Below are positions 1-64,000 of a stretch of 64,000 nt of DNA, piece by piece. The notes under the pieces are model-generated. The model had not been told where the DNA came from. It was given only the letters and a program-made list of their open reading frames with translations, and did no database searches. Origin of the DNA: an uncultured Prevotellaceae bacterium (GTDB lineage: Bacteria > Bacteroidota > Bacteroidia > Bacteroidales > Bacteroidaceae); contig CAMJZV010000005.1 in NCBI GenBank assembly GCA_946410305.1, positions 1-64,000 of the forward strand. Direction: 5' to 3'. The translations under genes were made by a program, and so were the position numbers. Numbering within the stretch: position 1 is the stretch's first letter; each line of letters starts with the position of its first letter.

Positions 1-164
1 CCATCCTCTTTCGCGCAGTCCACATAAAACTTGATACTGTCCTCGACTTCTTTCTTGAACTGCTCAAAGTCGCCTGAGCATGCTACTACCCAACCTGGGA
101 GCAGGTCGCAAGCGCAGCAGTACCCGTTTTCGGTACGTGCGGTGTTCATAATAACTTCTGCCAT
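1..164 (-). CDS. hicB: HicB-type antitoxin, partial (3' end outside window)
   Basis: The reverse strand from 164 reads an open frame starting MAEVIMNTARTENGYCCACD and running off the left edge. The pattern of an N-terminal 'x-x-ENGYxxxxxDLPG' beta strand, then an acidic 'F..FKKEVEDSIKFYVD' helix, is that of the partial RNase H fold of HicB antitoxins. It follows hicA on the same strand with a 126-bp gap, in the usual hicA-hicB order. HicB proteins neutralise HicA and often repress the operon through a C-terminal DNA-binding domain, which is not visible here. The call is strengthened mainly by the neighbouring hicA. Confidence 0.7.
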   Translation of the reverse strand, partial: MAEVIMNTARTENGYCCACDLLPGWVVACSGDFEQFKKEVEDSIKFYVDCAKED

Positions 165-290
165 AATATTATTGTTCGTTGTAGCTATCTATCTAAAAGG
201 GCAGCACGAATCATCAAGATTCTTGATTGCCACCCTGAAACCTCAATAATCGAATTCCGGAAGAATTTTAAGTAGTGGGGAAGGAGTTCG

Positions 291-488
291 CTAAAACTCC
301 AACCCCGATTGCTCCTCAATGCTCTTCAGTAGATCACCGTACACGTCGTCGTTGCCAGTGCCATTGATTGTCACCTTCCCCGGTTTTGTGGGATGAACGT
401 ATTGGGCGTGACTCCCTACCTGATGCTTGAGTGTCCATCCGTCGTCTCTTAACGCCTTCAGGATCTTCCTCGCTTTAATTACTTTCAT
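291..488 (-). CDS. hicA: HicA-type mRNA interferase toxin
   Basis: A 65-aa protein of normal HicA length. The order is an N-terminal helix with ILKALRDDGW, then a strand with the G-S-H signature (His27, the catalytic residue in HicA toxins), then HPTKPGKVTI, and a C-terminal helix ending in SGLEF. HicA toxins have a double-stranded-RNA-binding-like fold and cleave mRNA. It is the first gene of a left-reading hicAB operon. A TACCTTTG promoter and a perfect 16-bp palindrome lie just upstream, consistent with autoregulation by HicB. It may be a prophage-borne accessory module or a host gene beside the prophage; the window does not decide. Confidence 0.85.
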   Translation of the reverse strand: MKVIKARKILKALRDDGWTLKHQVGSHAQYVHPTKPGKVTINGTGNDDVYGDLLKSIEEQSGLEF

Positions 489-523
489 AATTTCAAAGAT
501 CGTTTATTTTTGGTTTTCTGCTG

Positions 524-555
524 CAAAGGTAGTAAATTTACTACGAATAACCAAA
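524..555 (-). promoter_or_regulatory. hicAB promoter
   Basis: On the reverse strand a -33 TTTG (552-555) is followed after 20 bases by a -7 TACCTTTG (524-531). This matches the Bacteroidetes primary-sigma consensus and lies about 36 bp ahead of the hicA start. Confidence 0.75.
529..544. promoter_or_regulatory. Palindromic operator-like site over hicAB promoter
   Basis: The 16-bp sequence GTAGTAAATTTACTAC is a perfect palindrome overlapping the -7 element. Its half-site extended on the right (TTTACTACGA, 537-546) recurs at 579-588, 42 bp away, upstream of the -33 box. Paired palindromic sites over a toxin-antitoxin promoter are typical HicB operators. Binding is inferred. Confidence 0.55.
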
Positions 556-696
556 TATTTTTGGAGAAAAATAACTATTTTACTACGATTTTATTTCTTT
601 TTTGACAATTTAGCACCTATAATAATCCATTTTTGAAAGTTTTTCGTACCTTTGCTGTTGATAAGCGATTATTTTGATTTAAAACTAATTTATATG

Positions 697-733
697 AGTG
701 GCTGAGTCTGGGAAGATTTGTCGCCACTTTTTT
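697..733 (+). terminator. Hairpin with T-run inside the inverted-repeat segment
   Basis: AGTGGC (697-702) can pair with GCCACT (723-728), followed by TTTTTT. It would insulate the downstream promoter from read-through. The stem is short and the loop long, so it is a weak call. Confidence 0.4.
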
Positions 734-742
734 CTATAATCT

Positions 743-774
743 TTTGGAAATACCAACATTATTGATTACTTTTG
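743..774 (+). promoter_or_regulatory. Promoter of the 802 gene
   Basis: TTTG (743-746), 20 bases, then TACTTTTG (767-774), a good Bacteroidetes promoter 27 bp ahead of the ATG at 802. Confidence 0.75.
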
Positions 775-801
775 CACTGTTTTAAATCAAAATAAAAAAT
801 C

Positions 802-1800
802 ATGTTAGAGAACATTACATATCTTAATGATTACGTTCAAACCGTATCACATACGAATAGTTATTGGATGGTACGAACTATGGGTGGTGACTATTTCGAC
901 GAATTTGTTAAAAACAAGTATATCGCCATTGGCTATAATGAGATTCGTCTCCAGAATGTTGCTACAATAAATAATGAAGATCATGTCGCAATAAGAAAGT
1001 TGAGGGAGAGCGTTCATGAGTTGTTTCCCGAAGCTGCGCGACCTGGACATATTACTTCGCAACTTATGAGGTTCTGTAAAGGACTGGCAGTGGGTGATAT
1101 CATTGTGTTACCAGGAACTTCTTCATATAGGTTGGCTATATGCAAAATCTGTGGTGAGCCATATGAGGTTGCTGTAGCAACGGGAGATTGCCCTTTCCTG
1201 AAAAGACTTCCAATTGAGGTATTACGTGTCACTGACCGTACAAAACTATCACCTAAGGGACAATTGATGTTTAATTCAAGACATCCTATTTCTGATATAA
1301 CCGAATATGCAAGCTATATAGACAGTGGCATCCGCGATTTCTATAATAAAGGCGAAGATACTCATCTTCTTCTCAGAGTAAACACTCAGAACGATGTTAC
1401 TTTTGATCAATATAGCTGTTTATTCCAGTTTCTGAAATTGGCAGAAGAGTATTGTCAAGAGAATGATATGGAGGCAAGCTTCAAAGACGTTATTATCAAG
1501 ACGCAGATGGAGTCACCAGGATTCATTCATTTTATCTCCAAAAATAAGAATATTCTATTTGCTTTGGGTATGTTGGTCTTGCTAGTTAATGGCGGTGGAT
1601 TGAAATGGGGCAACTTTGACTTGTCTACTCCTGGACTCATTAAATCATGTAGCGATTTCCTCGATAGAAAGACTGATAGAGAACTGAGAGAATCGATGAA
1701 GGCAAAATTGGATTCACTTGGTACTGACACACCCGATGACTTTCAGAAAGCAGTCATAGAACTTCTCAAAGTTCAAAACGAAACCAGAGCAAAATACTAG
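802..1800 (+). CDS. Hypothetical protein, possible defence or membrane-associated effector
   Basis: A 332-aa protein that I do not recognise with certainty. The N-terminus has YWMVRTMGGDYFDEFVKNKYIAIGYNEI, which recalls the 'W.VR...G....F....(V/I)AIGW.E' start of an EVE/PUA-like domain found in some Mrr-type restriction and other defence proteins. The middle has no motif I can name. A hydrophobic stretch near residues 248-265 (ILFALGMLVLLVNGGG) may be one membrane segment, and the C-terminus is a charged helix. Base composition is more AT-rich than the phage structural genes. Its promoter lies between inverted repeats and could be invertible. The last 4 bp overlap a convergent gene. The defence role is inference only. 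Confidence 0.55.
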   Translation: MLENITYLNDYVQTVSHTNSYWMVRTMGGDYFDEFVKNKYIAIGYNEIRLQNVATINNEDHVAIRKLRESVHELFPEAARPGHITSQLMRFCKGLAVGDIIVLPGTSSYRLAICKICGEPYEVAVATGDCPFLKRLPIEVLRVTDRTKLSPKGQLMFNSRHPISDITEYASYIDSGIRDFYNKGEDTHLLLRVNTQNDVTFDQYSCLFQFLKLAEEYCQENDMEASFKDVIIKTQMESPGFIHFISKNKNILFALGMLVLLVNGGGLKWGNFDLSTPGLIKSCSDFLDRKTDRELRESMKAKLDSLGTDTPDDFQKAVIELLKVQNETRAKY

Positions 1801-1997
1801 GCTGGAAGATAATAAAAGGGTATGAGGGCAAGAGCAAAAGCGATTCCACAATAAGTAAGAATCCTTTCTTGTCTTTTGCTGAGTCTTTTCTTTTGTGTAA
1901 ACATTGAAATTAAACCATGCATAATAATCATACTTCCTGCCGCTAAAACGGTGAAAGTACCAAGAATTGCTAATATGTTCCTGACTATTTCTATCAT
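1797..1997 (-). CDS. Small two-span membrane protein, unknown function
   Basis: A 66-aa frame from ATG at 1997, chosen over an upstream TTG. It has two hydrophobic segments (ILAILGTFTVLAAGSMIIM and IAFALALIPFYYL) joined by a basic loop, MFTQKKRLSKRQERI. It has its own TATCTTTG -7 box 18 bp upstream. It converges with and overlaps the 802 gene by 4 bp. No family recognised. Confidence 0.5.
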   Translation of the reverse strand: MIEIVRNILAILGTFTVLAAGSMIIMHGLISMFTQKKRLSKRQERILTYCGIAFALALIPFYYLPA

Positions 1998-2015
1998 GAT
2001 TTGAGTAGTACTTTG

Positions 2016-2023
2016 CAAAGATA
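2016..2023 (-). promoter_or_regulatory. -7 element for the small membrane protein gene
   Basis: TATCTTTG on the reverse strand, 18 bp before the ATG at 1997. No clear -33 box. Confidence 0.45.
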
Positions 2024-2084
2024 ACGAATATATTGTATAGTTGTTGTCGAAATAAACAAAAAAATCATTAAATCATAAAATTTT

Positions 2085-2115
2085 CCCGAATTTCTTTGGA
2101 GATTCGGGATTTTTT
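2085..2115 (+). terminator. Rho-independent terminator
   Basis: CCCGAAT (2085-2091) pairs with ATTCGGG (2102-2108), followed by ATTTTTT. The next promoter overlaps it: its TTTG lies in the loop. Confidence 0.7.
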
Positions 2116-2125
2116 CTTACCTTTG
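2095..2125 (+). promoter_or_regulatory. Promoter of the structured RNA and/or the 2580-3369 operon
   Basis: TTTG (2095-2098), exactly 19 bases, then TACCTTTG (2118-2125): a perfect Bacteroidetes promoter. Transcription should begin close to 2130-2134, where the first arm of the RNA's long-range helix starts. Confidence 0.85.
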
Positions 2126-2129
2126 CCAT

Positions 2130-2298
2130 CGCTAAACTCATAGAACGGTAACGTTCAAAGGACGATGAAAGACGTCCGAAACAAAATCGGGCATTTTTTA
2201 TGCTCATACTTCCGAGACCTGCCAGAGGTCTCATCAGGCCATAAGAGGCTGCACCCCAGTAGATATAACGTCCTTGGACGGAGTCTATGAGTTTAGCG
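2130..2298. repeat. 14-bp inverted repeats at 2130-2143 and 2285-2298
   Basis: CGCTAAACTCATAG and its exact reverse complement are separated by 141 bp. A further direct copy of 13 bases lies at 2562-2574. They may form an RNA helix, or mark DNA inversion or insertion. Confidence 0.8.
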
Positions 2299-2561
2299 AC
2301 AGGGACTGCAGTCTCTTTCTGTTTGTCCCTGTCCCTTGGGGAAGGCGCTCCTTGCCGTGAGGCAGGAGGGATATAAGAGAGAAGTCCGAAAGGATCCACG
2401 TTCGAAAAGTTGGCCCGCCTTCCTCTCCAAGGGGAGAGTGTTCTAGCCGTGAGGCAGAACGGGATAGAGTGCCGCATCCGCAAGGATGTACGTCATGGAA
2501 GCGTGGGAGCTCTCCCCTTTACAGACGAAACAACAAACCGCACAGGGCGGTTCCCTGTATA

Positions 2562-2574
2562 GCTAAACTCATAG
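2562..2574 (+). repeat. Third copy of GCTAAACTCATAG, 5 bp before a start codon
   Basis: Identical to 2131-2143 and complementary to 2285-2297. It can compete with the first copy for the same partner, and it ends 5 bp before the ATG at 2580. Confidence 0.8.
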
Positions 2575-2579
2575 CAATT

Positions 2580-2819
2580 ATGCAAAATTCAATCCAACTC
2601 AGGCAGGCTCAGCCTACGATGCTCCAGCAGCTGGAGACACTCGTAAAGAGCATGCGGCAGAAGTTCGACCAGAAGATCTCTGATAGCGAACTCTGTCAGG
2701 TACTTGGCATCACGCCGTGGCACTTCTCTCTTCAGGGCCTTGCATATACTGCAGCCCTCTTCCTGGTTCTCTTGGTAGTATGTGGTGTGGCCGAATGGCT
2801 TGATGGGGTTAGGCTATGA
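2580..2819 (+). CDS. Small single-span membrane protein, phage operon
   Basis: A 79-aa product from ATG at 2580, directly after the structured RNA. The N-terminal 50 residues form a polar helix-rich part (MLQQLETLVKSMRQKFDQKISDSELCQVLGI). One hydrophobic segment follows near residues 54-72 (AYTAALFLVLLVVCGVAEWL). It overlaps the next gene by 4 bp (ATGA), so the two are translationally coupled. No family recognised; an inner-membrane phage protein is the most that can be said. Confidence 0.55.
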   Translation: MQNSIQLRQAQPTMLQQLETLVKSMRQKFDQKISDSELCQVLGITPWHFSLQGLAYTAALFLVLLVVCGVAEWLDGVRL

Positions 2820-3046
2820 ATAAGATGACATTGACCCCAGAACTGACCGAGGCCCTGTGTGGCTTCTGTGGCGACGTGGCCACGATGGAAAACAACGTGG
2901 ACCTGATTGACTGCATCGAGGAACATTACATCGATGACGAAACCGAGGAACCTGCCAAGGTACTCGACACTCTCAAGGCGCTTCGCAATCTGAAGCGTGA
3001 TATGATGAAGGTATTAAAAGCAATGAAAAGAGCAGAAGGAGTATGA
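2816..3046 (+). CDS. Small acidic/helical hypothetical phage protein
   Basis: A 76-aa protein. The first half is acidic (VDLIDCIEEHYIDDETEEP), and a basic helix ends it (RNLKRDMMKVLKAMKRAEGV). It overlaps both neighbours by 4 bp in ATGA junctions, marking a tight three-gene operon 2580-3369. No known domain seen. Confidence 0.55.
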   Translation: MNKMTLTPELTEALCGFCGDVATMENNVDLIDCIEEHYIDDETEEPAKVLDTLKALRNLKRDMMKVLKAMKRAEGV

Positions 3047-3369
3047 AAGAGATGAGTGATAAAATGAAAGAGCGCGTGCAGAAATGGCTGGAGTCGCTCG
3101 ATGAGGAGGAAAAGAACCAGGTGGAGCTGCTTGATGCCTACTTCACGTTCCGTACGAACATGCCTGGTGAGGATCCTGGCTTCGGCAAGGCCTCTGAGGA
3201 ACCGAAGACTACGGAGGAGATCATGGATGACCTCACTCCGATGATGAATATCAGTAAGGTAGTGGTGGCTGGGTATATGCGTTCCCACGAATACGGCTTT
3301 ACCACTCTGTCCGATGGTTCTGTCAGGTGGGCCATCTGGCGATATCTGGATGTAACCGTTCTGACCTGA
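3043..3369 (+). CDS. Hypothetical phage protein, helix-turn-rich
   Basis: A 108-aa protein ending the first small-gene operon. An N-terminal amphipathic charged helix (KMKERVQKWLESLDEEEKNQVELLDAYFTF) precedes a segment TEEIMDDLTPMMNISKVVVAGYM and a C-terminal YGFTTLSDGSVRWAIWRYLD. The middle could be a small winged-helix or packaging-associated fold, but this is not established. A terminator-like hairpin follows 33 bp downstream. Confidence 0.55.
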   Translation: MKEMSDKMKERVQKWLESLDEEEKNQVELLDAYFTFRTNMPGEDPGFGKASEEPKTTEEIMDDLTPMMNISKVVVAGYMRSHEYGFTTLSDGSVRWAIWRYLDVTVLT

Positions 3370-3402
3370 TGAGATAATACATGTATAGAGCATTTTTTTT
3401 GG

Positions 3403-3440
3403 ATGGCTGTCCCGTCGAGATGACGCGGCAGCCATTTTTC
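3403..3440 (+). terminator. Rho-independent terminator
   Basis: ATGGCTG (3403-3409) pairs with CAGCCAT (3429-3435), with further inner pairing of CCGTC and GACG, then a T-run. It closes the 2580-3369 operon. Confidence 0.7.
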
Positions 3441-3470
3441 GTTGTATTTTTAGTTTTGCGTGTGTGTTCG

Positions 3471-3478
3471 TACCTTTG
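3471..3478 (+). promoter_or_regulatory. -7 element before the virion gene block
   Basis: TACCTTTG, 19 bp before the ATG at 3498. No TTTG at the ideal 19-20 bp spacing (TTTG lies at 3455-3458, 12 bp away), so the -33 box is weak or diverged. Confidence 0.55.
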
Positions 3479-3497
3479 CCGAAAAGAAAAGATCGCA

Positions 3498-4529
3498 ATG
3501 GAACAAGTCAACATATCACAGCTTAACGGTCGCAAATTCTTCACATCGGGTATGCCTGATGTGGTCATCAGTGGTTCCGACGGCACACCGCAACAGGTGA
3601 CTGTCACCTGCGACGGAGTGCAGTTGCTGAGCGAGGAACTGTGGCCAGTGTCTGACAGAATAACTCTCACCGACCTCAGTGAGCTGCTGGAACCGTATGC
3701 CAGGAAGACGCTTGTAAGCAGCGTAACGATATCGGCAGATAACACATCAGCCGCGTTCTCCGTGCTCTATGCCATGGTGGACGTGGGCATCACCGCAGAA
3801 GAGTTCTACACAGATCACTTCCTCTCCATCCTGATGGGAACGAAGGTGACGGCCAGAGGCAGACGTGAGCTGCTGTGGTATTATGGCAGTGACAACGCAA
3901 CTGTCACAGCCAGGTATTCAGACGGCACCACGGCAGTCTTTACGCCTGCGGTCGTTGGTGGTACCACTGCCTATACATGCATTGATGTCAGCCCCGACAA
4001 CTTCGTGACAGCACAGAAGCATCTGGTGGCCTACACTGTCTCGGCTGGCAACAGAAGCCAGTACTTCGAGATGGATCTGCAGGAGCCGGACTGTGCACCG
4101 ATATTGGAGTTCTACAACTCCTTCGGCGTCTGGGAGTACATCTACTGCACAGGCACGCATAGGGTAACACCTGAATACAAACGCTCAGCAGCACGTATCA
4201 GTGGCAAGTACCGGAACTATAAAATTGAGGAAACCCGCACCTTCAAGGCTGATACGGGCATTCTGAATACGGCAATGGCCAACTGGGCCGATGAACTGTT
4301 CCGTGCCGATGAGGTTTATGTGGTCAATGTGGTCAACGGCGAAGTGGTAAGCCGCGACGGAGGCAAGGAGGTTACAATTACCGAGTCGAAGTCGGAAAAC
4401 AGCAACGATGACGACTACATGCCACGCTTCACATTCTCGTACCAGTATGCGCAGCGCATCCATAACGTGCTGCAGATGGACCGCGTCGGACGTATTTTCG
4501 ACAACACGTTTGACCATACCTTCAACTAA
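3498..4529 (+). CDS. Probable phage structural protein, beta-rich
   Basis: A 343-aa product; the ATG at 3498 is chosen because it follows a -7 element by 19 bp, and the frame upstream crosses a terminator. The sequence is beta-rich with many short polar strands (VVISGSDGTPQQVTVTCDGVQLL; TVTARYSDGTTAVFTPAVVGG) and no signal peptide. It heads the rightward structural operon just before the portal gene. I do not recognise a named family; head-tail or tail components of Bacteroidetes phages often look like this. It does not look like an HK97 capsid protein or a terminase. Confidence 0.6.
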   Translation: MEQVNISQLNGRKFFTSGMPDVVISGSDGTPQQVTVTCDGVQLLSEELWPVSDRITLTDLSELLEPYARKTLVSSVTISADNTSAAFSVLYAMVDVGITAEEFYTDHFLSILMGTKVTARGRRELLWYYGSDNATVTARYSDGTTAVFTPAVVGGTTAYTCIDVSPDNFVTAQKHLVAYTVSAGNRSQYFEMDLQEPDCAPILEFYNSFGVWEYIYCTGTHRVTPEYKRSAARISGKYRNYKIEETRTFKADTGILNTAMANWADELFRADEVYVVNVVNGEVVSRDGGKEVTITESKSENSNDDDYMPRFTFSYQYAQRIHNVLQMDRVGRIFDNTFDHTFN

Positions 4530-4530
4530 T

Positions 4531-4776
4531 ATGAAAGAGGCCTTACATATCAACGAGGTGCTGCAGCTGCTGGATAAGGCAGGCAAGGAGCGTAAGAAAG
4601 TCAACGTCAGAGCTTGGAAAAAGGACGGCAACGAGGTTGACTACATCGGCTGGCTTCCACTTACCGGCCACTGGCGGGGTGGCATCCACCGACTGATGAA
4701 CCCTGCAAACGGGGAAGTAAGAGCCGTCATTGACGTGCTGATTTATGAATTTAACGGACATACAGTATATCTATGA
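4531..4776 (+). CDS. Small hypothetical phage protein
   Basis: An 81-aa product from ATG at 4531, one base after the previous stop. It starts with a helix (EALHINEVLQLLDKAGKERKKVNVRAWKKDG) and ends in beta strands (VRAVIDVLIYEFNGHTVYL). It overlaps the portal gene by 4 bp. Size and coupling suggest a virion assembly accessory protein; no family recognised. Confidence 0.6.
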   Translation: MKEALHINEVLQLLDKAGKERKKVNVRAWKKDGNEVDYIGWLPLTGHWRGGIHRLMNPANGEVRAVIDVLIYEFNGHTVYL

Positions 4777-6218
4777 ACGAAGAAAGCAAACAAGAACTGG
4801 TGCCAATAGGGCACCGTCCCGGGTGGACACGCTACGGCGTGGCGCCTGTAGGCGTGGTAGACATCGCTGAAGAGGGTAGCCCAGCCACCAAGTACCAGGA
4901 GAGCCGCGCCATAGTCCAGGACTTCGATGAGAAACTGAATACCACTCCTATCACTGTTAGAAACGTCAACTATGAATATGTCCCTTATGGGGATGATGAT
5001 CAGTTGCCTTTCGAAGTGATGGGGCGTATCGGTGAGAACATGGTGACGTCACAATGCCAGCTGTTCAACGTGCAGGCCTGCTACGGCCAGGGCATACGCT
5101 TCATTGACCGCGACACACGCGAGGATACTCAGGATGCGGCCATCCGCGACTTCTGCCTCAGAAACTCGCTGCATGAACTGTTCCTGGAGCAGGCCACGGA
5201 CATGAAGTTTTTCTTCACGACGATAACGAAGATCATCCTATGCCGTGACCACAGCAAGATTGTGAAGGTACGCCATAAGGAGATGTGCTACTGCCGCTTT
5301 GCCCGTCTGGCAGGTAAGAAACGCTTCGAATATGTATTGTATGGTGACTGGCGAGAAAGTGCTCCAGACCCAAACAACATCGAGGTGCTGCCATTGCTCG
5401 ACTTCTGCGACCCCTTGGGTGACCTGATGGTCCGCATGGGCAAGGAGACCGACCCCATGACAGGCGAGAAACGCAAGGCACCGAAGGACGGTAAGGACTG
5501 CGAGTTTGCCATTGTATGCCGCATGGCTACACCTGGCCGTCAGGTTTATTCCAGACCCTACTATTTCTCGGCTTTCCGCGACTCGTGGTTTGATATCTAT
5601 GAGCTGATAGGCATCGGCAAGCGGTTCATGATCCAGAATACATCAGCACCGCGCTTACAGATTGAGGTGCATGATGATTATTGGGATGTTGTCTGTGACA
5701 GTGATGGCATCACTGATGAAGCTGAACGCAAGGCACGTATCAAAGAGGAAAAGCAGCGTATCATCGATTTCGTCTGCGGTCCGAAGAATGCAGGTAAGGC
5801 ACTCATCAGCGGCTACTATGTTGACCCCTCAGGTAAGGAGCACTCCATGGTTCGTGTCATCAACCTGAACCAGGGAAAGAAAGAAGGTGGCGACTGGGCC
5901 GACGATATGCAGGAGGCTGCCAACACGCTGTGCTTTGCTTTCGGTGTACATCCTAATTTAATTGGAGCCACACCAGGAAAGAGTCAGATGAACAATTCGG
6001 GCTCAGATAAGCGCGAGTTGTTCACCATGAAGCAGGCTCTTGAAAAGCCGTTCCACGACGTGATGATGAAGCCCTACCATGTAGTATTGCACTACAATGG
6101 GTGGAGCGAGAAGGTGACTGTCGACGTACCCATGCTGATGCTCACCACCCTCGATGAGAATAAGGATGCAGAGAAGGTAACAACAAATAGCAATGACAAT
6201 GGAAATAACCAAGAGTGA
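4773..6218 (+). CDS. Phage portal protein
   Basis: A 481-aa protein. Portal features are the central beta/alpha body and the region around residues 385-430, ANTLCFAFGVHPNLIGATPG followed by a polar stretch and KRELFTMKQALEKPF. This is the typical portal pattern in which the lipid-free 'phage-like GVP.L.G' loop precedes a long helix. A portal forms the dodecameric ring at one capsid vertex, through which DNA is packaged and to which the neck attaches. Size fits. It overlaps the 4531 gene by 4 bp and the next gene by 26 bp. A terminase would normally precede it, but none is present in the 4.7 kb upstream. Confidence 0.75.
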   Translation: MNEESKQELVPIGHRPGWTRYGVAPVGVVDIAEEGSPATKYQESRAIVQDFDEKLNTTPITVRNVNYEYVPYGDDDQLPFEVMGRIGENMVTSQCQLFNVQACYGQGIRFIDRDTREDTQDAAIRDFCLRNSLHELFLEQATDMKFFFTTITKIILCRDHSKIVKVRHKEMCYCRFARLAGKKRFEYVLYGDWRESAPDPNNIEVLPLLDFCDPLGDLMVRMGKETDPMTGEKRKAPKDGKDCEFAIVCRMATPGRQVYSRPYYFSAFRDSWFDIYELIGIGKRFMIQNTSAPRLQIEVHDDYWDVVCDSDGITDEAERKARIKEEKQRIIDFVCGPKNAGKALISGYYVDPSGKEHSMVRVINLNQGKKEGGDWADDMQEAANTLCFAFGVHPNLIGATPGKSQMNNSGSDKRELFTMKQALEKPFHDVMMKPYHVVLHYNGWSEKVTVDVPMLMLTTLDENKDAEKVTTNSNDNGNNQE

Positions 6219-7014
6219 CTTTGAGGCGATACTGAGTGTTGCGACCTCTGCACATGTAGAGGTATATGAGAAGGTGGAGCCGCATTTTATGGCTTCATAT
6301 GATGAGTGCAAGGCTGACGTTCTCGGAGATGTGGGAACGTCAGCCGCTGAGGGCGGGAATAATGAAAAGCTAACCGTGGCCGTGAAGCAATGGGTGGCTA
6401 TCCATGCATTCCTTGCCGTGTTCCGCCAGCTCGACCTGGTACTGACTCCAACCGGCTTCGGCGTCGTCAGCTCCAATCAGATGGCTCCTGCCTCTAAGCA
6501 GCGTGTGGACGCCCTAATTGGTCATCTTCGTGACAGTGCGCTGCGGGCACATGGTGAACTCCTCTTCCGTCTGTGCCACGTAGAAGGATGGGGCGCAACA
6601 GACCAGGCTAAAGAGAATATCGATACGCTTTTCTACGACTTCAGGATGCTGCAGAAGTTGCAAGGCCCTGCGGCTTCGCATCTGGAATGGCAGGCTGCTC
6701 AGCGTCTCATCGGCGAGGCTGACGAAGCGCTACGCCTGAAACTGAGCAACCAGTATATGGATCATCTGCTGAATGCAGTACGATGTGGCACGGTGACTGT
6801 CGATGACAAACCCGTCATCTTCCAGTGCAAGCACATCATCAACCTCTGGATTGCCGGTGACCAGGAGGCCGTCAAGCTGAAGATGCGCCGACTGTTGAAC
6901 ATGCTCGATGCAGATCTGGCAAAATATACCATCTATAAAGATTACGGATACCCAGTAAACCATCATGAGAATTTCAAGAACACTCTGGACGCACCGGCCT
7001 ACATATTTGGCTGA
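6193..7014 (+). CDS. DUF6712-like phage neck / head-completion protein
   Basis: A 273-aa alpha-rich protein; a second in-frame ATG at 6199 is also possible. It begins MEITKSDFEAILSVATSAHVEVYEKVEPHF, with a long helical middle (WVAIHAFLAVFRQLDLVLTPTGFGVVSSNQMAPASKQRVDALIGHLR). The FGVVSN...APAS..RV segment is what I remember for DUF6712 proteins of Bacteroidetes phages, which sit beside portal genes. Head-tail connector function is inferred from position. It overlaps the portal gene by 26 bp and the next gene by 50 bp. Confidence 0.6.
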   Translation: MTMEITKSDFEAILSVATSAHVEVYEKVEPHFMASYDECKADVLGDVGTSAAEGGNNEKLTVAVKQWVAIHAFLAVFRQLDLVLTPTGFGVVSSNQMAPASKQRVDALIGHLRDSALRAHGELLFRLCHVEGWGATDQAKENIDTLFYDFRMLQKLQGPAASHLEWQAAQRLIGEADEALRLKLSNQYMDHLLNAVRCGTVTVDDKPVIFQCKHIINLWIAGDQEAVKLKMRRLLNMLDADLAKYTIYKDYGYPVNHHENFKNTLDAPAYIFG

Positions 7015-7822
7015 TGGTTCGATAGACCTCTACGCCCCGACTTCGTGGCGCAAGATGACTCAGACACAGCTTCGCTATGTTCTGATGCTACTGTCGATGT
7101 GGGAGAGTATGGAACGCGTGAAGACGTATATGCTCGTGCGTTTCGCCGGTATCCATATCAAAGGCTATGCGCAGCGCGTGACACGTGATCAACCGCAAAG
7201 CTACAGCTGCTGGTTCCGACCTGCATGGTGGAAGCCACGCTGCTGGTTCACACTGGAAGCCTGGCAGGTGCAGAGTTTCATCCAGCAATTCGACTTCATC
7301 GATCCGTTCGACGGCATGGATGTGCGGCTGGAGCGCATTCACGGCTGTCGGGCGGTCGACGATATCCTGGACCATTATCCTTTCGGCGACTACCTCATGG
7401 CAGAACAGTACTACCAGCTGGCCGTCAGCAGCAGGAAGCCGGAGATGATAGAGAAGCTGGCATGCTTCCTTTACGTCAAGACAAAGCGCCACGGTTTCCT
7501 GTGGCTGAAAAAGAAAGATGTGCATCCCAAGCGACTGTCACTCTCACCCGCTGAGCAGATGGGCACGCTGCGCTGGTTTGCCCATGTAAAGAGCGAGTTT
7601 GCAGAACGCTGGCCGTACTTTTTCAGAAAGGTGGATGCCGATATCGAGGAGATGGACATCGACCTGATGGGCGCCATGGACGCACAGATCCGCGCACTGA
7701 CTGAGGGTGATATCACCAAGGAAGAAACCATCAAGGCCTTGCCCTGCTGGCGTGCTCTGACTGAGCTTAACGAAAAGGCCCGCGAGGCCAAGGAGTTTCA
7801 CGAAAAATACGATAAGAAATGA
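6965..7822 (+). CDS. Hypothetical phage virion-assembly protein
   Basis: A 285-aa protein. The start at 6965 overlaps the previous gene by 50 bp; no closer ATG keeps the conserved-looking YLADGSIDLYAPTSWRKMTQTQLRYVL. The protein is rich in Trp and aromatic residues in its first half and helical and acidic towards the end (EMDIDLMGAMDAQIRALTEG). It is coupled to the next gene by a 4-bp overlap. The position between portal and tail genes suggests neck or tail assembly. No family recognised. Confidence 0.55.
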   Translation: MRISRTLWTHRPTYLADGSIDLYAPTSWRKMTQTQLRYVLMLLSMWESMERVKTYMLVRFAGIHIKGYAQRVTRDQPQSYSCWFRPAWWKPRCWFTLEAWQVQSFIQQFDFIDPFDGMDVRLERIHGCRAVDDILDHYPFGDYLMAEQYYQLAVSSRKPEMIEKLACFLYVKTKRHGFLWLKKKDVHPKRLSLSPAEQMGTLRWFAHVKSEFAERWPYFFRKVDADIEEMDIDLMGAMDAQIRALTEGDITKEETIKALPCWRALTELNEKAREAKEFHEKYDKK

Positions 7823-8346
7823 TATTCGACGCACTTCACTACTTTGAGACGCTAGCACAGCAGAATATCCTGTGCCGCAACAACGGCTTCAAGCCTGTCT
7901 TCTGCTCAGGCCCAGACAGCATCGAGGGCGTGATGCAGCAGTTCCAGAAGACGGCCAACTTCATAATGATCGATGACACCACCGACCAGAACCTGTACTC
8001 GGAAGGTGTCTCGTACTTCAAGCGCCGTGTCTATACGGTCTTCGTCCTGGCATCCTACAAGTGGGATGACATGGAAGACCGAGAAGATAAGCTGAACCTC
8101 TGCAGGAAGATCTTCCAGCAGTTCGTGCGCCGCATGATATGGGACAGGGCAAGGCATGAGAATGAGGATGATGACATCACCTTCCTCAATGTCGAGAAGA
8201 TATATTCCAAGGAGTTCGGACGCTATACCATGAATGGTGTTACCGGTCTCTACTTCATGGTAGAGAACGATGAGCCGGAATCGATGGACTATGAGGATGA
8301 ACAGCAGCTGGAGAGTGAATGGATAACGGAAGAGGAGGATGACTGA
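7819..8346 (+). CDS. Hypothetical phage neck/tail protein, acidic C-terminus
   Basis: A 175-aa protein with a mixed alpha/beta body and a strongly acidic tail (ESMDYEDEQQLESEWITEEEDD). It overlaps its neighbours by 4 bp and 1 bp. Size and place (between head-completion genes and an HK97-gp10-like gene) resemble minor tail or neck proteins of siphoviruses, but no motif supports a name. Confidence 0.5.
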   Translation: MIFDALHYFETLAQQNILCRNNGFKPVFCSGPDSIEGVMQQFQKTANFIMIDDTTDQNLYSEGVSYFKRRVYTVFVLASYKWDDMEDREDKLNLCRKIFQQFVRRMIWDRARHENEDDDITFLNVEKIYSKEFGRYTMNGVTGLYFMVENDEPESMDYEDEQQLESEWITEEEDD

Positions 8347-8966
8347 TGGGAACATCGTATGAACGGCTTGGTGGGCGTGTCTCTGGTCATGGACGTCGTG
8401 GGCATTACTTCAACGAGAAGGAAATGCATGAGTACGAGCGTGGCTGGTCGAAGATGATGGTGGATATCTGGCGAGAGAAACTCCAGCAGCTGAACATCAC
8501 CGACTCTGGCGCCCTGCAGAACTCCATGGAGGAACTGGTGACAACAGGTCAGGTAACAACCATCGAACACAAGTTCCTGCAGTACGGTCTGTTCGTGGCC
8601 GCTGGTGTCGGCAAGGGCTTCGCTCATGGCAATGGTGGCGATCTGCTCTTCATGGGTGACAAGTACCGTGAGGGCAAGCATGCCTATGAGTCGCGCCAAG
8701 TAGGTGCCGGACTGTCTGCAGGTCACATGAAGAGTCCTAAGTTCGAGGAGGTGACAGTCAAACGTGGACCCAATGCAGGAAAACGTGCAGCCCTTACCTC
8801 CGGAGAGAAGCGTATGCCCCGTGACTGGTTCTTCAAGAAATACTACTATTCCATCCGTCGTCTGAACCTGAAGGAGTCTGCCTTCTATGGCCGTGCATAC
8901 CAGGGCCTGATGTCCACGTTCCTCGATGAGTTGTTTACAGGCACCATCCGGAGCAACCGCTTCTAG
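8346..8966 (+). CDS. Probable neck/tail-completion protein (HK97 gp10-like position)
   Basis: A 206-aa basic protein. Its centre, WREKLQQLNITDSGALQNSMEE, resembles the 'I.DTGAL..S' segment of gp10-type tail-completion proteins, and RMPRDWFFKKYYYSIRRLNLKE fits a basic surface. It ends the first structural operon; a -7 element and a new gene block follow. The assignment rests on this short motif and synteny. Confidence 0.5.
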   Translation: MGTSYERLGGRVSGHGRRGHYFNEKEMHEYERGWSKMMVDIWREKLQQLNITDSGALQNSMEELVTTGQVTTIEHKFLQYGLFVAAGVGKGFAHGNGGDLLFMGDKYREGKHAYESRQVGAGLSAGHMKSPKFEEVTVKRGPNAGKRAALTSGEKRMPRDWFFKKYYYSIRRLNLKESAFYGRAYQGLMSTFLDELFTGTIRSNRF

Positions 8967-8993
8967 GTATTTTTATTCCAGGAGTGAAAGATG

Positions 8994-9001
8994 TAAGTTT
9001 G
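8994..9001 (+). promoter_or_regulatory. -7 element before the fibre gene block
   Basis: TAAGTTTG, 16 bp before the ATG at 9018, in the only gap (51 bp) of this gene block. Confidence 0.5.
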
Positions 9002-9017
9002 CAGAAAAATTATAGAA

Positions 9018-10427
9018 ATGGCAGAGAGCAAGGAACAATTAAGGGAAAGGTTCGAGACCATCCGCGACGAAAAGCGGACGGCAGCGAATACTGCGGAGAG
9101 GATAGGTAATGCCTTCCTCTCCATCCTGCCGTTTCTGGGGGAGTTCCTCAGGAAAGACCAACCTGAAACCGTCGAGTACCTGATGACACTGCTGGGTGGT
9201 GCCGTTATTGGCAACAGCGGCCAGATAACGCTGAATCCGGACGGTAGCATTACCTGCAGGAAAATCCATGTGAACGGTTCTGCAGTCTTCGACGAACTGG
9301 TGTTCAATCACCAGAACGTGCTGGAGGGTGATACCTATTTTACGGATCGTGCCATCATCGACACGGTGGAATGGTTGGATGTCAATGTCGTACGCCTTGC
9401 ATTGCGTAAAATGTTCGAGGCTGACGAATTCACCTTCCATGTAGGGGATATTGTCAAGTGGTCGAAAAACGACATACTGACAAAAGGGTCATTCGATACA
9501 GGATATGGCCGTGTGGAGAGTGTCAGCGCCCAGTCAATGACAGTCACCATCTATGATGACGAGGACTGTCCAGGAGGCAGCAATTGTCCTCCATTCGCTT
9601 CGGCTCGTATGGCCCGGCATGGTCATGTCAGTGATCCGTCGCGCCAATACTCGTTCTATGTGTCGGCAACCAATGGCGCCTTCATGTTCCTGCAGGGCGT
9701 CGATAAGCCCGTTCTTGAAGATACCTCGGCAGGAAGTAACCTTTCCGCATGGATAGGCCTGCCTCCGAACAGCTATTTGACACGCGACCTTATAAATCGT
9801 GGCGTCATCAACCCCAATCAGCCTTACATTTATTCAAGGGGTATCATCACTGAGGACCTTATCAAAGTGGACTATCTGGGCAATCCTCAGTACCAAAGTC
9901 GCGACTGTGGCACATGGATAGCTCAGAGACAATACATCCATGGTTATGATTCCCTGGCACGAGGATACTTTACAGACCACGTCTGGTGGATGGGCTGTTT
10001 GTGGAAGGCCGCTGTGGCCTCGCCAACTGTCGGCAGGGAACCACGACTGAACAATGCGGACTGGGCGTGTGTGATAGGTGTTCACAACGTGAATGTTTAC
10101 ATCACATCAAGTGAGGGTGACTTTTTCCTGGTTGGTACTACGTTCACCACCACCTTGCAAGCCCGCGTGTTCCATGCCGAACAGGAATGGAGTCAGACGC
10201 AGATCGGTATTGCCAATATCCGATGGGAACGGATATGGGATAACGGGGCAGGTGATGCTGCATGGAACATCCTGCATGGCGCAGGACGTGACGGGCTGAA
10301 CCTCAACATCAATTCTGCTGTTGATATTCCAGGAGAGTGGGTGGCAGGTTCCAAAGTGGCTTTCAAGTGCATTGTAACGATGCCGGATGGTGAAAGCTAT
10401 AGTTCGAATTATTCAATAATAATATAG
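9018..10427 (+). CDS. Probable tail-fibre or tail-tip structural protein
   Basis: A 469-aa protein. It has a charged N-terminal helix (KEQLRERFETIRDEKRTAANTAERIGNAFLSIL) of the kind that anchors fibres. Beta-rich repeats follow (GNSGQITLNPDGSITCRKIHVNGSAVFDELVF), typical of phage fibre shafts. The C-terminal half has many aromatics (DHVWWMGCLWKAAVASP) and could be a receptor- or carbohydrate-binding head. It starts a run of five beta-rich genes ending in the DGR target. The fibre role is inferred from composition and place. Confidence 0.55.
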   Translation: MAESKEQLRERFETIRDEKRTAANTAERIGNAFLSILPFLGEFLRKDQPETVEYLMTLLGGAVIGNSGQITLNPDGSITCRKIHVNGSAVFDELVFNHQNVLEGDTYFTDRAIIDTVEWLDVNVVRLALRKMFEADEFTFHVGDIVKWSKNDILTKGSFDTGYGRVESVSAQSMTVTIYDDEDCPGGSNCPPFASARMARHGHVSDPSRQYSFYVSATNGAFMFLQGVDKPVLEDTSAGSNLSAWIGLPPNSYLTRDLINRGVINPNQPYIYSRGIITEDLIKVDYLGNPQYQSRDCGTWIAQRQYIHGYDSLARGYFTDHVWWMGCLWKAAVASPTVGREPRLNNADWACVIGVHNVNVYITSSEGDFFLVGTTFTTTLQARVFHAEQEWSQTQIGIANIRWERIWDNGAGDAAWNILHGAGRDGLNLNINSAVDIPGEWVAGSKVAFKCIVTMPDGESYSSNYSIII

Positions 10428-10432
10428 GAAAT

Positions 10433-11560
10433 ATGATAAGAGAGAGCCAAGGAAAAATGGTATTCCAACCATTGGTATTCAGTTTCCAGATGGTGGAATT
10501 AAGGGCATCATACGTACAGAAATATGATGCCGTACAGGCCGAGTATCTTCCTGACAGGACTTTGACACCGTGTGTATTGACACCAAAGCTTTCAGTAGTA
10601 GACGAAGACGGTATTGCCACGGGTGACAAAACCACGGAGATAGTGAATGTGACGTGGACGGTGAACGGCAGGTTTAACGGTGTAAACTGGGTAAACGGCA
10701 CTGACTACGTCATTGATCCGACCACGCATCAGCTGACGATACAGGCAAACATGGATCCAGGATACATGGGTAAGGTGTCCTTCTATGGTGAGTATCTGGA
10801 TGAGCGAAGAGGTGAAGTCCATAAGTTCCGCTGGGAACGTACCATGACATGTGAGACGTATGCTGACTATAATGTGCAGATACGTATGGAACAGTCGAAA
10901 ATCAGCCTGTCGCCATGGAAAAACCGTGGTACTTTCGGTATTACCGCACAACTGTATAACAGTGATGAGCCTGCTCCAGACGCTGACTGTGTATATTTGT
11001 GGACGGTATGGGATGGAACGGCATTCAGGCCGATAGGGCAAGGCCATCCTGACCTTTGGTATGTCAGCGGCGCCCAAAGTAAGACTCTGCAGGTAGACCA
11101 GGCATACATCCAGAATGAACTGTTCTGCTGCTCTGCCTACCTAAAAGCTGCTACTAGCAAGATACGTTCTGCCACTGTGCGAGTTCGCCGTTGGTATGGT
11201 CAGTATGATGATGACCTCGTTTGGCTTTCAGGAAAGTACATCTTCCCTGACACGACCAATGCCGAGGCTGAAGTGCAGGTAACAAGACGAAATGGTATCA
11301 TAGCAAATCCTCTGCAGTACTTCGACATAGAGATTCTGTATAATAACGGTTCTGGCGATTGGTGGCAGCATGTATGCCACGAAAACCGTGGCATGGTGCC
11401 TAGAAGTATGTTCCCTGTTGATGCCACCATGCAGCATCGTTTTGGTTGGATCCTGCGCGAGAAATCGGCACTCCTTCCTATGCTTAACGGAAACAAGTAT
11501 TTCACTATCAACGGAAGGGTGGCCGTAGGTCAGTTCCCGACAACGCCAAGAGAAGAATAA
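10433..11560 (+). CDS. Beta-rich phage tail/fibre-associated protein
   Basis: A 375-aa protein with repeated Ig-like strand patterns (TTEIVNVTWTVNGRFNGVNWVNGTDYVID; CVYLWTVWDGTAFRPIGQGHPD). There is no signal peptide or membrane segment. It lies 5 bp after the previous gene in the fibre block. The Trp- and Gly-rich strands suggest stacked Ig-like domains on the virion surface. No named family recognised. Confidence 0.55.
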   Translation: MIRESQGKMVFQPLVFSFQMVELRASYVQKYDAVQAEYLPDRTLTPCVLTPKLSVVDEDGIATGDKTTEIVNVTWTVNGRFNGVNWVNGTDYVIDPTTHQLTIQANMDPGYMGKVSFYGEYLDERRGEVHKFRWERTMTCETYADYNVQIRMEQSKISLSPWKNRGTFGITAQLYNSDEPAPDADCVYLWTVWDGTAFRPIGQGHPDLWYVSGAQSKTLQVDQAYIQNELFCCSAYLKAATSKIRSATVRVRRWYGQYDDDLVWLSGKYIFPDTTNAEAEVQVTRRNGIIANPLQYFDIEILYNNGSGDWWQHVCHENRGMVPRSMFPVDATMQHRFGWILREKSALLPMLNGNKYFTINGRVAVGQFPTTPREE

Positions 11561-11572
11561 ACGAATAAGAAT

Positions 11573-11767
11573 ATGCAATACTACATCATCACAGCAGAGC
11601 TGGCCCGTCAGTTGGGCTTAGACAAAATCAGCAAGGGCAACGATACCAAGGGCTATCTGGTGCATCAGGGTGACTTGGTAATGTGCGATATCGAGAGAGA
11701 AATTAATAACGGCCAACTGTCGGAATTAACCATCAGCCAGGCCAAGATATTCATCAAAAACTTATAA
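11573..11767 (+). CDS. Small hypothetical phage protein
   Basis: A 64-aa protein between two fibre-block genes, with 12-bp and 3-bp gaps. It reads MQYYIITAELARQLGLDKISKGNDTKGYLVHQGDLVMCD and ends SQAKIFIKNL. It might be a small chaperone for the adjacent fibres. No family recognised. Confidence 0.5.
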   Translation: MQYYIITAELARQLGLDKISKGNDTKGYLVHQGDLVMCDIEREINNGQLSELTISQAKIFIKNL

Positions 11768-11770
11768 GTT

Positions 11771-12835
11771 ATGGAATATTCAAGTGTAAGACATCTATTC
11801 AGCTACAACAACGGTGATAACATCACACCAGGTATGGGTGTACAGATTGATGCAGGCTATGGCCTGGCTCAGTTCTGGGATATATCAGCAGGAAGAGTGA
11901 CAAATACCGACTTTACCCAACATCCGGCAACGTTGTTCCCGCAGGCCTGGTCATCGAGGATGGGTAGATTCGTAGTGCCGGAACAGGGCAGTTGGTTCTA
12001 TGGCAGCCCACTCGGAAGTGCACTGACATTCGATGCTTCCGGTAATTGCACGACAGCTGGTCTGGGCAGCACGTTCAAGTTGACCACAGTGGGCATGAAC
12101 AACTTGACTTTCCCTGCCCTTCAGATTATAGGTAACTTGGCATCGGCAAATGACCTGGTAGATAAGTATATCTATTATACCGGAACGTATAAGGGAATGG
12201 ATTTCACTTGCCAGCAGCTAATCAATATTCAAGCCTCTTCAGCAGACGCTTATGATATCCTGATTAGCGCAGTAGGTGAGGATGGCACCGGTGATGATGT
12301 GCTGTCAAATGATAACGACTGGGTACAGCTGACTCCGATGCTTCAGCGTGCCGGCACACCTATCACCAGTGGTGTGTCATACACATGGCAGCGTCTGGTA
12401 AATGGAAACTGGACGAATATCACCTCTACAAGTGGCTTGTATGAGATTAACAACTCCGACCATAGCCTGAAGGTGTTCAATTCCGGTGTCGAGGGCGTAG
12501 AGTCGTTCCGTTGTGTCGCTGTCTGCAACGGCAAGACATATTACAAAGTCCGCGAGCTCACGGATGTTCATGATCCGTATTACATCGTGGACTACTGTAC
12601 CCATACGGATAGTGTCGCTCCTGGAGAGACGGCCGTATTCAGACCCAAGGTGATAGACAGAGCGACCAACTATCAGGACACATCACATAACTGGTCTTTT
12701 GCCTATACATTGACACGGTTGCCGTCAGGTGATACGGTTAAGACCGGAACTGGTTCCACCTTCTCTGTAACCTATGAAGAGATAGACAATGCAGGCGGCA
12801 ACACAATGACCAGGATTGAAGCAACAAGTAACTAA
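11771..12835 (+). CDS. Ig-like-domain phage fibre-associated protein
   Basis: A 354-aa protein. The middle (about residues 190-255) reads QRAGTPITSGVSYTWQRLVNGNWTNIT and ESFRCVAVCNGKTYY, a recognisable Ig-like 'W...V...C' pattern. A second such unit follows (VFRPKVIDR). It is 2 bp from the next gene. Ig-like domains are common decorations on phage fibres and tails and can bind cell-surface glycans. Function inferred. Confidence 0.55.
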   Translation: MEYSSVRHLFSYNNGDNITPGMGVQIDAGYGLAQFWDISAGRVTNTDFTQHPATLFPQAWSSRMGRFVVPEQGSWFYGSPLGSALTFDASGNCTTAGLGSTFKLTTVGMNNLTFPALQIIGNLASANDLVDKYIYYTGTYKGMDFTCQQLINIQASSADAYDILISAVGEDGTGDDVLSNDNDWVQLTPMLQRAGTPITSGVSYTWQRLVNGNWTNITSTSGLYEINNSDHSLKVFNSGVEGVESFRCVAVCNGKTYYKVRELTDVHDPYYIVDYCTHTDSVAPGETAVFRPKVIDRATNYQDTSHNWSFAYTLTRLPSGDTVKTGTGSTFSVTYEEIDNAGGNTMTRIEATSN

Positions 12836-12837
12836 AG

Positions 12838-14625
12838 ATGGGTCTTAAGGTAAGAGGTACCAGGCAGCTATTCACAGCCCCTAAGGGTGAAAAAGGCGAT
12901 AAGGGTGAAGATGGCAACAGCTTCACCCCCAAAGGCCAGGCATATGGTCATTTCGATAGCAGTGATGATTTTTATGATGCCATGGATCAAGGTCAGCTGA
13001 ATTATGCCGAATCTTTTCTTGTGGACGATGATGAGGGCGGTACAGCAAAGGTCTACACTATCGCTATTCGACGTATAGGTGTTGTAGACGCTGAAGATGG
13101 TGATGCTTATACCATTGTCGGTACTAAACACCTATGGGCTGCAACTGGCCACAAATGGGTGGACTTCGGTGAAATCCAAGGCCCTCCAGGCGAAGATGGT
13201 AATGATGGTGATGACGGTCATGATGCAGAACTATACAAGCTCCAGCTGACAGAGGGCTGGGCCCGATGGGAAAAATACGGTTCAGGATGGAGACTTAAAT
13301 GCTGCATCAAGGGTAATGCTTGGTTCATCAGAGGAGGCACGCAGATGTCTGCCACCTCAGGAACTGGGTACGAGGAACAGAGAATACGCATCAGGTATAA
13401 CAACAACAAGCAGTTACATTTTGAGCCTATTGCCGGTGATGGTTCCTGGACAGATGATGTGGCAGGAAAGTACCTGGATGATGATGAATATGGCTCAAGT
13501 AGCGTAGGCCAGCCAGAATGCATCATTGTGGAATTGATAGGAAAAGATATCAGTGATCACACACAGGTATTGGATGCTCTGACTATTGCTATTGTGTGGG
13601 ATGGTGAGCCGGGAGGTAAAGGCAATGATGGAAATCCGGGACCAATGGGTATTCCTGCCGGTACGTATAACAGCAGCGCTCGTTACGAGCGTACCAGCTC
13701 TATAGTTCCTATCGTGGAACATAACGGAGAATATTGGTATCTGAAAAATGCAGGTGTTATATCAGGAGTTGAGCCTTCATCAGACGCAAACAGTCCTTGG
13801 GGACTAGCGCCGGAATTCGAGGTGTTTTTTATAAAAATCCTCTTCGCAGCGTTCGCAAAGGTAGGAGAAGCCATCTTCCATGGTAGATATATGTTCTCTC
13901 AACATGGTAAGGTAAATGGTGAAGCCAGTAACAACTATAAGCTGTTCTCGCCAGAAGATCCTGACAACGAAGGAAATGCTTCACGCTTTGCCCCGAACCT
14001 GTATCTGAATTTCCTGACTGGTGCGGCCAGGCTGGCTGCAGGTAAAGCCAAGTTCAATGCTGACGGAAGCGGTTCCTTGGCAGGAGACAGGATAGAATGG
14101 GATAATTTGGGCATGAAGCTAGCTGGTGTCTTGTATAAGAAGAAAACGGTTATTACACTATCGAACTTGTCTCAATACATGACAGTAGTCGGAACGTTCG
14201 TAGAAAACGGTGAAACAAAGAACCTCTATGCCCTCGACGTTCTGAAGGCTGGTACATGGATTGAGCTGAACGGAATAAGACCTGGTGTTTACTTCAAGCT
14301 ACCAAGCATGAGATGGGACGGAACGTATACCGAAGCTGAGAAGAATTTGGCTAGAAGCCTGGTAGGATGTTCCGTTATAATCAGTACGGTAGATTCCAAT
14401 ATCTGCGGCTTTCGTGATACGCATATGCGATACTATGACGTTTTTGATATTTCATCTGGCAATAGGTATACTTTGGACGATGATAGCCCCAACGCTGCTA
14501 ATATGACAATTGATTATCGATATACAGTATATTTGGAATGTGTAATGGCAGATGTTAAAGATTCGAACGGTTGGTATAGAGAGGATATCAGGTGGGATGC
14601 TAAGGTAGTCAAGGAAAACAGCTAA
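12838..14625 (+). CDS. Tail fibre with collagen-like repeats
   Basis: A 595-aa protein with three Gly-X-Y runs: GEKGDKGEDG near residue 17, GPPGEDGNDGDDG near 115, and GEPGGKGNDGNPGPMG near 258. Such runs form trimeric collagen-like shafts in phage fibres. Globular segments lie between them. After the third run, EHNGEYWYLKN...GVEPSSDANSPWGLAPEFEVFFIKILFAAFAKVG resembles the tail-fibre segment common in Bacteroidetes phages, and the C-terminus is beta-rich. It sits directly before the DGR target and may form the shaft that presents it. Confidence 0.7.
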   Translation: MGLKVRGTRQLFTAPKGEKGDKGEDGNSFTPKGQAYGHFDSSDDFYDAMDQGQLNYAESFLVDDDEGGTAKVYTIAIRRIGVVDAEDGDAYTIVGTKHLWAATGHKWVDFGEIQGPPGEDGNDGDDGHDAELYKLQLTEGWARWEKYGSGWRLKCCIKGNAWFIRGGTQMSATSGTGYEEQRIRIRYNNNKQLHFEPIAGDGSWTDDVAGKYLDDDEYGSSSVGQPECIIVELIGKDISDHTQVLDALTIAIVWDGEPGGKGNDGNPGPMGIPAGTYNSSARYERTSSIVPIVEHNGEYWYLKNAGVISGVEPSSDANSPWGLAPEFEVFFIKILFAAFAKVGEAIFHGRYMFSQHGKVNGEASNNYKLFSPEDPDNEGNASRFAPNLYLNFLTGAARLAAGKAKFNADGSGSLAGDRIEWDNLGMKLAGVLYKKKTVITLSNLSQYMTVVGTFVENGETKNLYALDVLKAGTWIELNGIRPGVYFKLPSMRWDGTYTEAEKNLARSLVGCSVIISTVDSNICGFRDTHMRYYDVFDISSGNRYTLDDDSPNAANMTIDYRYTVYLECVMADVKDSNGWYREDIRWDAKVVKENS

Positions 14626-14666
14626 AAATAATTGGGAAACAAACACAATTAATAAATGAAAAAATT

Positions 14667-16073
14667 ATGGACGGACAAGAAGTGAAAGATCTGGATGCTC
14701 TCCAGAGTGTGAACGACAATGACCAGTTGATGGCATATTCACCATCAGGACAAAAGTACGGACTGATCTCCGTAGGTAAGATTAATCGGACGCAGTGGTG
14801 CGGTTGCCGCTGGCGCAAGGATTCACAGACGACAGTCGGCGAGCCGTGCGGATCGTTGCCGAAGATCGAGAAAATGGCTGAGATCTTCGGACTCGGCGGC
14901 TACCTGGTACGCAACGACCACTCCAGACGTAAGCTGTCACCGTCGACTCATAACGAGTTCGCGGACGGCGGTAGCGCTCTGCTGGACGGCAGCATGGGAC
15001 ACTACCAGTGGGGTAGCGGTTGCACGATCTATTATGCTTTCTGGGAAGATGAGACATACCTGTACGAGGCTGTGGACACGAAGCCCATTCCTGGGCAGTT
15101 GAACTACAAGATTCCAATCTTCAGCCGTTCATGTGCCGGCTATGCCACCATCGACCGCACGAACAACATTCTGGTCAGCTATCTCAACAATGCTGCTCAA
15201 TATCGTGGCGGTAACAATGATGCCTCCCTCGACTCGCTGTTCAACTCACAGCTAGGCAAGCCCGCTACTAACATCGCAGTGCCCACGGCAGCGACCTACG
15301 CACGAAAGAACGGTGCCCTGTGGTTCGCCAACGAGCGCGTGGTGTTTGCCATCACGGCAATCCTGAAGCGTATATACTTCCACAACAGAAGCATTCAGGC
15401 AGCAGACAATGCGACACTGACGGCTGACGGCCTGCACCAGGGCGGTACCGGCGACGGTTGCTCAATGCCTGCCGACTGGAAAAACGACTGGCACAACTAC
15501 CCATTTATACCATTGTCTGCAGGTGTCGAGCGTGGGGACTTCGTGGGCGTATTCTCGCACAGCATCACAGACAAGGCGGGCGCAAGGACCATCAGCGGAA
15601 TTCCGTCATTCCTCGGTCTGAAGAATGACTACAAGTACCTGGGATGCATCGAGGAGGATACCCTTCTGGTTTGCAACAGCGACAAATCGCAAGGTGTGTA
15701 CATTGAGAATAACATCGATGGACATACCTTCGACGTGACGACAGTCAACGGAAAAATGTTCGTCGGTACCACGCCAGTGTATAATGAAGCAGGATGGAAT
15801 GGCATCAAAAAGCTCAACCTGTCGAACCTCTGCAATTTCCCGCTTGAAGTCGGAACAACCGCATCGACAGGCTATGGCGACAGCTATTACAATCCTGCCG
15901 TTACAAGCGGTCTTCGCGGTGCTTCTCGTCTCGGCGATGCGGGCGTTGGCGACAATGCCGGCTCGGTGTTCCTCCATGGCAACTCTGGCCCCTCGCATGC
16001 CGCTGCGTACTGCGGCGTGGCCCTCTGTGAATTCAAGGAAGCATTCAGCACGGAGCCTTCGATGGCTGCGTAG
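14667..16073 (+). CDS. DGR target protein, variable C-type-lectin-like tip
   Basis: A 468-aa protein whose codons 414-453 lie in the variable repeat. Against the template, 12 residues differ: Tyr420Ser, Asn424Asp, Asn426Gly, Asn427Val, Tyr435Phe, Asn437His, Asn440Ser, Asp441Gly, Asn444His, Asn446Ala, Asn448Tyr and Tyr449Cys. All follow from template A changes, mostly AAY codons, the pattern of DGR diversification. The G-rich C-terminus with RG.SR.G..G..G and the GVALC strand matches the C-type-lectin fold of DGR ligand-binding proteins such as Mtd, with solvent-exposed variable residues. After the repeat, 15 residues (CEFKEAFSTEPSMAA) end the protein. Being the last gene of the fibre block, it is probably the receptor-binding tip, so host range would vary. 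The ligand is unknown. Confidence 0.9.
   Translation: MDGQEVKDLDALQSVNDNDQLMAYSPSGQKYGLISVGKINRTQWCGCRWRKDSQTTVGEPCGSLPKIEKMAEIFGLGGYLVRNDHSRRKLSPSTHNEFADGGSALLDGSMGHYQWGSGCTIYYAFWEDETYLYEAVDTKPIPGQLNYKIPIFSRSCAGYATIDRTNNILVSYLNNAAQYRGGNNDASLDSLFNSQLGKPATNIAVPTAATYARKNGALWFANERVVFAITAILKRIYFHNRSIQAADNATLTADGLHQGGTGDGCSMPADWKNDWHNYPFIPLSAGVERGDFVGVFSHSITDKAGARTISGIPSFLGLKNDYKYLGCIEEDTLLVCNSDKSQGVYIENNIDGHTFDVTTVNGKMFVGTTPVYNEAGWNGIKKLNLSNLCNFPLEVGTTASTGYGDSYYNPAVTSGLRGASRLGDAGVGDNAGSVFLHGNSGPSHAAAYCGVALCEFKEAFSTEPSMAA
15907..16025 (+). repeat. DGR variable repeat (VR)
   Basis: 119 bp matching 16255-16373 without gaps. It differs at 16 positions, each an A in the template (substituted by G, C or T); no C, G or T of the template is changed. 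The identical 3' part from 16013, CGGCGTGGCCCTC, is GC-rich as expected for the initiation of mutagenic homology. Three further A-to-N changes may extend it to 16029. Confidence 0.95.
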
Positions 16074-16107
16074 AAAACAGGCGCTTCTGAGAAAAACAAA
16101 GGACACA

Positions 16108-16155
16108 GGGCGCGGTAGCGCCCCTCCGCTCCGTCAAGGAGCGGAGCGATTTTTG
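16108..16155 (+). terminator. Tandem hairpins after the DGR target, terminator and possible DGR hairpin
   Basis: First hairpin: GGGCGC (16108-16113), GGTA loop, GCGCCC (16118-16123). Second: TCCGCTCC (16125-16132), GTCAA loop, GGAGCGGA (16138-16145), followed by GCGATTTTT. The second is a good terminator. A DNA hairpin/cruciform just after the VR is a known requirement in some DGRs; here it starts 83 bp after the VR, so either role is possible. Confidence 0.7.
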
Positions 16156-16190
16156 AAAAGATAAAAAAATTATAAAATTCGCTCTTTGAC

Positions 16191-16222
16191 TTGTTGTAAT
16201 ATAGTAGAAAAGTGTACCTTTG
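16191..16222 (+). promoter_or_regulatory. Promoter for template RNA and RT
   Basis: TTGTTG (16191-16196), 18 bases, then TACCTTTG (16215-16222). It lies between the target-gene terminator and the template repeat, so the template RNA and RT can be transcribed separately from the fibre genes. Confidence 0.7.
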
Positions 16223-16228
16223 CAGTGC

Positions 16229-16533
16229 TTTTTAAGCAGGTAGAACCCTCACGCGCGGTCTTCGCGGTGCTTATCGTCTCGGCAATGCGAACAATGGCGA
16301 CAATGCCGGCTCGGTGTACCTCAATGGCAACAATGACCCCTCGAATGCCAATGCGAACTACGGCGTGGCCCTCAATAGATCTTTCACTAAGAGGGTGAGC
16401 CTTCCCTAATGGGAGAACATTGCTAAGATGACGGCGAGGCCCGTAGGATTATGCCGAGCGCCATACCCGTCGGAACGATCTAACAGACGTTCCACCAGAC
16501 ACCACATTCAGGTAATCACTCAAGACCCCGACT
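16229..16533 (+). ncRNA. DGR template RNA region
   Basis: The stretch from the TACCTTTG promoter to the RT start has no supported gene. It holds the template repeat (16255-16373) and about 160 nt of spacer that could form the structured 3' part used for cDNA priming in DGRs. The exact RNA ends are inferred. Confidence 0.6.
16255..16373 (+). repeat. DGR template repeat (TR)
   Basis: 119-bp donor copy with 25 adenines, 16 of which are substituted in the VR. If read in the target frame it is unusually rich in AAY and TAC codons, which can give many residues but no stop when A is randomised. It is not part of a convincing gene. Confidence 0.95.
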
Positions 16534-17778
16534 ATGCGACGCATCAAGGACAGTCGGGAGAATGAGACGGAGCAGAACGCAAGGGATGCTTTCGACAACT
16601 ATGCGGACGGCAAGCATAAGCGGGCCGATATCCGCATGTACGAAGCTGAACTTGATGAGAATGTCCGTCTGGTACTCGCCGACATCATCAATGAGACCTT
16701 TGAGCCGCAAGGCTACAAGGAGGCTCATATATTTGACAAAAAGCACAGGAAGCTGGCTAAGGCTCCCATCCGCGACCACCACACGGAGGCCGCTGCCATA
16801 CTACCATACGAACAGGCGGTGTATGACTACATCTCCTGGAGAGCACCGGCAGTAAGACCTGGACTGGGAACGCATGCCTTTTTCCGCTTCGTCAGGAATG
16901 AACTGTACCGATATCCACAGCTGGATGTCGGGTACTACATCGCCCTTGACATCCATCATTATTTCCCGATGATGGACCATTCCATCCTCAAACAAAAAAT
17001 TGCGAATAAGTTCAAGAAAGGGAAGCTGCGTAACTTTATATATAAGGTGATAGACAGTTACCTGCAGGGCGCTCCACTTGGTATCAAGATTGCACAACTC
17101 TTCGGCATGCTCGATCTCGCAGACTTCGACCGTATGGCAGAAAGATTCTTCGGCATCGCCGATGACCCTGAGCGTATGGCCTACTGGACCAGTCGCTATA
17201 TCAGCGAGAAGATCTTGACAGCAAAGACGCCTGAGGAGGAAGAAATGATAGGGAGAGGGAGCCAGTTCCTGGCAGAGCGGTTCCAGAGGTTCGCACGTGA
17301 AGGGCTGCAGCACTATTTCCGCTTCGTGGATAACTTTCTAGTAATGCACGAAGACAAGACCTTCCTCAGAATCGTCAGGGACTTGATGATTATGCATCTG
17401 ACACGGGACTACCTCTTCGTCCTGAATACCGACTACAACGTGAGGCCTACATGGATGGGCATCCGCATCTGCGGATATACCTTCTACCATGATCACGTTG
17501 AAGCGGCAAAGCGCAACAAGCAGAATCTCGCACGGAGAATAAAGCGGTTGCAGAAGAAAGGAATAGAGGAGGAACAGATCCGTATCAAGGTGGCAAGCCA
17601 ACTTGGATTCATCAAACATGCAGATTGCATAAACTTACTAAAAACTTTAGGTATGGAAAAGTCATTAGGAAAAATCATCAACAAAAGGAGAATTAAGCCT
17701 CCATTCCCAGGAATGGGTCCGGATCAGAAAATTCACTTCACTTCAATTGTAAACAAATGTGAAAACGGGGGGGGGTAA
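16534..17778 (+). CDS. DGR reverse transcriptase
   Basis: A 414-aa protein. Reverse-transcriptase motifs: motif A ALDIHHYFPMMDH with Asp139, motif B QGAPLGIKIAQLFG (178-191) in the variant typical of DGR RTs, motif C FRFVDNFLV (Asp266-Asn267), and MGIRICGYTFY (308-318) downstream. The C-terminal basic thumb has LARRIKRLQKKG. It would copy the template RNA with errors at adenines and seed replacement of the VR. The usual second Asp of motif C is Asn. No Avd-like gene is found nearby. The frame ends in a 9-G tract (17767-17775) followed by TAA; a -1 shift there would continue into the next ORF. Confidence 0.9.
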   Translation: MRRIKDSRENETEQNARDAFDNYADGKHKRADIRMYEAELDENVRLVLADIINETFEPQGYKEAHIFDKKHRKLAKAPIRDHHTEAAAILPYEQAVYDYISWRAPAVRPGLGTHAFFRFVRNELYRYPQLDVGYYIALDIHHYFPMMDHSILKQKIANKFKKGKLRNFIYKVIDSYLQGAPLGIKIAQLFGMLDLADFDRMAERFFGIADDPERMAYWTSRYISEKILTAKTPEEEEMIGRGSQFLAERFQRFAREGLQHYFRFVDNFLVMHEDKTFLRIVRDLMIMHLTRDYLFVLNTDYNVRPTWMGIRICGYTFYHDHVEAAKRNKQNLARRIKRLQKKGIEEEQIRIKVASQLGFIKHADCINLLKTLGMEKSLGKIINKRRIKPPFPGMGPDQKIHFTSIVNKCENGGG

Positions 17779-17843
17779 GCGTTAAAATCCTTTTAATCGA
17801 CTACGTAGTTCAGGACTCCAAGATTGAGAAGAACACCATTACG

Positions 17844-18155
17844 GTGAATATTCCCGACTCTGACGGAAACAATCAGGAAATCACGAAGACGGTTGCCGGA
17901 AAAGTTCTGGCATTCCGATTCAAGAAGATCATCAAGACTTTCGTGATGGGTGAAGAGGAGCGTTACGTGTTCGAGAAACAGAAGGATAAAGACGGAAACC
18001 CGACGGATAACGATGCAGAGTACTACACTTTCACTGGCAGCAAGATCATGATTGACCAGGCACTGAATGATTTCACTCCTGCGGATCTGCCATGTCCTAC
18101 TATTATACAGCAGTTCCAGGGCAAGGATGGTAAAACTTATACTAAATTCACATAG
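17844..18155 (+). CDS. ORF after the RT, possible RT extension or DGR accessory protein
   Basis: From the GTG at 17844 this codes 103 aa. The frame stays open upstream to 17763 with no start codon there, yet reads plausible protein (VSVKILLIDYVVQDSKIEKNTITVNIPD) right from the RT's poly-G tract. The body has a basic strand (RFKKIIKTFVM), charged KQKDKDGNPTDNDAEYYTFTGSK and a C-terminal TIIQQFQGKDGKTYTKF, possibly a small beta-barrel. It could be made as an RT extension by -1 slippage on the G run, from the GTG, or the tract may be a sequence error. No family recognised. Confidence 0.6.
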   Translation: MNIPDSDGNNQEITKTVAGKVLAFRFKKIIKTFVMGEEERYVFEKQKDKDGNPTDNDAEYYTFTGSKIMIDQALNDFTPADLPCPTIIQQFQGKDGKTYTKFT

Positions 18156-18157
18156 TT

Positions 18158-18529
18158 ATGGAAAAGCATTCTGTTATCTACACAAGACGTCTTACTTTCG
18201 CAAAGTTTGACGCTGGTCACATCATCGGTTACCTCAAGGAGGAACAAGTATTGGATTATCTGCCTGAGGGTGCAGAGGAACCTGGTACTGGCTATAAGTA
18301 CACCGGCACAGAAAAGGACGGCGGTACCATTATGCCGTGCAGCGACCCTACATCGTATCCGGAGGTGACGAACGCCATCATCCGCTCAGAGTACAGCGAG
18401 AGCGATGAGATGGCCATCCACCGCCATTATACAAATGATCCTAAGGAGTATGCTGAGGAGTGGCAGGATTATAATGACTTCTGCGAGGCTGCAAAGGTTC
18501 TGGCCAAGAATTGGCTTGGCATCGAATAA
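18158..18529 (+). CDS. Hypothetical protein in DGR operon
   Basis: A 123-aa acidic protein that starts 3 bp after the previous gene. It reads MEKHSVIYTRRLTFAKFDAGHIIGYLKEEQVLDYLPEGAE in its first part and ends in helices (EYAEEWQDYNDFCEAAKVLAKNWLGIE). It lies between the RT genes and a strong terminator, so it is probably co-transcribed with the DGR. It is mixed alpha/beta and does not look like the four-helix Avd. Function unknown. Confidence 0.55.
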   Translation: MEKHSVIYTRRLTFAKFDAGHIIGYLKEEQVLDYLPEGAEEPGTGYKYTGTEKDGGTIMPCSDPTSYPEVTNAIIRSEYSESDEMAIHRHYTNDPKEYAEEWQDYNDFCEAAKVLAKNWLGIE

Positions 18530-18552
18530 CCTGCCTAATCACTCTGCCATCA

Positions 18553-18594
18553 CACTGCCATGTCGCCCATCAGCGACGTGGCAGTGTATTTTTA
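18553..18594 (+). terminator. Strong terminator closing the DGR operon
   Basis: A 14-bp stem (18553-18566 with 18573-18586, one T-G wobble), 6-base loop, then ATTTTTA. Confidence 0.8.
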
Positions 18595-18612
18595 TGCCCA
18601 TTATCTATTTCT

Positions 18613-18620
18613 TACCTTTG
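18613..18620 (+). promoter_or_regulatory. -7 element of the lysis cassette
   Basis: TACCTTTG, 15 bp before the holin ATG at 18636, directly after the DGR terminator. Confidence 0.65.
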
Positions 18621-18635
18621 CAGAAAAAGAAGCGT

Positions 18636-18923
18636 ATGACAGCGAATCAGAAAGACGTTACACAATATACGTGCGCAGTATTCTCATTGGTAGCAGGTAT
18701 TGCACTCTGCTACATCAACTTCCTCATGCAGGGGGATGTCACAAACGGAGTGCTTGGAATGACAGGTATGTGTATGTCATTCTCCGGAGGAGTATTTGGA
18801 TTTAGCATCTGGGTCAGAGGCAAGGTGACTGAGGTGAAAGACTATGTTGATGCGAGGTTTAACAAATATGATAAAGAGAATGAGAATGATGACAACAAGC
18901 AACCAGGGAAAGAACCTGATTAA
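18636..18923 (+). CDS. Holin-like membrane protein
   Basis: A 95-aa protein with two hydrophobic segments (YTCAVFSLVAGIALCYINFLM near residues 10-30; VLGMTGMCMSFSGGVFGFSIWV near 38-59) and a hydrophilic charged C-terminus (YVDARFNKYDKENENDDNKQ). This is the shape of a class II holin, which forms lesions in the inner membrane at lysis. The start at 18636 follows a TACCTTTG box. The lysozyme gene overlaps its 3' end. The call rests on topology and the adjacent endolysin. Confidence 0.7.
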   Translation: MTANQKDVTQYTCAVFSLVAGIALCYINFLMQGDVTNGVLGMTGMCMSFSGGVFGFSIWVRGKVTEVKDYVDARFNKYDKENENDDNKQPGKEPD

Positions 18924-19356
18924 GGAGGCTGAAGGCCTCAGGCTGGAGGCCTATCTATGTCCGGCTAATATTCCCACCATCGGATGGGGGCATACGAAAG
19001 GCGTGAAGATGGGACAGCATATCACTGTCCAGCAGGCCGAAGATATGCTAGTTGATGATATCGCTCCCATCGAGCGCCTGCTTAACGGCTTGAAGATAAA
19101 CTTCCGGCAGGAACAGTTCGACGCGCTCGTATCCTGGATCTTCAACTTCGGAGAGGGAAAGTTCAAGGGCTCCACTTTGTACAAGCGTATCATCGCTAAT
19201 GCCAAGGATGAAGAGATTACCGACCAGTTGGTCAAATGGATCAACGCCGCAGGCCGTCCACTCCTGGGACTCATGAAGCGCCGCGTGGCAGAAGCCAACC
19301 TCTTCATCGGCTATGAAAGATATAAAGTAAACAAAGATAGGATAATTAAGGTATGA
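18889..19356 (+). CDS. Phage lysozyme (GH24, T4-type endolysin)
   Basis: 155 aa from ATG at 18889; in-frame ATGs at 18880 and 18886 are also possible. The N-terminus has the GH24 signature: Glu15 in IKEAEGLRLEAY, then IPTIGWGHT with Thr30. The residue 9 after the Glu, Asp in T4 lysozyme, is Cys24 here, while the Thr keeps its E+15 spacing. QFDALVSWIFNFGEG is the typical central helix. It hydrolyses peptidoglycan. No signal peptide is seen, so export depends on the holin next to it. It overlaps the spanin-like gene by 4 bp. Confidence 0.9.
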   Translation: MTTSNQGKNLIKEAEGLRLEAYLCPANIPTIGWGHTKGVKMGQHITVQQAEDMLVDDIAPIERLLNGLKINFRQEQFDALVSWIFNFGEGKFKGSTLYKRIIANAKDEEITDQLVKWINAAGRPLLGLMKRRVAEANLFIGYERYKVNKDRIIKV

Positions 19357-19934
19357 AGAAAATTGTATTGTATTTCGCAATTGTAGCTGCCATCGTGATA
19401 ATGGCAAAATTAGGGAACTATGCTAGCAGCAAACAGTACGAAAAGGAAATCAGCGACCTGAAATACAAGCTGGCGCATGCTCAGATTCATGTACCCGTAG
19501 AGCGCGACACCGTCATGATTCACGACACCCTACGCGAGGTGGCCACGTCACCGGTCATCATGGCTGAGCTCCGCGACCTGCGCCGTCAGCACCTCATCGA
19601 TGAAAAGACTATCAAGGAACTTGGACTAAAAATGAAACAGCTCGATGCCGTTCAGACCACGAGCATCGAGACAAAGGATACTGCGCGAGCAGGTGTTGTT
19701 ATAAATAGTAGTTTGTTTAGTTACGAAGACGAGTGGAGTCATCTGGAGTTCTCTCTCGGCGACTCCACCTTTTACTACAACATCCGCGACTCACTGGAGA
19801 CTGTCGTCTACCACGAGTACCGCCACCACTTCCTATGGTGGAAGTGGGGAACGAAGGGATACCGACTTAAAATCGTGAACTTCAACCCACACGCACGCGT
19901 AACATACAATAGGTATGTAAAGCCCGAGAAATAA
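19353..19934 (+). CDS. Spanin-like (Rz-type) lysis protein
   Basis: A 193-aa protein with one N-terminal membrane segment (KIVLYFAIVAAIVIMAKLG) and a following coiled-coil helix (SSKQYEKEISDLKYKLAHAQI; DLRRQHLIDEKTIKELGLKMKQL). The C-terminal beta-rich domain includes HEYRHHFLWWKWG. Topology and position after holin and lysozyme fit a Rz-like protein that joins inner and outer membranes. DUF6549-type proteins of Bacteroidetes phages look similar. No separate outer-membrane spanin lipoprotein is seen. Confidence 0.65.
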   Translation: MKKIVLYFAIVAAIVIMAKLGNYASSKQYEKEISDLKYKLAHAQIHVPVERDTVMIHDTLREVATSPVIMAELRDLRRQHLIDEKTIKELGLKMKQLDAVQTTSIETKDTARAGVVINSSLFSYEDEWSHLEFSLGDSTFYYNIRDSLETVVYHEYRHHFLWWKWGTKGYRLKIVNFNPHARVTYNRYVKPEK

Positions 19935-19952
19935 TCTTGGGCTTTATTATTT
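19921..19952 (+). terminator. Terminator of the lysis cassette, overlapping the stop codon
   Basis: AGCCCGAGA (19921-19929) pairs with TCTTGGGCT (19935-19943), then TTATTATTTT. The left arm is within the last codons of the spanin-like gene. Confidence 0.7.
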
Positions 19953-19985
19953 TCACCTTATTAATATTAAATAAATACTGAAATA

Positions 19986-20017
19986 TTTGGAAGTTTCATT
20001 TTATTTTTGTATATTTG
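19986..20017 (+). promoter_or_regulatory. Promoter of the 20041 gene
   Basis: TTTG (19986-19989), 20 bases, then TATATTTG (20010-20017), 23 bp before the ATG at 20041. Confidence 0.65.
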
Positions 20018-20040
20018 CAGCAAAGATAAAGGTTTGAATT

Positions 20041-20289
20041 ATGACAGCATTCTTCTTTACATCACCAGGATTCGGATTGTTCTGCACAATCTTTATCGTA
20101 GGCTGGCTCATTTGGGCTGGTATGAAGTCTGCTGGAAAGTGTCTTGAATCGGCAGGGCAGACAAAAGACATGACGTGGAGGCAGTTCAAAAAAGAAGTGG
20201 GGCCTATGACATGGCAAGAGCATATCGTTTCGGCAGTACTTATAGTGCTATTCATAGCCTTCATCATATGGATTGCTGAAATAACATAG
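20041..20289 (+). CDS. Small two-span membrane protein of phage
   Basis: An 82-aa protein with two membrane segments (FGLFCTIFIVGWLIWAGM; IVSAVLIVLFIAFIIWIAEI) and a soluble loop between them (KCLESAGQTKDMTWRQFKKEVGPM). It has its own promoter between the lysis cassette and the tape-measure gene. Holin-like, superinfection-exclusion or moron functions are all possible. Not recognised. Confidence 0.55.
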   Translation: MTAFFFTSPGFGLFCTIFIVGWLIWAGMKSAGKCLESAGQTKDMTWRQFKKEVGPMTWQEHIVSAVLIVLFIAFIIWIAEIT

Positions 20290-20293
20290 TATT

Positions 20294-20345
20294 TTTGTGA
20301 TAACGGCATAAGCGGTATATTTGCACAGTAAATGTAAATATACCG
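20294..20345 (+). promoter_or_regulatory. Promoter of the tape-measure gene, with -7 box in a hairpin
   Basis: TTTG (20294-20297), 18 bases, then TATATTTG (20316-20323). The -7 box lies in the left arm of a perfect 10-bp inverted repeat (CGGTATATTT at 20313-20322, AAATATACCG at 20336-20345), followed by TTTTTT and the ATG at 20352. Confidence 0.6.
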
Positions 20346-20351
20346 TTTTTT

Positions 20352-23300
20352 ATGGCAAAGACAGAACGATACGAGACCGTCATTCGGCTCAATACCGACC
20401 AGGCAAAACAGGAAATTGACGCTCTTCAGAAGAAGTACGAAGACCTGAGGAAAAAACAGGCAGGTCTGGCTCCTGACTCGACAAAATACAAGAGTTTGCA
20501 AAAGGAGATCGACAAGATCACGTCGAAGCTCGAGATGACTAAAAATCGAGTGGAAAGCGTCAATGATGCTCTCCAAGGTATGTCAGATGCCAAGCCGAAG
20601 CAGCTGAGGGACACCATCAGGGATATCAATGCCCTTCTCAATAGCGGTGGTGTAGAGCGCGGCAGCCGTGAATGGAAGGAACTGACCGCCGCACTCAAGG
20701 AGGCAAACACTCAGCTGAATAACATAAAGCAGGAAACGAAGGCCTCACAGCCCATTTTTCAGGGTTTCTTTAAGTTCCTGAATGACAGCTGGGGTGGTTT
20801 GATGATATTGTTCCAGTCTGTCACCGGTATTACTCAAACCATCAGGAAGTCGGTAGAGGACTTTGCCCAGATGGAGGAGGAAATGGCCGATGTGCGCAAG
20901 TACACAGGTCTGGCCGACGCTGCTGTTCGTGACCTGAACGAGGACTTGAAGAGGATGGATACCCGTACCTCGAGGGAACAGTTGAACCAGTTGGCAGGTT
21001 CCGCTGGTCGCCTTGGCAAGGATGCTAAAAAAGATATCCTGGAGTTCGTCGAAGCTGGTGATATGATCAATATCGCCCTGGGCGATGACTTGGGTGATGG
21101 TGCCATCGAGAAGGTCGGTAAACTTGCTATGGCCTTCGGTGAAGACAAGAAGAAAGGTCTGAAGGGTGCCATGCTGTCAACGGGTTCTGCTATCAACGAG
21201 CTGGTACAGAACTCATCTGCCATGGGCGGTTTCCTCGTAGACTTTACTGCCCGCGTGGCAGGCTTTGGCAAACAGATAGGCTTGACGCAGGCTCAGATCA
21301 TGGGTTTCGGTACCGTCATGGATGAAAACCTCCTTCGTGATGAGATGGCTGCCACTGCCTTCGGCAATATGCTCACGAAGATGCAGACAGACACCGAGAA
21401 GTTCGCACGCATAGCGGGCATGGATGTGAAGGCCTTCACAAAGCTATTGAATGAGGATGCCAACGCAGCCGTCCTTGCATTGGCTGATAGTCTGAAGAAA
21501 GCAGACCCACAAACCATGATGAAGATGCTCGATGACATGGGTCTGGACGGCAGCCGTGCAGTTGCAGTACTTGCCACTTTAGCCGATAAGATAGATGATG
21601 TCCGCAAGCATCAGGAACGGGCTAACAAGGCATACCAGGAAGGCACGTCCGTCATTAAGGAATACGAGATAAAGAACAATACGGCACAGGCCAAAATTGA
21701 AAAATGCAAGAAAAAGTTCCACGAGATGACCGTAGAACTTGGTGAGCGTTTGGTGCCTGTCGTCGAGCATACTATTACAGGGGCTTCTTTCCTTGCAAAG
21801 ATGTTAAGCGTACTGACAGAGTTCATCGTAAAACATGGACGTGCTGTGGTTATATTGACTGGCTATATAACAGCCATGACTATAGCAATGAACACTAACA
21901 CCATTGCAGGAAAGGCATCGAATGCTGTAGGCACAATAACGAATGCCCTTATGAAAGCACGTATGGCTCTAATGAACAACCTCCGGCAGGCTTATGTCGC
22001 GTGGCGTATCGTAATAGCGACTGTGACCGCTAATCACGTAAGACTTAACAGTGCCATGGTGGATATGAAGAGACTGCAGATGACTAACATCTGGGGTGCC
22101 TTGGCGACTGTGATCTTAACCGTTGGTGTAGCAATATATGGTGCTGTGAAAGCATGGAAGAGTCACAGCGAGGCTGTCAGAAACAGCCTGCAGCAGGTAA
22201 AGGAGATGCGGGCACAGCAGGAACTGGCAGGAGATTTGAACAAAAGTGTCAACGAATCAATAGCTGAGCAGAAGACAAAGGTTGAGCAGTTGACACGTGT
22301 CATCCACTCCAACGCATATTCCATAGATGAACGCCGTAATGCCATCAAGACTCTGCAGAGTATTAAGCCGGAATACCATGCCTCTATTTCCAAAGAAGGA
22401 AAGCTCTACAATGAGAACTCTGCGGCTATCAAGCAGTACATCCAAGACCTGAAGGATGCCGCTCTTGCAGAGGCCATCTATCGGAAAAAGGTAGAGATAA
22501 ATAAAAAGAAACTTGAACTCAGCTTCAAACAAAATCGCATCGAGGGATCGCTGAAGGCCGTGCAGGCATATCGCGATGCAAACCCCGAATTGTTCGTGTC
22601 CAGGAAGAGCGGTGCATATGTAGGAGCACGAGCCATTGGCGACGGTCAGGAAATGAATGGTTATCTCATTGATAGCAAGCGTCAGCAGAAGATTCATGAA
22701 GAGCGTCTGGAGAATGTGAAGTCCGAAACAAAGACTGTTGAAGCCGAAGACAGGTACCTTGATACCGTTCTGAAGAAAAATAGAAAGGTGAACGAACTAT
22801 ATACAAAGAAGGTGACTGGTAGCAATACTCCCGTTACACCGACCTCGACTTCACCTACACAATATGAGTCTGAAAGTGACAGAAAGAAAAGGGAGGCCGA
22901 GGCAAAAAAGGCGAATGCTGAGAAATTAGAGCAGATGCGCGAGGCCGACAAGGAGGCAAAGGCCATCATGGACAACCGGCTGGCAGAAAACATGCTGAAC
23001 TATCAGGCCGGTCTTCAGGACTACCGCCAGTTTATGGCCAATCAGGAAAGGATTCAGAGGGAAGGGCTGCAGGCACGCCGTGACGCATGGGACGAAGACA
23101 CGGCAGAGTATGCCAAGTACCAGAAGCAGCTGGCTGCTCTGCAGCTGAACGGTGACCAGGAACGCACACGCCAGACTGTAGCGGCAATAGATCGCGACCA
23201 TAAAATCATGAGGGAATGGCTGAAGAGCCGTTTTGACGATCAAAACAGTGAGTACTATCAGAATGAGGTTGCCTTGAACGAGGCATTATACAAGCAGGAT

Positions 23301-24626
23301 ATTGAGTTCCTGAAGAAAAAGGCCAAACGCTATCGCGAAGGCTCCTTGGAGCGTATGCAGATAGAGTGGGAGATACAGGACAGAGAGGATCTGCATCAGC
23401 TGGAACAGCAGCGCACCTTCCAGCAGATGGTTGACAACTTGAAGACAACATATCTGCAGCAGAGCAACGCAAAGCGTGAGCATCTGGAGCTGAATGCATT
23501 GGAGGAACTGAACAAAAAGAAGCTGCTGACGGAAGAGGAATACCAGCGTGCCAAACTGGCCATACAAGCACAGTATTCACAGGCACAGACTCCTGATGAG
23601 AAAACAGCAGCTGCTGGAGCAGATATGCTGAAGGTTGCCAAAACTTCTGCTGCCAAGGATGCCGGTACTGGCACCAGCACACCTATCTATGGTACCATAT
23701 CGATGTATGTGGCCACCATGGATAAACTGAAGGAACTCTATGGACAGGATGAACAGAACCATGCTGCCTATCTGGCTGCAAAGCAGCAGGCTACGGCGCA
23801 GTTCTGCCAGCAGCTGGCCAGCGAGTTCCAGGCGGCCTATCAGACCATAGGTAACCTGATGTCCGCTGCATCATCGTACTACGGCGCACAGTCTGACTAC
23901 GAGGTAGCCATGACCAAGAAGAAGTATGAGAAGCAGATAGAGGCCGCAGGCAACAACCAGAAGAAAGTAAAGAAGCTCCAGGAGAAACAGGCCAAGGAAG
24001 AGGCGGCCATCAAAACGAAGTACAACAACAGACAGGTGAAGATCCAGATTGCCCAAGCACTGGCTCAGACTGCCACCAATGCCTTGAATGCATATGGCTC
24101 GGTAGTAGGTATCCCTGTTGTCGGTCCCACTCTCGCACCTATCGCTGCGGCAATGGCCGTCGCTGCTGGTATGCTGCAGGTGGCTGCTATCAAAAAACAG
24201 GCAGAAGCCCAGCAAGCCGGATACTACGAGGGTGGTTTTACAGGTGGTAAACGATATCGCAAAGAGGCAGGAGTGGTACACGAAGGTGAGTTTGTGGCAA
24301 ACCATCAGGCCGTCAATAATCCGAATGTGCTGCCTTTCCTGAACTTCCTGGACCAGGCACAGCGTAACAACACCGTCGGTTCGCTGACTGCGGAGGACGT
24401 GTCGCGCTCCATGGGTAGTGGTGGCTCTAATCAAGTTGTCGCTCCGGTTGTCAATGTAAATGTTGATAATGACCGTCTGAATTCTGCGCTTGAACGTGTA
24501 AACGAAAATCAAGACCGTTTAGCCACCCAGTTGGAGCAAGGAATTGGGGTTGATGTCCCCATCGATGGTGAAAATGGACTCTATCGTCGCTTTAAAAAAT
24601 ACGAGAAACTAATCAATAAGAAATAG
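20352..24626 (+). CDS. Phage tail tape measure protein
   Basis: A 1424-aa protein. The N-terminal 130 residues form coiled coils (EIDALQKKYEDLRKKQAGL). The region to about residue 400 (EEMADVRKYTGLADAAVRDLNEDLKRMDT; AMSTGSAINELVQNSSAMGGFLVDF) matches TP901-type tape measures. Hydrophobic helices follow near 495-620 (AVVILTGYITAMTIAMNTN; GALATVILTVGVAIYGAVKAW). Long charged coiled coils run to about 1240, and a Gly-rich end (YYEGGFTGGKRYRKEAGVVHEGEF) closes it, as is common in Bacteroidetes phages. The length sets the tail length. The gene has its own promoter. Confidence 0.9.
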   Translation: MAKTERYETVIRLNTDQAKQEIDALQKKYEDLRKKQAGLAPDSTKYKSLQKEIDKITSKLEMTKNRVESVNDALQGMSDAKPKQLRDTIRDINALLNSGGVERGSREWKELTAALKEANTQLNNIKQETKASQPIFQGFFKFLNDSWGGLMILFQSVTGITQTIRKSVEDFAQMEEEMADVRKYTGLADAAVRDLNEDLKRMDTRTSREQLNQLAGSAGRLGKDAKKDILEFVEAGDMINIALGDDLGDGAIEKVGKLAMAFGEDKKKGLKGAMLSTGSAINELVQNSSAMGGFLVDFTARVAGFGKQIGLTQAQIMGFGTVMDENLLRDEMAATAFGNMLTKMQTDTEKFARIAGMDVKAFTKLLNEDANAAVLALADSLKKADPQTMMKMLDDMGLDGSRAVAVLATLADKIDDVRKHQERANKAYQEGTSVIKEYEIKNNTAQAKIEKCKKKFHEMTVELGERLVPVVEHTITGASFLAKMLSVLTEFIVKHGRAVVILTGYITAMTIAMNTNTIAGKASNAVGTITNALMKARMALMNNLRQAYVAWRIVIATVTANHVRLNSAMVDMKRLQMTNIWGALATVILTVGVAIYGAVKAWKSHSEAVRNSLQQVKEMRAQQELAGDLNKSVNESIAEQKTKVEQLTRVIHSNAYSIDERRNAIKTLQSIKPEYHASISKEGKLYNENSAAIKQYIQDLKDAALAEAIYRKKVEINKKKLELSFKQNRIEGSLKAVQAYRDANPELFVSRKSGAYVGARAIGDGQEMNGYLIDSKRQQKIHEERLENVKSETKTVEAEDRYLDTVLKKNRKVNELYTKKVTGSNTPVTPTSTSPTQYESESDRKKREAEAKKANAEKLEQMREADKEAKAIMDNRLAENMLNYQAGLQDYRQFMANQERIQREGLQARRDAWDEDTAEYAKYQKQLAALQLNGDQERTRQTVAAIDRDHKIMREWLKSRFDDQNSEYYQNEVALNEALYKQDIEFLKKKAKRYREGSLERMQIEWEIQDREDLHQLEQQRTFQQMVDNLKTTYLQQSNAKREHLELNALEELNKKKLLTEEEYQRAKLAIQAQYSQAQTPDEKTAAAGADMLKVAKTSAAKDAGTGTSTPIYGTISMYVATMDKLKELYGQDEQNHAAYLAAKQQATAQFCQQLASEFQAAYQTIGNLMSAASSYYGAQSDYEVAMTKKKYEKQIEAAGNNQKKVKKLQEKQAKEEAAIKTKYNNRQVKIQIAQALAQTATNALNAYGSVVGIPVVGPTLAPIAAAMAVAAGMLQVAAIKKQAEAQQAGYYEGGFTGGKRYRKEAGVVHEGEFVANHQAVNNPNVLPFLNFLDQAQRNNTVGSLTAEDVSRSMGSGGSNQVVAPVVNVNVDNDRLNSALERVNENQDRLATQLEQGIGVDVPIDGENGLYRRFKKYEKLINKK

Positions 24627-24631
24627 CTGCT

Positions 24632-26473
24632 ATGACAGAAGTGTATATTGACCAACAGAGGGTGTTCTTCAAGGAGAATACCAGTCTAAAACTCACTATA
24701 GAAAATACTTTTTTCGGGAATACAGGAAGCTATACGCTCGATGTTACCTTCCCTCTTGACATCGAGGAGAACCGCAAAGCATTCGGTTATGTAAACCGCC
24801 TTGATGTTTCAAAAAAGTATAAAAAATATGATGCTATGATAGTGGTGGACTCGAAGATGGTTTTCAAAGGTTCAGCCAAGATTACAAACATCAGCGATTC
24901 AGAGGTCAAATTACAGCTGCTGTCAGGAAATAGTAATGTAAAGTTCTGGACGAAGGCACAGAAGATTTACATCGATGAGCTGGAGTACGAATACACTGAT
25001 ACCAAGGAATCATTTGATAACTTCGTGGGTTTAGACGGATTTGGCTTTAGGCCAATCATTGTTGCAGGTTCCTTTCCAGGAAAGAAGGGAATCTACTGCT
25101 ACGTCCCCATTCTAGACGAAAACGAAGGACGTGATGAGACAGGAATGTCAAACGGTTTACTCAATGAACACATGTTGATGGTAGATAAATATGATCCTTA
25201 TGGAGAACCCGTTTATATCGAGGTTGCGAGGGATTGTATTTGTCCTAATTTGATGTTTGTGTTTAAATGGATAGCCAAGTACTTGGGATATAGAATCAGG
25301 AGAAATGACAGGGATAATCCATTGGTAAATGGTATTTATATTGCCACGGCAACAAGGACAACGAAAAATGAATGGCGTGACAGCTCGGAAGAGAAGGCGA
25401 TGGCAAAAGCTCTGCCGCACTGGACAGTGGAAGAGTTCGTTAAGCAGTTACAGAATTTCCTAAATGTGACAATAATCTTCGATGACATAAACGGAACGGT
25501 CGATATCGTTAGCGATACGTTTACTGAGGGTACAATAGATATCACAGATTCAGTTGAAGAAGAGTACGAGGTGGAGGTTATAGATGATGAGGATGTAGAA
25601 AGTAACCTCTATGACTCCAATGTGGTGTACAAGGAGGGAAGCAGTGACTATCATGGCATAGACATGGTGAACAGGGAGATTATAGACTCATTCACGGAGG
25701 TAAAATGCACATACGAGGAGTTCCTTAGACAGTGGGATTCTATGACTGCAGATGAAAGGAAAATCACAATATGGACAACAGAGAGGGGACAGTACTGCTC
25801 TGATGGAAATGGGGAGAAAAAGCGCTTTAACCACTTCGGAGGTATCATCAGAAACAGACAGAATGACAATGATATAGAGCTGAAAATATCGCCTGTTGCA
25901 ACGACAAGGGATATAGAGATGTACGCATTCGACTATAGTTATGGAGGAGGAAATACTATTTATAAAAATGCTTTCGAGCGGAAAGGAACATGCCCGCAGA
26001 CCGTCCTCTGTCTCCAGAATCAGTATGAACCCGCCAATAAGCAGACCGTTTGGGATGCCATTCAAGGGGAAAATGAGGAAGGGAATAAAAAAGAGGATAT
26101 CATGCAGGTTTTCCTTATGGACGGCTTGGCTGTTCCCAGCGGCTTCTATGGAGGATTATATCAAATTCCGTTCACCCATTATTCCTATAACTGTGTCTAT
26201 GACCCTACAAACGTTATATATAACCATTGTAAATGGTCGTTGTCTCTGGCTAACGATAATGCCTTGATGAATATTGGCATACTGCATGAGAGTGCCAGAT
26301 TGCAGAACAGGAACGCGGTATACAGTATTGTTTTTATCGCTGAACATATACCTTCTGTATATTACGTGTTCATGATCAGAAACAAGAGGTATACATGCAA
26401 AAAAATAGAAGTTCAATTCGATGCCAATGGTATGGATAAAAAGATAAGAGGATATTTTGAAGAGATATTATAG
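24632..26473 (+). CDS. Phage tail-tip / distal-tail-like protein
   Basis: A 613-aa protein 5 bp after the tape-measure gene, where distal-tail and tail-lysin genes usually lie. It starts MTEVYIDQQRVFFKENTSLKLTIENTFFGNTGSYTLDVTFPLD, a distal-tail-like beta domain. Then come insertion domains with aromatic surface residues and a C-terminal EVQFDANGMDKKIRGYFEEIL. No catalytic motif is seen. It ends in a 6-bp overlap with the convergent integrase. A baseplate role is inferred from position. Confidence 0.6.
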   Translation: MTEVYIDQQRVFFKENTSLKLTIENTFFGNTGSYTLDVTFPLDIEENRKAFGYVNRLDVSKKYKKYDAMIVVDSKMVFKGSAKITNISDSEVKLQLLSGNSNVKFWTKAQKIYIDELEYEYTDTKESFDNFVGLDGFGFRPIIVAGSFPGKKGIYCYVPILDENEGRDETGMSNGLLNEHMLMVDKYDPYGEPVYIEVARDCICPNLMFVFKWIAKYLGYRIRRNDRDNPLVNGIYIATATRTTKNEWRDSSEEKAMAKALPHWTVEEFVKQLQNFLNVTIIFDDINGTVDIVSDTFTEGTIDITDSVEEEYEVEVIDDEDVESNLYDSNVVYKEGSSDYHGIDMVNREIIDSFTEVKCTYEEFLRQWDSMTADERKITIWTTERGQYCSDGNGEKKRFNHFGGIIRNRQNDNDIELKISPVATTRDIEMYAFDYSYGGGNTIYKNAFERKGTCPQTVLCLQNQYEPANKQTVWDAIQGENEEGNKKEDIMQVFLMDGLAVPSGFYGGLYQIPFTHYSYNCVYDPTNVIYNHCKWSLSLANDNALMNIGILHESARLQNRNAVYSIVFIAEHIPSVYYVFMIRNKRYTCKKIEVQFDANGMDKKIRGYFEEIL

Positions 26474-27625
26474 GCTACCGTCGAATGTCTTGACTTCATC
26501 CGGTACCTCTTTCTCTTTTTTAAGATACCTGTTGGTTACGGCTACATCAGAGTGGCCGGCCTGGTCACGGGCTATGACGACACCTTTTGCATTGGCAAGG
26601 TCACGGATGCCAGAATCCTTCAGAGAGTAGAACTGGTAGCTGGAAGGCCATCGCAAGGCCTTGCGCATCTTTCCCCATTCATAGCGGAAAGAGTTCAGGA
26701 AGGTCATTTCAGGACCAGGCTTAAGACCTTCGCCGAAAATATAGTATTGTGATGGTGAATCGAAGGTTTTGAGGGCTAGCATCAGTTCAAGGACCTTCAT
26801 GTTCAGGCCAACCTGACGCTCCTTGTGGTTTTTAGCGACTTCTGCAGGAACGGTTACTTCCCTGTCTGCAATCGATATGTTACCAATCTTCAGGTGTCGC
26901 AATTCATCCGGACGGATGAGCGTATAGTATTCCATCATGCAGGCTAGCAGGAAATGTTTGTTATTATTATTAAGGTATTCGCGCATGCGCGCGAGGGCTG
27001 TCTTTGGTAGGGCGTCACGCTTCTTTTCACTCTCGCGGAGCATGTGCACGTCTTCAACAGGATTCTTGCTGATGTACTTTCGTTCCACCAGCCATGTTCC
27101 AACGGTCGACAGCCACGTGCGGTAGTTATTACGTGTCGTGGCAGAGACATCCTTATCCATAATGAGGTAGTCCAGGAAATCTGTGACAAAGCTGCGATCG
27201 AACTGATAAATGAAGTTGATACGCACATGGCATTCTCTGATGTACGTATCCAGCGTTCCTACTCTGGACAAATAGTCATAGGCTGTCTTATGCTTCAATG
27301 TACCCTTAGCCTCCATGGAGGATATATAGTCGCGGTATTTCTTCAGCACGTCGTCGAACGCCGTCAGGTGCCTGGTGCTGTCACTGGCAACGAACGGGTT
27401 CCACCCCTTCATCAGCCTGTGGGTGATACTGGTAATGAGAAGTGAGGCCATCATCCTGCGTTCGCCGACAGTCTTACATCTGTCGAGCATGTATTTCTTC
27501 CTTTTCATCCGCTCAGAAACGGGATCCCATGCGAAGAAATCAACATACCAGCTCTTACCGGTATGAAGTTGGGGTAGTGTGTATCCTACTAGCGCAGCAC
27601 CTGATAGAAATTCACCTATGGGCAT
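26468..27625 (-). CDS. Phage tyrosine integrase
   Basis: 385 aa from ATG at 27625. A longer frame reaches into the tRNA gene, but this start gives the usual beginning (LPQLHTGKSWYVDFFAWDPVSERMKRKKYML) of Bacteroidetes phage integrases. Catalytic features: Arg in LIRPDELRHLK, a YSLKDSGIRDL box (Lys where His is usual, the normal form in this subfamily), His358 in GHSDVAV and Tyr367 in TNRYLKK. It catalyses site-specific recombination between phage and host attachment sites. It reads left, away from the tRNA-fMet gene 128 bp away, and overlaps the tail gene end by 6 bp. Confidence 0.9.
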   Translation of the reverse strand: MPIGEFLSGAALVGYTLPQLHTGKSWYVDFFAWDPVSERMKRKKYMLDRCKTVGERRMMASLLITSITHRLMKGWNPFVASDSTRHLTAFDDVLKKYRDYISSMEAKGTLKHKTAYDYLSRVGTLDTYIRECHVRINFIYQFDRSFVTDFLDYLIMDKDVSATTRNNYRTWLSTVGTWLVERKYISKNPVEDVHMLRESEKKRDALPKTALARMREYLNNNNKHFLLACMMEYYTLIRPDELRHLKIGNISIADREVTVPAEVAKNHKERQVGLNMKVLELMLALKTFDSPSQYYIFGEGLKPGPEMTFLNSFRYEWGKMRKALRWPSSYQFYSLKDSGIRDLANAKGVVIARDQAGHSDVAVTNRYLKKEKEVPDEVKTFDGSL

Positions 27626-27716
27626 TTTTTTTGTTGGCGAAAATCCAGAGGGTTCGCCAACAGGTTCAACAATTGTGTCCGAGTCGTGTCCGAGTTCAGT
27701 CCCGGAAGATATGAAA

Positions 27717-27739
27717 AAAGTCCCATCATCAGGGACTTT
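27717..27739 (-). terminator. Terminator of tRNA-fMet
   Basis: AAAGTCCC (27717-27724) pairs with GGGACTTT (27732-27739); on the reverse strand a CTTTTTTC run follows. It lies between the tRNA 3' end and the integrase. Confidence 0.7.
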
Positions 27740-27753
27740 ATCATTTACTTTAG

Positions 27754-27826
27754 TTGCGGAGGCAGGATTCGAACGTGCGACCTCCAGGTTATGAGCCTGG
27801 CGAGCTACCAACTGCTCCACTCCGCG
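27754..27826 (-). tRNA. Initiator tRNA-Met (CAT)
   Basis: A 73-nt cloverleaf on the reverse strand with anticodon CAT in the loop CTCATAA (27791-27793 on the forward strand). The acceptor stem has a C1-A72 mismatch with pairs 2-7 intact and A73, the mark of initiator tRNA. CCA is not encoded. The T stem has one mismatch (C52-C62). The prophage integrase is beside its 3' end, so this is the likely attachment site. Confidence 0.9.
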
Positions 27827-27923
27827 ATGTTAGGGTGGCAAAATCAGTGCGAACCGAATGCAGAGAGCTTGCTCTTTGCTGAGGCGAAGCCTGATTTCGC
27901 AGGGCTTTTCTCGAAAAGCGCTG

Positions 27924-27931
27924 CAAAGGTA
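27924..27931 (-). promoter_or_regulatory. -7 element of tRNA-fMet
   Basis: TACCTTTG on the reverse strand, 97 bp upstream of the tRNA 5' end. Spacer 27827-27923 holds no gene. Confidence 0.6.
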
Positions 27932-28011
27932 CAACTATTTTTTTGATTATGCAAATATTTTGCGAAAAAATCGCAAAAAATAGGTATTTCTACACTTTTA
28001 CGTCCGTTTTA

Positions 28012-28043
28012 TTTGGCTATTTCAGAACTATTTCCTAATTTTG
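28012..28043 (+). promoter_or_regulatory. Promoter of the tetR-fabG pair
   Basis: TTTG (28012-28015), 20 bases, then TAATTTTG (28036-28043), 52 bp ahead of the ATG at 28096. Confidence 0.7.
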
Positions 28044-28095
28044 CACAACATATCAATACTGTGCAATTCAAGAAAAGTCTGGGAGGAATAGAACT

Positions 28096-28686
28096 ATGTC
28101 CATATCAAAGACACGACAGAAGTTAGTAGATGTAGCACGTCAGCTGTTTGCTAAGAATGGTCTGGAGAATACGACGATGAATGACATCGCGCAGGCTTCA
28201 GGCAAGGGACGCCGTACGCTTTACACCTATTTTAAGTCGAAGGATGATATCTACTATGCTGTCATTGAGTCAGAGTTGGAACGTCTCTCTGACCAGTTGG
28301 ACGAGGTCGCTGCCAAACGTATTCCTCCACAGGAAAAAATCGTTGAATTGATCTACATGCACCTGAGTATGATCCGTGAGACGGTGGTGCGCAATGGTAA
28401 CCTGCGTGCTGAATTCTTCCGTAACATTTGGATGGTAGAGAAGGTGCGTAAGAACTTCGATGATGCCGAGATTGAACTGTTCCGTAAGGTGTTCCGCGAG
28501 GGCAAGGAAGACGGTGAATTCGATATCGACAATGTTGATTTGGTGGCTGACATTACTCACTACTGTATCAAGGGTCTTGAGGTTCCTTACATCTATGGAC
28601 GTATTGCCCATGGTATGAAAGAGGAAGATACGAAGCCTCAGGTAGCGAAGATTGTGTACAGTGCACTGGGAAAGAGAAAACTGTAA
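28096..28686 (+). CDS. TetR-family transcriptional regulator
   Basis: A 196-aa protein with an N-terminal TetR helix-turn-helix (ARQLFAKNGLENTTMNDIAQASGKGRRTLYTYFKSKDDIYY, residues 12-52) and an all-helical ligand domain after it. TetR proteins bind operators as dimers and release on ligand binding. It lies 44 bp upstream of fabG in the same direction and, given that neighbour, may sense fatty-acid state, but its ligand cannot be read from the sequence. A GGGAGG stretch is 10 bp before the start. Confidence 0.85.
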   Translation: MSISKTRQKLVDVARQLFAKNGLENTTMNDIAQASGKGRRTLYTYFKSKDDIYYAVIESELERLSDQLDEVAAKRIPPQEKIVELIYMHLSMIRETVVRNGNLRAEFFRNIWMVEKVRKNFDDAEIELFRKVFREGKEDGEFDIDNVDLVADITHYCIKGLEVPYIYGRIAHGMKEEDTKPQVAKIVYSALGKRKL

Positions 28687-28730
28687 AAGATTAAATATTA
28701 AATAATAAATTAAAACATTAAACAAGAATT

Positions 28731-29468
28731 ATGGGATTATTAGAAGGAAAGACAGCGCTGATTACTGGTGCTGCACGTGGTATTGGTAAGGCTATCGCAC
28801 TGAAGTATGCTTCTGAGGGTTGCAACATCGCTTTTACTGACCTGCAGATCAACGAAGAGACAGAGAAGGAAATTGCCGCTCTAGGTGTAAAGGCTAAGAG
28901 CTATGCTTCAAATGCTGCAGATTTCGCACAGACCGAGGAGGTCGTAAAGGCCGTTAAGGAAGAGTTCGGCTCTATCGATATCCTGGTGAACAATGCAGGT
29001 ATCACCAAGGATGGTCTGATGCTCCGCATGACCGAGCAGCAGTGGGACGCCGTTATCGCCGTCAACCTGAAGTCTGCCTTTAACTTCGTTCATGCCTGCG
29101 TGCCCATCATGATGCGTCAGCGTGGCGGTTCTATCATTAATATGGCCTCAGTAGTAGGTGTTCATGGTAATGCTGGTCAGGCTAATTATGCTGCGTCAAA
29201 GGCAGGCCTGATTGCTTTGGCTAAGTCTATTGCTCAGGAGATGGGGCCCAAGGGTATCCGTGCCAACGCTATCGCTCCAGGTTTCATTGAAACAGCTATG
29301 ACTGCTGCTCTGCCTGAGGAGGTTCGCAAGGAGTGGTGCAACAAGATTCCTCTCCGTCGCGGTGGTCAGGTAGAGGACATCGCCAACGTAGCAACCTTCC
29401 TGGCTTCTGACATGTCAAGCTATGTCAGTGGACAGGTTATTCAGGTTGACGGTGGCATGAATATGTAA
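28731..29468 (+). CDS. fabG: 3-oxoacyl-ACP reductase
   Basis: A 245-aa short-chain dehydrogenase of FabG size. It has the nucleotide-binding TGAARGIG (residues 12-19), NNAG (87-90), catalytic Ser140 in INMAS, Tyr153 and Lys157 in YAASK, and IQVDGGMNM at the end. FabG reduces 3-oxoacyl-ACP with NADPH in fatty-acid elongation. It follows a TetR regulator in a two-gene unit, ended by a large hairpin. Confidence 0.85.
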   Translation: MGLLEGKTALITGAARGIGKAIALKYASEGCNIAFTDLQINEETEKEIAALGVKAKSYASNAADFAQTEEVVKAVKEEFGSIDILVNNAGITKDGLMLRMTEQQWDAVIAVNLKSAFNFVHACVPIMMRQRGGSIINMASVVGVHGNAGQANYAASKAGLIALAKSIAQEMGPKGIRANAIAPGFIETAMTAALPEEVRKEWCNKIPLRRGGQVEDIANVATFLASDMSSYVSGQVIQVDGGMNM

Positions 29469-29494
29469 ATAATAAGCGTTTTTTGACGTATTGG

Positions 29495-29548
29495 TACCTC
29501 ATTTGTTGCATTGAAAGGCATTTTTCCGTGCAGCGAATGAGGTATTTC
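29495..29548 (+). terminator. Hairpin after fabG
   Basis: 29495-29509 pairs with 29530-29544 (15 bp with two G-T wobbles), then TTTCGTTT. Probable terminator. Confidence 0.6.
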
Positions 29549-29560
29549 GTTTAAAAATAT

Positions 29561-29568
29561 TACTTTTG
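29561..29568 (+). promoter_or_regulatory. -7 element of the 29613 gene
   Basis: TACTTTTG, 44 bp upstream of the ATG, with only a weak TTTC at the -33 region. Confidence 0.5.
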
Positions 29569-29612
29569 TAAAAAAATAAAGCAACAAAAACAATCTAAAA
29601 CCACTATTAACT

Positions 29613-30794
29613 ATGGATCAAGACAAAGTACTGCTGAATGAGGATGCGTGGGGCTATTTGGATGATGCCATGTTCACCTCTTCACTTATTAGTGACAAAG
29701 AACGCCAGAAGGGTGAGGTAGACGATGTAGAAGATATCTACCCACGCACCAAGGAAGAAGCTCTCTATATGGACGAGCAGTTGCAGCATGCCATGGAGAC
29801 GGCTAAGGAACCCAACGAGGAGAACTTTGCTGAGCGCTATGGTATGTTGCGCGAAATTGTAGACTGGTCGTTGAAACGTCATAGCACCTGGAAGTGGAGC
29901 TTGATAGCTGGAGCACTGCTGGGAGCTGGTATCTTCTACTATTTCAAGAAAGACCAGGAAGAAGATATTCGCCGTGCCAAGATAGAGCGTGAACAGGTCA
30001 AGGAGTGGCATCCCATCGATGTGGTGCAGACACCCTTTGACAAGTGCCCAGATGAGCATGCCAATAACGCCTATTCACTCCGCTTGTCAGCTGCTGATAA
30101 ATATAAGATGTATAAGTTGATTGACCTGAAGTCATCTGTGGAGTATAATCAGAAGAGCTCAAAGGAGTATGGACTTAGGGCTGACACTGCGAAACTGGCA
30201 GAGAATAAAGAGAAATATCTGAATAGCCAGAAGTCGTATGCAGAGAAGGCTGTCCAGAAACGTGCAGAGTATGACTCTATCAATGCCATGGACTTTAAGC
30301 AGATTCATGAGATGGCGCAGCAAGATCTTGCCAGACGTGTGGAAAGTGAGGAGTCACACGGCAATACCTTATATGCCTATATGGTCTATCTGCTGATATT
30401 AATACCTCTTTATATTATTACGGGCTATCCGTATGGTTATTCTATCACGCGCCATCGCCGTCGTTCGGGTTGTATGAACATCTTCCGTAAGGTGGGCTTC
30501 GGTATTGCCTCGTTCTGCTTCGGTACTGGTCTGGCTATGAGCTTGTTGCCTGATGATATCGTGAAGACAACCTATTCTGACGGTCACACGGAAACACATA
30601 ACGAATCCAATGCCGCCAATTTGGTCATTCTGGCTCTTAAGTTCGGTCTGATGATAGTCGGTGCCTTCATCTTCTGTTTCGTGGCTTCTGTCATTATGAC
30701 TATTGAAACTTTCTATGGTCTGTTGGAGAACTTCAACTGGAAGGGCTTGATGGCTAAAGTGATGCCTCCCAAGCAGACTAATGGTAATCAATGA
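29613..30794 (+). CDS. Multi-span membrane protein, unknown function
   Basis: A 393-aa protein. The N-terminal 95 residues are acidic and cytosolic in appearance. One membrane segment near 97-114 (LIAGALLGAGIFYYF) follows, then a long Lys/Glu helical region (YADKAVQKRAEYDSIN type), then three more spans (MVYLLILIPLYIITGYPYGYSI; GFGIASFCFGTGLAMSLL; LKFGLMIVGAFIFCFVASVIMTI). It pairs with the next gene 34 bp downstream, also a membrane protein. No family recognised. Confidence 0.65.
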   Translation: MDQDKVLLNEDAWGYLDDAMFTSSLISDKERQKGEVDDVEDIYPRTKEEALYMDEQLQHAMETAKEPNEENFAERYGMLREIVDWSLKRHSTWKWSLIAGALLGAGIFYYFKKDQEEDIRRAKIEREQVKEWHPIDVVQTPFDKCPDEHANNAYSLRLSAADKYKMYKLIDLKSSVEYNQKSSKEYGLRADTAKLAENKEKYLNSQKSYAEKAVQKRAEYDSINAMDFKQIHEMAQQDLARRVESEESHGNTLYAYMVYLLILIPLYIITGYPYGYSITRHRRRSGCMNIFRKVGFGIASFCFGTGLAMSLLPDDIVKTTYSDGHTETHNESNAANLVILALKFGLMIVGAFIFCFVASVIMTIETFYGLLENFNWKGLMAKVMPPKQTNGNQ

Positions 30795-30828
30795 AAATAA
30801 TTTATTAATCCCTATTATAATTTAGAAC

Positions 30829-31227
30829 ATGAATAACTGGTTTTTTCGTTTCCTGACCAGCGGATTTGGTACGGGGACAGCTGCTGGAAAAGCAGTAGGA
30901 TGGACAATTGCAATCTGTCTGATTGGCCTGTGGATCTTTATTTGGCTTGTGAAGATAATTTACAAAGCTATCGTCGGCGAGAAAGTACCTCACTACAAAG
31001 ACGGCAACTACTGTGTCGAGTTGGTGGCCATTGGCAATAACCCCAAGGCGTTAAAGAAGCAGTTGTGTGAATTCAAAGGCTATAGCAGCTCATTGGCCAA
31101 GAAAGTGATGAACAGTGTTCCTTCTATTGTTGTTACAGGCTTGGATAAGGAGGCTGCCGAGGACTTTCAGACAGTCATCGACGCTACCGGAGCTACTACA
31201 GAGGTCAAGATTTATCAGCCTAAGTAG
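30829..31227 (+). CDS. Membrane-anchored protein with ribosomal L7/L12 C-terminal-like domain
   Basis: A 132-aa protein with an N-terminal membrane segment (AVGWTIAICLIGLWIFIWLVKIIY, near 22-45). The rest, VELVAIGNNPKALKKQLCEFKGYSSSLAKKVMNSVPSIVVTGLDKEAAEDFQTVIDATGATTEVKIYQPK, has the order and spacing of the L7/L12 C-terminal domain: a strand, a helix KK.., a loop, a helix AKKVMNSVP, a strand V.TGLDKEAAEDF, a helix, GAT.EVKI. This domain binds translation factors on the ribosome. Here it is on the cytosolic side of a membrane helix, so it may instead be a regulatory module. Role unknown. Confidence 0.6.
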   Translation: MNNWFFRFLTSGFGTGTAAGKAVGWTIAICLIGLWIFIWLVKIIYKAIVGEKVPHYKDGNYCVELVAIGNNPKALKKQLCEFKGYSSSLAKKVMNSVPSIVVTGLDKEAAEDFQTVIDATGATTEVKIYQPK

Positions 31228-31249
31228 CTTTTGTTACACCTTTTGGACA

Positions 31250-31287
31250 TGTCAGGCACAGCCTTTAGGCTGCTGTCTGACATTTTT
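31250..31287 (+). terminator. Terminator
   Basis: TGTCAG (31250-31255) pairs with CTGACA (31277-31282), with inner CAGCC/GGCTG pairing, followed by TTTTT. Confidence 0.75.
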
Positions 31288-31298
31288 GTGTCATAAAA

Positions 31299-31330
31299 TT
31301 TGGAAATGTCCTCGCTTCTTTGTAAATTTG
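31299..31330 (+). promoter_or_regulatory. Promoter of the pseudouridine synthase gene
   Basis: TTTG (31299-31302), 20 bases, then TAAATTTG (31323-31330). The ATG at 31339 starts 8 bp after the box, so the mRNA is leaderless or nearly so. Confidence 0.7.
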
Positions 31331-31338
31331 CATGCGTT

Positions 31339-32025
31339 ATGCGAGTAGTCTACGAGGATAATCACATCATCATTGTCTACAAAGAGAGTGGCGAAATCGT
31401 CCAAGGCGACAAAACCGGCGATACTCCCTTGTCAGAAACGGTGAAGGAATATATCAAGGAGAAGTACCAGAAACCTGGTGCTGTCTTCTTGGGTGTGGTG
31501 CATCGTCTGGACCGTCCTGTTTCCGGGCTGGTGGTCTTTGCGCGTACTTCTAAAGCGCTAACTCGACTGAACAACATGTTCCGCGACGGAGAAGTGCATA
31601 AGACATATTGGGCGATAGTGGAGAGCGAAAAGTTAAGAGTGAAGAGTGAAGAGTTTGCTACCGCCGAACATTGGCTGACACGCAACGAGCAGCAGAACAA
31701 GTCGTATGCCTACGACCATGAAGTGCCTCGCTCGAAGAAAGCCATACTGCGCTATCGTGTTATCGGTCATTCTGACCGCTATTCGCTGGTAGAGGTGCAG
31801 CTGCTGACGGGACGTCATCATCAGATACGCTGTCAACTGTCTGCTATCGGTTGTCCCATCAAGGGTGACCTGAAATATGGAGCACCTCGCAGCAATCCGG
31901 ATGGCAGCATCTCGCTGTTGTCTCACCGTGTGGAATTCATCCATCCAGTGTCCAAAGAGCCCATCGTGGTGGAGTCTCCACTGCCAGCAGACCCGCTGTG
32001 GTCTCACATGAAAATGAATCGTTAG
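31339..32025 (+). CDS. RluA-family pseudouridine synthase
   Basis: 228 aa from ATG at 31339 (chosen over an upstream in-frame ATG inside the promoter). It has the RluA catalytic motif VVHRLDRPVSGLVVFARTS (Asp of HRLD), GRHHQIRCQLSAIG and GDLKYGAP. These enzymes isomerise specific uridines of rRNA or tRNA to pseudouridine. It lacks the S4 domain of RluD, so it is a short RluA/RluC-like form; the target base cannot be read. It lies 3 bp ahead of tamB and shares its transcription. Confidence 0.85.
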   Translation: MRVVYEDNHIIIVYKESGEIVQGDKTGDTPLSETVKEYIKEKYQKPGAVFLGVVHRLDRPVSGLVVFARTSKALTRLNNMFRDGEVHKTYWAIVESEKLRVKSEEFATAEHWLTRNEQQNKSYAYDHEVPRSKKAILRYRVIGHSDRYSLVEVQLLTGRHHQIRCQLSAIGCPIKGDLKYGAPRSNPDGSISLLSHRVEFIHPVSKEPIVVESPLPADPLWSHMKMNR

Positions 32026-32028
32026 GTT

Positions 32029-35000
32029 ATGAAAAAGATATTTTGGTGGATATTGATCATCTTGCTGAGCCCCGTCCTGCTCTTTTTCGTGTTGACGGTG
32101 CTGCTCTATCTGCCTCCCGTACAGAACTGGGCGGTAGACAAGGTGACAGCCATCGCCTCAGAGAAGACAGGGATGGATATCTCGGTAGACCGCATTGACC
32201 TGTCGTTCCCTCTAGACCTATCGATAGATCATTTTCGCGTACTGCAGAAGCCTGACACCATTGCTGATGTAGAGCGTATGGTTGTCGACGTACAGCTGCT
32301 GCCATTGTTCAGCAGCAAAGTTGTTATCAATGAACTGGAAGTAACCAATACCAGTCTGAATACGTTGGATATGGTGGCTGCCGCGCAGGTGAAAGGTCGC
32401 TTCTCGCGCCTGTTTATGGCCAGCAAGGGCATTGATCTTGACAAGGGAACGGTAGAACTCAACGGCTCTCGTCTGGAAGATGCTTTCTTTGACATCCAGA
32501 TGGCTGACTCTATACCTGAAGACACCACTGCCAGCGAACCTGTGCTATGGAAGATATATGTCGATAGCATCACTATTGATCGCTCGGATGTGGTCTTCCA
32601 TATGCCTGGTGATACGATGAGTATCAATGCTCATTTGGGGAATCTCGCAGCTCGCGAGGCACTTATTGACCTTGGCTCTCAGACCTATACTGTGGGGAGT
32701 GTCGACTGGTTACACGGTGCGGTGAAATATGACCAAAACTTCCAACCACATATCGAAGGCTTGGACTATAACCACATCGACCTAAGCGATATTTCTGTGG
32801 GTATCGATTCCATCTACTATCATGACCCTACGATGCGTATGTACCTCCGTCAGGTAGCACTGAAGGAAAAGAGTGGTCTTGCCGTTACCCACCTGTCTGG
32901 TCCGATAGCTATGGTGGATGGCGCTATCAAATTGCCCAAGTTCCGTCTGTCGACACCTTATAGTGACATCGATGTGGAACTCGATATGCCGTTGTCACTC
33001 ATGGAACCTGTCGACCCAGGAAAGATGCGACTGAAGATGAATGCTTCGCTGGGCAAACAAGACATCATGCCCTTTATGGCTGACCTGCCTGCTGCCATGC
33101 GCCAGCGTTGGCCGGAATATCCACTGACGGTCAGTGGTCTGCTGAAAGGTAATATGCAGCACATGGACTTCCATGACTTAGAGGTGTCGCTGCCGACTGC
33201 CTTCCATGCTACTGCGACGGGTTTTGCTGCTAATCTTGACGACCCGCAGCGTCTGCGTGCTGATGTGCAGTTTATCGCCAACACCCAGAACCTGGGCTTC
33301 GTTATGGCGATGATGCCCCGTGATATGCAGCGTGACTACCGTATCCCACCACTGTCTGCCCAAGGACGTGTCAAGGCCGATGGTCAGCAGTATTTTGCTG
33401 ATGTCACTGCTCGGGAGGGTAGGGGAACGGTCAAGGCAAAAGGCTCGTTCAATGCCACCGCTATGCGCTATGATGCCGACATCAAGGTGCGTGATCTGAA
33501 CGTTCATCACTTTATGCCTCATGACAGCATCTATACCGTCTCTGCCGACATCACTGCCAAAGGACAGGGTACTGACTTTTTCTCACCACGTACCACGCTT
33601 GTTGCTGACGCAACGATACATCATGTGGGTTATGGCAAGTTGAACATTGATAATATCACCGCTCATGCACTGGTCAGTGACGGTAAGGCTCATGCCAACC
33701 TCGTCAGTCGTAATCCCTTGTTGAAGGGTGCAGTCAACTTTGACGCCCTGTTGTCAACGACACGTTTCGATGGTACGCTGAGTACCGATTTCCAGGAACT
33801 GGACCTCTATAAAATGGGTGTTACGCCCGATCCGTTGACCATTGGGCTGTGTGGTCATTTTGACGTCAATTCCGACTTGAAGTTGACGCATCATGCTACA
33901 GGGCTCATCAACGACCTCTCTATCAAGGATTCCAGTCATGTCTATCGTCCTTCTGATATTGACTTGCTGCTCAATACCACTCCTGATACCACCTATGCTC
34001 GTGCCCAGAGTGGTGACTTTATCGTGAAGCTCGATGCGGCAGGTAATTATGAACAGTTGCTCGACCAGCTCATGCTGTTGGGCGACTCGGCGCTAGCTCA
34101 GTTGGACAGGAAAACCATTGATCAGCCGGCGCTGCGTCGTCTGTTGCCCACCATGCGCATGACTATGGAGAGCAAACGTGAGAATCCTATAGCGACTTTC
34201 CTCAAAGCCACTGCTGATGTTGATTTCAAGGATATGCTCTTTGACCTCTCGACATCTGTAGCAGAGGGTGTCAATGGTCGTGGCTATATCCATTCACTGA
34301 CCGTTAGTGAGTTACGCCTCGATACCATCAACTTCTCCCTGACTCAGCGTAAGGAGCGACTGTCCTTCGGTGGTCAGGTACGTAACAATAAGAAAAATCC
34401 TCAGTTTGTCTTTAATGCCCTCTTCGATGGTATTATTCAAGAGCGTGGAGCTACGCTTGGCGTGCGCTACTATGATGCAGACAATAAACTTGGTGCTCGT
34501 GTGGGTGCCCAGGCGGAAGTTGTAGACAGTGGACTCTCTCTGCATCTCGTTCCTGAACGTCCTACGCTGGGTTATAAGGAGTTCGCGTTGAACAAAGACA
34601 ATTTCCTGTTCCTTGGTGCCTCAGGAAAGGTAAAGGCCAAGGTTGACCTGCGTGCTGACGATGGTATGGGTATACGCCTATACTCAGAAGAAACAGACCC
34701 GGATGCTCTGCAAGACCTGACGCTCAGCCTCCATCAGTTTAACTTGGAAGAGATTACCTCTGTTATTCCATATTCACCGCGCATGTCGGGTATGCTGAAT
34801 GGTGACTACCATGTCGTACAGGATGCCAATGGACAGTTTTCTGTCGCTGGAGATATGGGCGTCCGCAATATGACTTACGAGCGTTGCCCAATAGGTAATA
34901 TCAGTACGGAAATGGTGTATCTGCAGAAAGAGAATGATGCCCATGCTGTTGAGGCTCGTCTGATGATGGATGACGAGGAGATAGGACTGCTTACTGGTAC

Positions 35001-36642
35001 TTATTTCAATGAGGGTGATGGCTCGCTGGATGCAACGATGCAATTGGAACACCTTCCGCTGAACATTGTCAATGGTTTCGTACCCGACCAACTATGTGGC
35101 TTGCAGGGTTATGGTGAGGGAACACTGACTATTCAAGGTCCGTTGACGCGCCCAGAGGTCAATGGCGAGATCTATCTCTCCAACTCTTATCTGGAGAGTG
35201 TTCCCTATGGTGTTAAATTACGTTTTGACGACGACCCCGTACGCATCCAGCATTCTAACCTGCTGTTTGAGAACTTTACGGTCTATGCCCATAATGACAA
35301 CCCGCTGAACGTACAGGGTAATGTTAATTTCAGCAATCCTGATCAGATTATGGTTAATCTGCGCATGCAGGCTAATAACTTCCAAATTATCGGTACTAAG
35401 GAACATGCCAAGAGTGTGGCCTATGGCAAGGCCTTTGTCAATGTCTTTGCCATGATGAACGGACCGCTGGACAACCTCAACATGCGTGGTCGTCTGGAAG
35501 TGCTCGGTACTACGGACATGGGCTATATCCTGCGTGATACACCTATCACCACTGACAATCAGTTGGATGACCTCGTTAAGTTCACGGACTTCAGTGATAC
35601 TACGCAGATTGCTGTGTCACGTCCGCCCATCAACGGTTTCCGCATGGACATGACGCTGAACGTCTCGAAAGGTGCACACATCATGGCCTACATGAATGCC
35701 GACCACTCCAACTATATTGACCTGATGGGTGGTGGTACCTTGCGCATGCTCTACAGCCCTGCTGATAACCTACAGCTGACAGGTCGCTATACGCTGTCGA
35801 ATGGTGAGATGAAGTATGCACTGCCGATTATCCCGCTGAAGACCTTCCACATCCAGGATGGTTCCTACATAGAGTTTACGGGAGATCCCATGAATCCTAC
35901 CTTGAATATTTCCGCTGTGGAGCGTACCAAGGCTACCGTAACAGGTACCAATGGCGTTGGACGCTCTGTAGCCTTCGACTGTGGTGTCAATATTACTCGT
36001 ACACTTAGCGATATGGGTCTTGAATTCACCCTCGATGCTCCTGAAGATATGCAGTTGCATGGTGAATTGCAGGCCATGGGTGTTGAGCAGCGCGGTAAAT
36101 TGGCAGTCACCATGCTGACTACAGGTATGTATCTGGCTGATGGAAATACCAAGCCGTTCTCCATGAACTCGGCACTTAGCTCGTTCCTTAGCTCTGAGAT
36201 CAGCAACCTGACAGGTAATGCCCTGCGCACCCTCGACCTGTCGTTTGGTATGGATAATAGCACCGATGCCACAGGACAGACACATACCGACTATTCGTTC
36301 AAGTTTGCCAAGCGCTTCCTGAACAACCGCCTGAAACTGGCTATCGGTGGTAAGGTAACCACTGGTGCGGAGTTGCCTGGTGGGCGTAACAATTCGTTCT
36401 TTGATAATGTCTCGTTAGAGTACCGTTTGGATGATACTGCCAACAAGTATCTGAACCTCTTCTTCGAGAATAACTCCTACGACTGGCTCGACGGTTATAC
36501 GCAGAAATATGGTGGTGGATTCATCTGGCGCCGTACGCTGCAGAACTTCACAGACATCTTCCGTTTCAAGGATGACAGCAACACCATGTCGCTGCCTCCT
36601 GTACGTACAGACTCCATAAAGACTACGCGCAATGACAAGTAA
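32029..36642 (+). CDS. tamB: TamB-like inner-membrane/periplasmic protein
   Basis: A 1537-aa protein with an N-terminal membrane anchor (IFWWILIILLSPVLLFFVLTVLLYLP) and a long repetitive beta region, ending in the DUF490/TamB C-terminal domain (from about residue 1170: LQLTGRYTLSNGEMKYALPIIPLKTFHIQDGSYIEFTGDPMNPTLNISA). TamB forms a taco-shaped hydrophobic groove spanning the periplasm and moves phospholipids or helps insert outer-membrane proteins. The downstream BamA-type gene, overlapping by 11 bp, encodes its partner TamL. Length fits large Bacteroidetes TamB. Confidence 0.9.
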   Translation: MKKIFWWILIILLSPVLLFFVLTVLLYLPPVQNWAVDKVTAIASEKTGMDISVDRIDLSFPLDLSIDHFRVLQKPDTIADVERMVVDVQLLPLFSSKVVINELEVTNTSLNTLDMVAAAQVKGRFSRLFMASKGIDLDKGTVELNGSRLEDAFFDIQMADSIPEDTTASEPVLWKIYVDSITIDRSDVVFHMPGDTMSINAHLGNLAAREALIDLGSQTYTVGSVDWLHGAVKYDQNFQPHIEGLDYNHIDLSDISVGIDSIYYHDPTMRMYLRQVALKEKSGLAVTHLSGPIAMVDGAIKLPKFRLSTPYSDIDVELDMPLSLMEPVDPGKMRLKMNASLGKQDIMPFMADLPAAMRQRWPEYPLTVSGLLKGNMQHMDFHDLEVSLPTAFHATATGFAANLDDPQRLRADVQFIANTQNLGFVMAMMPRDMQRDYRIPPLSAQGRVKADGQQYFADVTAREGRGTVKAKGSFNATAMRYDADIKVRDLNVHHFMPHDSIYTVSADITAKGQGTDFFSPRTTLVADATIHHVGYGKLNIDNITAHALVSDGKAHANLVSRNPLLKGAVNFDALLSTTRFDGTLSTDFQELDLYKMGVTPDPLTIGLCGHFDVNSDLKLTHHATGLINDLSIKDSSHVYRPSDIDLLLNTTPDTTYARAQSGDFIVKLDAAGNYEQLLDQLMLLGDSALAQLDRKTIDQPALRRLLPTMRMTMESKRENPIATFLKATADVDFKDMLFDLSTSVAEGVNGRGYIHSLTVSELRLDTINFSLTQRKERLSFGGQVRNNKKNPQFVFNALFDGIIQERGATLGVRYYDADNKLGARVGAQAEVVDSGLSLHLVPERPTLGYKEFALNKDNFLFLGASGKVKAKVDLRADDGMGIRLYSEETDPDALQDLTLSLHQFNLEEITSVIPYSPRMSGMLNGDYHVVQDANGQFSVAGDMGVRNMTYERCPIGNISTEMVYLQKENDAHAVEARLMMDDEEIGLLTGTYFNEGDGSLDATMQLEHLPLNIVNGFVPDQLCGLQGYGEGTLTIQGPLTRPEVNGEIYLSNSYLESVPYGVKLRFDDDPVRIQHSNLLFENFTVYAHNDNPLNVQGNVNFSNPDQIMVNLRMQANNFQIIGTKEHAKSVAYGKAFVNVFAMMNGPLDNLNMRGRLEVLGTTDMGYILRDTPITTDNQLDDLVKFTDFSDTTQIAVSRPPINGFRMDMTLNVSKGAHIMAYMNADHSNYIDLMGGGTLRMLYSPADNLQLTGRYTLSNGEMKYALPIIPLKTFHIQDGSYIEFTGDPMNPTLNISAVERTKATVTGTNGVGRSVAFDCGVNITRTLSDMGLEFTLDAPEDMQLHGELQAMGVEQRGKLAVTMLTTGMYLADGNTKPFSMNSALSSFLSSEISNLTGNALRTLDLSFGMDNSTDATGQTHTDYSFKFAKRFLNNRLKLAIGGKVTTGAELPGGRNNSFFDNVSLEYRLDDTANKYLNLFFENNSYDWLDGYTQKYGGGFIWRRTLQNFTDIFRFKDDSNTMSLPPVRTDSIKTTRNDK

Positions 36643-38983
36643 TAAAACCGGATATTGGCTGTTGGCTATTGGCATTTTGCTCTTGGGCTCCTGTTCGATG
36701 ACAAAGGATATCCCTGAGGGCGACCAACTGTTTACTGGACTGAAGACCATCCAGTGGGTTGATGCTGAACAGTCGGATAATCTCATAGAGACGCAAGAGG
36801 AACTGGAGGCTGCCCTTGCTACGGCACCCAACGGATCGCTGTTTGGCAGTAGCTACTATCGCTTGCCTTTCTCCTTTGGCGTCAGCGTATGGAACAAGTA
36901 TGCAGAGAAAGATACTCCTTTCGCCAACTGGATGACCAAGACCTTTGGGCGCCAACCCGTGCTGATGTCGTGGGTAAACCCGGAATTGCGAGCCTCTGTA
37001 GCGCAGAACGTGTTGCGCAATCATGGCTATTTCCACGGACAGGTAGGCTATGAGACCATACAGCAGAAGAATCCCAAGACTGCTAAGATACAGTATACCG
37101 TCACACCAGGTCGGCTGTATATGCTCGACAGTGTAGGCTATTTTGATTTCCCTCGTCATGCCGACAGTCTGATACATAGCACGCTCGACGAAGCCAATAT
37201 CCACAGTGGTGACCCGTTTGTCGTGTCTAAGCTCGATGCGGAGCGACAGCGCATCAGTACCCTGTTGCGCAACAATGGCTACTATTATTACCAGCCCACC
37301 TACGCCTCCTACCTTGCCGATACCTTTGTTGTCGATGGCAAGGCTCAATTGCAGTTCCGCATGGCTAAGGATGTGCCAGCGACGGCAACCCATCCTTGGT
37401 ATATTGGGCGTATCACCGTCAATATGAAGAAGTCGTTTATGGAACAACCTACCGACTCGTTCCGCACTCGCTTCCTCACCATCCGCTATTCGGGCAAGAA
37501 GGCACCTATACGTCCTCGTGTGCTCCTGGCCGATATGAAGTTGCGTCCTCGTCAGTCGTATAGCTATTCTGACTATCTGGAGTCTTCCAGTAAGATTAAT
37601 GCGATGGGGCTGTTCTCAATGACGGAGTTCCAGTTTACCCCACGCGATACTACTGCCGCCTGTGATACCCTCGATTTGACACTTAACTGCACCTTCGACA
37701 AACCGTGGGACTTCTATGTAGAGACTAACTTCAATGCACGTACCATTGGCCGCATGGGTCCCGAGTTGAAGATGGGTGTTACCCGTCGTAATGCTTTCCG
37801 TGGAGGTGAGAAAATCGATGTTAATGTCCATGGCTCTTACGAATGGGCAACGAGTAACGGCTCGTCAATGAACAACTACGAGTATGGTGCTGATGCCTCT
37901 GTAGAGTTCCCACGCATCATTGCCCCATTCGTCAACAAGTTCCAAAGAATGCGTCGCGGAAAGGATGGTAAGCCACGTCGTCGCCTTTTCTATAGTACAC
38001 CGACCACCTTGGCTAAAGCCTCCACCGATGTCATCTATCGTCCAGGATATTATAAGATGCATGTTGTCTCGGGCGAGTGGACCTACCGTTGGCAGACGTC
38101 TGAGAAGAGCCGACACGAATTTTCGCCACTTACCGTGAAGTACCAATTTATGAACAGCAGCACGGCAGACTTTGACGAAGTCGTTGAGAAGAATCCCTAC
38201 CTATGGGCTACCATGCAGGACTACTTCATTCCTGAGATGCGCTACACCTATACCTACACTTCGCCGAAACGCTCGCTGCATCCAGCACGCTGGGAGACTA
38301 CTATCGCTGAGTCTGGTAATGGCGTGGCACTCTATGATGTTCTGACCGGTAAGTCATGGAACGACAAGGACAAGAAGATGTTCAAGAACCCCTATTCACA
38401 GTTCTTAAAGCTGGAGACCGACTATACCAAGACACTTACCCTCGACAGTCACTCCAAGATCGTGGGGCATGTCAATGCTGGCCTTATCTACCACTACGGA
38501 AATAGTGATTGGATACCTAATAGCGAGATGTTCTATGTGGGTGGTGCCAATAGTATCCGCGCCTTCTCTGTACGTGGCATTGGTCCTGGCTCCTTCCCTG
38601 GCATTGATAATAAAGCATATTCTTACCTGATGCAGAATGGTGACATTAAGTTTGTCGCCAACGTAGAATACCGTCGTCAACTGTTTGGCTCACTATACGG
38701 TGCTGTATTCCTTGATGCCGGTAACGTCTGGACGATAGAGGAAGAGTTCGGTGACGAGCTTCCTGGTTATGGCACGAGTCAGTTTAAGTTGAAGGATGCA
38801 TTCCGTCAGATGGCTGTAGGTACTGGTATCGGTATTCGTTATGACCTTGATTTCCTCATACTGCGTCTAGACTGGGGCGTGGCGCTCCATCTGCCTTATG
38901 AGACTGAGAAATCGGGATTCTATAATATTCCAGAATTTAAGGGTAGCCATACGCTCCACTTCGCTATTGGTTATCCGTTCTGA
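36632..38983 (+). CDS. tamL: BamA-superfamily outer-membrane lipoprotein, TamL-type
   Basis: A 783-aa protein with a lipoprotein signal (LLAIGILLLGSC, Cys at about 22), POTRA-like repeats, and a C-terminal 16-strand barrel of the surface-antigen family ending in HTLHFAIGYPF. FRGSxR-type motif: VGGANSIRAFSVRGIGPGSF. In Bacteroidetes the lipidated TamA homologue TamL pairs with TamB; the overlapping tamB-tamL order seen here is the expected arrangement. The 11-bp overlap indicates coupled translation. Confidence 0.85.
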   Translation: MTSNKTGYWLLAIGILLLGSCSMTKDIPEGDQLFTGLKTIQWVDAEQSDNLIETQEELEAALATAPNGSLFGSSYYRLPFSFGVSVWNKYAEKDTPFANWMTKTFGRQPVLMSWVNPELRASVAQNVLRNHGYFHGQVGYETIQQKNPKTAKIQYTVTPGRLYMLDSVGYFDFPRHADSLIHSTLDEANIHSGDPFVVSKLDAERQRISTLLRNNGYYYYQPTYASYLADTFVVDGKAQLQFRMAKDVPATATHPWYIGRITVNMKKSFMEQPTDSFRTRFLTIRYSGKKAPIRPRVLLADMKLRPRQSYSYSDYLESSSKINAMGLFSMTEFQFTPRDTTAACDTLDLTLNCTFDKPWDFYVETNFNARTIGRMGPELKMGVTRRNAFRGGEKIDVNVHGSYEWATSNGSSMNNYEYGADASVEFPRIIAPFVNKFQRMRRGKDGKPRRRLFYSTPTTLAKASTDVIYRPGYYKMHVVSGEWTYRWQTSEKSRHEFSPLTVKYQFMNSSTADFDEVVEKNPYLWATMQDYFIPEMRYTYTYTSPKRSLHPARWETTIAESGNGVALYDVLTGKSWNDKDKKMFKNPYSQFLKLETDYTKTLTLDSHSKIVGHVNAGLIYHYGNSDWIPNSEMFYVGGANSIRAFSVRGIGPGSFPGIDNKAYSYLMQNGDIKFVANVEYRRQLFGSLYGAVFLDAGNVWTIEEEFGDELPGYGTSQFKLKDAFRQMAVGTGIGIRYDLDFLILRLDWGVALHLPYETEKSGFYNIPEFKGSHTLHFAIGYPF

Positions 38984-39018
38984 TTAGACACTATTAATGA
39001 CTTATTATAATATAGATT

Positions 39019-40272
39019 ATGGAAAGAACATGGAGATGGTTTGGCAAGAAGGACAAGATTACTCTTGCACAACTGAGACAAATTGGTGTTGAGGGTATCG
39101 TTACCGCTTTACACGACGTACCCCTCGGCCAGGTATGGACGCGTGAGAAAATTCGTGACCTGCGTGAGTATATTGAGAGTTATGGCATGCGCTGGAGCGT
39201 GGTGGAGAGCCTACCAGTTGTAGAGACCATCAAGTATGGTGGTCCTGACCGTGACGAGCAGATTGAGGTCTATAAGCAGTCGCTGCGTAACCTTGCTGCT
39301 GAGGGCATCCATTGCATCTGCTACAACTTCATGCCCGTATTGGACTGGGCACGCACTGATTTGTTCCACGACAACCCCAATGGTGCTACCAACCTCTACT
39401 TCAACTATGCAGAGTTCGCCTACTTCGACATTTATATCCTGAAGCGTCCAGGTGCTCGTGAGGAGTGGGAGAAATTCCAGTTCCCCGAAGGGTGGGGCAA
39501 AGGCCGTAGCGTGATTGCTGAGTGCGATGAGCTGGCTAAGACCATGACACCTGAGAAGGACCACAAACTGGTGGAGAACATCGTCATCAAGACTCAGGGA
39601 TTTGTCTCTGGTAACTTCTCTGAGAACGATGAGGCTCCCATTCAGAAGTTCCGTGAGTTCCTTGACCTCTACAAGGGTATCGACAAGGCGAAGTTGCGCG
39701 AGAATATGAAGTACTTCCTCGAGGCTATCATGCCTGTTTGCGAGGAGTGTAACATGAACATGTGCGTACACCCCGACGATCCCCCTATCGAGATCCTCGG
39801 CTTGCCACGCATTGTACGTACCGAGGAGGATATCCAGTGGTTCCTGAATGCTGTGCCCAACAAGCATAACGGCCTCACCTTCTGTGCTGGTTCTTTGAGC
39901 GCAGGTGCCTATAACAACGTAGTAGAGCTCGCCAAAAAGTTTGCTTCGCGCACACACTTTGTCCATCTGCGTTCGTGCCACATCTTCCCCAACGGTGACT
40001 TCACTGAGGCCAGCCACCTGGGCGGTCGCGCCGACCTGATCGAGCTTTGCCGTATCTTCGAGAAGGAAAATCCAGAGCTTCCTATGCGTGTGGACCATGG
40101 TATGACATTTACCGACGAACCTGGCGGCATCATGGACGAGAGCAGTCATGGCCACAATGCCGGTTACACCCTGCTGGGTCGTATGTTTGCCCTCGGACAG
40201 GTACAGGGTATCCTAGCTACCGTCGACCGCGAGCTTGGAATAGAATACAAACAACCCGGATTCTTTGACTAG
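39019..40272 (+). CDS. uxuA: Mannonate dehydratase
   Basis: A 417-aa protein beginning MERTWRWFGKKDKITLAQLRQIGVEGIVTALHDVPLGQVW, the typical UxuA start. It also has EGIHCICYNFMPVLDWARTDL and MCVHPDDPP, FCAGSLSAG, HFVHLRSCH and DHGMTFTDE, which hold the metal-binding Cys/His/Asp set. It removes water from D-mannonate to give 2-keto-3-deoxygluconate in glucuronate catabolism. No uxuB or uronate isomerase is next to it here, and no strong promoter is seen in the 35-bp gap, so it may be read through from tamL. Confidence 0.9.
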   Translation: MERTWRWFGKKDKITLAQLRQIGVEGIVTALHDVPLGQVWTREKIRDLREYIESYGMRWSVVESLPVVETIKYGGPDRDEQIEVYKQSLRNLAAEGIHCICYNFMPVLDWARTDLFHDNPNGATNLYFNYAEFAYFDIYILKRPGAREEWEKFQFPEGWGKGRSVIAECDELAKTMTPEKDHKLVENIVIKTQGFVSGNFSENDEAPIQKFREFLDLYKGIDKAKLRENMKYFLEAIMPVCEECNMNMCVHPDDPPIEILGLPRIVRTEEDIQWFLNAVPNKHNGLTFCAGSLSAGAYNNVVELAKKFASRTHFVHLRSCHIFPNGDFTEASHLGGRADLIELCRIFEKENPELPMRVDHGMTFTDEPGGIMDESSHGHNAGYTLLGRMFALGQVQGILATVDRELGIEYKQPGFFD

Positions 40273-40320
40273 TCAAAGTATGACGTTGCATTCTTCGATA
40301 AAATAATAACGACATAGATT

Positions 40321-41247
40321 GTGGAAGTAGCGAATGATAGGTGGGGCATCCTCTATTGCCCCAAAGGCCGTGGCAGCAAACAGCGTGAGAAAATTCAGCG
40401 TGTGCTGGACGAGCGTAAGGTACAGTATGACTTTGTGCAGAGCGAGTCGATAGACAGTGTTGAACGCCTGATGACCATGCTGATACGTAATGGCTATAAG
40501 ACCATTATTATCATGGGTGGCGACTCTGCGCTGAACGATGCTGTCAACTGTCTGATGGCCGAAGAGAAACAGGTGCGCGACCAGATTGCATTAGGAGTCA
40601 TCCCCAATGGGATGATGAATGACTTCGCTCGCTATTGGGGCTTTGACGATGACGAGATGGAAAAGACCGTCGATTGGCTCATGAAGCATCGTATCCGTAC
40701 TATTGATCTAGGCTGCGTGCGCTATACCAACAAGAATAACGAGCACTGTCATCGCTACTTCCTCAACTGTGTCAATGTCGGTCTCATTGCCGACATCATG
40801 AATCTGCGTCGGCAGACGCGTTCACTGCTGGGCTCCCATACCTTGTCATTCATCGTCTCCATTTTCCTCATGATCTTCCACCGCATGGACTACAAGATGC
40901 ATGTGCGGGTGAATAGTGAGACGGTAGACCGTAAGATGATGACCATGTGTGTAGGAAGCGGTCCTGGCTATGGACAGACACCTAACGCAGTACCCTACAA
41001 TGGCATGCTTGACGTATCGATGGTGTACCATACGGAGATAATGCAACTGTTGGCTGGCTTGTGGCTCTTGGTGTCGGGACGTTTCCTGAATCATCGTAGT
41101 GTGCATCCTTACCGCACGCGTGAGGTTATCGTCGAAGAGGCTCCCCATGCACTGGTGGGTGTCGATGGTCGACTGATAGGAACTCCTGTGGGTCCGTATC
41201 GCATTACTGTGGAGCAGGAAGTCATCAACTTCTTGATACCCGATTGA
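40321..41247 (+). CDS. Diacylglycerol/lipid kinase-family protein with altered GGDGT loop
   Basis: 308 aa from GTG at 40321. It has the diacylglycerol-kinase catalytic fold: YKTIIIMGGDSALNDAVNCL (residues 60-77), GVIPNGMMNDFARYWGF and a C-terminal beta sandwich. Lipid kinases usually carry GGDGT and GTGNDFAR; here they read GGDSA and NGMMNDFAR. ATP binding might be weakened or the substrate different, so the enzyme name is family-level only. It follows uxuA with a 48-bp gap. Confidence 0.75.
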   Translation: MEVANDRWGILYCPKGRGSKQREKIQRVLDERKVQYDFVQSESIDSVERLMTMLIRNGYKTIIIMGGDSALNDAVNCLMAEEKQVRDQIALGVIPNGMMNDFARYWGFDDDEMEKTVDWLMKHRIRTIDLGCVRYTNKNNEHCHRYFLNCVNVGLIADIMNLRRQTRSLLGSHTLSFIVSIFLMIFHRMDYKMHVRVNSETVDRKMMTMCVGSGPGYGQTPNAVPYNGMLDVSMVYHTEIMQLLAGLWLLVSGRFLNHRSVHPYRTREVIVEEAPHALVGVDGRLIGTPVGPYRITVEQEVINFLIPD

Positions 41248-41318
41248 CGCTTTTAAGTCACGTTTGTCACTATCTGACTACAAAATAGCGCATTTTCTAT
41301 AAAAAAGTGCAAAAATAT

Positions 41319-41349
41319 TTTGCAGTCCCGATGAAAATGTTTAATTTTG
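41319..41349 (+). promoter_or_regulatory. Promoter of the alpha-glucan operon
   Basis: TTTG (41319-41322), 19 bases, then TAATTTTG (41342-41349), 45 bp ahead of the debranching-enzyme gene. Confidence 0.75.
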
Positions 41350-41394
41350 AAGGTGATTACTAATCTAAAACACTAAATCTTAAATATAGGAACT

Positions 41395-43374
41395 ATGAGT
41401 TATTTACGATTTGAGAAAGCTGTGATGACCAATTTGGAGGAGTCGCTGCGTCGTGAATTGCTTCGAACAAACCGCTCGGGTGCCTACAGTGCGTCTACGC
41501 TGGTAGACTGCAATACGCGCAAGTACCACGGTCTGCTCGTTGTTCCCGTACCAGAACTTGACGACGAGAACCACGTGCTGCTTTCGTCACTTGACTGTAC
41601 GGTAATTCAACATGGTGCAGAGTTCAACCTCGGACTCCACAAGTATCAAGGTAACAACTTCAGCCCAAAGGGTCACAAGTACATCCGTGAGTTTACTTGT
41701 GACGTAGTACCCACCACCATTTATCGTGTTGGTGGCGTGTTGTTAAAGAAGGAAGTGCTGTTCCACCACTATGAGGACCGCATCCTTATCCGTTATACAT
41801 TGGTGGATGCCCACTCGGCTACTACGCTGCGTTTCCGTCCTTTCCTCGCCTTCCGTTCTGTACGCCAGTTTACCCACGAGAACTCGACAGCCAGTCGTGA
41901 GTATCATGAGGTAGAGAATGGTATCAAGACCTGTATGTATGCCGGCTATCCCGACTTGTATATGCAGTTCTCGAAGAAGAACGAGTTCGTCTTCCAGCCC
42001 GACTGGTATCGTGGCGTGGAGTATCCGAAGGAGCAAGAGCGTGGTTATGCGTCGAACGAAGACCTGTATGTGCCCGGCTACTTCGAGATGAGCATCAAGA
42101 AGGGTGAGAGCATCGTCTTCGCCGGCTCTACGTCGGCTGCCAAGCCCAGTACGCTGAAGAAACTCTTCGACGAGGAGATGGCCGACCGCGTGCCTCGCGA
42201 TAACTTCTATCACTGTCTGGTAACAGCTGCCCACCAGTTCCACTTCCGCGATCGCCGCAGTGGCACTATGGAGAAGATTGACAAGAAGGACGATCGTTAT
42301 CTGCTGGCCGGCTATCCTTGGTTCAAGGCTCGTGCGCGCGATACATTCATAGCAGCACCTGGTCTGACACTGTGTATTGGTGAGATTGACTATTTCGAGA
42401 TGGTGATGAAGACCTCGGAGAAAGCCCTTCGCGAGTTCATGGAGAATAAACCCATTTCTGGCAAGATTTACGAGATAGAGCAACCTGATGTGCCCCTGTG
42501 GGCTATCTGGGCCATCCAGCAGTATGTCAAGGAGGTTGGCAGAGAGCAGGGTTACAAGATGTATGGCAAGCTGGTCAAAGACATCGTGAATTATGTGATG
42601 GCTGGTGGTCATCCTAACCTGCTTCTTGATGACAACGGCTTGGTCTATGCCGATGGTCGCGACAAGGCTGTTACGTGGATGAACTCCACGGCCAACGGTC
42701 GTCCAGTAGTTCCTCGTTCAGGTTATATTGTTGAGTTTAACGCCCTGTGGTATAACGCTATCAAGTTCTGTGCTTCGTTGGAGGCAGAGTTTGGCGATAA
42801 GAAGCTGGCGGATAAATTGGAGAAACTGGCTGATGTCACCAAGACGTCGTTCGTTGACACTTTCATGAACGAGTATGGCTATTTGCTCGACTACGTGGAT
42901 GGCAACATGATGGACTGGAGTGTTCGTCCTAACATGATCTTCCCTGTAGCCTTCGACTATTCTCCGCTGAATCAGGAACAGAAGAAGAGCGTACTCGATG
43001 TCTGCACACGCGAACTGCTGACGCCCAAGGGACTGCGCTCGCTGTCGCCCAAGAGTGGCGGCTACAACCCCATGTATGTCGGTCCGCAGACACAGCGTGA
43101 CTACGCTTACCATCAGGGTACCGCATGGCCGTGGCTGGGCGGCTTCTATATGGAGGCCAGCCTGAAGCTATACAAGCGCACCCGCCTGTCGTTCATCGAG
43201 CGTCAGATGGTGGGCTACGAGGACGAGATGAACTACCACGCCCTGGGAACTATCAGTGAACTCTTCGACGGCAACCCGCCCTTCCACGGACGTGGCGCCA
43301 TGGCCTTTGCCATGAACGTGGCAGAGATACTGCGTGCGCTGAAATTGCTGGAGAAATATACTTATCAAAAATAA
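41395..43374 (+). CDS. Glycogen debranching enzyme (amylo-alpha-1,6-glucosidase, GH133)
   Basis: A 659-aa protein. N-terminal domain with LLRTNRSGAYSASTLVDCNTRKYHGLLV, the recognised start of bacterial debranching enzymes, then a six-hairpin toroid with YLLAGYPWFKARARDTFIAAPGL, DDNGLVYADGRDKAVTWMNST and AYHQGTAWPWLGGFY, the typical amylo-1,6-glucosidase motifs. It cleaves alpha-1,6 branches of glycogen. It is the first gene of a three-gene alpha-glucan operon with its own promoter. Confidence 0.85.
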   Translation: MSYLRFEKAVMTNLEESLRRELLRTNRSGAYSASTLVDCNTRKYHGLLVVPVPELDDENHVLLSSLDCTVIQHGAEFNLGLHKYQGNNFSPKGHKYIREFTCDVVPTTIYRVGGVLLKKEVLFHHYEDRILIRYTLVDAHSATTLRFRPFLAFRSVRQFTHENSTASREYHEVENGIKTCMYAGYPDLYMQFSKKNEFVFQPDWYRGVEYPKEQERGYASNEDLYVPGYFEMSIKKGESIVFAGSTSAAKPSTLKKLFDEEMADRVPRDNFYHCLVTAAHQFHFRDRRSGTMEKIDKKDDRYLLAGYPWFKARARDTFIAAPGLTLCIGEIDYFEMVMKTSEKALREFMENKPISGKIYEIEQPDVPLWAIWAIQQYVKEVGREQGYKMYGKLVKDIVNYVMAGGHPNLLLDDNGLVYADGRDKAVTWMNSTANGRPVVPRSGYIVEFNALWYNAIKFCASLEAEFGDKKLADKLEKLADVTKTSFVDTFMNEYGYLLDYVDGNMMDWSVRPNMIFPVAFDYSPLNQEQKKSVLDVCTRELLTPKGLRSLSPKSGGYNPMYVGPQTQRDYAYHQGTAWPWLGGFYMEASLKLYKRTRLSFIERQMVGYEDEMNYHALGTISELFDGNPPFHGRGAMAFAMNVAEILRALKLLEKYTYQK

Positions 43375-43376
43375 AT

Positions 43377-43383
43377 AAGGAGG
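43377..43383 (+). promoter_or_regulatory. Strong Shine-Dalgarno of the glycosyltransferase gene
   Basis: AAGGAGG, 7 bp before the ATG at 43391. A strong SD is notable because most genes here have none. Confidence 0.65.
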
Positions 43384-43390
43384 ACGCACT

Positions 43391-44662
43391 ATGAAAGTAT
43401 TAATGTTTGGATGGGAGTATCCTCCTCACGTATTCGGTGGACTTGCTACTGCAAACTACGGTATCTCGCAGGGACTCTATGCACAGGGCGATATGGATAT
43501 CACGCTCTGTCTGCCACATCCCTTTGGTGATGAAGACCGTTCCGCCTGTAAGATTGTAGCTATGAATGCTGTGCCCATTGCCTATCGCGACGTGTCGGCT
43601 GACTACGTTCGCGAGCGTGTGGGTAACATCATGGATCCCGACCTCTATTTCCGTCTGCGCGACCACCTGTATGCCGACTTCAACTACATGCACGTCAACG
43701 ACCTTGGCGCTATGGAGTTTGCTGGCGGTTATCCAGGCAATCTGCATGAGGAAATCAATAACTATTCGATTATTGCTGGTGTCGTTGCTCGTACGTTGGA
43801 CTACGACATCATTCACGCCCACGACTGGCTGACCTATCCTGCTGGTATCCATGCTAAGCAGGTCTCTGGCAAGCCTCTGTGCATCCACGTGCATGCTACC
43901 GACTTTGACCGTTCGCGTGGTAAGGTGAACCCTACCGTTTACTCTATCGAGAAGAATGGTATGGACAATGCTGACTGCATCATGTGTGTGTCGGAGCTGA
44001 CCCGTCAGACCGTCATCAACCAGTATCATCAGGATCCGCGCAAGTGCTTCACGGTACATAACGCTGTTTATCCACTGCCTGATGAGTATCAGGCTATTCC
44101 TCGTCCTGACCACACGGGTAAGGACAAGGTGGTGACGTTCCTTGGACGTATCACCATGCAGAAGGGTCCTGAGTACTTCGTTGAGGCTGCTAACATGGTT
44201 ATCCGTCGCACCAAGAACGTACGCTTCTGTATGGCAGGTTCAGGCGACATGATGGATGCGATGATTCAATTGGCTGCTGAGCGTGGTATTGCCGACCGTT
44301 TCCACTTCCCAGGATTCATGCGCGGCAAGCAGGTGTATGAGTGTTTGAAAGACTCTGATGTCTATGTCATGCCTTCTGTCTCTGAGCCCTTCGGTATCTC
44401 GCCGTTGGAGGCTATGCAGTGTGGCACGCCGTCTATCATCTCCAAGCAGTCTGGCTGTGCAGAGATTCTGACCAACTGTATCAAGGTTGACTACTGGGAC
44501 ATCCACGCTTTGGCTGACGCCATCTACAGCATCTGTGCCAACGAGTCGCTCTTTACCTACCTCAAGGAGGAGGGCAAGAACGAGGTTGACCAGATTACCT
44601 GGGAGAAGGTTGGTGCCTGGATTGCAACACTCTACAAACGAACTCTCGGCTGGGAGCAATAA
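43391..44662 (+). CDS. Glycogen-synthase-like glycosyltransferase (GT4/GT5-type)
   Basis: A 423-aa GT-B protein. It begins MKVLMFGWEYPPHVFGGLATANYGISQGL, with the KxGGLA-like donor loop. DIIHAHDWLTYPAG lies in the middle, and the C-terminal domain has VVTFLGRITMQKGPEYFVEAA and VMPSVSEPFGISPLEAMQCGTPSI, the EPFGxxxLEAM motif. It would transfer glucose from a nucleotide sugar to alpha-glucan. Its place between a debranching enzyme and a GH57-like gene supports glycogen metabolism. GT4 and GT5 are hard to separate by eye. Confidence 0.8.
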   Translation: MKVLMFGWEYPPHVFGGLATANYGISQGLYAQGDMDITLCLPHPFGDEDRSACKIVAMNAVPIAYRDVSADYVRERVGNIMDPDLYFRLRDHLYADFNYMHVNDLGAMEFAGGYPGNLHEEINNYSIIAGVVARTLDYDIIHAHDWLTYPAGIHAKQVSGKPLCIHVHATDFDRSRGKVNPTVYSIEKNGMDNADCIMCVSELTRQTVINQYHQDPRKCFTVHNAVYPLPDEYQAIPRPDHTGKDKVVTFLGRITMQKGPEYFVEAANMVIRRTKNVRFCMAGSGDMMDAMIQLAAERGIADRFHFPGFMRGKQVYECLKDSDVYVMPSVSEPFGISPLEAMQCGTPSIISKQSGCAEILTNCIKVDYWDIHALADAIYSICANESLFTYLKEEGKNEVDQITWEKVGAWIATLYKRTLGWEQ

Positions 44663-44696
44663 ACGTTAAACAATAACCAATAAACAATAAACGATT

Positions 44697-46094
44697 ATGA
44701 AAACCATTTGTTTATATTTCGAGATACATCAGATTATCCATCTGAAGCGCTATCGTTTCTTCGATATCGGTACCGATCATTACTACTATGACGACTACGA
44801 GAACGAGCGCAGCATCACCGATATCGCCAACCGTTCCTACATGCCTGCCCTGACAGCTATTGGTGACATGATCAAGGAACACGGTCAGTATTTCAAGGTG
44901 GCCTTCTCTTTGTCTGGTACAGGCATTGAGCAGTTGGAGTTCCATGCTCCGCAGGTCATTGAGAAGCTGCAAGAACTCAACCAGACCGGTTGTGTAGAGT
45001 TCCTCGCAGAGCCTTACTCTCATGGTCTTTCTTCACTGGCTAACGAGGAGACCTTTGCTCTTGATGTGAAGAAGCAGGCTGCCAAGATTGAGGAGCTCTT
45101 TGGCAGGAAGCCTACCGTTGCTCGCAACTCATCGCTCATCTACTCTGACGATATCGGTGGACAGATTGCCGCCATGGGCTTCAAGGGAATGCTGACCGAG
45201 GGTGCCAAGCACGTGCTGGGCTGGAAGTCACCACACTATGTCTATAACTGTAACATCGCCCCGAACCTGAAGCTGTTGCTCCGCGACGTAGAGTTGTCTG
45301 ACGACATCTCACTGCGCTTCAACAATCCTGACTGGGAAGGCTATCCCCTGTTTGCCGATAACTACATCGATCGCATTGCCCGCTTCCCAGAGGAAGAGCA
45401 GATTATCAATATCTTCATGGAGCTGAGTGCCCTGGGTATCGCCCAGCCGCTTTCATCTAACATCCTCGACTTCCTGAAGGCACTGCCTGCATGCGCTAAG
45501 GAGAAGGGTATTACGTTCTCTACACCTACTGAGATCTGCATGAAGACCAAGAGTGTTGGTGAACTCAACGTACCCGACACTCTGTCATGGGTTGACGAGG
45601 AGCGCGACTGCTCATGCTGGTTGGGTAATGCCATGCAGCGTGAGGCTTTCAACAAGCTCTACAGTGTGGCTGACCGCCTGCGTATTGCCGACGACCCACG
45701 CATCAATCAGGACTGGGACTACCTGCAGGCTTCTAACAACTTCCGCTTCATGACTACCAAGCCCTCTAACGTAGGTCTGGATCGTGGCATCTATAGCGGA
45801 CCGTTCGATGCCTTCACCAACTATATGAATATCCTCGGTGACTTCATCAACAGAGTCAACGCACTCTATCCACAGGAGATTGAGAACGACGAGCTCAATG
45901 CACTGCTCACCACCATCCGCAACCAGGGTGACGAGATTGAGATGAAGGATAAGGAGATTATCCGTCTGAAAGCTCGCCTGGAGAAGTTGGAGCCAAAGAA
46001 AGCCGAGAAGAAGGCTGCTCCAAAGAAAGCTGCCGCTCCCAAGAAAGCACCTGCAAAGAAGGTGGAGGAGAAAGCTGCTGAAGAGAAGAAGTAA
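44697..46094 (+). CDS. GH57-family-like protein, possibly catalytically inactive
   Basis: A 465-aa protein. Length and segments such as LKRYRFFDIG, GCVEFLAEPYSHGLSSL, GFKGMLTEG and LLLRDVELSDDISLRF are those of Bacteroidetes GH57 alpha-amylases. Canonical relatives, as I remember them, have HQPYRL, RNTELIY with the nucleophile Glu, and FMDYETFG with the acid/base Asp. Here these are HQIIHL, RNSSLIY (Ser146) and FMELSALG (Glu242). So it may be a pseudoenzyme or bind glucan only. The last 40 residues are Lys/Ala/Pro-rich. It is the third gene of the glycogen operon. Confidence 0.75.
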   Translation: MKTICLYFEIHQIIHLKRYRFFDIGTDHYYYDDYENERSITDIANRSYMPALTAIGDMIKEHGQYFKVAFSLSGTGIEQLEFHAPQVIEKLQELNQTGCVEFLAEPYSHGLSSLANEETFALDVKKQAAKIEELFGRKPTVARNSSLIYSDDIGGQIAAMGFKGMLTEGAKHVLGWKSPHYVYNCNIAPNLKLLLRDVELSDDISLRFNNPDWEGYPLFADNYIDRIARFPEEEQIINIFMELSALGIAQPLSSNILDFLKALPACAKEKGITFSTPTEICMKTKSVGELNVPDTLSWVDEERDCSCWLGNAMQREAFNKLYSVADRLRIADDPRINQDWDYLQASNNFRFMTTKPSNVGLDRGIYSGPFDAFTNYMNILGDFINRVNALYPQEIENDELNALLTTIRNQGDEIEMKDKEIIRLKARLEKLEPKKAEKKAAPKKAAAPKKAPAKKVEEKAAEEKK

Positions 46095-46121
46095 TCTAAT
46101 ACGGTTACGAATAATAGAGAG

Positions 46122-46157
46122 AAGAAGGGAACCTTACAAAAGGTTCCCTTCTTGTTT
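46122..46157 (+). terminator. Terminator of the alpha-glucan operon
   Basis: A perfect 13-bp stem (46122-46134 with 46141-46153), loop TACAAA, then GTTT. The T-run is short. Confidence 0.75.
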
Positions 46158-46204
46158 GATGATAGAAAAAAACGGATTCTCTTGCTTTTTCACTCACTTA
46201 TTTG

Positions 46205-46212
46205 TACCTTTG
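46205..46212 (+). promoter_or_regulatory. -7 element of the Cys/His-rich protein gene
   Basis: TACCTTTG ends 5 bp before the GTG start at 46218, so the transcript is probably leaderless. Confidence 0.6.
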
Positions 46213-46217
46213 CACCC

Positions 46218-46565
46218 GTGAAACTGGATAACAGACGACATATTGCCTCGTGGTTGCTATTGGCCGTATTCGTGCCAATGCTGATTCTCTCGTCACTTCA
46301 TGAGCATGATACCAGCGTGTCGGCAGCAGAGACGGAGTGTGTCGATTGTGTACATCACAGTTGTCATGGTCACCTCACACAGATGGCGTCATGGACACAC
46401 GACTGTGTGCTGTGCCAGTTCCTCACGTTGGCGATGCTGGTAGCCGTTATGTTGGCTGTCACGGTATCTGCTCTTGTATGTAATAAACGTTATGCCCAGC
46501 CTTTGTATGGCTATCGTGCCGACAGCTGTGGCGTTATTGTAACCCGGGGACCTCCGTTTGTCTGA
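46218..46565 (+). CDS. Cys/His-rich small membrane protein next to a TonB receptor
   Basis: 115 aa from GTG at 46218. A signal or membrane segment (IASWLLLAVFVPMLILSSLH) is followed by HEHDTSVSAAETECVDCVHHSCHGHL and WTHDCVLCQFL, then a second membrane segment (LTLAMLVAVMLAVTVSALV). The spaced CVDC, HHSCHGH and CVLC groups look like a metal- or redox-binding region in the periplasm. It precedes a His-rich TonB receptor by 56 bp. A role in metal acquisition is inferred. Start choice is uncertain. Confidence 0.6.
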   Translation: MKLDNRRHIASWLLLAVFVPMLILSSLHEHDTSVSAAETECVDCVHHSCHGHLTQMASWTHDCVLCQFLTLAMLVAVMLAVTVSALVCNKRYAQPLYGYRADSCGVIVTRGPPFV

Positions 46566-46621
46566 TTTTCCCCTAGACTTTTTACATACATTATATATAC
46601 TCTTTTTTATTGAATCACAGA

Positions 46622-48793
46622 ATGAAAATAAAAACCATTCTGCTATTGTTGTGTATATACACGACAGTGGCAGCTCAAAATAATAGTAGACATCAACATG
46701 CAGAGGACTCTACGGATGTCTTTTTCCGTCATTTGCAACTGAACGAACTGACAGTGACGGGTGTGACGGGCGATACGAAACTGAAACATGCCACTGCTCC
46801 CGTGAGCATTGTATCGCCAAAGGCGCTGCGGGCTACGGCTTCAACAAATATTATCGATGCCATCGCTCATCAGCCAGGTGTCAGCCAACTAACCACAGGC
46901 GGCAGTATCTCGAAACCCATTATCCGCGGACTAGGTTATAATCGCGTAATAGTGATGAGCGAGGGCGTGCGCCAAGAGGGCCAGCAATGGGGTGACGAGC
47001 ATGGTATAGAGGTTGATGGCAACAGTGTGAACAGCATCGAGATACTGAAAGGTCCTGCCTCACTGATGTATGGCTCTGACGCGATGGCGGGTGTGGTTAT
47101 TCTCCACCAACAGCCTACGCTGGCCGAGGGCGAGATGAAAGCCAACGTCAGTTCTGAATATCAGACCAACAATGGTCTCTTCCATTATTCATTACAGGTG
47201 GCCGGCAACCAACAAGGCTTTGTATGGGATGCCCGCTACAGCGATAAGATGGCTCATGCCTATAAAAATAAGTACGATGGTTACGTACCTGGCTCGCAAT
47301 TCCGTGAACGGGCTGGACGATTGATGTTGGGTGTGAATAAAGCATGGGGACACTCGCGACTCACGTGGTCGGCTTACCACCTGACACCAAGTATCATTGA
47401 AGGCGAGCGTGACGTTGTTACTGGCGATTTAGTGTGCTTGTCGGTTTCCCCGACGAGTTACTCAAAGTCTCTTCCCTTTCAACAAGTGAAACATTACAAA
47501 CTGGTGTGGGACAACTCGCTGAATCTTTCGTCGGGTTATCTGAAAGCAATTATCGGCTATCAGCAAAACAGCCGTCAGGAGTTTGAAGAGTGCGAAGACG
47601 AATACGAACTGTTTTTCAAACTACATACTCTGACCTACGACCTGCGTTACATTACCAACGAGTTTAACGGTTGGAAACTCTCTACGGGTATCGGTGGCAT
47701 GTATCAGAAATCGGGCAACGAGGGTGAGGAATATCTCATTCCAGACTACCGTCTCTTTGACTTTGGCCTCTATACCACAGCCACCAAGACTATCGGTGAA
47801 CATTGGACGCTGAATGGTGGTGTGCGTTATGATCACCGCCGCCTGCACGGCTACGAACTGATGGAGGATGGAGAACAGCGCTTTACGGATTTCTCGCGAC
47901 ACTTCAATGGACTGACGGGAAGTATAGGCGCTGTCTTTAATGTGAACGACAACCTTAACGTGAAACTGAACGTGGCCCGAGGTTTCCGTACCCCCAACAT
48001 GAGCGAACTGGCCTCGAACGGCGTACACGAAGGCTCTATCCGCTACGAACAGGGTAATCAGCAACTGAAGGCGGAATATAGTCTGCAGGCCGACCTCGGT
48101 GTCGATTTCACCTCGCGATATGTCTCTGCACAGCTGGCTCTCTTTGCTAACCGTATCGATAACTATATCTTTACACATCGCGTGGCAGAAGAAATCGAGG
48201 AAGGATACCTGACCTATGTCTATACTCAGGGTGATGCCCGATTGTTGGGATTTGAGGCTGGTGTAGACTTCCATCCCGTCCATAGCGTTCATTTTTCCAA
48301 CACCTTCTCGTATGTCGATGCCCGTCTCACCTCTCACCACTCATCTCTTACCTCTGAGAATAAGTATCTCCCCTTTACACCAGCACCCAAATGGTCGTCG
48401 GAGTTGAAGTGGGAGCTGTCTCATCATTCACATCCAACAGTAGCCCATCACCATACAACGGATGCTGCTCATCGTTCGCTCCTCAATAATCTTTATGTCG
48501 CCGCGGCCCTCGATTGCTACCTGAAGCAGTCGCACATCTATAGTGCCGACGATACTGAGACGGAAACGCCTGGCTATGCGCTACTCTCACTTTCGGCAGG
48601 CACCGACATCCAGCTGCACGGCAAGAAAATCGCTGAGCTCTACGTTACTGCCGATAACCTGTTGGATAAAGCCTATCAGAATCACTTGAACCGCCTGAAA
48701 TATGCAGACCTGAACACTGTAACAGGTCGTAGAGGTGTCTATAATATGGGGCGTAACATCACCTTTAAGGTAGTGGTGCCGATAGCACTTTAG
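46622..48793 (+). CDS. TonB-dependent receptor, probable metal uptake
   Basis: 723 aa from ATG at 46622. Signal peptide (MKIKTILLLLCIYTTVAAQ), plug domain (KLKHATAPVSIVSPKALRATASTNIIDAIAHQPGVSQL, GGSISKPIIRGLGYNRVIVMSEGVRQEGQQWGDEHG) and a 22-strand barrel ending in NITFKVVVPIAL. His-rich segments occur after the signal (NNSRHQHAED) and in an outer loop (SHHSHPTVAHHHTTDAAH). The plug GQQWGDEHG resembles ZnuD-type receptors, so zinc or another metal is likely. The preceding gene encodes a Cys/His-rich protein. Confidence 0.8.
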   Translation: MKIKTILLLLCIYTTVAAQNNSRHQHAEDSTDVFFRHLQLNELTVTGVTGDTKLKHATAPVSIVSPKALRATASTNIIDAIAHQPGVSQLTTGGSISKPIIRGLGYNRVIVMSEGVRQEGQQWGDEHGIEVDGNSVNSIEILKGPASLMYGSDAMAGVVILHQQPTLAEGEMKANVSSEYQTNNGLFHYSLQVAGNQQGFVWDARYSDKMAHAYKNKYDGYVPGSQFRERAGRLMLGVNKAWGHSRLTWSAYHLTPSIIEGERDVVTGDLVCLSVSPTSYSKSLPFQQVKHYKLVWDNSLNLSSGYLKAIIGYQQNSRQEFEECEDEYELFFKLHTLTYDLRYITNEFNGWKLSTGIGGMYQKSGNEGEEYLIPDYRLFDFGLYTTATKTIGEHWTLNGGVRYDHRRLHGYELMEDGEQRFTDFSRHFNGLTGSIGAVFNVNDNLNVKLNVARGFRTPNMSELASNGVHEGSIRYEQGNQQLKAEYSLQADLGVDFTSRYVSAQLALFANRIDNYIFTHRVAEEIEEGYLTYVYTQGDARLLGFEAGVDFHPVHSVHFSNTFSYVDARLTSHHSSLTSENKYLPFTPAPKWSSELKWELSHHSHPTVAHHHTTDAAHRSLLNNLYVAAALDCYLKQSHIYSADDTETETPGYALLSLSAGTDIQLHGKKIAELYVTADNLLDKAYQNHLNRLKYADLNTVTGRRGVYNMGRNITFKVVVPIAL

Positions 48794-48829
48794 TTGGTAG
48801 TTAAACCCTTGGGATTCAAACCCAAGAAC

Positions 48830-48862
48830 AAAAAAAGGGACTTGATAAAAGTCCCTTTTTTG
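48830..48862. terminator. Bidirectional terminator between the TonB receptor and tRNA-Lys
   Basis: AAAAAAGGGACTT pairs with AAGTCCCTTTTTT around loop GATAA, with A-runs and T-runs on both sides, so it can end both the receptor transcript and the leftward tRNA transcript. Confidence 0.75.
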
Positions 48863-48935
48863 TGATCCGCTTGGGGCTCGAACCCAAGACCCCAACATTA
48901 AAAGTGTTGTGCTCTACCAACTGAGCTAGCGGATC
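48863..48935 (-). tRNA. tRNA-Lys (TTT)
   Basis: A 73-nt cloverleaf on the reverse strand from GATCCGC to GCGGATCA. Anticodon loop CTTTTAA between CAACA and TGTTG stem arms, anticodon TTT. T loop TTCGAGC. All stems pair. CCA is not encoded. Confidence 0.95.
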
Positions 48936-48965
48936 AACCTTAGTGCTTTATGATAAAAGCGGGTG

Positions 48966-48973
48966 CAAAGGTA
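48966..48973 (-). promoter_or_regulatory. -7 element of tRNA-Lys
   Basis: TACCTTTG on the reverse strand, 30 bp upstream of the tRNA 5' end. Confidence 0.65.
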
Positions 48974-48998
48974 CAACTTTTTGTTGAATTAGCCAAAT

Positions 48999-49610
48999 TT
49001 ATTCCGTAGTTTTTTCATTTTTGGCTTTCTTCTCCTCTGCTATTGCCTGCTTATAACACTCACGGCAGAGCGGTTCATACTCCTGTGTCTCACCCAGTAG
49101 CACGCGTTTGTCGTTCTGTACGGTGCGGTGACTGACGTATGCCAGTGAGCCACACTTCACACAGATGGCATGCACCTTGGTCACGTCGTCAGCGATGGCG
49201 CAGAGGGCTGGCATAGGGCCAAAGGGGATTCCTTTGTAGTCCATGTCGAGACCGGCAATGATGACGCGTACACCACGATTGGCCAGTTCATTACATACGC
49301 TGACCAGTCCTTCGTCGAAGAACTGTGCCTCGTCGATGCCTACTACGTCTATGTCACTTGACAGCAACAGAATGCTGGCCGATGAGTCGAGTGGGGTAGA
49401 GGGTATGGCGTTATGGTCGTGGCTCACCACCTCCTCGTCACTATATCGGGTGTCTATAGCGGGCTTGAAGATCTCTACCTTCTGCTTGGCAAACTGTGCA
49501 CGGCGCAGACGACGAATCAGCTCTTCGGTCTTTCCGGAGAACATAGAGCCACACACTACTTCTATTCTTCCTGGGCGGCGTGTCTCGCCCGATGTTGGAT
49601 ATGTAATCAT
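48999..49610 (-). CDS. tdk: Thymidine kinase
   Basis: A 203-aa type II thymidine kinase. Walker A GSMFSGKT in [21 protein letters not shown], Walker [11 protein letters not shown], and a structural zinc site with CVKCGS and CREC. It phosphorylates deoxythymidine with ATP in the salvage pathway. The ATG at 49610 starts only 4 bp after a TATCTTTG box, so it is leaderless. The gene is divergent from rsmI with about 70 bp between them, which carry both promoters. It has a Glu/Lys-rich C-terminal tail. Confidence 0.95.
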
Positions 49611-49614
49611 GCTG

Positions 49615-49622
49615 CAAAGATA
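49615..49622 (-). promoter_or_regulatory. -7 element of tdk
   Basis: TATCTTTG on the reverse strand, ending 4 bp before the tdk ATG. Confidence 0.6.
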
Positions 49623-49666
49623 ATAAATAATTCATAATTTATAATGCATATTTCATAATTATTTTT

Positions 49667-49674
49667 TAATTTTG
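49667..49674 (+). promoter_or_regulatory. -7 element of rsmI
   Basis: TAATTTTG, ending 7 bp before the rsmI ATG. Confidence 0.6.
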
Positions 49675-49681
49675 CAGCGTT

Positions 49682-50353
49682 ATGGGAATATTATATATTG
49701 TACCCACGCCCGTAGGAAACATGGAGGACATGACACTTCGGGCTATCCGCATCTTAAAAGAGGCAGATGTGGTGCTGGCTGAAGATACCCGTACGTCGGG
49801 CATCCTACTGAAGCATTTCGATATCAAGCAGCACCTGCTGTCGCACCATAAGTTCAACGAGCATGGCACCTCTGCATCAGTCATCGAGCGCTTACAGGCT
49901 GGTCAGACCGTTGCCCTTATCAGTGATGCAGGCACGCCAGGCATCTCTGATCCAGGCTTCTTTTTGGTGCGTGAGGCTGTCAAGGCTGGCATCGAGGTGC
50001 AGACCCTGCCTGGTGCTACCGCCTTTGTCCCTGCATTGGTGTCGAGTGGCCTGCCTTGTGACCGTTTCTGCTTCGAAGGTTTCCTGCCTCAGAAGAAGGG
50101 ACGCCAGACTAAATTGCAGAGCCTTGTCGATGAGGAGCGCACGATGGTGTTCTATGAGTCCCCCTATCGTGTGCTGAAAACCTTGCAGCAGTTCAGCGAG
50201 GTCTTTGGTCCTGAGCGTCAGGTTAGCTGTTGCCGTGAGATTTCCAAGGTTCATGAGGAGAGCGTGCGTGGTACGCTGCAGGAGGTGATAGCTCATTTTA
50301 CGGAGCATGAGCCACGCGGAGAGTTCGTGATAGTTCTTGCAGGCAAGAATTAG
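49682..50353 (+). CDS. rsmI: 16S rRNA (cytidine 1402-2'-O)-methyltransferase
   Basis: A 223-aa protein starting MGILYIVPTPVGNMEDMTLRAIRILKEADVVLAEDTRTSGILLKHF, the typical RsmI start, with SDAGTPGISDPG, the tetrapyrrole-methylase SAM-binding loop, and LPGATAFVPALVSSGLP. It methylates the 2'-O of C1402 in 16S rRNA. Length is somewhat short of E. coli RsmI (286), as in Bacteroidetes relatives. It has a near-leaderless promoter, and a lipoprotein gene follows 50 bp downstream. Confidence 0.9.
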   Translation: MGILYIVPTPVGNMEDMTLRAIRILKEADVVLAEDTRTSGILLKHFDIKQHLLSHHKFNEHGTSASVIERLQAGQTVALISDAGTPGISDPGFFLVREAVKAGIEVQTLPGATAFVPALVSSGLPCDRFCFEGFLPQKKGRQTKLQSLVDEERTMVFYESPYRVLKTLQQFSEVFGPERQVSCCREISKVHEESVRGTLQEVIAHFTEHEPRGEFVIVLAGKN

Positions 50354-50403
50354 GAATGAAGAATTAATAATGAAGAATTTCCTACCGGATTAATAATAAC
50401 GAT

Positions 50404-51255
50404 ATGAAAAAGTTGATGATAGCAGCCTTGTGCCTGATGGCGCTGACTGCATGTACACAGAAAAAAAATAATCCAGCTGAGGATGCGTTGTTGCAACAGC
50501 GTGACTCGCTGACACGTGTCATTGAACAGAAAGACAACGAGATCGATGATATGGTGGCTACGATGAATGATATCCAAGAAGGCTTCCGCGCCATCAATGA
50601 GGCTGAGCAACGTGTCACCATTGCCAAGAATGGTGAGGGTACTACAGCTGCAGAGGGCATCCGTGAGAATATGGAATTTATTCAGAGCCAGATGCAGCAG
50701 AACCGTGAGCTCATCAGCAAACTGCGCAACCAGCTGCGCCAAAGTTCTGTCAAGGCCGACCAGTTACGTCGTACGCTGGATAACCTTACCCAGCAGTTGG
50801 ATGAGAAGGATAACCAGCTGCGCCAGTTGCAGGCAGAGTTGGAGGCCAAGGATTTACAGATTGGCGAGTTGAGCCAGCAGGTCAGTGCGTTGTCTGGCAA
50901 TGTCAGCCATTTGCAGGAAGAGACCAGTCAGAAGTCGCAGACCATCACTTCGCAGGACAAGCAGCTCAATACCGCATGGTTTGCCTATGGCACAAAGAAG
51001 GAACTAAAAGATCAACATATCATCGAAGATGGTAAGGTGCTGCGTTCTAACTTCAATCGCGACTACTTTACTAAGATAGACATTCGTATTGACAAGGAGA
51101 TACGTCTGTATAGCCGCTCTGCCAAGATATTGACTGCTCATCCACAGTCAAGCTACACCTTGCTGCAGGATGCCAACAAGCAGTACATCTTGCGTATTAC
51201 TAATCCGCAACAGTTCTGGTCTACCAGTAAATATCTGGTAGTGCTCGTGAAATAA
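50404..51255 (+). CDS. Coiled-coil lipoprotein, unknown function
   Basis: A 283-aa protein with a lipoprotein signal (MKKLMIAALCLMALTAC, Cys17) and a long coiled-coil from about residue 22 to 190 (QRDSLTRVIEQKDNEIDDMVATMNDIQEGF; LTQQLDEKDNQLRQLQAELEAKDLQIGELSQQVSALSGNV). A C-terminal beta-rich domain of about 90 residues includes TKKELKDQHIIEDGKVLRSNFNRDYF and ends YLVVLVK. Such proteins probably extend from a membrane into the periplasm. Function unknown. It is followed by a long perfect hairpin. Confidence 0.7.
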   Translation: MKKLMIAALCLMALTACTQKKNNPAEDALLQQRDSLTRVIEQKDNEIDDMVATMNDIQEGFRAINEAEQRVTIAKNGEGTTAAEGIRENMEFIQSQMQQNRELISKLRNQLRQSSVKADQLRRTLDNLTQQLDEKDNQLRQLQAELEAKDLQIGELSQQVSALSGNVSHLQEETSQKSQTITSQDKQLNTAWFAYGTKKELKDQHIIEDGKVLRSNFNRDYFTKIDIRIDKEIRLYSRSAKILTAHPQSSYTLLQDANKQYILRITNPQQFWSTSKYLVVLVK

Positions 51256-51267
51256 TACAGTGGATCT

Positions 51268-51320
51268 CCATGAAGTGAACCCCGAAAGTCAGACACAAAC
51301 TTTCGGGGTTCACTTCATGG
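51268..51320. terminator. 22-bp perfect hairpin after the coiled-coil lipoprotein gene
   Basis: A perfect stem pairs 51268-51289 with 51299-51320 around a 9-base loop. No T-run follows on the forward strand, so it may be a processing hairpin rather than an intrinsic terminator. The rest of the gap (51321-51635) is AT-rich and holds the susC promoter. Confidence 0.6.
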
Positions 51321-51466
51321 TATATACCTTATTATATATATGCGCGCGAGACTAACGAATATTTACGAAATGCAACTTTTATTGTACAAAAAAGTATCAA
51401 TTTGGTATAATTATAGGCCCAAAAGATAAAAAAAAGAGCATAAATGTGCATTTTTTATAATTTTTA

Positions 51467-51498
51467 TTTGGTAGTGTGAAAGAAAATTAATACTTTTG
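51467..51498 (+). promoter_or_regulatory. Promoter of the SusC/SusD operon
   Basis: TTTG (51467-51470), 20 bases, then TACTTTTG (51491-51498), 137 bp ahead of the ATG. The leader contains CCCC-AATAA-GGGG near 51512 and could be regulated. Confidence 0.75.
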
Positions 51499-51635
51499 CA
51501 CCCCGTACAACCCCAATAAGGGGTAATTGGCTCGTGAGCGTAAGTCTCATCTCCTAAAATGTACCAGCAGCTAACACTGCGACAAAGCGAGATAACATTA
51601 ATTAATTTAAAATATTAATCAACAAGAGAGTGTTT

Positions 51636-54600
51636 ATGAAAAAAAGACTAACTATGTTTTTGGCCTGCCTCTTCCTGAGTTTAGGAATGGCGTTGGCTCA
51701 GACAAAAGTTACTGGTACCGTAATCTCTGCTGAAGACAATGAGCCCATTATTGGTGCCTCAGTACTTGTTCAAGGACAGAAGTCTGGTACTGTGACTGAT
51801 GCCACTGGACAATTCTCTCTGAATGTCCCTGCTGGTAAAAAAATTGTTATTAGTTACATCGGTATGGAAACCCAGACCGTGACACCTAAGAATGGCATGC
51901 AGATTATTATGCAGAACAGTGCGGAACTGAAAGAGGTTGTTGTTACTGGTATGCAGAAAACTGACCGCCGTTTGTTCACTGGTGCAACAACCAAGATTGA
52001 TGCAGCAAGTGCAAAGATCGATGGTGTAGCTGATATTTCGCGTTCACTGGAAGGCCGTGCAGCAGGTGTTAGCGTACAAAACGTATCTGGTACCTTCGGT
52101 TCTGCACCAAAGATCCGTGTTCGCGGTGCTACGTCTATTTATGGTTCGTCAAAGCCTCTGTGGGTGGTTGATGGTGTCATCATGGAAGACGTTACTGAGG
52201 TTTCTGCCGACGATCTGTCATCTGGTGATGCCGAAACGCTGATTTCTTCAGCTATCGCAGGTCTGAACTCTGATGATATTGAGTCATTCCAGATTCTGAA
52301 GGACGGTTCTGCTACCTCTATTTATGGTGCGCGTGCAATGGCCGGTGTGATTGTTGTTACCACCAAGAAAGGTAAGGCCGGTTCAAACCGTATCAGTTAT
52401 ACAGGTGAATACACCATGCGTCTCAAGCCCAGCTATTCTAACTTCAATATCATGAACTCACAGGAACAGATGAGTGTTTACCGTGAGATGGAGAAGGGCG
52501 GTTGGCTGAATATGGCCGAGACCTATCGTGCTTCTGAGAGTGGTGTCTATGGTAAGATGTATCATTTGATGAATACCTATGACGAGGCTACAGGTCAGTT
52601 CGCTATGGCTAATACTGATGCTGCTCGCACAGCTTATCTGCGTGAGGCTGAGTATCGCAATACCGACTGGTTTGACGAGTTGTTCTCTAATTCTATTCAG
52701 CATAACCATTCTATCAGCCTTTCTTCTGGTACAGAGAAGGCTCAGTACTATGCTTCATTCTCACTGATGAATGATCCAGGATGGTATAAGAAGAGCAAGG
52801 TTCAGCGTTATACAGCTAATGTTAATGCTAACTACAATATCTCTAAGAAGTTAACTCTTAATTTGATTAGCAATGCCTCTTATCGTAAGCAGGAGGCTCC
52901 TGGTACGCTGGCATCTGATATCGACCCAGTATATGGTGAAGTTCGTCGTGACTTCGATATCAACCCATATAGCTATTCAATGAATACGTCACGTACACTG
53001 GCTACTGATGAGTACTACATCCGTAACTATGCTCCATTCAACATTCTGAATGAGTTGGAGAATAACTACATGGATTTGGATGTTGTTGATACCCGTTTCC
53101 AGGCAGAGTTGCAGTATAAGCCTATTCAGAAGGTTACTCTTTCTGTACTGGGTGCTTATAAGTATTCTACCACATCACAGGAACACTACATCAAGGATGG
53201 TTCAAACCAGGCTATGGCCTATCGTGCTATGGACGATGCTACTATGCGTGATAACAACCCATGGCTCTATGGCGACCCCGATGTTGAGAACTCTTTGAAG
53301 GAGTCTGTTCTTCCTTATGGTGGTTTCTATCGCCAGACGAAGTATAAGATGAATAGCTGGGACTTCCGTGCTACAGCCCAGTATAACGATGCATTCCTTA
53401 ACGATACACATATCATCAACCTGTTCGGTGGTATGGAGGTTAACAATGTTGAGCGTAGCAAGACGTTCTTCAATGGTGTCGGCATGCAGTATGACATGGG
53501 TATGCTGGCCAAGTACGACTATCGTTACTTCAAGCAGACTCAGGAGGAGAATGCTGCCTACTATACTGTAAATGATACTTATAGCCGTTCTGCAGCCTTC
53601 TTCGCTAATGCTACCTATTCTTATAAGGGCCGTTATACCATCAACGGAACTGTACGTTATGAGGGTACAAATAAGCTGGGTAAGAGCCGTAGCGCTCGCT
53701 GGCTGCCTACATGGAACATCTCTGGTGCTTGGAATGCCCATGAGGAGGCTTGGTTCCATGATACTTTCAAGAACTTCCTGAGCAACCTTACTTTGAAGGC
53801 TTCTTACTCTCTGACTGGTGACCGTGGTCCCACGACAGTGACCAACTCACAGGTTGTTATCAAGAGTTTCAACCCCTGGCGTCCTTTCACCAGCGTTGGA
53901 GAAAGTGGTCTGCAGATTGATGACTTGGAGAACAGTGAGCTGACCTATGAGAAGAAGCATGAGCTTAACCTTGGTGCAGAATTCGGTTTCTTCAATAACC
54001 GCATCAACTTTGCTATTGACTGGTATAAGCGTAACAACTACGACCTGATTGGTACCATTAATACCATGGGTATCGGTGGTCAGACCACTAAATATGCCAA
54101 CGTAGCTTCCATGAAGTCACACGGTGTTGAGTTTACGCTGTCTACAAAGAATATTGTTAGCAAGAACTTTAAGTGGAATACCGACTTCATCTTCTCACAT
54201 GCAAAGAACGAGGTAACAGATCTCGATACCAAGGCTCGTATTATCGATATGATTTCTGGTACTGGTTTCACACTTTCAGGCTATCCTGTTCGTTCTCTGT
54301 TCTCTATTGACTTCCAGGGTCTGAATGACCAGGGTCTTCCTACCTTTATCAATGAGAATGGTGAATTGACCGTTAGTGAATTCAACTTCCAGGATCGTGA
54401 GAATCGTGACTATCTGGTTTACGAGGGACCAACAGATCCTACTGTGACTGGTTCGTTTGGTAACGTATTCCAGTACAAAGGACTCAAGCTGAATGTCTTC
54501 ATTACCTATGCATTCGGTAATGTAGTACGTCTCGACCCCGTGTTCTCTCGTAGATACTCTGACCTTGACGCTCTGCCCAAGGAGTTTGTTAACCGTTGGA

Positions 54601-54953
54601 CACAGGCTGGTGATGAGGCCTTTACCAATATCCCTGTTATTGCCGACAAGCGTATGGATGAGAATGATTCTTATCTGCGTCGTGCTTATAATGCCTACAA
54701 TTACTCTACTGAGCGTATTGCCAAGGGTGACTTCATCCGCATGAAGGAAATCTCCCTGAGCTATGACTTCCCCAAGAGTTTCATTGCGCCTCTGAAGCTG
54801 AATAATCTCTCAGTGAAGCTGCAGGCCACCAACCTCTTCCTGATTTATGCTGACAAGAAACTGAATGGTCAGGATCCTGAGTTCTTCAATACCGGTGGTG
54901 TTGCTGCTCCTATGCCAAAGCAGTTCACAATGACGCTGAAATTAGGTATTTAA
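51636..54953 (+). CDS. SusC/RagA-family TonB-linked outer-membrane transporter
   Basis: 1105 aa from ATG at 51636. Signal peptide (MKKRLTMFLACLFLSLGMALAQ), a carboxypeptidase-like domain (VTGTVISAEDNEPIIGASVLVQGQKSGTVTDATGQFSL), the TonB-linked plug (DGVADISRSLEGRAAGVSVQNVSGTFG) and a barrel to LKLGI. It forms the transport channel of a SusCD pair, with SusD as lid. First gene of a six-gene locus with its own promoter. The cargo cannot be told from the channel, but the downstream metallopeptidases suggest peptides. Confidence 0.9.
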   Translation: MKKRLTMFLACLFLSLGMALAQTKVTGTVISAEDNEPIIGASVLVQGQKSGTVTDATGQFSLNVPAGKKIVISYIGMETQTVTPKNGMQIIMQNSAELKEVVVTGMQKTDRRLFTGATTKIDAASAKIDGVADISRSLEGRAAGVSVQNVSGTFGSAPKIRVRGATSIYGSSKPLWVVDGVIMEDVTEVSADDLSSGDAETLISSAIAGLNSDDIESFQILKDGSATSIYGARAMAGVIVVTTKKGKAGSNRISYTGEYTMRLKPSYSNFNIMNSQEQMSVYREMEKGGWLNMAETYRASESGVYGKMYHLMNTYDEATGQFAMANTDAARTAYLREAEYRNTDWFDELFSNSIQHNHSISLSSGTEKAQYYASFSLMNDPGWYKKSKVQRYTANVNANYNISKKLTLNLISNASYRKQEAPGTLASDIDPVYGEVRRDFDINPYSYSMNTSRTLATDEYYIRNYAPFNILNELENNYMDLDVVDTRFQAELQYKPIQKVTLSVLGAYKYSTTSQEHYIKDGSNQAMAYRAMDDATMRDNNPWLYGDPDVENSLKESVLPYGGFYRQTKYKMNSWDFRATAQYNDAFLNDTHIINLFGGMEVNNVERSKTFFNGVGMQYDMGMLAKYDYRYFKQTQEENAAYYTVNDTYSRSAAFFANATYSYKGRYTINGTVRYEGTNKLGKSRSARWLPTWNISGAWNAHEEAWFHDTFKNFLSNLTLKASYSLTGDRGPTTVTNSQVVIKSFNPWRPFTSVGESGLQIDDLENSELTYEKKHELNLGAEFGFFNNRINFAIDWYKRNNYDLIGTINTMGIGGQTTKYANVASMKSHGVEFTLSTKNIVSKNFKWNTDFIFSHAKNEVTDLDTKARIIDMISGTGFTLSGYPVRSLFSIDFQGLNDQGLPTFINENGELTVSEFNFQDRENRDYLVYEGPTDPTVTGSFGNVFQYKGLKLNVFITYAFGNVVRLDPVFSRRYSDLDALPKEFVNRWTQAGDEAFTNIPVIADKRMDENDSYLRRAYNAYNYSTERIAKGDFIRMKEISLSYDFPKSFIAPLKLNNLSVKLQATNLFLIYADKKLNGQDPEFFNTGGVAAPMPKQFTMTLKLGI

Positions 54954-54980
54954 TCTTACTGATTTAATGATAGAAGAAAT

Positions 54981-56606
54981 ATGAAAAAATATAATATAGT
55001 ATATTTATTGGCTACCGGCTTGCTGGCATTGTCCTCATGTGATGACTATCTGGATAAGGTTCCTGATAATCGTGCTGAGGTGAATACCGAAGATAAGATC
55101 TCTAAATTGCTGGTAAGTGCCTATGCAGGACACAACTCCAATCTGATTTTGGAGATGTCATCGGATAATGCCCGTGATAATGGTTCTAACTATGATTTCG
55201 ATGCGGTGGAACAGGAGGAAGCTTATCTCTGGAAAGATCAGACCAGTAATGATAATGATGCTGTATCAGATGTGTGGGATGCTTGCTATTTGGCAGCAGC
55301 TCATGCTAATCAGGCCCTTGCTGCCATTGAGGACCTGGGTAATCCCGCCAATCTGAGCGCCTATCGTGGTGAAGCACTGCTTTGTCGCGCTTGGGCTCAC
55401 TTCCAGCTGGCCAACGTGTTCTGTCTGGGCTACAACCCCCAAACAGCTGATTCTGATTTAGGACTGCCTTATTCTATGGCTCCTGAGACTCAGGTAAAGC
55501 CTGACTATCAGCGTGGCACCATGGCTGAGCTCTATAAGCATATCAGCGATGACATTGAAGAGGGCCTGCCTTTGATTGATGATAACATCTATACTGTTCC
55601 TAAGTATCACTTCAATAAGAAGGCTGCCTATGCTTTCGCTGCCCGTTTCAACCTGTTCTACCAGAAATGGGACAAGTGTATCGAGTATGCCAATGCCGCT
55701 TTAGGTAGCAATCCTGCTACTTCTTTGCGTAACTGGTATCACATTGTAAGAGAGTTGGCTTCAGACTATGAAACTCGTTGTAATGCCTATATCAGTGCCA
55801 GCGAGAATGCCAACTTCCTGTTGCAGACTGCTTCATCAAGCAGTGGCTATATTCTCGGCGCTTGGAGCTTGGGTACCCGTTATGGTCATGAACAGCCCAA
55901 TATTGCCAGAGTTGAAACTTATCGTGCTCCTGGTATCTGGGGCGCTTGGGGTTCAAGTGTAAATGTTGGCTTATATATGTCGCATTCTAACTGGGGCCCT
56001 GTTCAGACACTGAACATCTCTAAGTACTATGGTTATTTCGAGTACACCGACAAGGTGAACCGTATTGGTTATCGTCGTAACGTATATGTTCAGCTCTGTG
56101 GCGACGAGACGCTGCTCTGCCGTGCTGAAGCATACGCTGTAAAGGGCGATTTGACTAATGCCTTGAAGGATATGAACCTTTGGTACTCTACCAATTCTGG
56201 TAGTGGTACTCAGATTACACAGGAGCTGGTTAACCTTTGCTATGGTACCTATGATGCTCAGACTGGTGCTGGTATGAAGTATATGGACGATGGCAATGGT
56301 GGTCCTATCGCTGCCAGTGCTGATAACGGTACTGCTAAGAAACACCTCCACCCATTAGGATTCACTATCGGTGCTGAAGGCTCTGATCAGGAGAATATGC
56401 TTCAGTTTATTCTGCACATGCGTCGTTGTCAGATGATGCAGGAAGGTGGTCGCTGGTGCGACATCAAGCGTTGGGGTATCGAGATTGCCCATAACCGTGA
56501 GGGACTGCCCGACGATAAGTTGCTGCTTAACGACCCTCGCCGTGCTTTGCAGTTGCCTGCTGATGTTGTTTCTGCGGGTCTGACTCCCAACCCACGTAAT
56601 AATTAA
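54981..56606 (+). CDS. SusD/RagB-family surface lipoprotein
   Basis: A 541-aa lipoprotein (LLATGLLALSSC, Cys20) with the SusD-like helical repeat core: HANQALAAIEDLGN, GEALLCRAWAHFQLANVFCLGYN, KKAAYAFAARFNLFYQKWDKCIEYAN, and MLQFILHMRRCQMMQEGGRWCDIKRWGIEI near the C-terminus. SusD proteins bind substrate at the surface and close the SusC channel. It is 27 bp after susC. Confidence 0.9.
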   Translation: MKKYNIVYLLATGLLALSSCDDYLDKVPDNRAEVNTEDKISKLLVSAYAGHNSNLILEMSSDNARDNGSNYDFDAVEQEEAYLWKDQTSNDNDAVSDVWDACYLAAAHANQALAAIEDLGNPANLSAYRGEALLCRAWAHFQLANVFCLGYNPQTADSDLGLPYSMAPETQVKPDYQRGTMAELYKHISDDIEEGLPLIDDNIYTVPKYHFNKKAAYAFAARFNLFYQKWDKCIEYANAALGSNPATSLRNWYHIVRELASDYETRCNAYISASENANFLLQTASSSSGYILGAWSLGTRYGHEQPNIARVETYRAPGIWGAWGSSVNVGLYMSHSNWGPVQTLNISKYYGYFEYTDKVNRIGYRRNVYVQLCGDETLLCRAEAYAVKGDLTNALKDMNLWYSTNSGSGTQITQELVNLCYGTYDAQTGAGMKYMDDGNGGPIAASADNGTAKKHLHPLGFTIGAEGSDQENMLQFILHMRRCQMMQEGGRWCDIKRWGIEIAHNREGLPDDKLLLNDPRRALQLPADVVSAGLTPNPRNN

Positions 56607-56625
56607 TTAGGAAAGGATATACAAT

Positions 56626-57507
56626 ATGAAAATTAGATATTATCTTTTAGCAATGGGTGCCATGTTTCTGATGGCATCATGCGACAAGGAGGACAAGCTT
56701 GACGAGAAGAGCATCTTCCCCGATGAGACGGTAAGCAATCCTACTCCGCTCGACAAGTGGTTGGAGGTGAACTATCAGCAGCCTTACAACATCCAGCTGA
56801 AATATCGTTTCGAGTTCAAAGAGAGTGATACTGAGAAGAACCTCGCTCCTGCCAGTTACGACAAGGCTGTTGCCTTGGCCAAGCTGACTAAGTATCTGTG
56901 GATTGAGTCCTATGAGGAACTTAAGGGTCGCGACTTCATTCGTAAGTACTGCCCGAAAATCATGCACTTCATTGGCTCTTATGGCTACAACTCTGGTGGC
57001 TCTGTCACGCTGGGTGTTGCCGAGGGTGGTATGAAGATTACCCTCTACAACGTCAACAACATTGACTATGAGAATCCCGATATCGAGTTCCTGAACTATT
57101 GGTTCTTCAAGACCATGCACCATGAGTTCGCTCATATCCTGCATCAGACGAAGCCCTATCCTGTTGACTTCAATGAGATCTCTGCTGCTAACTATCAGTC
57201 TGAGAGCTGGGTGAACTTGGAGGATGACGAGTGGCTTGACCTCGGTTTCATCACAGACTATGCTAGCCGTGAGACCCAGGAGGACTTCGTCGAGCTGATT
57301 GCCAACTATGTTACTCACGATCAGGCTTGGTGGGATGCTCAGCTTGCTAAGGCTAGCAAGGATGGTAGAGCTGCCATTGAGACTAAGCTTGACATTGTAC
57401 GTGACTGGCTGAAGACTGCTTGGGAGATTGATCTGGATGCTCTTCGTGAGATTGTTCAGCGTCGTTCTGCCAACGTTAAACTGTTAGATTTGCAAACACT
57501 TAATTAA
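56626..57507 (+). CDS. Lipoprotein zinc metallopeptidase (Mx1-type, gluzincin-like)
   Basis: A 293-aa lipoprotein (MAMFLMASC, Cys19). It has the zinc site FKTMHHEFAHILHQ (HEFAH, near residues 166-170) and a later TQEDFVELIANYV with Glu residues that could be the third ligand. SusCD loci often carry such putative zinc-binding metallopeptidases. It would cut surface proteins or peptides. It follows susD with a 19-bp gap in the same operon. Confidence 0.8.
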   Translation: MKIRYYLLAMGAMFLMASCDKEDKLDEKSIFPDETVSNPTPLDKWLEVNYQQPYNIQLKYRFEFKESDTEKNLAPASYDKAVALAKLTKYLWIESYEELKGRDFIRKYCPKIMHFIGSYGYNSGGSVTLGVAEGGMKITLYNVNNIDYENPDIEFLNYWFFKTMHHEFAHILHQTKPYPVDFNEISAANYQSESWVNLEDDEWLDLGFITDYASRETQEDFVELIANYVTHDQAWWDAQLAKASKDGRAAIETKLDIVRDWLKTAWEIDLDALREIVQRRSANVKLLDLQTLN

Positions 57508-57515
57508 GAAGCAAT

Positions 57516-58799
57516 ATGAAGAAAATACATATATTATTTGCTGTCGCCATCCTCGGTCTGCTGACTTCTTGTCTTAAAGACCAGGAGGATGTGTTCGACA
57601 AACAATCGGCAATACGTGCTGAAGAAGCCATTGCTGCCGACTACAAGATTCTTGCCGGTGCTGAGCATGGTTGGCTGTTGAAGTATTATCCTTCACCATA
57701 TCGTACTTATGGTGGCTACTGCGTACTCATGAAGTTTACTGAGGATGGTAAGGTGACTATTGCAAGCGATATCACCAATGCTAATGTAACGGCTGATAGC
57801 TATTACAAGATTACACAGAGTGCAGGTGTTGTTTTGTCATTCGATACTTATAACGAGATTTTCCATCTTTTCTCTACGCCAGATGCTCCTCTTGGCGGAG
57901 ACAAAGGAAAGGGATGGGAAGGAGACTACGATTTTGAGTTCATCTCAGCTTCTCCAGAGAAAATTGTCCTGAAGGGTAAGAAGAGTGGCAACTATGCTAC
58001 TATGGTTCCTTGTAAGGATGATGACTGGACTGGATATTTATCGAATAATGCAGTTGTTGAGGAAGATATGAACTTCCCCAAGTACTCCCTGGATGTGGCT
58101 GGTACCGAAGTGGCTGTTTCCAAGTCATATCGTAGTTTCGAGATGACATACGCCACTGCTACAAACGACACCACTATCAGTGTTCCTTTTGTAGTATCTG
58201 ATGCAGGTATCGAATTCTATGAGCCTATTCAGATTAATGGCAAGGAGATTAGCGGTTTCAAATATGTAGAAGGTTCTTTTGATTTCCCCAGTACCGATGA
58301 TGACAAAGTCGTGCTCCATGGTATTACACCTCCTCTCAATGAAACCTTTGTGTTGAGTGACTGGTATATTGCCTATAGCACTGCTGGAGCTTACGCTCAG
58401 CCTCTACTGAAGAAAATGGAAGCAGGATCTGCAACTGAGAATGAAACCATTGTTCTGCTTGCCTTTACAAACGTCGACGGTGCTCCTAGCCTGTACTTCC
58501 GAAGCGGCAATTATGCTGGCTACTATTGTTTCAACTTTGAGTACATAGGTGACGATACCATTACCATGTATTTCAATGGAAAGGCTGATCCGAACAATAA
58601 TGGTGTATACTATTACAATAATTGTGACTACGGCTATGGACTTATGATATTTGGTCTTAATGAGCAAAATGCCCGCACTTTCAAGTTGTCGACCGACAAT
58701 TTAAAGTCTCCGTCATACATTATTTTGACAGATATCAACGAGCCAACGAACGTCATAAAGATGTTCACAGAGCCAATCACTTACCCATTTAACAACTAA
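57516..58799 (+). CDS. DUF4302-like lipoprotein
   Basis: A 427-aa lipoprotein (FAVAILGLLTSC, Cys19) rich in beta strands: AGAEHGWLLKYYPSPYRTYGGYCVLMKFTEDGKVTIASD near the N-terminus, which is the pattern I remember for DUF4302 proteins, and YFRSGNYAGYYCFNFEYIGDDTITMYFNGKA later. DUF4302 genes are found beside SusCD pairs that also encode Mx1-type peptidases. Probably a surface-bound binding protein. It starts 8 bp after the peptidase gene. Confidence 0.7.
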   Translation: MKKIHILFAVAILGLLTSCLKDQEDVFDKQSAIRAEEAIAADYKILAGAEHGWLLKYYPSPYRTYGGYCVLMKFTEDGKVTIASDITNANVTADSYYKITQSAGVVLSFDTYNEIFHLFSTPDAPLGGDKGKGWEGDYDFEFISASPEKIVLKGKKSGNYATMVPCKDDDWTGYLSNNAVVEEDMNFPKYSLDVAGTEVAVSKSYRSFEMTYATATNDTTISVPFVVSDAGIEFYEPIQINGKEISGFKYVEGSFDFPSTDDDKVVLHGITPPLNETFVLSDWYIAYSTAGAYAQPLLKKMEAGSATENETIVLLAFTNVDGAPSLYFRSGNYAGYYCFNFEYIGDDTITMYFNGKADPNNNGVYYYNNCDYGYGLMIFGLNEQNARTFKLSTDNLKSPSYIILTDINEPTNVIKMFTEPITYPFNN

Positions 58800-58816
58800 T
58801 TAATGGATAGAAGATT

Positions 58817-60220
58817 ATGAAAAAGATTTTAAGTTTAATGGTATTGCTTGCAGGCGTGATTTCATTCACGTCCTGCGGCGATGACGACGATGCTACATAT
58901 ACTGCTCCTGCCCAGCTCTCGCTGAAGAGTGCTGATGCATTCTATGAGGCAGCAGGTGGTACTGGTTCTATCGTTGTCAATAGTTCAGAGACTATCACTG
59001 CAACCTCTAATGTTGAGTGGTTGACAGTGTCAGTCAGTGGTAACACCGTTAATCTGACGGTTGCAGCTAATGACAAGTTGGAAGGACGTTCGACAAATGT
59101 TGTTCTGAAAACAGCTTCTGCTTCCAAGGAAGTTAATATCAGCCAGCGTGGTATCATCTATGGTATTCCTGAAGGTGATGCCGGTGATAATACGTTCACT
59201 CTTGATGACGCAGAAAATGCTAAGATTGTTATTCCTGTAGCGCAGACTGCTGGTATGACTGTTACAAGCCAGGCTGAGTGGCTGACAGCATCGTTCAATA
59301 GTGAGACCAGTGCCATCGAGATCGTAGCAGCCTCTAACGATGAAGAGGAAGCTCGTACAGGTCTTGTTGCTATAGAGACTGGTAGCATTAAGGAGAATCT
59401 GACGATTGTACAGAAAGCAATGGTGTTCAAACTTGAGAAGACTTCTTTGTCAGTGGCTAATGCCGGTGGTATTGAGTCTGTTACGATTGAACATTCAAAG
59501 CCTGTAACTGTTGAGAGCACTGCTGACTGGTTTAAGTGCAACTTCAACGACAAGTCTGGCGTACTTGCCATCTCTGTTGATGAGAACAAGACTCTTGCTC
59601 GTCAGGGAACGATTACTCTGAAGTCTGGTAACAGTACTAAGACTATTAGTGTTATCCAGTATGATCCAGCATCGCTGGCCGATCAGATTGTTGGTGACTA
59701 TTATTTCACTTATTATAAAGATAAGGAGCTTAAGGCCTTTGCTGCTACTCTGACAGAGGATGCTCTCCAGATTCCTGCATTAAACTGGTCTATCCCTGTT
59801 ACTATAGACAAAGAGAAACTGACAGTATCTGTCAAGAGTGGATGTTTCGTTGGAACTTATAGCAGCTACTTTGCTTATCTGCTCTTCATTGATAATACTG
59901 GTGAGTACTGGACTGCTACTAGTACAGACGCTGTTGCTTCAGCAACCCTTGGTCTCGAGGATCTGGGTGAAGGCACTTTGACATTGATGGGTGACTTTAC
60001 TGGTACCTTCGGTGATGATTTTAAGTTCGGTAGCTTCTATTTCGGCGCATTCTCTGAGCAGACTTTGGATACAAGTAAACTGGCAGGTAAACTTTTGCAG
60101 ATGTCTTCTCCTGGCTTGCTGAAGGTTCCTGCCGAGCCTGAGGCTGCTCCTAAGAAGATTAAGCGAGCAATGGTGGAAAAGATTGGTAACGTTCCTTCTA
60201 GCCTGAAGAGATTTAAGTAA
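58817..60220 (+). CDS. BACON-domain surface lipoprotein
   Basis: A 467-aa lipoprotein (MVLLAGVISFTSC, Cys20, followed by GDDDD). Repeated BACON domains, about 80 residues each, are seen in the first 300 residues: GTGSIVVNSSETITATSNVEWLTVSVSGNTVNLTVAANDKLEGRSTNVVLKTASASKEVNISQ, then two more with SQAEWLTASF and ESTADWFKCNF. BACON domains often mark proteins that bind glycans or proteins outside the cell. The C-terminal region has a beta-rich fold of unknown type. Fifth gene of the locus; a terminator follows. Confidence 0.8.
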   Translation: MKKILSLMVLLAGVISFTSCGDDDDATYTAPAQLSLKSADAFYEAAGGTGSIVVNSSETITATSNVEWLTVSVSGNTVNLTVAANDKLEGRSTNVVLKTASASKEVNISQRGIIYGIPEGDAGDNTFTLDDAENAKIVIPVAQTAGMTVTSQAEWLTASFNSETSAIEIVAASNDEEEARTGLVAIETGSIKENLTIVQKAMVFKLEKTSLSVANAGGIESVTIEHSKPVTVESTADWFKCNFNDKSGVLAISVDENKTLARQGTITLKSGNSTKTISVIQYDPASLADQIVGDYYFTYYKDKELKAFAATLTEDALQIPALNWSIPVTIDKEKLTVSVKSGCFVGTYSSYFAYLLFIDNTGEYWTATSTDAVASATLGLEDLGEGTLTLMGDFTGTFGDDFKFGSFYFGAFSEQTLDTSKLAGKLLQMSSPGLLKVPAEPEAAPKKIKRAMVEKIGNVPSSLKRFK

Positions 60221-60242
60221 TCACTTAATATGATATTTAAAG

Positions 60243-60282
60243 ATGCTCCTAATTGTTGTGATGCAGTTAGGAGCATTTTTTT
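60243..60282 (+). terminator. Terminator between the BACON gene and the M6 peptidase
   Basis: ATGCTCCTAA (60243-60252) pairs with TTAGGAGCAT (60267-60276), then TTTTTT. It lies 8 bp before the ATG at 60290, so the peptidase may depend on read-through. Confidence 0.75.
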
Positions 60283-60289
60283 ACTGAAT

Positions 60290-62014
60290 ATGAGAAGACT
60301 AATATCATTACTGATTTTATTTTTGTCAGTAGCTGCCGTGAAGGCTGTCCCTGCCTATCGTGGGGCTACTCAAGTTCTTCAGCCAGATGGCAGCTATATT
60401 ACTTTGCGATTACATGGTGACGAATGGTCGAATTTCTATACGACTGATGATGGCTACAGTCTGGTGAAAAATCAGGAGGGCTATTATGTTTATGCACAAC
60501 TAAAGGAAGGACGCCTGGAGGCTACAGACCATGTGGCTCATGACGTTGCGCTACGTACACCATTGGAAAAGGAGTGGTTGGATGGTTTCAGTAAATTCCA
60601 GAAGCCAGCAATCTCGGAAAACAAGGCACAACAAAAGGCCAAAGAGCTGAATCGTCGTTCCGCAACACTCGCTAAACAACGTGCAGGTCGTTATGACTAC
60701 ACGAAGTTTCGCGGGTTGGTCGTCTTGGTAGAATACAATGACCTTTCCTTCTCTCGTGATGACTATGCTCAGGTGGCTGACGATATGATGAACAAAGCCT
60801 ACTATAAAGGATATGACAACTCCCAATATGGCAAGTTCACAGGCAGTGTTCGTGACTATTTCGTAGATAACTCGATGGGATTGTTTGAACCTCATTTCGA
60901 TGTTGTTGGACCTGTTAGGGTCGATTTTAGTCAGTACGATCCTTGTCAAACGGAGAATGTTGACGTTATCAATTATGAGGCATTAAAGAAGATAGATAAA
61001 ACAGTTAATTTCCGACAATATGATACTGACAAAGATGGCATGGTAGATATGATTTATTTTATCTACGCTGGCTTAGGTTCTAATTTTGGATCCAACGACG
61101 AACGCCTGTTGTGGCCTCATGCAGGTTATATTACGTATGGAAATCAATATGTCATGCTTGACGGTGTCAATATGGGCCGTTATGCATGTTCCACAGAACT
61201 CTTCGGCTCGGAGGAGATGAATATATTGGATGGTATTGGTACTATCTGTCATGAGTTTAGCCATGTGCTGGGACTCCCTGACTTTTATGATACAAATTAT
61301 GAGAAGGGTGGGCAGAGTGATGCCCCCGATGGGTGGTCGTTGATGGCAAGCGGCTGTTATGAGAATTATTCCCGTACGCCTGTGGGCTATTCGCTTTTCG
61401 AACGCTATGCAACTGGTTTTGCTACTCCTAAAGTAATTACTTCAGAAGGGACCAAGCGCCTTGATCCGTTGCCATTGTTTAATGAAGGCTATCGCATCAA
61501 TACGGAAGTGGAAAAAGAGTATTTCCTGCTTGAGAACCGACAGCCCAGCCTGTTCGTATGGGATGAGTACCTGCCAAGCCATGGCATGCTGGTATATCGT
61601 GTTGATTCTACTAATACAATGGTTTGGGAGCGGAATGAGATTAACGCCAATCCCTACCACAATTACTATCAGGTAATACGGGCAGGAGGTAGTAATGCTA
61701 CTGCTGAATGTGATCCGTTCCCTGGTAAGAATGGGGTAAACGTGCTTGATAACGACTCGAAACCTGCAAGTTTGCTGACATGGGCTGGCAAGAAAGCTCA
61801 GTGGGGCATCTATAATATTGTAGAACAAGGTAATGTAATCAGGTTCGAAGTACGCAATTCTCAGTCGTCTGATGGCATTTCACTTCCTGTAAAGCCGAAA
61901 GACGAGGACGCTTCAGCCAATCAGCCTGCGTATAATCTGCACGGGCAGCGTGTCACTAAAGGATATAAGGGAATAGTAATCCGCAGAGGGCGGAAGGTGT
62001 GTGTCAATTTGTAA
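60290..62014 (+). CDS. Secreted M6-family metalloprotease
   Basis: 574 aa from ATG at 60290; an upstream in-frame ATG lies before the terminator. Signal peptide (RRLISLLILFLSVAAVKAV). The catalytic zinc motif is HEFSHVLGLPD in GTICHEFSHVLGLPDFYDTNYEKGG, followed by WSLMASGCYENYSRTPVGYSLFER, as in M6 (immune inhibitor A-like) peptidases. The C-terminal NLHGQRVTKGYKGIVIRRGRKVCVNL is a Prevotella-type C-terminal signal. It ends the SusCD locus, with the Mx1 peptidase gene three genes before it. Protein or peptide substrate inferred. Confidence 0.85.
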   Translation: MRRLISLLILFLSVAAVKAVPAYRGATQVLQPDGSYITLRLHGDEWSNFYTTDDGYSLVKNQEGYYVYAQLKEGRLEATDHVAHDVALRTPLEKEWLDGFSKFQKPAISENKAQQKAKELNRRSATLAKQRAGRYDYTKFRGLVVLVEYNDLSFSRDDYAQVADDMMNKAYYKGYDNSQYGKFTGSVRDYFVDNSMGLFEPHFDVVGPVRVDFSQYDPCQTENVDVINYEALKKIDKTVNFRQYDTDKDGMVDMIYFIYAGLGSNFGSNDERLLWPHAGYITYGNQYVMLDGVNMGRYACSTELFGSEEMNILDGIGTICHEFSHVLGLPDFYDTNYEKGGQSDAPDGWSLMASGCYENYSRTPVGYSLFERYATGFATPKVITSEGTKRLDPLPLFNEGYRINTEVEKEYFLLENRQPSLFVWDEYLPSHGMLVYRVDSTNTMVWERNEINANPYHNYYQVIRAGGSNATAECDPFPGKNGVNVLDNDSKPASLLTWAGKKAQWGIYNIVEQGNVIRFEVRNSQSSDGISLPVKPKDEDASANQPAYNLHGQRVTKGYKGIVIRRGRKVCVNL

Positions 62015-62052
62015 GCAAAGTAGTATTAAAAACAACATTTTACTACTAAAAC

Positions 62053-62084
62053 GCATCTATTTGTGTAAAATAGATGCATTTTTT
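62053..62084 (+). terminator. Terminator after the M6 peptidase gene
   Basis: GCATCTATTT (62053-62062) pairs with AAATAGATGC (62068-62077), then ATTTTTTA. Confidence 0.8.
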
Positions 62085-62220
62085 ATAATTTTGATATCTT
62101 TACAGAGAATGTATGGTGGGCAGGTGGTAACCGCTAACCATTTCGCTGTAATACAATACAAATTCGGGAAGCATAGTCGCAGGGCGGCTGATTTACGCTA
62201 ATATCTCTGCGAAACGGCCA

Positions 62221-62339
62221 TTCCCAGTAACGAGACAGCTGTATATATGAAAAAGTGGTACGACTTTCTGAAAAGTGGTACCACTTTTTTCTGTATTAGC
62301 TGTAGCCGGAAGCGAGAACAGCTATCTCGTCACTGGGAG
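62221..62339. repeat. Inverted-repeat element with inner palindrome
   Basis: 62221-62242 and 62318-62339 are inverted copies with 19 of 22 matches. Between them lies an 18-bp palindrome, AAAAGTGGTACCACTTTT (62271-62288). The stretch 62085-62646 has no gene. It may be a small non-autonomous element. Confidence 0.6.
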
Positions 62340-62411
62340 TAGCTAATACAGCAATGGGAATGGCTAATATGGAGATGGGATGGGCTGTCTCGTGCCCATG
62401 CGCGCACGCAC

Positions 62412-62643
62412 CGCGCGTAGGACCTTTCAAAAAATCGCATTCACTTTCACAACTGCCCGTATACTGGGCTTTCCGAGCGTTTTTGGCTCAATAACGTTTC
62501 ACATTGCTTTCACAGATGCTGATACTCGTTTTTGTGAAAGCGATGTGAAACCTTTCTGGCCCCTACGCGCGCATGGAACATGCGCAAACCTTAATAAATA
62601 AAGGGCTTGACAAGAATGTGTGAAAGTGAAAGCATTTTTTTTA
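62412..62643. repeat. Interleaved inverted repeats
   Basis: Three arm pairs: 62412-62421 with 62562-62571 (10 bp perfect), 62429-62451 with 62619-62643 (imperfect, CACTTTCACA-type), and 62497-62514 with 62533-62550 (17 of 18). The order of the first two pairs is interleaved. This looks like an insertion-derived or MITE-like sequence. Confidence 0.55.
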
Positions 62644-62646
62644 AAG

Positions 62647-62835
62647 CTATCTCTTGCCTTTGAAGAAGTCCTGCATCAACTGACGGCACTCGTTTTCGAG
62701 TATGCCGCCAGTCACGGTACATTTAGGATGCAAGGCGTGAGGTGCATAGTCGGTATAGCCTCGTTTCTCGTCGCGACAGCCATAGACGATGCGGGGTATC
62801 TGGCTCCATCCCAAGGCTCCGGCACACATGGTGCA
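62647..62835 (-). pseudogene. tadA: Truncated tRNA adenosine deaminase (tadA) 3' fragment
   Basis: The reverse strand reads CTMCAGALGWSQIPRIVYGCRDEKRGYTDYAPHALHPKCTVTGGILENECRQLMQDFFKGKR with a stop at 62647. This is the C-terminal two fifths of TadA, from the PCxxC zinc ligands to the end. Upstream of CTMC the match stops at 62835, and unrelated sequence follows (SSC instead of LEPC). The catalytic HAE half is missing, so the copy cannot work. TadA deaminates A34 of tRNA-Arg and is usually essential, so an intact copy should exist elsewhere, or the junction is an assembly error. Confidence 0.8.
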
Positions 62836-63135
62836 GCAGCTGCTCGCAGAGCGACTACGATTAACACCTACACCACAACCGCCAATAGCTACACCTTCAC
62901 GGGATTGGATACCAACAAGCGCTATATCTACCGTGTACGTGCAATTGGTGAAGAGAATACTTATTCTCAGTGGAGTGAGGAGAAGACATTCGAGTTCGGT
63001 GGTACTGGTGTCGTATCGGTGTTCTCTTCTGAGAAGGAATCGGCAACTCGCTTCTTCGACCTCCAGGGTCGTGAGGTCAAGACGCCTACCCATGGCTTGT
63101 ATATCAGAAACGGGAAAAAGGTCGTGGTTAAGTGA
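62836..63135 (+). pseudogene. 3' fragment of a secreted fibronectin-type protein gene
   Basis: The forward frame reads TTINTYTTTANSYTFTGLDTNKRYIYRVRAIGEENTYSQWSEEKTFEF, the end of a fibronectin-III domain. RFFDLQGREVKTPTHGLYIRNGKKVVVK follows, the C-terminal sequence of Prevotella secreted proteins. The N-terminal part and start are missing; the frame upstream runs into the inverted tadA fragment. A remnant or assembly join at about 62835. Confidence 0.65.
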
Positions 63136-63240
63136 GGGCAGTGCAAAGCTTGCTTTTGCAATGCCGAGCGTGAACGAGCTCATGATGTAATCATAAGGTC
63201 GTGGTGAAGTAATTCAAATTCTTACACCTTGATATCATAT

Positions 63241-63280
63241 AGCGGAGCACCTGTACAACGGTGGCTCCGCTATTTTTTTT
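63241..63280 (+). terminator. Terminator
   Basis: AGCGGAGC (63241-63248) pairs with GCTCCGCT (63264-63271), then ATTTTTTTT. Confidence 0.8.
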
Positions 63281-63415
63281 GCCCAAAAGTTTGTTCGTGT
63301 CACATACCTGTACTTTATCGGATGCTTACATTTTTAATACGTTGCGGTTCAGCGCTTAAAAATCTTCTGAGAAAAATCGGCTAAAATACCTTGGAGAATT
63401 TTTTCGTTAAACACA

Positions 63416-63449
63416 TAAATAAAAATAGCTGACATTACGAATGTCAGCT
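63416..63449 (-). terminator. Terminator of the partial ATPase gene
   Basis: AGCTGACATT (63427-63436) pairs with AATGTCAGCT (63440-63449). On the reverse strand ATTTTTATTT follows. It lies 45 bp after the ATPase stop. Confidence 0.7.
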
Positions 63450-63493
63450 TCGCTTTTTAGTTTATGCTGTATGTGTATTAGCTTTGTTTTTTC

Positions 63494-64000
63494 TCAGACA
63501 ATATATCCCTTCTTCTTCATCCAAATAGGAAAGAAGTAGTCGTAGACATAATACTCGTTATGATCGCAGGTGATAAAATCTTTCTCTATTAATCCTCTAA
63601 CGGCTGAGACAGCGGAACTAGAAGAAATAAGGCGGTGTTTATGTATAAACTGGCTACTGGAGATGTTCTTTGCTCGTTTCTCTTGTGCTATTGCCAAAAA
63701 AGTGATGCGTTGTTTCTCAGACATTTGGCTAAAGAGCATTTCATAATGTTCTGTATTGAGATTGATGATAAAGTCAATGGCATCCTCAATCATGTCAATT
63801 GTACAGCGCCCACCATTCGGCGTATTCATAAACAATACATTCATCACCCTTTGCAGATAAGCGGTAACACCGTCGAATCTTTGGTAAACTTGCTTTACGA
63901 CATCCATATCAAGTGATTTGCCGAAAGCTTCGAACTTGTTAACGGCAAAGGTGGAGTACTTGTCTTCTGAGATGGTATCTAGCCCCATTGTAACTACTGA
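63494..64000 (-). CDS. P-loop ATPase C-terminal part, partial
   Basis: The reverse strand reads from the right edge with no start in view and stops at 63494. The C-terminal winged-helix segment (MSEKQRITFLAIAQEKRAKNISSSQFIHKHRLISSSSAVSAVRGLIEKDFITCDHNEYYVYDYFFPIWMKKKG) follows helices typical of archaeal-type AAA ATPases that are widespread in Bacteroidetes. The Walker motifs are outside the window. Function unknown. Confidence 0.65.
   Translation of the reverse strand, partial: SVVTMGLDTISEDKYSTFAVNKFEAFGKSLDMDVVKQVYQRFDGVTAYLQRVMNVLFMNTPNGGRCTIDMIEDAIDFIINLNTEHYEMLFSQMSEKQRITFLAIAQEKRAKNISSSQFIHKHRLISSSSAVSAVRGLIEKDFITCDHNEYYVYDYFFPIWMKKKGYIV

Follow-up and report, generated by a model that had tools for sequence, protein, structure and literature searches.

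A leader built around three matched copies of one hypervariable sequence was found upstream of a small prophage operon in DNA of an uncultured Prevotellaceae bacterium (assembly GCA_946410305.1, contig CAMJZV010000005.1). In the window, which here means the whole stretch of 64,000 nucleotides analysed, the leader occupies positions 2129-2574 and, as judged from its sequence, it is a member of a family of Bacteroidales mobile-element RNAs that is new relative to Rfam 15, no model of which matches it. The sequence, termed X, is present at both ends of the leader (X5' and X3'), and an inverted copy (mid) between them is complementary to both. It is very likely that these strands form a three-strand RNA switch. 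The interest of the family lies in its being a structured RNA without an Rfam 15 match, present in 39 of 398 genomes of the window's genus, with covariation across three matched strands.

The leader lies between a gene for a phrog_10226 protein (802-1800) and a run of phage genes, and the window carries further marks of a prophage, namely tail genes, an endolysin, a tape measure and an integrase (26468-27820) that adjoins a tRNA-Met (27753-27826). The features of the leader and the operon are as follows.

2095-2125 (+): predicted promoter, read by eye; TTTG at 2095-2098, a 19-nt spacer and TACCTTTG at 2118-2125
2129-2144 (+): X5', first copy of the code and predicted 5' end of the RNA; 16 bp with mid, supported by covariation
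2143-2156 (+): P0-type hairpin GAACG-GTAA-CGTTC, directly 3' of X5', from sequence
2160-2177 (+): hairpin hp2, GGACG/CGTCC, from sequence; its 3' arm is common to the terminator-like hairpin
2174-2199 (+): terminator-like hairpin GTCCGA/TCGGGC followed by ATTTTTT; a terminator scan flags 2174-2192
2243-2253 (+): 5' strand of P3, AAGAGGCTGCA, closing the loop that holds mid
2284-2299 (+): mid, the code in inverted orientation, able to pair with either X5' or X3'
2307-2317 (+): 3' strand of P3, TGCAGTCTCTT, partner of AAGAGGCTGCA
2338-2425 (+): accessory module 1, with GTGA and GAAA loops; holds the first repeated hairpin of the preliminary description
2429-2519 (+): accessory module 2, with GTGA and GCAA loops; holds the second repeated hairpin
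2537-2558 (+): predicted H-type pseudoknot, ACCGC/GCGGT (2537-2541/2547-2551) and ACAGG/CCTGT (2542-2546/2554-2558)
2562-2574 (+): X3', third copy of the code, ending 5 nt upstream of the ATG at 2580
2580-2819 (+): first gene, 79 aa, with a hydrophobic C-terminal stretch (by eye)
2816-3046 (+): second gene, 76 aa, no assigned Pfam or PHROG function
3043-3369 (+): third gene, 108 aa, possibly winged-helix; AlphaFold2 mean pLDDT 84.3
3403-3440 (+): terminator-like hairpin that would end the operon, read by eye; the terminator scan did not flag it
3471-3478 (+): TACCTTTG element after the operon-ending hairpin, read from sequence

A preliminary description of this stretch, made from the letters alone, had placed a perfect promoter beside a 14-bp long-range helix. 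Bacteroidetes promoters have a -33/-7 consensus, and the TTTG, the 19-nt spacer and TACCTTTG are indeed present when the window is read against it by eye. A TTTGC-type element also lies upstream of X5' in most of the listed triads, a TTTG-like upstream element having served as a filter in collecting part of them. Separately, a terminator-like hairpin with a U-run at 2084-2115 overlaps the -33/-7 region of the predicted promoter. The helix is real, but its length had been underestimated: 2129-2144 and 2284-2299 are 100% complementary over 16 bp. The third copy at 2562-2574, which had been missed, can pair with the same mid strand over 13 bp. When 2126-2580 was folded, the energy was -179.3 kcal/mol (z -6.1), far more stable than shuffled sequences, none of the 100 being equally stable; the minus strand of the same stretch gave z -3.9, likewise with 0 of 100. 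The ORFs within 2129-2574 come from a mechanical listing; position 2580 is where the operon's first gene begins.

At the gathering score, Rfam 15 matched only two tRNAs in the whole window, and the 11 matches obtained in 1800-3400 at E-values up to 10 (best, 17.1 bits) were all below their own gathering scores; no family matched the RNA at 2129-2574. Rfam has a model for IsrK, which was absent from the matches of both searches (the whole window, and 1800-3400 at E up to 10). So was the C4 motif, which is detectable by Rfam according to PMC5320573. The suggested resemblance to ROOL and GOLLD was not borne out, since these and the other Rfam families gave no match (at the gathering score, or at E up to 10 in 1800-3400), the short form of the family described below is only 204-277 nt long, and the RNA is a leader that continues into a start codon. 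A multimeric cage made of RNA alone is characteristic of ROOL and GOLLD. The likeness is that these two also occur in phages and prophages and are large, structured and pseudoknotted (PMC12286853), whereas they often lie near tRNA islands, and many GOLLD RNAs exceed 800 nt. Among phage records of GenBank, one had a 50-base match to the window, and a distant family member as query gave two weak matches; all of these records are unannotated. No description of this RNA was found in the literature searched, the scope of which excluded subscription papers and preprints.

Relatives were collected by using the third gene of the operon (3043-3369) as a query, which gave 15 viral loci; when their upstream regions were compared, the code differed between phages and agreed at three sites within each phage. 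A triad finder, defined as X, its reverse complement and X again, was run on 94 loci and the window, and found triads in 59 of the 95 sequences, a few of them by chance (e.g. L026), with shuffled sequence giving 4. Pattern scans of viral and genome collections enlarged the set to a final 72 non-redundant triad elements with 58 different X. Sixty-nine of the 72 were selected on four features, namely three copies in exact agreement over 9 nt or more, a TTTG-like sequence on the upstream side, a downstream ATG and, between mid and X3', a motif resembling CTCTGTC; the remaining three (the window, L010 and L011), which are without that motif, were added by hand. Most short-form loci were retrieved with exact 16- or 17-base patterns, and many long-form loci with an 18-base pattern, so that the lack of variation in the pattern sequences themselves results from the retrieval. 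One of the genome scans gave 47 stretches, ten of which belong to the set, in records named Prevotella, Prevotellaceae, Bacteroidaceae or Bacteroidales. One further element, in the 5.6-Mb single-contig genome G249 (L198, 8621-8782), lies between a gene for an ArdC/MutS_I protein and a gene for a ParA-type ATPase, and the family is thus not limited to obvious prophages.

The 72 elements fall into two forms. The short form comprises 50 elements, with a length from X5' to X3' of 204-277 nt (median 229), and the long form comprises 22, including the window, with 371-636 nt (median 436). The difference is an insert of modules of about 90 nt between mid and X3', two of which exist in the window. The preliminary description had reported at least four GNRA-capped hairpins and a duplicated GCCGTGAGGC unit with swapped stems; the fold of the tail yields four such hairpins (GTGA, GAAA, GTGA and GCAA), and the duplicated units, at 2351-2370 and 2443-2462 and 85% identical, sit inside the two modules (2338-2425 and 2429-2519). 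However, these hairpins belong to an accessory insert, absent from 50 of the 72 elements, and what defines the family is the X triad; the observation itself is confirmed, and the structure extends further than had been described. In L003 (tail, 427 nt), four GNRA-type modules stand in tandem between mid and X3', as judged by folding, and the insert seems to have grown by duplication of modules. L015 has a single module of 112 nt, and certain other long elements fold as one larger unit.

Alignment of the relatives gives strong covariation, which together with their number and the lack of an Rfam match supports the earlier proposal of a new class of structured prophage RNA. In alignment A1, which has 44 rows (the 50 short-form elements less six divergent members excluded by hand), 96.8% of the cells of the X5'-mid helix are paired, compared with 73.5% in shuffles and at most 53.1% in slid versions, and 11 of its 15 pairs have changed on both sides. 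For the mid-X3' helix the figures are 97.4%, 73.6% and at most 44.5%, and 12 of the 15 pairs differ on both strands. When every pair of columns was scanned, the two helices ranked first and second among covarying helices; they are mutually exclusive. G-U pairs are nearly absent from the triad in this 44-row alignment (three one-sided cells of 651 in X5'-mid and 0 of 655 in mid-X3'), which would also be expected from a role at the DNA level or from copying between the repeats.

The rest of the core is also structured. P0, hp2, a hairpin after mid and the H-type pseudoknot before X3' are jointly 97.3% paired, and 10 of their 23 pairs have changed on both sides. P0, which in the short form shares bases with the last part of X5', is 100% paired in the 44 short-form relatives, with three of its five pairs changed on both sides. 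In the cases read by eye in which P0 and mid call for different bases, the last part of X5' agrees with P0. The cells of hp2 are 96.8% paired in A1 and 100% in A4 (35 of the 42 listed short-form and five of the 22 long-form elements), with little variation, and a further alignment, A3, holds 34 of the 44 A1 rows (eight were too long, and two near-duplicates were left out). Six of the nine pairs of the short-form pseudoknot have changed on both sides. P3, which closes the loop holding mid, occurs as 36 distinct strand pairs in 95 elements, the strands varying together (for example, AAGAGGCTGCA/TGCAGTCTCTT in the window versus AGCGGTGGCC/GGCTGCCGCT in another element). Because mid lies inside this loop, both X helices are pseudoknotted with P3. 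In a shuffle test of P3, at least one of 40 shuffles was equally good in 41 of the 95 rows, and P3 therefore rests on the covariation of its 36 strand pairs. Upstream of mid, P3 contains a further short copy of part of the X core, and this copy tracks X, none of 1000 permutations being as good.

A model, R1, was built from short-form cores from which X5' and X3' had been removed, and it matches the window's long form at an E-value of 6 × 10-7 (64 kb searched). Among 399 sampled genomes from the family, R1 matched 24 (E 0.01); it matched 8 of 393 from the order (E 0.001) and 39 of 398 from the window's genus (E 0.001). The samples overlap, and each includes the window's own genome. When 33 of 34 matches were tested, the remaining one offering no stretch for the test, the mid-X3' pairing was beaten or equalled by at most one of 60 shuffles in 26, the mid-X5' pairing in 26 and both in 22, whereas in 11 the pairing of mid with X5', with X3' or with both fell short of significance; among the R1 rows, L179, L195 and L197 re-read one tandem locus, L183 and L194 are nearly identical, L206 is a false match inside a coding gene, and the script took L189 and L205 on the wrong strand. 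The distant members carry quite different X, and G-U pairs are present in the triad helices of four of them (L173, L174, L180 and L183), which indicates that it is as RNA that the strands need to pair. The mid-X3' helix of L177 and that of L207 extend into the ATG start codon; 33 duplexes of the short form also seemed to cover the ATG, but these were discounted because they include internal loops. Beyond the window's own family, the script recognized triads in three or more families of the order (L202, L203 and L207). In L189, X5' and mid are present and X3' is missing before the start codon (by eye), so that this locus may be decayed or a different variant.

X itself varies far more than its surroundings. 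Its first 11 nt occur exactly three times in 68 of 69 loci, many of which contain only part of a phage. In 33 pairs of elements that are 85-90% identical outside X and P0, each X copy is only 70-71% identical; L035 and L076 are 97% identical elsewhere and 80% in X, and L029 and L035 are 91% and 60%. X therefore evolves quickly, and its three copies change together. Elements residing in one genome have different X in G337, G336, G852, G928, G929, G944 (partly by eye), G967 and G1047, and for G876 and G074, which have two elements each, the finder returned a single X. Such differences were considered as support for immunity and rejected, because X of separate loci differ nearly always (only 72 of 5112 cross pairs of loci match over 11 nt of X). 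L197 (G337:C2) and L249 (G1047:C86) hold the RNA three times in tandem, every unit having a different X and a start codon after it; the G1047 units are 73-79% alike elsewhere and match at 9-10 of 14 positions in X, about the same as other pairs of such divergence. On the other hand, G249 has two copies with the same X, in 98% identical DNA of one chromosome, which speaks against strict mutual exclusion.

We lean, with moderate confidence, towards a self-specific antisense RNA switch as the function of the leader of this three-gene operon, with mid holding back the translation of the first gene and X5' lifting that block. Transcription would start at X5', and the terminator-like hairpin would end some transcripts as an RNA of about 70 nt bearing X5'. 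Mid paired with X3' would block the first gene, translation being the presumed switched step, and X5' would compete for mid and free the start of that gene. The RNA bearing mid or X5' may also act in trans on copies with the same X, which would explain the diversification of X. Predicted duplex energies in the window are -26.3 kcal/mol for X5'-mid and -20.3 kcal/mol for mid-X3'. X5' is the stronger partner by more than 1 kcal/mol in 20 of the 22 long-form elements, so a switch acting in cis would mostly sit open there, whereas the 50 short-form elements are split (X5' stronger in 17, X3' stronger in 19 and the two within 1 kcal/mol in 14).

The hairpin after X5' is read here as a likely attenuator. 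In both forms a conserved GGGC-A-TTTTTT can supply its 3' arm and U-run, and its 5' arm is shared with hp2. Of 94 elements searched by script, 78 had a terminator-like hairpin, in most of them with the U-run 61-68 nt beyond the first base of X5', although at least five of the 78 differ from the intended hairpin (L114, L172, L174, L186 and L192), those of L075 and L084 are weak, and 69 of 780 shuffles were equally good. For the window the script returned none, yet the terminator scan flags 2174-2192. Column covariation of the stem is weak, at least partly because registers differ between elements.

A bolder reading is that X is a tag. The conserved pseudoknotted leader would carry a hypervariable tag of 13-16 nt in three matched copies, serving Bacteroidales mobile elements as a widespread RNA code of self-recognition, and diversifying selection would keep related prophages mutually deaf; we put this forward tentatively, as a possibility short of a probability. 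If it is true, phages with a common tag would be silenced or activated together, as an RNA counterpart of repressor-operator immunity groups. If the tag gives specificity in trans, phage immunity in a major gut lineage would be partly written in base pairs, and the compatibility of prophages would be predictable from sequence and directly testable. A related explanation, in our view rather unlikely, is trans-acting immunity of the P4 type, in which a processed mid RNA would repress by pairing with X5' (with termination near +66) and with X3', in its own element and in superinfecting homoimmune ones. The order of the sites matches seqA-seqB-seqC as given in PMC4825925, a terminator-like hairpin stands downstream of X5', and X is hypervariable and concerted; but the two G249 copies share one X, and the mostly different X of co-resident elements give no support, X of different loci almost always differing.

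The other explanations fare worse. Were the three X sites operators of a phage repressor, their variability would reflect the specificity of the repressor and the RNA pairing would be incidental, as the few triad G-U pairs in the 44-row alignment and the position of site 1, directly downstream of the predicted promoter, might suggest. We regard this as highly improbable, because there are exactly three sites in 68 of 69 loci (many with partial phage), P0 pairs with the end of X5', distant members contain G-U pairs, and the X-core piece inside P3 follows X (0 of 1000 permutations); DNA operators were rejected on the number of sites, just three in 68 of the 69 loci. The direct-inverted-direct order, being built into the definition of the finder, is no evidence on operators. 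A ribozyme or intron-like element, with mid as a guide for cutting or joining at X5' and X3', is no more credible than operators, although the pseudoknotted core has a guide-like loop and identical target sequences stand on both flanks. Known introns use short guide pairings, unlike the one long helix of the X triad; the two Rfam searches (the whole window, and 1800-3400 at E up to 10) gave no match to a group I or group II intron or a ribozyme, and a mobile intron with empty sites was rejected, because no empty site was seen and the triad is present in 13 of 13 loci with sufficient upstream sequence (of the 15 viral loci). The hok mRNA, whose type of toxin-antitoxin system joins a small toxic membrane protein with a separate antisense RNA, delays its translation by a metastable 5' hairpin and refolding, and a comparable leader might here delay translation of a small toxic membrane protein. 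The covarying 5' hairpin P0 competes with the long helix and the small first gene has a hydrophobic C-terminus (by eye), but the operon goes on with further genes, and this too is improbable, if marginally less so than the preceding two.

For the antisense switch preferred here, the P4 leader and IsrK of Gifsy-1 are the closest working models; the likeness is one of logic, and by the tests run the leader is a member of neither. In P4, as described in PMC4825925, CI RNA pairs with seqA upstream and seqC downstream, and the system acts via transcription termination with processed CI RNA. The family shares with it a middle sequence complementary to one upstream and one downstream site (72 elements, by covariation and assuming a single transcript). 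It differs in that the start codon adjoins X3', the core is pseudoknotted and the named hosts are Bacteroidales. According to the same source, IsrK is a short 5' RNA that opens its own read-through mRNA. Its scheme, in which a single promoter feeds a short RNA ended by a terminator and a longer read-through mRNA whose masked start the 5' RNA can free (PMC4825925), resembles that proposed here. However, the order here is X5'-mid-X3', whereas the strand of IsrK that pairs with the start lies downstream of the start site. C4 of phages P1 and P7 is an antisense RNA cut from a larger transcript that gives immunity, with one loop partly covering ribosome-binding sites and another, variable loop holding the specificity (PMC5320573). 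C4 is about 77 nt long, with three stem-loops, and cut by RNase P, whereas here one strand of 13-16 nt has two matching sites.

The proteins of the operon give few clues. The first-gene protein has no Pfam or PHROG match, and the first gene varies between loci; a protein of the type encoded at short-form loci has 161 homologues, with no Pfam domain among the 120 listed. The third gene product has a confident structural model and is possibly a winged-helix protein, although its Foldseek matches are weak (best E, 0.27); there is one sequence match in the PDB (E 0.74). Small proteins resembling it were picked by motif among the extracted downstream proteins (25 picks), 13 of which form protein set A5. 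Elsewhere in the window, a reverse transcriptase (phrog_1423) is encoded at 16534-17778, close to the tail genes, and possibly belongs to a diversity-generating retroelement, and a HicA-type toxin protein is encoded at 291-488 on the minus strand, close to the left end of the contig.
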